Source: a bacterium
Lineage (GTDB): Bacteria > T1Sed10-126
Assembly (NCBI GenBank): GCA_003554945.1
Contig: PWHN01000109.1
Location: 1-12,477 of the forward strand
Direction: 5' to 3'
Length of the DNA stretch: 12,477 bases
A program made the translations under genes and the position numbers. Below are positions 1-12,477 of the stretch, one piece after another. Each line of letters starts with the position of its first letter. Within the stretch, counting starts at the first letter, position 1. The notes beneath the pieces were generated by a model. The model saw only the letters and a program-made list of their open reading frames with translations. It was not told the origin of the DNA and did no database searches.

Positions 1-76
1 AAAATAATACTTCTTATGAAAGTCAGTCAAAAATTTTTGTTAACATTGTAGATATCGCCTACTTCTAAAATCTTCT

Positions 77-83
77 GAGGAGG
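77..83 (+). promoter_or_regulatory. Shine-Dalgarno site fixing a CTG start
   Basis: GAGGAGG is a near-ideal ribosome binding site, followed by seven T residues and then an in-frame CTG at 91. The in-frame codon at 76 is TGA, so the only possible initiation codon at normal spacing is that CTG. The first in-frame ATG (142) has no comparable site and would cut the signal peptide in half. Confidence 0.75.
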
Positions 84-90
84 TTTTTTT

Positions 91-1473
91 CTGCGTCGAT
101 TAAATTTAATCCTGCCGGCTCTGTTTTTACTAATAATTCTGATGTTGACTGCTAATCCGGTGGGGGCAGGTCTGGTGCTGGGATTATGCGAGGATTACCA
201 GGAAGCAGAAACTACCCGCCAGGACATACAGAAGGATATGGAGCATGCCCGGCGGGCAAATGTTGAGATGATCAGGTTTGCGCTGGCCTGGGACGGCAGT
301 CATCTTGGACCTGGTAAATTCGACTGGAGTTTCTGGGACACTTTTTTTGAAGTGGCCGCCGGCGAATACGATATGAAGCTTGTCCCTTACCTGGGTTATA
401 CTCCCCGCTGGGCGTCGGCCAAGCCGGGGGATGACTACTGGCGACATCCACCGGCACTTATGGATTATTACCGCGAGTTCGTCGAAGAAGCTGTGCAGCG
501 TTACGGCGATGATGTATACGCCTGGGAGCTGTGGAATGAGCCTGACAGTGATCATTACTGGCGGGGTAGCTCGGAACAATTTTCAGAACTGTTAAAAACT
601 GGTCACAAAGCAATCAGGAAATACAACGAGTCGGTACCCATACTTTTGGGCGGATTGACTGACACTGGCGGGGAATTTCTGGAGCGACTGTTTCGGGAAC
701 ATGAAGCTGATGAATATGTTGACGTGGTAAATTATCACAGCTACCTGGAAACCTGGAATCCCGACCCACTGGAAAATCTGCCGGATTATCTGGACTGGAT
801 TACGGGCATAATTGACGACCACGGTAGTGGCCAGGACCTCTGGATGCTTGAGGTTGGCTACAGTGACTATCGCGAAAACGCCACCGTTTCCGAAGTTTAT
901 CGAGCCCGCTGGGAGCACGAACATACGCCTGAATACCAGGCGGAACATTTTCTGCGAACGATGGCACTGTCCGCCGCCGACGGCCGGGTTAATAAGCTGG
1001 GTTGGTACAGGATTAATGATCTTCCATACGACGAGCCGGTTATCGGTGACTTCTACAATAATCGCCACTTAGGTATTGTTGACCGTGAAGGAGCGGCGAA
1101 GCCGGTAAAAAACCAAATTAAGCTCTGGCAGGATTTATTTGCAGCGGCGAAGCCTCATCAGCAAACCGGGGAAATAGAGGTTGAATTTTATCCTGAAAAG
1201 GAGCTGGAAGTGGTGAAGCGTGTGCTTGAGCTTCCTGAACAGCGGACAGCTATTTTTCTCTGGATTCCCAACCGCCGCCAGCCATCTACCGGCGGCGAAG
1301 AGCTGGACAGAGATAGCCGCCGAGCTGATGTTATGATAAAGCTTCCCCGGGGTCAGAAAGTAGTAAAGACCAGGGAGGAGCTGGAATTTATTGTATATCC
1401 CGAGGTGGGGGATAAAACTAAAATCAGCACGCACCTGAGCTCACCAACTACCGCCTGGTTTATACTGGAATAA
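91..1473 (+). CDS. Secreted clan-A glycoside hydrolase (GH39/PslG-like TIM barrel)
   Basis: Predicted exported (beta/alpha)8 glycosidase of clan GH-A that would cleave a beta-linked polysaccharide by the retaining mechanism; the substrate is unknown. With the CTG start the protein has 460 residues. It opens with a classical signal peptide (MRRLNLI, hydrophobic core, VGA-G, cleavage near residue 26). The acid/base Glu lies in ELWNEPD (about E150) and the likely nucleophile in WMLEVGYS (about E254), at the usual strand 4 and strand 7 spacing. NYHSY and the RFALAWD strand also fit the family. The last 110 residues or so resemble the small beta domain common in GH39-type enzymes. An ATG at 142 is an alternative start but lacks a ribosome binding site and truncates the signal peptide. 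The clan is secure; the family assignment (GH39 versus GH5 or GH42-like) is tentative. It is followed 62 nt later by the peptidase gene. Confidence 0.82.
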   Translation: MRRLNLILPALFLLIILMLTANPVGAGLVLGLCEDYQEAETTRQDIQKDMEHARRANVEMIRFALAWDGSHLGPGKFDWSFWDTFFEVAAGEYDMKLVPYLGYTPRWASAKPGDDYWRHPPALMDYYREFVEEAVQRYGDDVYAWELWNEPDSDHYWRGSSEQFSELLKTGHKAIRKYNESVPILLGGLTDTGGEFLERLFREHEADEYVDVVNYHSYLETWNPDPLENLPDYLDWITGIIDDHGSGQDLWMLEVGYSDYRENATVSEVYRARWEHEHTPEYQAEHFLRTMALSAADGRVNKLGWYRINDLPYDEPVIGDFYNNRHLGIVDREGAAKPVKNQIKLWQDLFAAAKPHQQTGEIEVEFYPEKELEVVKRVLELPEQRTAIFLWIPNRRQPSTGGEELDRDSRRADVMIKLPRGQKVVKTREELEFIVYPEVGDKTKISTHLSSPTTAWFILE

Positions 1474-1479
1474 GCGGGG

Positions 1480-1522
1480 CAATACTTTTTTGTAGATCTG
1501 GAAAATAATCTGTAAAGTATTG
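1480..1522. repeat. 9-bp perfect inverted repeat in the intergenic gap
   Basis: CAATACTTT (1480-1488) and AAAGTATTG (1514-1522) are exact reverse complements separated by 25 nt. The loop contains a further AGAT/ATCT pairing. The right arm ends on the first G of the GGAG ribosome binding site of the next gene, so as RNA the stem could affect its translation; as DNA it could be an operator. There is no T-run after the stem, so it is not a typical terminator. Confidence 0.5.
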
Positions 1523-1535
1523 GAGTGCGAACGAT

Positions 1536-2483
1536 ATGGAAAATATTACAGTTTCGGAACTGGAAGGCATGCGAGTAGGTCATGCTCAAGATGAAGAGGC
1601 TGTGACGGGCTGCACTGTTTTTCTATTCCCTGAGGGTTGTGCCGGTGGGGTAGCGGTTCGCGGCGGCTCGCCGGGGACAAAGGATGCAGTGACGCTTGAC
1701 TACTCCACGGCTGACTATCCTGTTCACGGTGTTGTGCTTACCGGCGGCAGTAGTTACGGCCTGGAGTCAATTTTTGGTGTGATGGAATTTTTGGAAGAAC
1801 AGGGTATCGGACTGGATGTCGGTGGGCCGCTGGTTCCCATAGTTCCGGGAGCGGTAATCCTGGATCTTGGTATTGGCGCTGGTAAGATAAGGCCTGATAA
1901 AGAGATGGGCTATAAGGCGGCGCGGAAAACGAACACGAATCCGGCCACAGGTTCGGTGGGCGCCGGGATCGGAGCCACGGTTGGGAAACTGCTGGGGATG
2001 GATAAAGCGATGAAAGGTGGTTTTGGCTATCACCTTCTTCAGCACCGGGGTGTTAAGGTGGGAGCTTTTTCGGTGGTGAACGCTCTGGGGAACGTAATTG
2101 ATCCACAAACCGGGGAGACTATTGCTAGCACACGCCGGGGAGGAGGGATCATAACTGATGAGGAGCTATTTTCTCTCGTCGGTCGCAAGTTAATTTCCGG
2201 TTCTCACACGACGCTGAGCCTGGTGGTAACTGACGCCGAGTTTGAGCGCAAACAACTCTGCCGGCTGGCTTCCGTTGCCCACGACGGTTTCGCCCGAACG
2301 ATTAAACCGTCTCACCTGGAACCCGACGGCGACACAATATTTGCAGTTTCTACCGGCGAAGTGAAAGCAGCAGCGGATCTGGTCTCCAGCCTGGCTGTGA
2401 AGTCTGTTGAAAAATCGATAATCAGTGCTGTGAAAGGGGCCACAGGTATGGCCGGTGTCTCCGGCGTCAAAGAATTACAGTAG
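1536..2483 (+). CDS. P1 family (S58, DmpA-like) self-processing aminopeptidase/amidase
   Basis: 315-residue member of the DmpA/L-aminopeptidase/NylC-type family. These Ntn-fold enzymes are made as a precursor that cuts itself to expose an N-terminal Ser or Thr nucleophile, and they hydrolyse peptides or other amides from the amino end. Family landmarks are the start ITVSELEGMRVGHAQDE, the glycine-rich VVLTGGSSYGLESIFGVMEFLEE (about 66-88), PIVPGAVILDLGIG (101-114), TGSVGAGIGATVGK (138-151) and VGAFSVVNALGNVIDP (175-190). The expected cleavage and nucleophile segment is SHTTLSLVVTDA (about 223-234), with T225 the likely nucleophile. Relatives known to me usually have Asn before this Thr; here it is His. 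There is no signal peptide, so it is probably cytosolic. The ATG at 1536 has GGAG 10 nt upstream. The physiological substrate cannot be told from context. Confidence 0.88.
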   Translation: MENITVSELEGMRVGHAQDEEAVTGCTVFLFPEGCAGGVAVRGGSPGTKDAVTLDYSTADYPVHGVVLTGGSSYGLESIFGVMEFLEEQGIGLDVGGPLVPIVPGAVILDLGIGAGKIRPDKEMGYKAARKTNTNPATGSVGAGIGATVGKLLGMDKAMKGGFGYHLLQHRGVKVGAFSVVNALGNVIDPQTGETIASTRRGGGIITDEELFSLVGRKLISGSHTTLSLVVTDAEFERKQLCRLASVAHDGFARTIKPSHLEPDGDTIFAVSTGEVKAAADLVSSLAVKSVEKSIISAVKGATGMAGVSGVKELQ

Positions 2484-2519
2484 TGACTTAAGTGGTCCCG
2501 GGGGGGCAAGTTCGAAATA

Positions 2520-2548
2520 TTGTTTTTCATAAGACTTTTATTTACTAT
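2520..2548 (+). promoter_or_regulatory. Candidate sigma-70-type promoter
   Basis: TTGTTT (2520-2525) and TACTAT (2543-2548) are separated by 17 nt in an AT-rich gap after the P1 peptidase. Transcription would begin near 2555, about 30 nt before the small ORF at 2586. The match to consensus is moderate. Confidence 0.3.
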
Positions 2549-2585
2549 TAAGTTTAACGACAAACAAAACAAAGGCGGGAAAATT

Positions 2586-2687
2586 ATGACTAACAAAATT
2601 ACCGAAGAAGACCTCAGCGACGAATGGTATTCCCAAAAAATTTCCATTGTCAAGGATGAGCTGAGAACAGACGAAGAGGGACTTTAG
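2586..2687 (+). CDS. Possible 33-residue acidic peptide
   Basis: ATG-initiated reading frame of 33 codons, beginning MTNKITEEDLSDEWYSQKIS and ending DEEGL. GGCGGG lies 6 nt before the ATG and a moderate promoter candidate lies about 40 nt further up. The peptide is strongly acidic and soluble, with no hydrophobic segment. I do not recognise it. It ends 8 nt before the left end of the transposon, so it may be a small gene, or the start of a longer gene interrupted or replaced by that insertion. Against it: it is short, and no homologue can be named. Confidence 0.35.
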   Translation: MTNKITEEDLSDEWYSQKISIVKDELRTDEEGL

Positions 2688-2695
2688 TATCCATG

Positions 2696-2723
2696 GTATC
2701 GTACTTTAAGTTTTTAAGTTATT
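2696..2723 (+). repeat. Left terminal inverted repeat (28 bp)
   Basis: Begins GTATCGTAC, continues with two tandem copies of the octamer TTTAAGTT (2705-2712 and 2713-2720) and ends ATT. It is the exact reverse complement of 3617-3644. The tandem octamers could be binding sites for the transposase C-terminal domain. A further GTATC stands just outside at 2687-2691. Confidence 0.9.
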
Positions 2724-2742
2724 GGGGTAGACCACACTTACT

Positions 2743-3621
2743 ATGGGTTATGTAGTCAGAGAATACGTCGAGGGTTACTGGTATCATATTCACACTCGTG
2801 GGCAGCGTGGGGAACCGCTGTTTTTCTCGCCGGAGGACCGCATTCACTATCTCAACCTGCTGGACGATAGACTGGCTCGCCGGGGAGGAAATATAGGTTC
2901 TTTCTGTCTGATGACCAACCACGTTCATTTACTATTACGAATGGGCGAGACACCGCTGGGCGAAATATTGAAAGCTGCGCATTCAAAATATGCCAGGGAT
3001 TTTAATGCCGCTCGGGGCACAGATGGGCACGTAACACAGGGGCGGCCCGGAGTAAAAGTTGTCCTGGATGAGGATTACTTGTGGCACCTGGTTGGATATA
3101 TCCATAGTAATCCCGTGAAAGCGAAAATAGTGAAGGAACCCAGTAACTATCGGTGGAGTTCATGGTTCTGGTTTTTGGGGGAGGAGTGCAATTGGATAGA
3201 GCTTAAGAGCTGGCATTATCCTCCCCAATTTGACGGTGGGGATCGAGCGGAAGTTTTCCGGCGGGCCACTGGCACGAAGAAAAGTGAGTGGCCGGGAGAG
3301 CGAAAGTATATTGGAACAGTAGAGCAGTGGGATGAGTTTGAGTGTCGGCGCCAGGCGGGCAGGGAAGCCCAGGCATACAGGGAACGACGGGGCCGGCGAA
3401 CTAAAAAAGAGATAGCAACTGAAGTTGCAGAAGAGGCGGACCTGGAGGTAGAAGAGCTGCAGGGGCCGAGCCGGGCCCGTAATGTAAGTGGCCCCCGCAG
3501 GGAGGCGATGGCGTTGATGTATGAGGAAGGTTACGGAACCAGTGAGATTGCACGATATTTCAATCGGACGCCGGCTTCTGTGAGTCAAGCGTATAAAAAA
3601 TGGAAAGAAGACGAAGAATAA
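2743..3621 (+). CDS. REP-associated-type tyrosine (Y1/HUH) transposase with DnaA-like C-terminal domain
   Basis: 292-residue transposase of the Y1_Tnp/RAYT type, which nicks and joins single-stranded DNA through a phosphotyrosine intermediate. The N-terminal half (about 1-130) has the expected start EGYWYHIHTRGQRGEPLFF, the metal-binding HUH motif in MTNHVHLLL (H60-x-H62), and the RAYT hallmark YIHSNPVKA (about 119-127), whose Tyr is the likely catalytic residue. The C-terminal region (about 217-288) resembles the DnaA DNA-binding domain: EVEELQGPSRARNVSGPRREA followed by GTSEIARYFNRTPASVSQAYKKW, a helix-turn-helix. Residues 175-220 are basic and linker-like. The ATG at 2743 is the only usable start because TAG occurs in frame at 2728; its ribosome binding site is weak. 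The stop codon lies inside the right terminal repeat. The gene is intact. Confidence 0.9.
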   Translation: MGYVVREYVEGYWYHIHTRGQRGEPLFFSPEDRIHYLNLLDDRLARRGGNIGSFCLMTNHVHLLLRMGETPLGEILKAAHSKYARDFNAARGTDGHVTQGRPGVKVVLDEDYLWHLVGYIHSNPVKAKIVKEPSNYRWSSWFWFLGEECNWIELKSWHYPPQFDGGDRAEVFRRATGTKKSEWPGERKYIGTVEQWDEFECRRQAGREAQAYRERRGRRTKKEIATEVAEEADLEVEELQGPSRARNVSGPRREAMALMYEEGYGTSEIARYFNRTPASVSQAYKKWKEDEE

Positions 3622-3644
3622 CTTAAAAACTTAAAGTACGATAC
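3617..3644 (+). repeat. Right terminal inverted repeat (28 bp)
   Basis: Exact reverse complement of 2696-2723. It contains two AACTTAAA octamers (3620-3635) and ends in GTACGATAC. It supplies the transposase stop codon (TAA, 3619-3621) and ends 22 nt before the apparent start of the flavodoxin-like gene. Confidence 0.9.
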
Positions 3645-3666
3645 GGAGAAGAGAGGTTAGTTCGTT

Positions 3667-4140
3667 ATTAAAACAGCTATTTTTTATATTTCACCGCATC
3701 ATGGTAATACAAGGGAAGTGGCGGAAGTTATGGGGGAGGAGTTGGGGGCGAAAGTGTATGATCTTGCTTCTGTATCTATAGAAGACCCGGGGGAATTTGA
3801 TCTGCTTGGATTTGGTTCGGGAATTTACTACCGGAAGCATCATCGGGCTCTGCTTGATTTTGTTAATGAGCTGCCGGAGATGTCTGACAAAAAAGCTTTT
3901 GTTTTTTCGACCAGTGGTTTTCGAAAGGTGCCGCTGCTCAATCCATTGCACAAGCATTTAAAAGAGAAGTTGAAGGAGAAAAAGGTTGAGTTGCTGGACG
4001 AGTTCAGTTGTCGGGGTTACGATACTTACGGCCCGCTCAAGTTAATCGGCGGGATGTGGGAAAGCCATCCCGACGAGTTGGACCTCGAGCAAGCTAAACA
4101 GTTCGCACAGAAGATCAAAAAACAGATTGAATATTCATGA
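3667..4140 (+). CDS. Flavodoxin-like protein (ATT start)
   Basis: 157-residue flavodoxin-fold protein, predicted to bind FMN and carry electrons in the cytosol. Read from ATT at 3667 it begins MKTAIFYISPHHGNT, the phosphate-binding loop (S-P-H-H-G-N-T) at the usual distance from the N terminus. It continues with DLLGFGSGIYYRKHH (about 52-66) and AFVFSTSGF (about 79-87), the strand-loop segments that contact the flavin ring. The in-frame codon at 3658 is TAG and no ATG, GTG or TTG lies between there and the motif, so ATT (or less likely GTT at 3664) must initiate. The GTG at 3718 would remove the flavin loop. AGAGG at 3652-3656 is a plausible ribosome binding site 10 nt upstream. The transposon ends just before it, so its native promoter or start codon may have been altered. 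The redox partner is unknown. Confidence 0.82.
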   Translation: MKTAIFYISPHHGNTREVAEVMGEELGAKVYDLASVSIEDPGEFDLLGFGSGIYYRKHHRALLDFVNELPEMSDKKAFVFSTSGFRKVPLLNPLHKHLKEKLKEKKVELLDEFSCRGYDTYGPLKLIGGMWESHPDELDLEQAKQFAQKIKKQIEYS

Positions 4141-4149
4141 ACACCTTAT

Positions 4150-4211
4150 TTTCCCTCCTCGAAGGGTGGAAACACAAAGGGGGGTAATGCTCTTTCCTCC
4201 GGGGGAGAGAG
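4150..4211 (+). other. Two consecutive hairpins between flavodoxin and peptidase genes
   Basis: 4150-4172 folds into a stem (TTTCC-C-TCCT, loop CGA, AGGG-T-GGAAA) with nine pairs, one mismatch and one G-T pair. 4190-4211 folds into nine pairs around a CCGG loop (CTCTTTCCT against GGGAGAGAG, with two G-T pairs). Neither is followed by a T-run, so intrinsic termination is doubtful. An mRNA stability or processing element is possible. Confidence 0.45.
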
Positions 4212-4259
4212 GGTGGTTGAGTGGTTAAGATAAAATAATACCAAGGGAAGTGTATCAGG

Positions 4260-5468
4260 GTGAATAAAAGTAATCTGAATGAAAAGGCCCGCCGCTACAT
4301 AGAAACTTTAACCGGTGTTGAACCCAACCGGCGAACAGGCTCCGAAGGTAACCGCCAGGCCAGCCGCTTTTTTGCCGAGACAATTGATCCCTATGTCGAC
4401 ACCGTTGACCACAGGCCATTTGAGACGCTCGATTATAGCTGCGAGGAGGTAAGGCTTTCACACAACATCGATGAGTTTGACGTCCGGGGCAGTCCTTATT
4501 CACCACCCTGTGACGTCAGTGCTGAACTGCTTGCCGTTTCAAGCGTGGCGGAGCTTGAGAAAATCAGTTGCCGGGACAAGCTACTGCTAATGGAGGGAGA
4601 AATCTGTTCTCAACAGCTCATGCCAAAAAAATTTCCTTTCTATAACCCGGAGGAACATCAGAGGATAATTTCGCTTTTGGAAGAGAAAGAACCGGCGGGG
4701 CTGATTACGGCAACCGAAAAGATGCCCATGCAGGCTGGCGGGCTGGCTCCCTGTCCGCTGATTGTCGACGGAGATTTTAATATCCCCAGCGTCTACTGCA
4801 GTCGTTCAACAGGCCAGAAAATAAAGAACTGTGTTGGAAAAACTTTGGGGATGAGAGTAGATAGTGAGCGACGAGAAGCGATAGCGTCCAATGTAATTGC
4901 CCGAATTAACGAGCAGGCGGCTGAGAAAATTGTGATAACCGCCCATATCGACGCCTATGAAGACTCGCCCGGCGCCCTGGACAACGCCTCGGGGGAGGCG
5001 GTCTTATTGTTGCTGGCTGAAATTTTAAATGATCGCGATAGCGATGTTCCCGTTGAGATTGCAGCTTTAAATGGCGAGGACCACTACAGTGTTGGTGGAC
5101 AGCTCGATTACCTTGAGCGCCGGGGCGACCAGTTAAACAGCACTAAGCTGGCGGTGAATATTGATTACGTCGGTTACAGGGGGAGCCGGATTGCTTACTC
5201 TTTTTACGAGTGTCCGGAAACATTGGAGGAAAAGATCAGGACCTCTTTCAACGGTGAGGAGGGGCTGGTGGCCGGCGAGCAGTGGATGGCCGGAGATCAC
5301 ATGATATTTGTTCAAAACGGTGTTCCAGCCCTGGCTTTTACGTCCGACAATCTGCGGGAGTTTATGGCAAATATCGCCCATACTGAGGCTGATACACCGG
5401 AGAATGTGGATGTGGAGGTGCTGGTAGACCTGGCCGAAATTATTGCTGATCTGGTTGGGAAATTTTAG
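4260..5468 (+). CDS. M28 family zinc aminopeptidase
   Basis: 402-residue metallopeptidase of family M28, which binds two zinc ions and removes N-terminal residues from peptides. The ligand set is visible in order: H229 and D231 in ITAHIDAYED, D241 in ALDNASGE, E273 (followed by D274) in LNGEDHYSVGG, D302 in NIDYVGYRGS, and H374 in IAHTEADTPENVD. M28 enzymes commonly have Glu-Glu at the fourth site; here it is Glu-Asp, a conservative change. Residues about 85-195 form an insertion in the position of a PA-type domain. There is no signal peptide, so it is probably cytosolic, unlike many secreted M28 enzymes. The GTG start has AAGGGA 11 nt upstream; no nearby ATG exists in frame. The stop codon overlaps the AGGAGG of the next gene, pointing to cotranscription with the membrane protein. 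Confidence 0.88.
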   Translation: MNKSNLNEKARRYIETLTGVEPNRRTGSEGNRQASRFFAETIDPYVDTVDHRPFETLDYSCEEVRLSHNIDEFDVRGSPYSPPCDVSAELLAVSSVAELEKISCRDKLLLMEGEICSQQLMPKKFPFYNPEEHQRIISLLEEKEPAGLITATEKMPMQAGGLAPCPLIVDGDFNIPSVYCSRSTGQKIKNCVGKTLGMRVDSERREAIASNVIARINEQAAEKIVITAHIDAYEDSPGALDNASGEAVLLLLAEILNDRDSDVPVEIAALNGEDHYSVGGQLDYLERRGDQLNSTKLAVNIDYVGYRGSRIAYSFYECPETLEEKIRTSFNGEEGLVAGEQWMAGDHMIFVQNGVPALAFTSDNLREFMANIAHTEADTPENVDVEVLVDLAEIIADLVGKF

Positions 5469-5483
5469 GAGGTTAGGTAAATA

Positions 5484-5966
5484 ATGCTGAATAAAATTGG
5501 TACGACTTTAGTAGTTCTTAATTTAGTAATGGCGATTGGATCGGGGCTGTTTTTTCTTTTTGTGGAAGGGCTGGGACCGGTGTCCTGGCTGGTGGTAAAC
5601 ACCTGTGCGTTGGCCGTGTTGTTTTTCGTGGTTGGTTTTTATTTGGGACGTTCTGAACTGCTTGCCTTTGCGCTGCCCTGGCTCTTTTTCTACGGCACGG
5701 GCGGGCTGTTTGTCTTCGAATGGGGAATGGAGGCGGAAATACTGATTCCCCAGGTGAGCCATCTGATTATGACAGTGACCGTTATCTACATTGTAGTTCA
5801 CATTTTGCTTCGGGGAAGCTGGAAGTGGGGACTGGCCGGGTTAATTGTTGGAATTATAACAGTCAGTCTCTTCTTTCCCTGGCAGCAGCAGTACCAGATT
5901 GAGAATCCAGAGGTCCTGGAACGGCTGCATTTTCGTGAAGGTTTTGAACCTACCGACAATAAGTAG
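5484..5966 (+). CDS. Small five-helix membrane protein, function unknown
   Basis: 160 residues with about five hydrophobic segments (roughly 7-27, 33-54, 61-80, 87-108 and 113-130) and a short hydrophilic C-terminal tail from about 133, ending EGFEPTDNK. No catalytic motif or family signature is recognised. The AGGAGG ribosome binding site (5467-5472) overlaps the stop codon of the M28 peptidase and the start follows 15 nt after that stop, so the two are probably translated from one message. A physical or regulatory link to the peptidase is possible but unproven. Confidence 0.75.
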   Translation: MLNKIGTTLVVLNLVMAIGSGLFFLFVEGLGPVSWLVVNTCALAVLFFVVGFYLGRSELLAFALPWLFFYGTGGLFVFEWGMEAEILIPQVSHLIMTVTVIYIVVHILLRGSWKWGLAGLIVGIITVSLFFPWQQQYQIENPEVLERLHFREGFEPTDNK

Positions 5967-5997
5967 AGTATATTTTTCATTTTTTATTAAATAAAAC

Positions 5998-6026
5998 TTG
6001 CTTTTTGCATCCGGGTGGATTATAGT
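5998..6026 (+). promoter_or_regulatory. Sigma-70-type promoter candidate for the surface-protein operon
   Basis: TTGCTT (5998-6003) and TATAGT (6021-6026) with exactly 17 nt between them lie just after the membrane-protein gene in an AT-rich stretch. Transcription would start near 6033, about 50 nt before the small ORF at 6085 and about 385 nt before the large surface-protein gene. It is the best promoter match found in the window. Confidence 0.5.
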
Positions 6027-6084
6027 AGGTGCGTCGGAAGAAATGTTTTATTTCAGAACGATTTTTTGAAGGGACGCGGCCGGC

Positions 6085-6294
6085 ATGAAACTAACAAATA
6101 AAATCATCCGGAGGAGCAATTTTTTTGGTTTTATTGATAGAACTCACCTGGGTGAAATTGGAGCTGGTGGTAAGGCCCGTCTGAAATCTGAGAAAATATC
6201 AGGTAAATATAGTTTTATTGTTTCCAGCATATCTATTCTCATCTATTCCGTCCTTTTCCTTTTTTCCTCTCGTCAACTAAATACAAAAAAATAA
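6085..6294 (+). CDS. Possible small membrane protein or leader ORF
   Basis: 69 codons starting ATG, with GAAGGGA 10 nt upstream. The N-terminal 40 residues are basic (MKLTNKIIRRSNF, then GKARLKSEK), followed by one hydrophobic segment (about 44-61, FIVSSISILIYSVLFLF) and a polar tail, SSRQLNTKK. That layout would suit a tail-anchored single-pass protein. I do not recognise it. It lies in the long leader between the promoter candidate at 5998 and the surface-protein gene, so it could instead be untranslated leader or a regulatory leader peptide. The start codon falls inside a short stem (CCGG-C-ATGA at 6080-6088 against TCATCCGG at 6104-6111). Confidence 0.3.
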   Translation: MKLTNKIIRRSNFFGFIDRTHLGEIGAGGKARLKSEKISGKYSFIVSSISILIYSVLFLFSSRQLNTKK

Positions 6295-6326
6295 CAAACA
6301 GAGGAGCAGGTCTGCCTCACTGTCTT

Positions 6327-6352
6327 AAATTGCATTTTGTCAGCAATTTTTT
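6327..6352 (+). terminator. Weak terminator-like hairpin ahead of the surface-protein gene
   Basis: AAATTGC (6327-6333) and GCAATTT (6343-6349) pair perfectly around a 9-nt loop, and the stem runs into a stretch of six T residues (6347-6352). The stem has only two G-C pairs, so termination would be weak. It sits 66 nt before the next start codon and could attenuate transcription from the upstream promoter. Confidence 0.35.
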
Positions 6353-6357
6353 ATAAA
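6330..6357 (+). promoter_or_regulatory. Second promoter candidate before the surface-protein gene
   Basis: TTGCAT (6330-6335) and TATAAA (6352-6357) spaced by 16 nt. The -10 box is good and the -35 box is poor. It overlaps the terminator-like hairpin, so the two readings compete. Confidence 0.25.
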
Positions 6358-6417
6358 AGAGAAAAAATTTGCAGGATCATCTTTTTAATAGGTCAATAAA
6401 AAAAGGAGGCGGCAATC

Positions 6418-9400
6418 ATGCGTGTCAATCGAGTGACATTTTTTGTATTAGTAATTTTGCTTGTGGTGTTTGTTTTACCGTCAGATCTGTGGGCTTTTCC
6501 GGGTGGAGGCTCGGGAACTGCAGGTGATCCTTATCAAGTTACTAACTGGGAGAAACTACATGCGCTCAGGGATAATCTATCGGCCCACTATATACTGATG
6601 AATGATCTTGGTCCCGGGACAACGGGATACGATGATTATGCCAGTCCGACCGCCGACGGTGGACAGGGCTGGGAGCCAATCGGTGAGGTAATTGATCCGG
6701 ATGCAGGATTATTTGACGGGTTCACCGGAGTTTTTGACGGTGATAATCATACGATTTATTCCCTGTATATTAACCGCCCAGAGGGGATCGGGGTTGGCTT
6801 ATTTGCCGTTACCGAAGAGGATGCGCAGGTCAAAAACGTCGGGCTGGAAGACGTTGATATTACCTCATACATTGGTGTCGGGGGGTTAATTGGAGCGCAC
6901 TTATCAAGTGGTGATGTTACAAACACCTATGTTACCGGTGAGATTTACGGCGTTAGCGGTTCTGAGGCTGTAGGAGGCTTGATTGGTGTTGCCGGAGACG
7001 TTTCGATTGTTTCAAACAGCCACGCCAATCAAATTAGTGTACGTGGCGACTCAGAGGTTGGAGGATTAATTGGAGTTGCCGAAGGAACTCTTACGGATCT
7101 GCATGTCACTGGAGAAGTTCAGGGGGATAAGAGGGTGGGGGGATTAATTGGTGAGTTAGAAGAAGCTTCTTTAGTCAATTCCTATGCAGATGTAACGGTT
7201 GATGGGAGAGAAAACGGCAGAGATATAGGAGGACTTGTCGGGGAGAGTTATCGTAGTAGCATAGATAATAGCCACGCGACAGGAGACGTTTCGGGTAAAA
7301 GTCAAGTTGGAGGACTTGTTGGAAGAAATTATGAAGGAGCTGGAATTACTCAATCATATGCAACCGGTAAGGTAACCGTTTCCTCGAACGACGGAGTTGC
7401 TGCTGGAGGTTTGGTCGGTCAAAATAACGGTCCGGTGATCAATTCATTCGCCCGTGGTAAAGTGACCATGGAAGGACTTCACGGGGGAGGATTGGCGGGA
7501 ATCAATCTTGAGGATGGGTTGATTACTAACTCTTACTCTACCGGTGAAGTTACTGGTGGCGGAAGTTCGCTTGGGGGATTACTTGGAACAGCGGTTGGGG
7601 GGAGTGACGTTAGTAGTAGTTTTTGGGATATTCAAACCTCGGGAAAATCTAACAGCGCTGGAGGAACAGGCCGAACCACAGCGCAGATGAAGGAGTTTGC
7701 CGGGTTTGATAATGCCGGCTGGGAGATCGGTGAAAAACGGGGTTATGAGAATGATGGTTACCCCTACCTGTCCGGCAGCACACCAACCTGGTTAATCGCT
7801 GAATATACTGAGATTTCTTTGAAGACTACGGAAGAGAACAATATTTCCCTGTCTGTCTCGGTGGTTTCGATGGATTCCGCGCCCATTTCCTGGGTCTTTT
7901 ACAACGCCGCCGAATCGGATTCCGTTACCTACAGGGATGTTAATTTTGTTTCACATGACTTCGAGGGAGAGCCAGATACTAAAACTTTCATTGTTATGGT
8001 CCCGGATACCGGTGCGATAAATTCTATAGTCTGGACGAGCAAAAAATTAGCCGGAGAAATTCCGGCCGAATTTGGCGAGTTGACGGAGTTGACGACACTC
8101 AATCTGTTGAGAAATAATTTCAGCGGATCTATACCGGCAGAGCTGGGAAACCTGACAAAGTTGGAACGGCTCAGCCTTCTGGAAAACAGCCTCAGCGGTG
8201 AAATCCCGTCGGAACTCGGGAATCTTACTAAGCTGACTCGCCTGGCGGTGTATGAGAATGATGATCTCACTGGATCGCTACCGGAGAGCCTGGGAAATCT
8301 GAGCGAGCTGGAAAGCTTTAATTTTTCTTCAACTGGAATTACGGGTGATATTCCCGCTTCATTCAGCAATTTAACCAAGCTTGAATACTTTAACGGGAAT
8401 GCGACGCATATCAGCGGTTATGAACCAGGTGTATTTGCCACCCAGCCAAACCTCGAGAGTATATGGCTGACCTCTGGTGGGCCTCTGACTCCTTTATCGA
8501 GGGAAGCAATTGACAATATATTAACCGACCTCGTGACCAGCCTGGATCTTCCGAATAGAGTTATAGCGACGGTCGGACTACAGAATAATGAGCCCGGAGG
8601 TGTAGCAGCACGCCAGGCCTATGAGACCCTTTTGGATGCCGGCTGGTCAGTTAATGTGGAACTTGCCGAGCATACGGTTACCACAAGAATCAACGGGAAA
8701 GGTAGGGTTATTCTCGACGGGGTTACGGAACTGACCGACGGTGATGTTCAGACCATACTCGTGGGGGATACGCTTCATCTGGAGGCCGTCCCCGATGATT
8801 TCTGGTATTTTGCAGGTTGGGATACCGACCTCAGCGCCACCGACCCGCAGGCAAGTCTTTTTGTCGACGAGGACAAGGAGATCGGTGCCAATTTCGAGGC
8901 GTTTGACACCAGTATCATTGACGTGACCGTGAGCGGTGAGGGCACCGTCTACATAAACGGCGACACGGCCCTGGGGCCGACAACGGTGCTGACCGACGAC
9001 ACGGTTACGATCACTGCCGAACCCAAATTCACCTGGTATTTTGACACCTGGGGCGGCGACCTGAGCGGGTCCGATACCACGGTTGAACTGTTCGTTGATG
9101 CGGATAAATCAATCACGGCTACGTTCACCGAACATACCACTCATGAACTTACCGTTGATATTTTTGGCGAGGGTGATGTTTATGTAGGTGACGGTCAGGT
9201 CTCCGAAAAAGTTGTCGGGGACACCGTCAATGTGATTGCCGGTGATACGGCCTATATCGAGGCGTTGCCAGCGCAATACTGGTTCTTGAAAGAATGGGGA
9301 GGAGCTGTATCGGGAGCCGAGCTTCAAGTGAAGCTGTTCGTTGATTCGGACACTACGATTAGTGCTACCTTTGAGCGTATCGTTCATACGACAACCTTCA

Positions 9401-10617
9401 CTGTTATTGGAGACGGCCAAATAGAAATTGAGGGCGATACTCTGGTTGTAGACGGGGATACATTTAGCTCTACTGCCGGTGAAACAATCGCCCTGGAGGC
9501 AAAACCTGGCGACCACTCCTACTTTGTTGAGTGGTCGTTTGACCTGGGCAGTGATACAGCGGTGGATCTGTTTGTAAACGCTGATCTGTTTATAACGGCA
9601 ACTTTTGACACTTTCGGTATCACAAACATCAACAGACCGTTTCCCGGGGCACTCGTGGGCGATACGTTGACGATCAATTTTGATTACTACGGTCGCGCTG
9701 GAGATACACTGCAACTGGTTAAGAATGGAACCACTGTCCTGGGAACGGCTCCCGCAGAAGCCGGCGAACAAAACGCCGAACATAGTTTCCCAGAAGCATT
9801 TGGAACAGCGGGCCCCGCCACTCTAAGTTTTCAGTATTTAACCCATGGTGATCTTCTGCTCGATTCAAAGGAAGTCACCGTGAATGTCAGACTTACCGAA
9901 CTTCACGAGGTAGATTCGGACAGCATGAGTTTCAAGGCGGGGCGGTTTCAGCTCCAATTCCCGGATACTACCGCTGTGACTGTGGATCTTAATCCACTGC
10001 TTGGGCCGAATGAATCAAAGATTAATAGCGCTAATACCAAAGCAGCCGGTCGGTATGTTGAAAACCAGATTGAAAGCACCATTTTTGAGGTAAAATCAGC
10101 AGCTCTAACTGATGCCGGCGGGACAATCACCATTAGCTATTCTGAGGTTGCTGCAAAGCTATCAGGACATGAGGAAAATCTTCGGATCTACCGTCTGGAT
10201 ATGCAAGAAGAAGAATGGTCGGATGCCGAAATAACTCATATAGACGTGGATACGGATGTGCACAGAGTTCGAGCCAATGTCCAGGAGTTCTCTATTTTTG
10301 CTGTTCTGAGTTCAGCTTCTGTCTCTACTGTGGCTGACGATCTTGGAGAAGTTTACTCGTGGCCAAATCCTTACCTTGGACCTGACCACGCCGAGATATT
10401 TTTTGCTATCCCAGATAGCTATGGAAACCGGGGTACTCTGGAGATCTATAATATCCGCGGCCATCGCGTCTATTCAAGAAGCTGGACTGACGCCGATATA
10501 GTTGATGGCGCAAACAACGCTATTCGCTGGGTTCCTCGGGTGGCCAGCGGGACCTATATTTATGTTCTAAGCGGTGGCGGACAAACTTCAAGCGAAACGC
10601 TAACGATTATTCGATAA
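6418..10617 (+). CDS. Large secreted GLUG / LRR / InlB-B-repeat surface protein
   Basis: 1399-residue exported protein, probably an adhesin or glycan-binding surface protein. Signal peptide 1-26 (hydrophobic core, then LWA-FPGG). Residues about 95-150 (GVFDGDNHTIYSLYI) lead into nine GLUG units whose GGL[IVLA]G cores start at 155, 186, 215, 241, 271, 298, 330, 357 and 386. Residues about 541-680 are leucine-rich repeats of the plant-type L-x-G-x-I-P pattern, followed by the cap-like segment often seen after bacterial LRRs (about 690-750, ending LLDAGWSVNVE). Four InlB-B-like repeats follow (about 751-830, 831-907, 908-990 and 991-1066), each with a W/Y-F-x-x-W core and ending -A-x-F. Residues about 1070-1300 are beta-rich. 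The C terminus (about 1310-1399; WPNPY, LEIYNIRGHRVYSR, ASGTYIYVL) resembles FlgD-Ig/Por-type sorting domains. AGGAGG lies 8 nt before the ATG. No enzyme motif is seen. Confidence 0.9.
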   Translation: MRVNRVTFFVLVILLVVFVLPSDLWAFPGGGSGTAGDPYQVTNWEKLHALRDNLSAHYILMNDLGPGTTGYDDYASPTADGGQGWEPIGEVIDPDAGLFDGFTGVFDGDNHTIYSLYINRPEGIGVGLFAVTEEDAQVKNVGLEDVDITSYIGVGGLIGAHLSSGDVTNTYVTGEIYGVSGSEAVGGLIGVAGDVSIVSNSHANQISVRGDSEVGGLIGVAEGTLTDLHVTGEVQGDKRVGGLIGELEEASLVNSYADVTVDGRENGRDIGGLVGESYRSSIDNSHATGDVSGKSQVGGLVGRNYEGAGITQSYATGKVTVSSNDGVAAGGLVGQNNGPVINSFARGKVTMEGLHGGGLAGINLEDGLITNSYSTGEVTGGGSSLGGLLGTAVGGSDVSSSFWDIQTSGKSNSAGGTGRTTAQMKEFAGFDNAGWEIGEKRGYENDGYPYLSGSTPTWLIAEYTEISLKTTEENNISLSVSVVSMDSAPISWVFYNAAESDSVTYRDVNFVSHDFEGEPDTKTFIVMVPDTGAINSIVWTSKKLAGEIPAEFGELTELTTLNLLRNNFSGSIPAELGNLTKLERLSLLENSLSGEIPSELGNLTKLTRLAVYENDDLTGSLPESLGNLSELESFNFSSTGITGDIPASFSNLTKLEYFNGNATHISGYEPGVFATQPNLESIWLTSGGPLTPLSREAIDNILTDLVTSLDLPNRVIATVGLQNNEPGGVAARQAYETLLDAGWSVNVELAEHTVTTRINGKGRVILDGVTELTDGDVQTILVGDTLHLEAVPDDFWYFAGWDTDLSATDPQASLFVDEDKEIGANFEAFDTSIIDVTVSGEGTVYINGDTALGPTTVLTDDTVTITAEPKFTWYFDTWGGDLSGSDTTVELFVDADKSITATFTEHTTHELTVDIFGEGDVYVGDGQVSEKVVGDTVNVIAGDTAYIEALPAQYWFLKEWGGAVSGAELQVKLFVDSDTTISATFERIVHTTTFTVIGDGQIEIEGDTLVVDGDTFSSTAGETIALEAKPGDHSYFVEWSFDLGSDTAVDLFVNADLFITATFDTFGITNINRPFPGALVGDTLTINFDYYGRAGDTLQLVKNGTTVLGTAPAEAGEQNAEHSFPEAFGTAGPATLSFQYLTHGDLLLDSKEVTVNVRLTELHEVDSDSMSFKAGRFQLQFPDTTAVTVDLNPLLGPNESKINSANTKAAGRYVENQIESTIFEVKSAALTDAGGTITISYSEVAAKLSGHEENLRIYRLDMQEEEWSDAEITHIDVDTDVHRVRANVQEFSIFAVLSSASVSTVADDLGEVYSWPNPYLGPDHAEIFFAIPDSYGNRGTLEIYNIRGHRVYSRSWTDADIVDGANNAIRWVPRVASGTYIYVLSGGGQTSSETLTIIR
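6874..7629 (+). repeat. Array of nine GLUG-type coding repeats
   Basis: The encoded protein repeats GGL[IVLA]G every 26-32 residues, each followed by a segment of the N-S-[YHF]-[AS]-x-G-x-V type. This matches the GLUG motif found in surface and secreted proteins with a beta-helix-like fold. The DNA repeats have diverged too far to be recent duplications. Confidence 0.85.
8038..8457 (+). repeat. Leucine-rich repeats (plant-type I-P pattern)
   Basis: About five repeats of roughly 24 residues, for example the unit GEIPSELGNLTKLTRLAVYE. The conserved I-P and L-G-N-L positions are those of plant-type LRRs, here in a bacterial surface protein. The fold would be a curved ligand-binding solenoid. 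Confidence 0.85.
8668..9615 (+). repeat. Four InlB-B-like coding repeats
   Basis: Four modules of 76-83 residues, each with G-x-G-x-[VI], a G-[DE]-T or D-D-T turn, A-x-P, a W/Y-F-x-x-W core, V/L-F-V-[DN]-x-D and a closing A-x-F. This is the pattern of the divergent InlB B-repeat (small beta-grasp-like) domain, often a stalk or spacer in surface proteins. Confidence 0.8.
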
Positions 10618-10624
10618 TTATGTG

Positions 10625-10630
10625 AAAGGA
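10625..10630 (+). promoter_or_regulatory. Ribosome binding site selecting the ATG at 10639
   Basis: AAAGGA lies 8 nt before the ATG at 10639, normal spacing. The in-frame ATG at 10630 overlaps this site and could not use it, so the later start is preferred. Confidence 0.6.
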
Positions 10631-10638
10631 TGATTACA

Positions 10639-11565
10639 ATGTATAGTAAAACAGTGGTTGTCGCTCTTTCCCTGGTCTTTCTGATTTTTCTGGGAAGTCC
10701 AGCTGTTTTGAAAGGGTCAATTGGTGATGCGGGAGCTGATTTTCTGGGGCTGGAGACCTCACCACGAATTTCAGCAATGGGAGGAGCCGGGGTTGCTCTT
10801 CCGCATGGTGGCGTCTTTAACAATCCGGCAGCCACCAGCTGGATGTCGCGTGGTACCAGGTTGAGCTATGAAAAAGGAATTGGTGATCTCAAAAGTTATA
10901 CCGGGGATTACAACCAGCCTCTGTATAATGGAATGGTTGGTGTTGGAATCCGATATCATGGGATTGACGATAGGGAACGGAACCAACCGGTGGGAGGAGA
11001 ACCCAATTTCGGAAGCAGTTTTACAAACTCAAGTTTTTCCGTGGGAGGTTACTACTCGGAGCGGAACGATAATTTTTCCTGGGGCGGCGGACTGAACATC
11101 ATTAACGACTCACTTCACGACGAATCAGCCACCGCTGTTGCTCTGGACGCGGGAGTGCAATACGAATTGCGAGATTATCCGGCCAGGTTCGGGACAACGC
11201 TAAAGAACCTGGGGACTGATCTGGAATATCTTGATAAATCTGAGGATCTTCCCACAGAACTGAGGATTGGAGGGGGCTGGATGATTGATGAATACTATGG
11301 CATTGAAGCACCACTCACACTGGCTTTTGATCTTTATCAGAATCTTCCTGAAAGCTGGACCGGTTATAGCCTGGGTGCCGAAGTTGATATCGGTCACGGG
11401 GTTCATCTGCGTACCGGTTATAGCGATATTTTTGGAGAAACCGTTGATAGTTCGTTGTCATTTGGAATTGGTTTGAAGGTTGACCAATTAACAGTTGATT
11501 ACGCGCATAGATCCGGAGATAAACTTGACAGCCAGAATATCTTTGCGATAGGTTATGAATTCTAA
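10639..11565 (+). CDS. PorV/UPF0164-type outer-membrane beta-barrel protein
   Basis: 308 residues from the preferred start (311 from the ATG at 10630). A signal peptide (MYSKTVVVALSLVFLIFLG, ending around residue 26) is followed by the family hallmark AGADFLGLETSPRISAMGGAGVAL and the NNPAATSW segment, seen in PorV/PorQ and UPF0164 proteins. The rest is alternating beta-strand sequence rich in Gly, Tyr and Asp, and the chain ends in a terminal aromatic (FAIGYEF), as expected of an outer-membrane barrel. In Bacteroidetes PorV shuttles type IX secretion substrates; distant relatives occur in diderm Firmicutes and other phyla without a proven role. The gene follows the large surface-protein gene by 21 nt, so they are almost certainly one operon. 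This suggests export, anchoring or assembly of that protein. The protein is direct evidence for an outer membrane. Confidence 0.85.
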   Translation: MYSKTVVVALSLVFLIFLGSPAVLKGSIGDAGADFLGLETSPRISAMGGAGVALPHGGVFNNPAATSWMSRGTRLSYEKGIGDLKSYTGDYNQPLYNGMVGVGIRYHGIDDRERNQPVGGEPNFGSSFTNSSFSVGGYYSERNDNFSWGGGLNIINDSLHDESATAVALDAGVQYELRDYPARFGTTLKNLGTDLEYLDKSEDLPTELRIGGGWMIDEYYGIEAPLTLAFDLYQNLPESWTGYSLGAEVDIGHGVHLRTGYSDIFGETVDSSLSFGIGLKVDQLTVDYAHRSGDKLDSQNIFAIGYEF

Positions 11566-11696
11566 TCGATTTTTTTTGTTAGATCAGTCAGTGCGATTTG
11601 GATAGCTGATACCATGCGGTTGAGCGGGAATATTTCGTCTTACTTGGATTTAATTGTCGCAGTTGAAAATCTGCTGTAATGTTGAAAAAAGTGATG

Positions 11697-11702
11697 TATA
11701 AT
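11697..11702 (+). promoter_or_regulatory. Consensus -10 box upstream of the TspO gene
   Basis: A perfect TATAAT at 11697-11702, preceded directly by TG. No good -35 box occurs at 16-18 nt (the best is CTGTAA near 11674), and the TTGAAA at 11682 is too close. Transcription would start near 11709, giving a leader of about 70 nt. Confidence 0.4.
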
Positions 11703-11736
11703 AAAACAAATATTAACATTATTTCAGCAAGCTATG

Positions 11737-11755
11737 GCTGTCATTTCATGGCAGC
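11737..11755 (+). promoter_or_regulatory. Leader hairpin upstream of the TspO gene
   Basis: GCTGTCAT (11737-11744) pairs with ATGGCAGC (11748-11755) over eight base pairs, one of them G-U, around the 3-nt loop TTC. It ends 10 nt before the AGGAGG ribosome binding site (11766-11771). There is no T-run, so it is not a terminator. It could stabilise the message, tune translation or be an operator. Confidence 0.4.
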
Positions 11756-11779
11756 AGTTATAAGCAGGAGGTTCGACGA

Positions 11780-12271
11780 GTGAATCCAACTGGTGATGGT
11801 TCGGCGAAAGGATGGGATTTTGTTAACCTGGCCGGCATATTGCTGGCCTGCTTAGCGGCCGGTTATGTGGGTTCGCTGGCCAACTCAGTTGGCATGGACT
11901 GGTATGATACACTGATCAAACCGCCCGGAACACCGCCCGGCTGGCTGTTTGGAGTGGCATGGACGATACTTTACTTTCTGATGGCATTCTCGGCCTGGCT
12001 TGTCAGTCGTAGTCTGCACGACAAGCGTTCTTTGCTTCTTACGATTTTTAGTCTGCAGTTAATCGCCAACCTAACTTTCAGTTTTTTCTTCTTTGCTCTG
12101 CGCTCGCCGCTCGCCGGTTTCGTCAATATAGTTGTTTTGACACTGCTGGTGGCTCTATATTTGGTGTTGAGCCGTCCGGTTTCTAAACTGGCCAGTTATC
12201 TCTTCCTGCCTTATCTCCTCTGGCTTTTCTACGCCGCTTATTTGAACCTCGGAGTTATATGGCTTAACTAA
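11780..12271 (+). CDS. tspO: TspO/MBR family membrane protein
   Basis: 163-residue protein with five hydrophobic helices (about 15-33, 53-76, 86-106, 111-129 and 138-160). Family landmarks: W-Y-D-T-L-I-K-P-P-G-T-P-P-G-W-L-F-G (about 41-58), the helix that continues VAWTILYFLMAFSAW, QLIANLTFSFFFFALRSP (about 93-110) and the closing PYLLWLFYAAYLNLGVIWLN. TspO homologues bind porphyrins and similar hydrophobic ligands and have been linked to tetrapyrrole control and stress responses in bacteria; the role here is unknown. The GTG start has AGGAGG 8 nt upstream. The gene seems to be transcribed alone from its own promoter. A palindromic repeat element begins directly after the stop codon. Confidence 0.93.
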   Translation: MNPTGDGSAKGWDFVNLAGILLACLAAGYVGSLANSVGMDWYDTLIKPPGTPPGWLFGVAWTILYFLMAFSAWLVSRSLHDKRSLLLTIFSLQLIANLTFSFFFFALRSPLAGFVNIVVLTLLVALYLVLSRPVSKLASYLFLPYLLWLFYAAYLNLGVIWLN

Positions 12272-12477
12272 CCCGGATAATTCCCGACAGCACAACTGTC
12301 GTGAATTATTCGCCCGTAGGGGCGCACCGAGCACTCAAGCTGTTGCCATGCGGGGGAAAAACACCCTGTAAAATTGGCATGCTTATTTTAATTTGCTTTA
12401 TTTGCCAAATAAAGCTTGAGTGCTACCTCGTAGAGGCGAATTATGTTCGAAAACGAAGTTTTCGTGCATAATTCGGG
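12272..12477. repeat. Palindromic MITE/REP-like element with nested hairpins
   Basis: The stretch from the TspO stop codon to the window end is a large imperfect inverted repeat. The left arm (12272-12341) and right arm (12413-12477) share, from outside in: CCCG/CGGG ends; a hairpin bounded by AATTAT-type sequences (12274-12312, core CGACAG/CTGTCG; and 12439-12475, outer CGAATTATG/CATAATTCG with inner CGAAAAC/GTTTTCG); a mini-hairpin around GTA(G) (12311-12324 and 12426-12436); and a perfect 12-bp match, AGCACTCAAGCT (12330-12341) with AGCTTGAGTGCT (12413-12424). The 71-nt centre includes a 9-bp hairpin, GCTTTATTT/AAATAAAGC (12395-12415). There is no ORF. It may also end TspO transcription. 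The element may run past the window. Confidence 0.7.

Follow-up and report, generated by a model that had tools for sequence, protein, structure and literature searches.

RAYT-like genes that are flanked by terminal inverted repeats (TIRs) in place of REPs were named TIRYTs, and the corresponding units TIRtrons, by Di Nocera et al. (2013; PMC3733652). A GGGGWSAS motif is common to some of the TIRs described there and others are without it, so that it is an optional feature. Quentin et al. (2018; PMC6006769) found that 20 of the 26 TIRYTs of Di Nocera et al. fall in TnpA_Y1 subclass 2.1, and in its subgroup 2.1.2 a DnaA_C/HTH extension is present and REPs were not found. They doubted that the HTH recognizes the TIRs because GGGGWSAS does not resemble a DnaA box, and the link of subclass 2.1.2 to TIRYTs still awaited confirmation in their study (PMC6006769). 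For classical RAYTs, the literature reports no evidence of tnpA_REP mobility (PMC8266576), and a demonstration that any TIRYT binds or cuts its own TIR was absent from the literature found. Recognition of the TIR, the role of the DnaA-like tail and movement of the unit have been questions on TIRYTs since 2013.

Here, a bacterial contig of 12,477 nucleotides, referred to as the window (PWHN01000109.1, assembly GCA_003554945.1), was analyzed. The locus at 2696-3644 is a TIRtron, i.e., a Y1/HUH transposase (TIRYT) between cognate TIRs, a kind that is already named and little studied. A sequence-only reading had suggested that a distinct autonomous RAYT transposon may lie at this position. A TIR-bounded Y1 unit was indeed found, with signs of movement in relatives, but it is not a new type of transposon, since TIR-flanked Y1 transposases have been described since 2013.

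Repeats bounding the unit

The left TIR (2696-2723, + strand) and the right TIR (3617-3644, - strand) are complementary at 28 of 28 positions and 893 nt apart, and the unit measures 949 bp from TIR to TIR. The right TIR is the exact reverse complement of the left, so that both arms read GTATCGTAC-TTTAAGTT-TTTAAGTT-ATT from outside to inside. In the left arm, the head GTATCGTAC (2696-2704) is followed by two TTTAAGTT units (2705-2712 and 2713-2720) and ATT; the complement of this tandem octamer (2705-2720) lies at 3620-3635. The pair flanking the transposase is the longest exact inverted repeat anywhere in the window (28 nt), whereas the longest exact one in 20 block-shuffled windows was 14 nt. 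The next-ranking inverted repeats in the window are 16-27 nt long with 73-94% complementarity.

In the host genome, two further copies of the window TIR were found, the first identical to it and the second differing at one position. In all four genomic copies the likeness spans the same 28 bp and divergence begins directly outside. Therefore, the ends of the unit are fixed at the TIR. The 28-bp inverted repeats, the tandem octamers in both ends and the placement of the ends given by the sequence-only reading are all borne out, and the repeat copies did not locate the true ends elsewhere. No GTAG motif is present in the 28-bp window TIR, and its strands do not fold into hairpins better than shuffled sequences. 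As the sequence-only reading had held, the unit thus belongs neither to the REPtrons with GTAG REPs nor to the IS200/IS605 elements with hairpin ends.

Several features were observed around the unit. A small ORF at 2587-2688 (MTNKITEEDLSDEWYSQKISIVKDELRTDEEGL) stops some 8 bp short of the left TIR. On the right, a flavodoxin-like gene contains an in-frame TAG at 3658-3660 (window 3644-3672) and has its full N-terminus IKTAIFYISPHHGNTREVAE only from an ATT start at 3667; a Shine-Dalgarno-like GGAGAAGAGAGG begins directly at the right TIR edge. Positions 6418-10617 encode a protein of 1399 aa that combines GLUG motifs and leucine-rich repeats with InlB-type B repeats and the C-terminus of which, by eye only, resembles a type IX secretion sorting domain.

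Domains of the transposase

The transposase gene between the TIRs (2743-3621, + strand) encodes 292 aa, and its stop codon lies inside the right TIR. The HUH/Y1 catalytic core (2770-3111, + strand) is supported by a Pfam match (residues 10-89), the alignment of homologs and a structure match. The Pfam Y1_Tnp match is at the cut-off (23.0 bits), and with the NCBIfam equivalog REP_Tyr_transpos the protein scored 52 bits, under the cut-off of 80. H60 (codon 2920-2922), H62 (2926-2928) and Y119 (3097-3099) are invariant in 12 aligned homologs, and Y119 is presumed to be the catalytic tyrosine. A DnaA domain-IV-like helix-turn-helix (HTH; residues 223-286, 3409-3600, + strand) was identified by a structure match and by a C-terminal Bac_DnaA_C match above the cut-off (36.7 vs 31.5 bits).

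An AlphaFold model of the protein was obtained with a mean pLDDT of 77. The closest structure to its N-terminal part (residues 1-179) is 4er8, a transposase associated with REPs (Z 13.3, rmsd 2.9 Å over 147 residues). Its C-terminal part can be laid nearly exactly over domain IV of DnaA in the complex with its box (1j1v; Z 13.6, rmsd 1.1 Å over 74 residues). Based on this C-terminal HTH, the protein is a probable member of TnpA_Y1 subclass 2.1.2. The DnaA-like HTH is presumed to read the tandem units of the TIR.

Two-part TIRs of homologs

Homologous transposases lacking the repeats, which the sequence-only reading had named as evidence against itself, were the exception: TIRs were found at 93 of 103 homologous loci from many phyla. 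Set 1 comprised 60 distinct loci, 58 of which had a TIR score of at least 14, against a maximum of 13 in 186 shuffles. This score was also reached at 35 of 43 loci in set 2, which comprised other genomes. The units of the homologs are mostly 0.9-1.1 kb long.

The outer heads of most of these TIRs are GGGGTCAG-like and correspond to the published GGGGWSAS. In proteins of HTH length, the inner part frequently consists of two units of 7-9 bp in tandem, which differ from gene to gene, e.g., ATTGACTT-ATTGACTT, ATTGCAAG-ATTGCAAG and TTGACAT-TTGACAT. Tandem periodicity (p < 0.05) was detected in 31 of 52 TIRs of HTH-length proteins (combined Fisher 2e-34) and in none of the TIRs of six short proteins without HTH (Fisher p 0.007 between the two groups). 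Periodicity was weaker in set 2, being clear in 7 of 34 TIRs (combined p 1e-4). This bipartite TIR, with an outer head and an often gene-private tandem pair, goes beyond the literature found; neither tandem 7-9-bp units nor TIR-to-TIR relocation is mentioned in the searched text of PMC3733652. Some heads, such as CCTCGGAGG and GTGTCAGACAC, look palindromic, but a mini-hairpin was rejected as a general feature since the stem length of 47 distinct heads was at chance (2.36 vs 2.28).

Co-variation of the TIR parts with the protein domains was analyzed by partial Mantel tests on 58 TIR/protein pairs, with the same outcome for four choices of domain boundaries. When the core was controlled for, the tandem part co-varied with the HTH (r 0.13-0.16, p ≤ 0.005); its correlation with the core, controlled for the HTH, was not significant. 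The head showed the opposite pattern: it co-varied with the core when the HTH was controlled for (r about 0.30, p 0.002), and its correlation with the HTH, controlled for the core, was not significant. These correlations are small and were computed without correction for shared ancestry, and in set 1 alone the co-variation of tandem part and HTH depends on the domain boundaries. They are suggestive of an HTH that would read the tandem units and an HUH core that would read the head.

TIRtrons and dispersed TIRs in the host genome

The draft genome of the host (2.2 Mb, 121 contigs) encodes six TIRtron proteins, that of the window and five others, which share between 58% and 24% of their residues with it. 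Each of the six paralogs has its own flanking TIR: GTATCGTACTTTAAGTTTTTAAGTTATT for T1 (the window unit), CCTCGTACTTTGAATTATTTACTTA for T2, TTACCTCGGAGGTTGAAAGTTTGAAA for T3, GGCCTCGGAGGTAAAGTTGTT for T4, AGTGTCAGAGTTAAACTTTAAACTT for T5 and GGGACGGAGGTGTCGATTGTC for T6. The tandem units are weak or absent in T2, T4 and T6. Away from the genes, dispersed copies of the cognate TIRs were found for all six (two for T1, seven each for T2, T3 and T6, and nine each for T4 and T5), about 41 in total, including the two T1 copies described above. When the copies of T1-T4 and T6 were mapped against ORFs of at least 90 aa, 27 of 30 were located outside them.

The dispersed copies are mostly lone or head-to-tail TIRs. 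The sole MITE-like inverted pair is a T4 pair of about 80 bp (C57:2588-2667). T5 copies are mainly head-to-tail direct pairs, 28-49 bp from start to start, at L083, L086, L088, L092 and L094 (contigs C1, C58, C94, C100 and C120). Such T5 direct pairs also flank their own transposase gene on both sides, and some partial T5 copies contain one AAACTT unit, not two.

Denser arrangements were also observed. Contig C4 (7.7 kb; L037, L052 and L054) carries small toxin-antitoxin-like ORFs and dense T2, T3, T5-like and T6 repeats. On contigs C103 and C110 (L104, L105 and L106), a repeat of ~110 bp consists of a T6 start and a shared non-coding tail and adjoins T2 or T1 copies, resulting in mosaic repeat clusters. 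At locus L077 of a sister genus (2435-2465), a T4-type repeat forms a perfect long palindrome, AACAACTTTACCTCGGAGGTAAAGTTGTT, of which the host genome keeps one half only. It is possible that this palindrome links hairpin REPs with the non-palindromic TIRs.

Homology from TIR to TIR

Closely related units were compared together with their flanks. The proteins of L143 and L145, two loci of one genome, are 76% identical, and the DNA homology (421-1436 vs 1457-2462) extends from TIR to TIR plus one base, while the flanks are unmatched. One unit has GGGTCAG as the head of its two TIRs and the other has GAGCTCAG; heads agree within a unit and differ between units, so both ends changed together. Between L152 and L153, from the same genus (83% nucleotide identity), the homology is bounded by the TIRs and the neighbors are unrelated. 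The same holds for L008 and its sister-genus ortholog L077 (77% protein identity), which carry a T4-type repeat with a common CCTCGGAGGTAAAGTTGTT core. The flanks of L152, L153 and L077 are visible in part, as these loci lie close to the ends of their contigs. Over all aligned pairs, homology continued outside the TIRs for over 20 bp in 5 of 92 (left) and 2 of 92 (right). Pairs with 60-65% identity prove little because non-coding flanks diverge fast, and it is the closer pairs that carry the argument for relocation. Since related units match from TIR to TIR while their flanks do not, whole units appear, from these comparisons, to have been relocated in some lineages, which goes beyond the literature found.

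Over 80 units, neither a target duplication nor a consensus in the flanks was detected; for HUH enzymes, the lack of a target duplication is expected. The empty site proposed as a check by the sequence-only reading was not found for the window unit: G001, the only genome of the same family, has unrelated genes after the ortholog of the S58 peptidase. Therefore, insertion is inferred from the comparison of copies. Among viral contigs, no relative was found. The window unit is single-copy in the host draft genome, as is each paralog in its own genome apart from one 76%-identical pair. This pattern resembles that of a domesticated RAYT rather than that of an active IS; draft assemblies could have collapsed identical copies. 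With this copy number, the lack of an empty site and dispersed TIRs that are mostly lone or head-to-tail, the window copy is at most a candidate for an active autonomous element.

Discussion

The domains, the TIR anatomy, the dispersed copies, the TIR-to-TIR homology in unrelated contexts and the lack of target duplication, all observed computationally, are probably best explained by a TIRtron of which the enzyme acts on its own TIR, disperses TIRs and occasionally moves the whole unit. In the proposed mechanism, the C-terminal DnaA-like HTH would recognize its own TIR by the 7-9-bp units in tandem, and an HUH dimer would engage the outer head and nick there via a 5'-phosphotyrosine. The enzyme would then copy or move single TIRs into intergenic sites and, occasionally, move the whole TIR-to-TIR unit, and a target duplication would not be made. 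For the window protein, binding and cutting of its own TIR, this sharing of tasks by the two domains and activity at the present day are all putative.

Alternatively, the locus could be domesticated and non-mobile like a RAYT, with an enzyme that only disperses TIRs and a gene that spreads by horizontal transfer and ordinary recombination. One gene copy per TIR type, within-genome identities of at most 62% apart from the single 76% pair, dispersed copies that are mostly gene-less TIRs, and the absence of reported mobility for classical tnpA_REP (PMC8266576) all fit this explanation. However, transfer with random breakpoints would bring flanks along, whereas L143/L145 in one genome and L152/L153 in one genus share exactly the DNA from TIR to TIR in unrelated contexts; a non-mobile locus is considered rather unlikely.

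The TIRs could also be operators, and not transposon ends, through which the HTH regulates its own gene, the dispersed copies being a regulon. A downstream TIR that overlaps the end of the gene is a poor place for an operator, the homology of relocated units stops at the TIRs, and the head co-varies with the nuclease core; even with the DnaA-like fold, the co-variation of tandem units with the HTH and the mostly intergenic position of the mapped copies beside genes, this explanation is very improbable. That the unit is an ordinary IS200/IS605 element of which the ends were misread is scarcely credible: its Y1 core is akin to the IS608 and ISDra2 transposases, but the closest structure is the REP-associated enzyme 4er8, the TIRs do not form hairpins beyond shuffles, the inverted ends are perfect, the HTH domain is extra, and the dispersed copies place the ends at the TIR.

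It can tentatively be proposed, as a possibility still short of probable, that TIRtrons form a mobile branch of their own among the Y1 elements, with bipartite ends, in which the HUH core would read the head and the HTH the gene-private tandem pair, and of which non-cross-reacting units would coexist in one genome and spread both as whole transposons and as lone TIRs. If true, private tandem boxes would let many such units coexist in one genome. Six private TIR sets in one genome, together with the two-part ends, offer a direct test bed for TIR recognition.

Compared with known systems, the unit shares with IS200/IS605 elements (IS608, ISDra2) the Y1 catalytic core and the lack of a detected target duplication, but it has true inverted ends, whereas IS200/IS605 elements have subterminal hairpins on one strand. 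It resembles RAYTs/REPtrons (Nunvar 2010, PMC2817692; Corneloup 2021, PMC8266576) in the HUH core, in a single-copy gene with inverted repeats on its two sides and in cognate repeats that are scattered through intergenic DNA; it differs in repeats that are neither palindromic hairpins nor GTAG-bearing, in the added HTH and in the evidence for relocation of whole units. The likeness to TIRYTs/TIRtrons comprises a RAYT-related Y1 gene with long flanking TIRs unrelated to GTAG REPs, several units per genome with TIRs differing between units, and moderate families of dispersed TIRs that are single, dimeric or grouped. GGGGWSAS-like heads are likewise shared by most homologs, whereas the head of the window TIR, GTATCGTAC, is without GGGGWSAS, unlike those of GGGGWSAS-type TIRYTs. 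Finally, the long protein, the C-terminal Bac_DnaA_C/HTH_23-type extension and the lack of a GTAG REP nearby correspond to subclass 2.1.2, and the TIRs at 93 of 103 loci go beyond what Quentin et al. described for this subclass.
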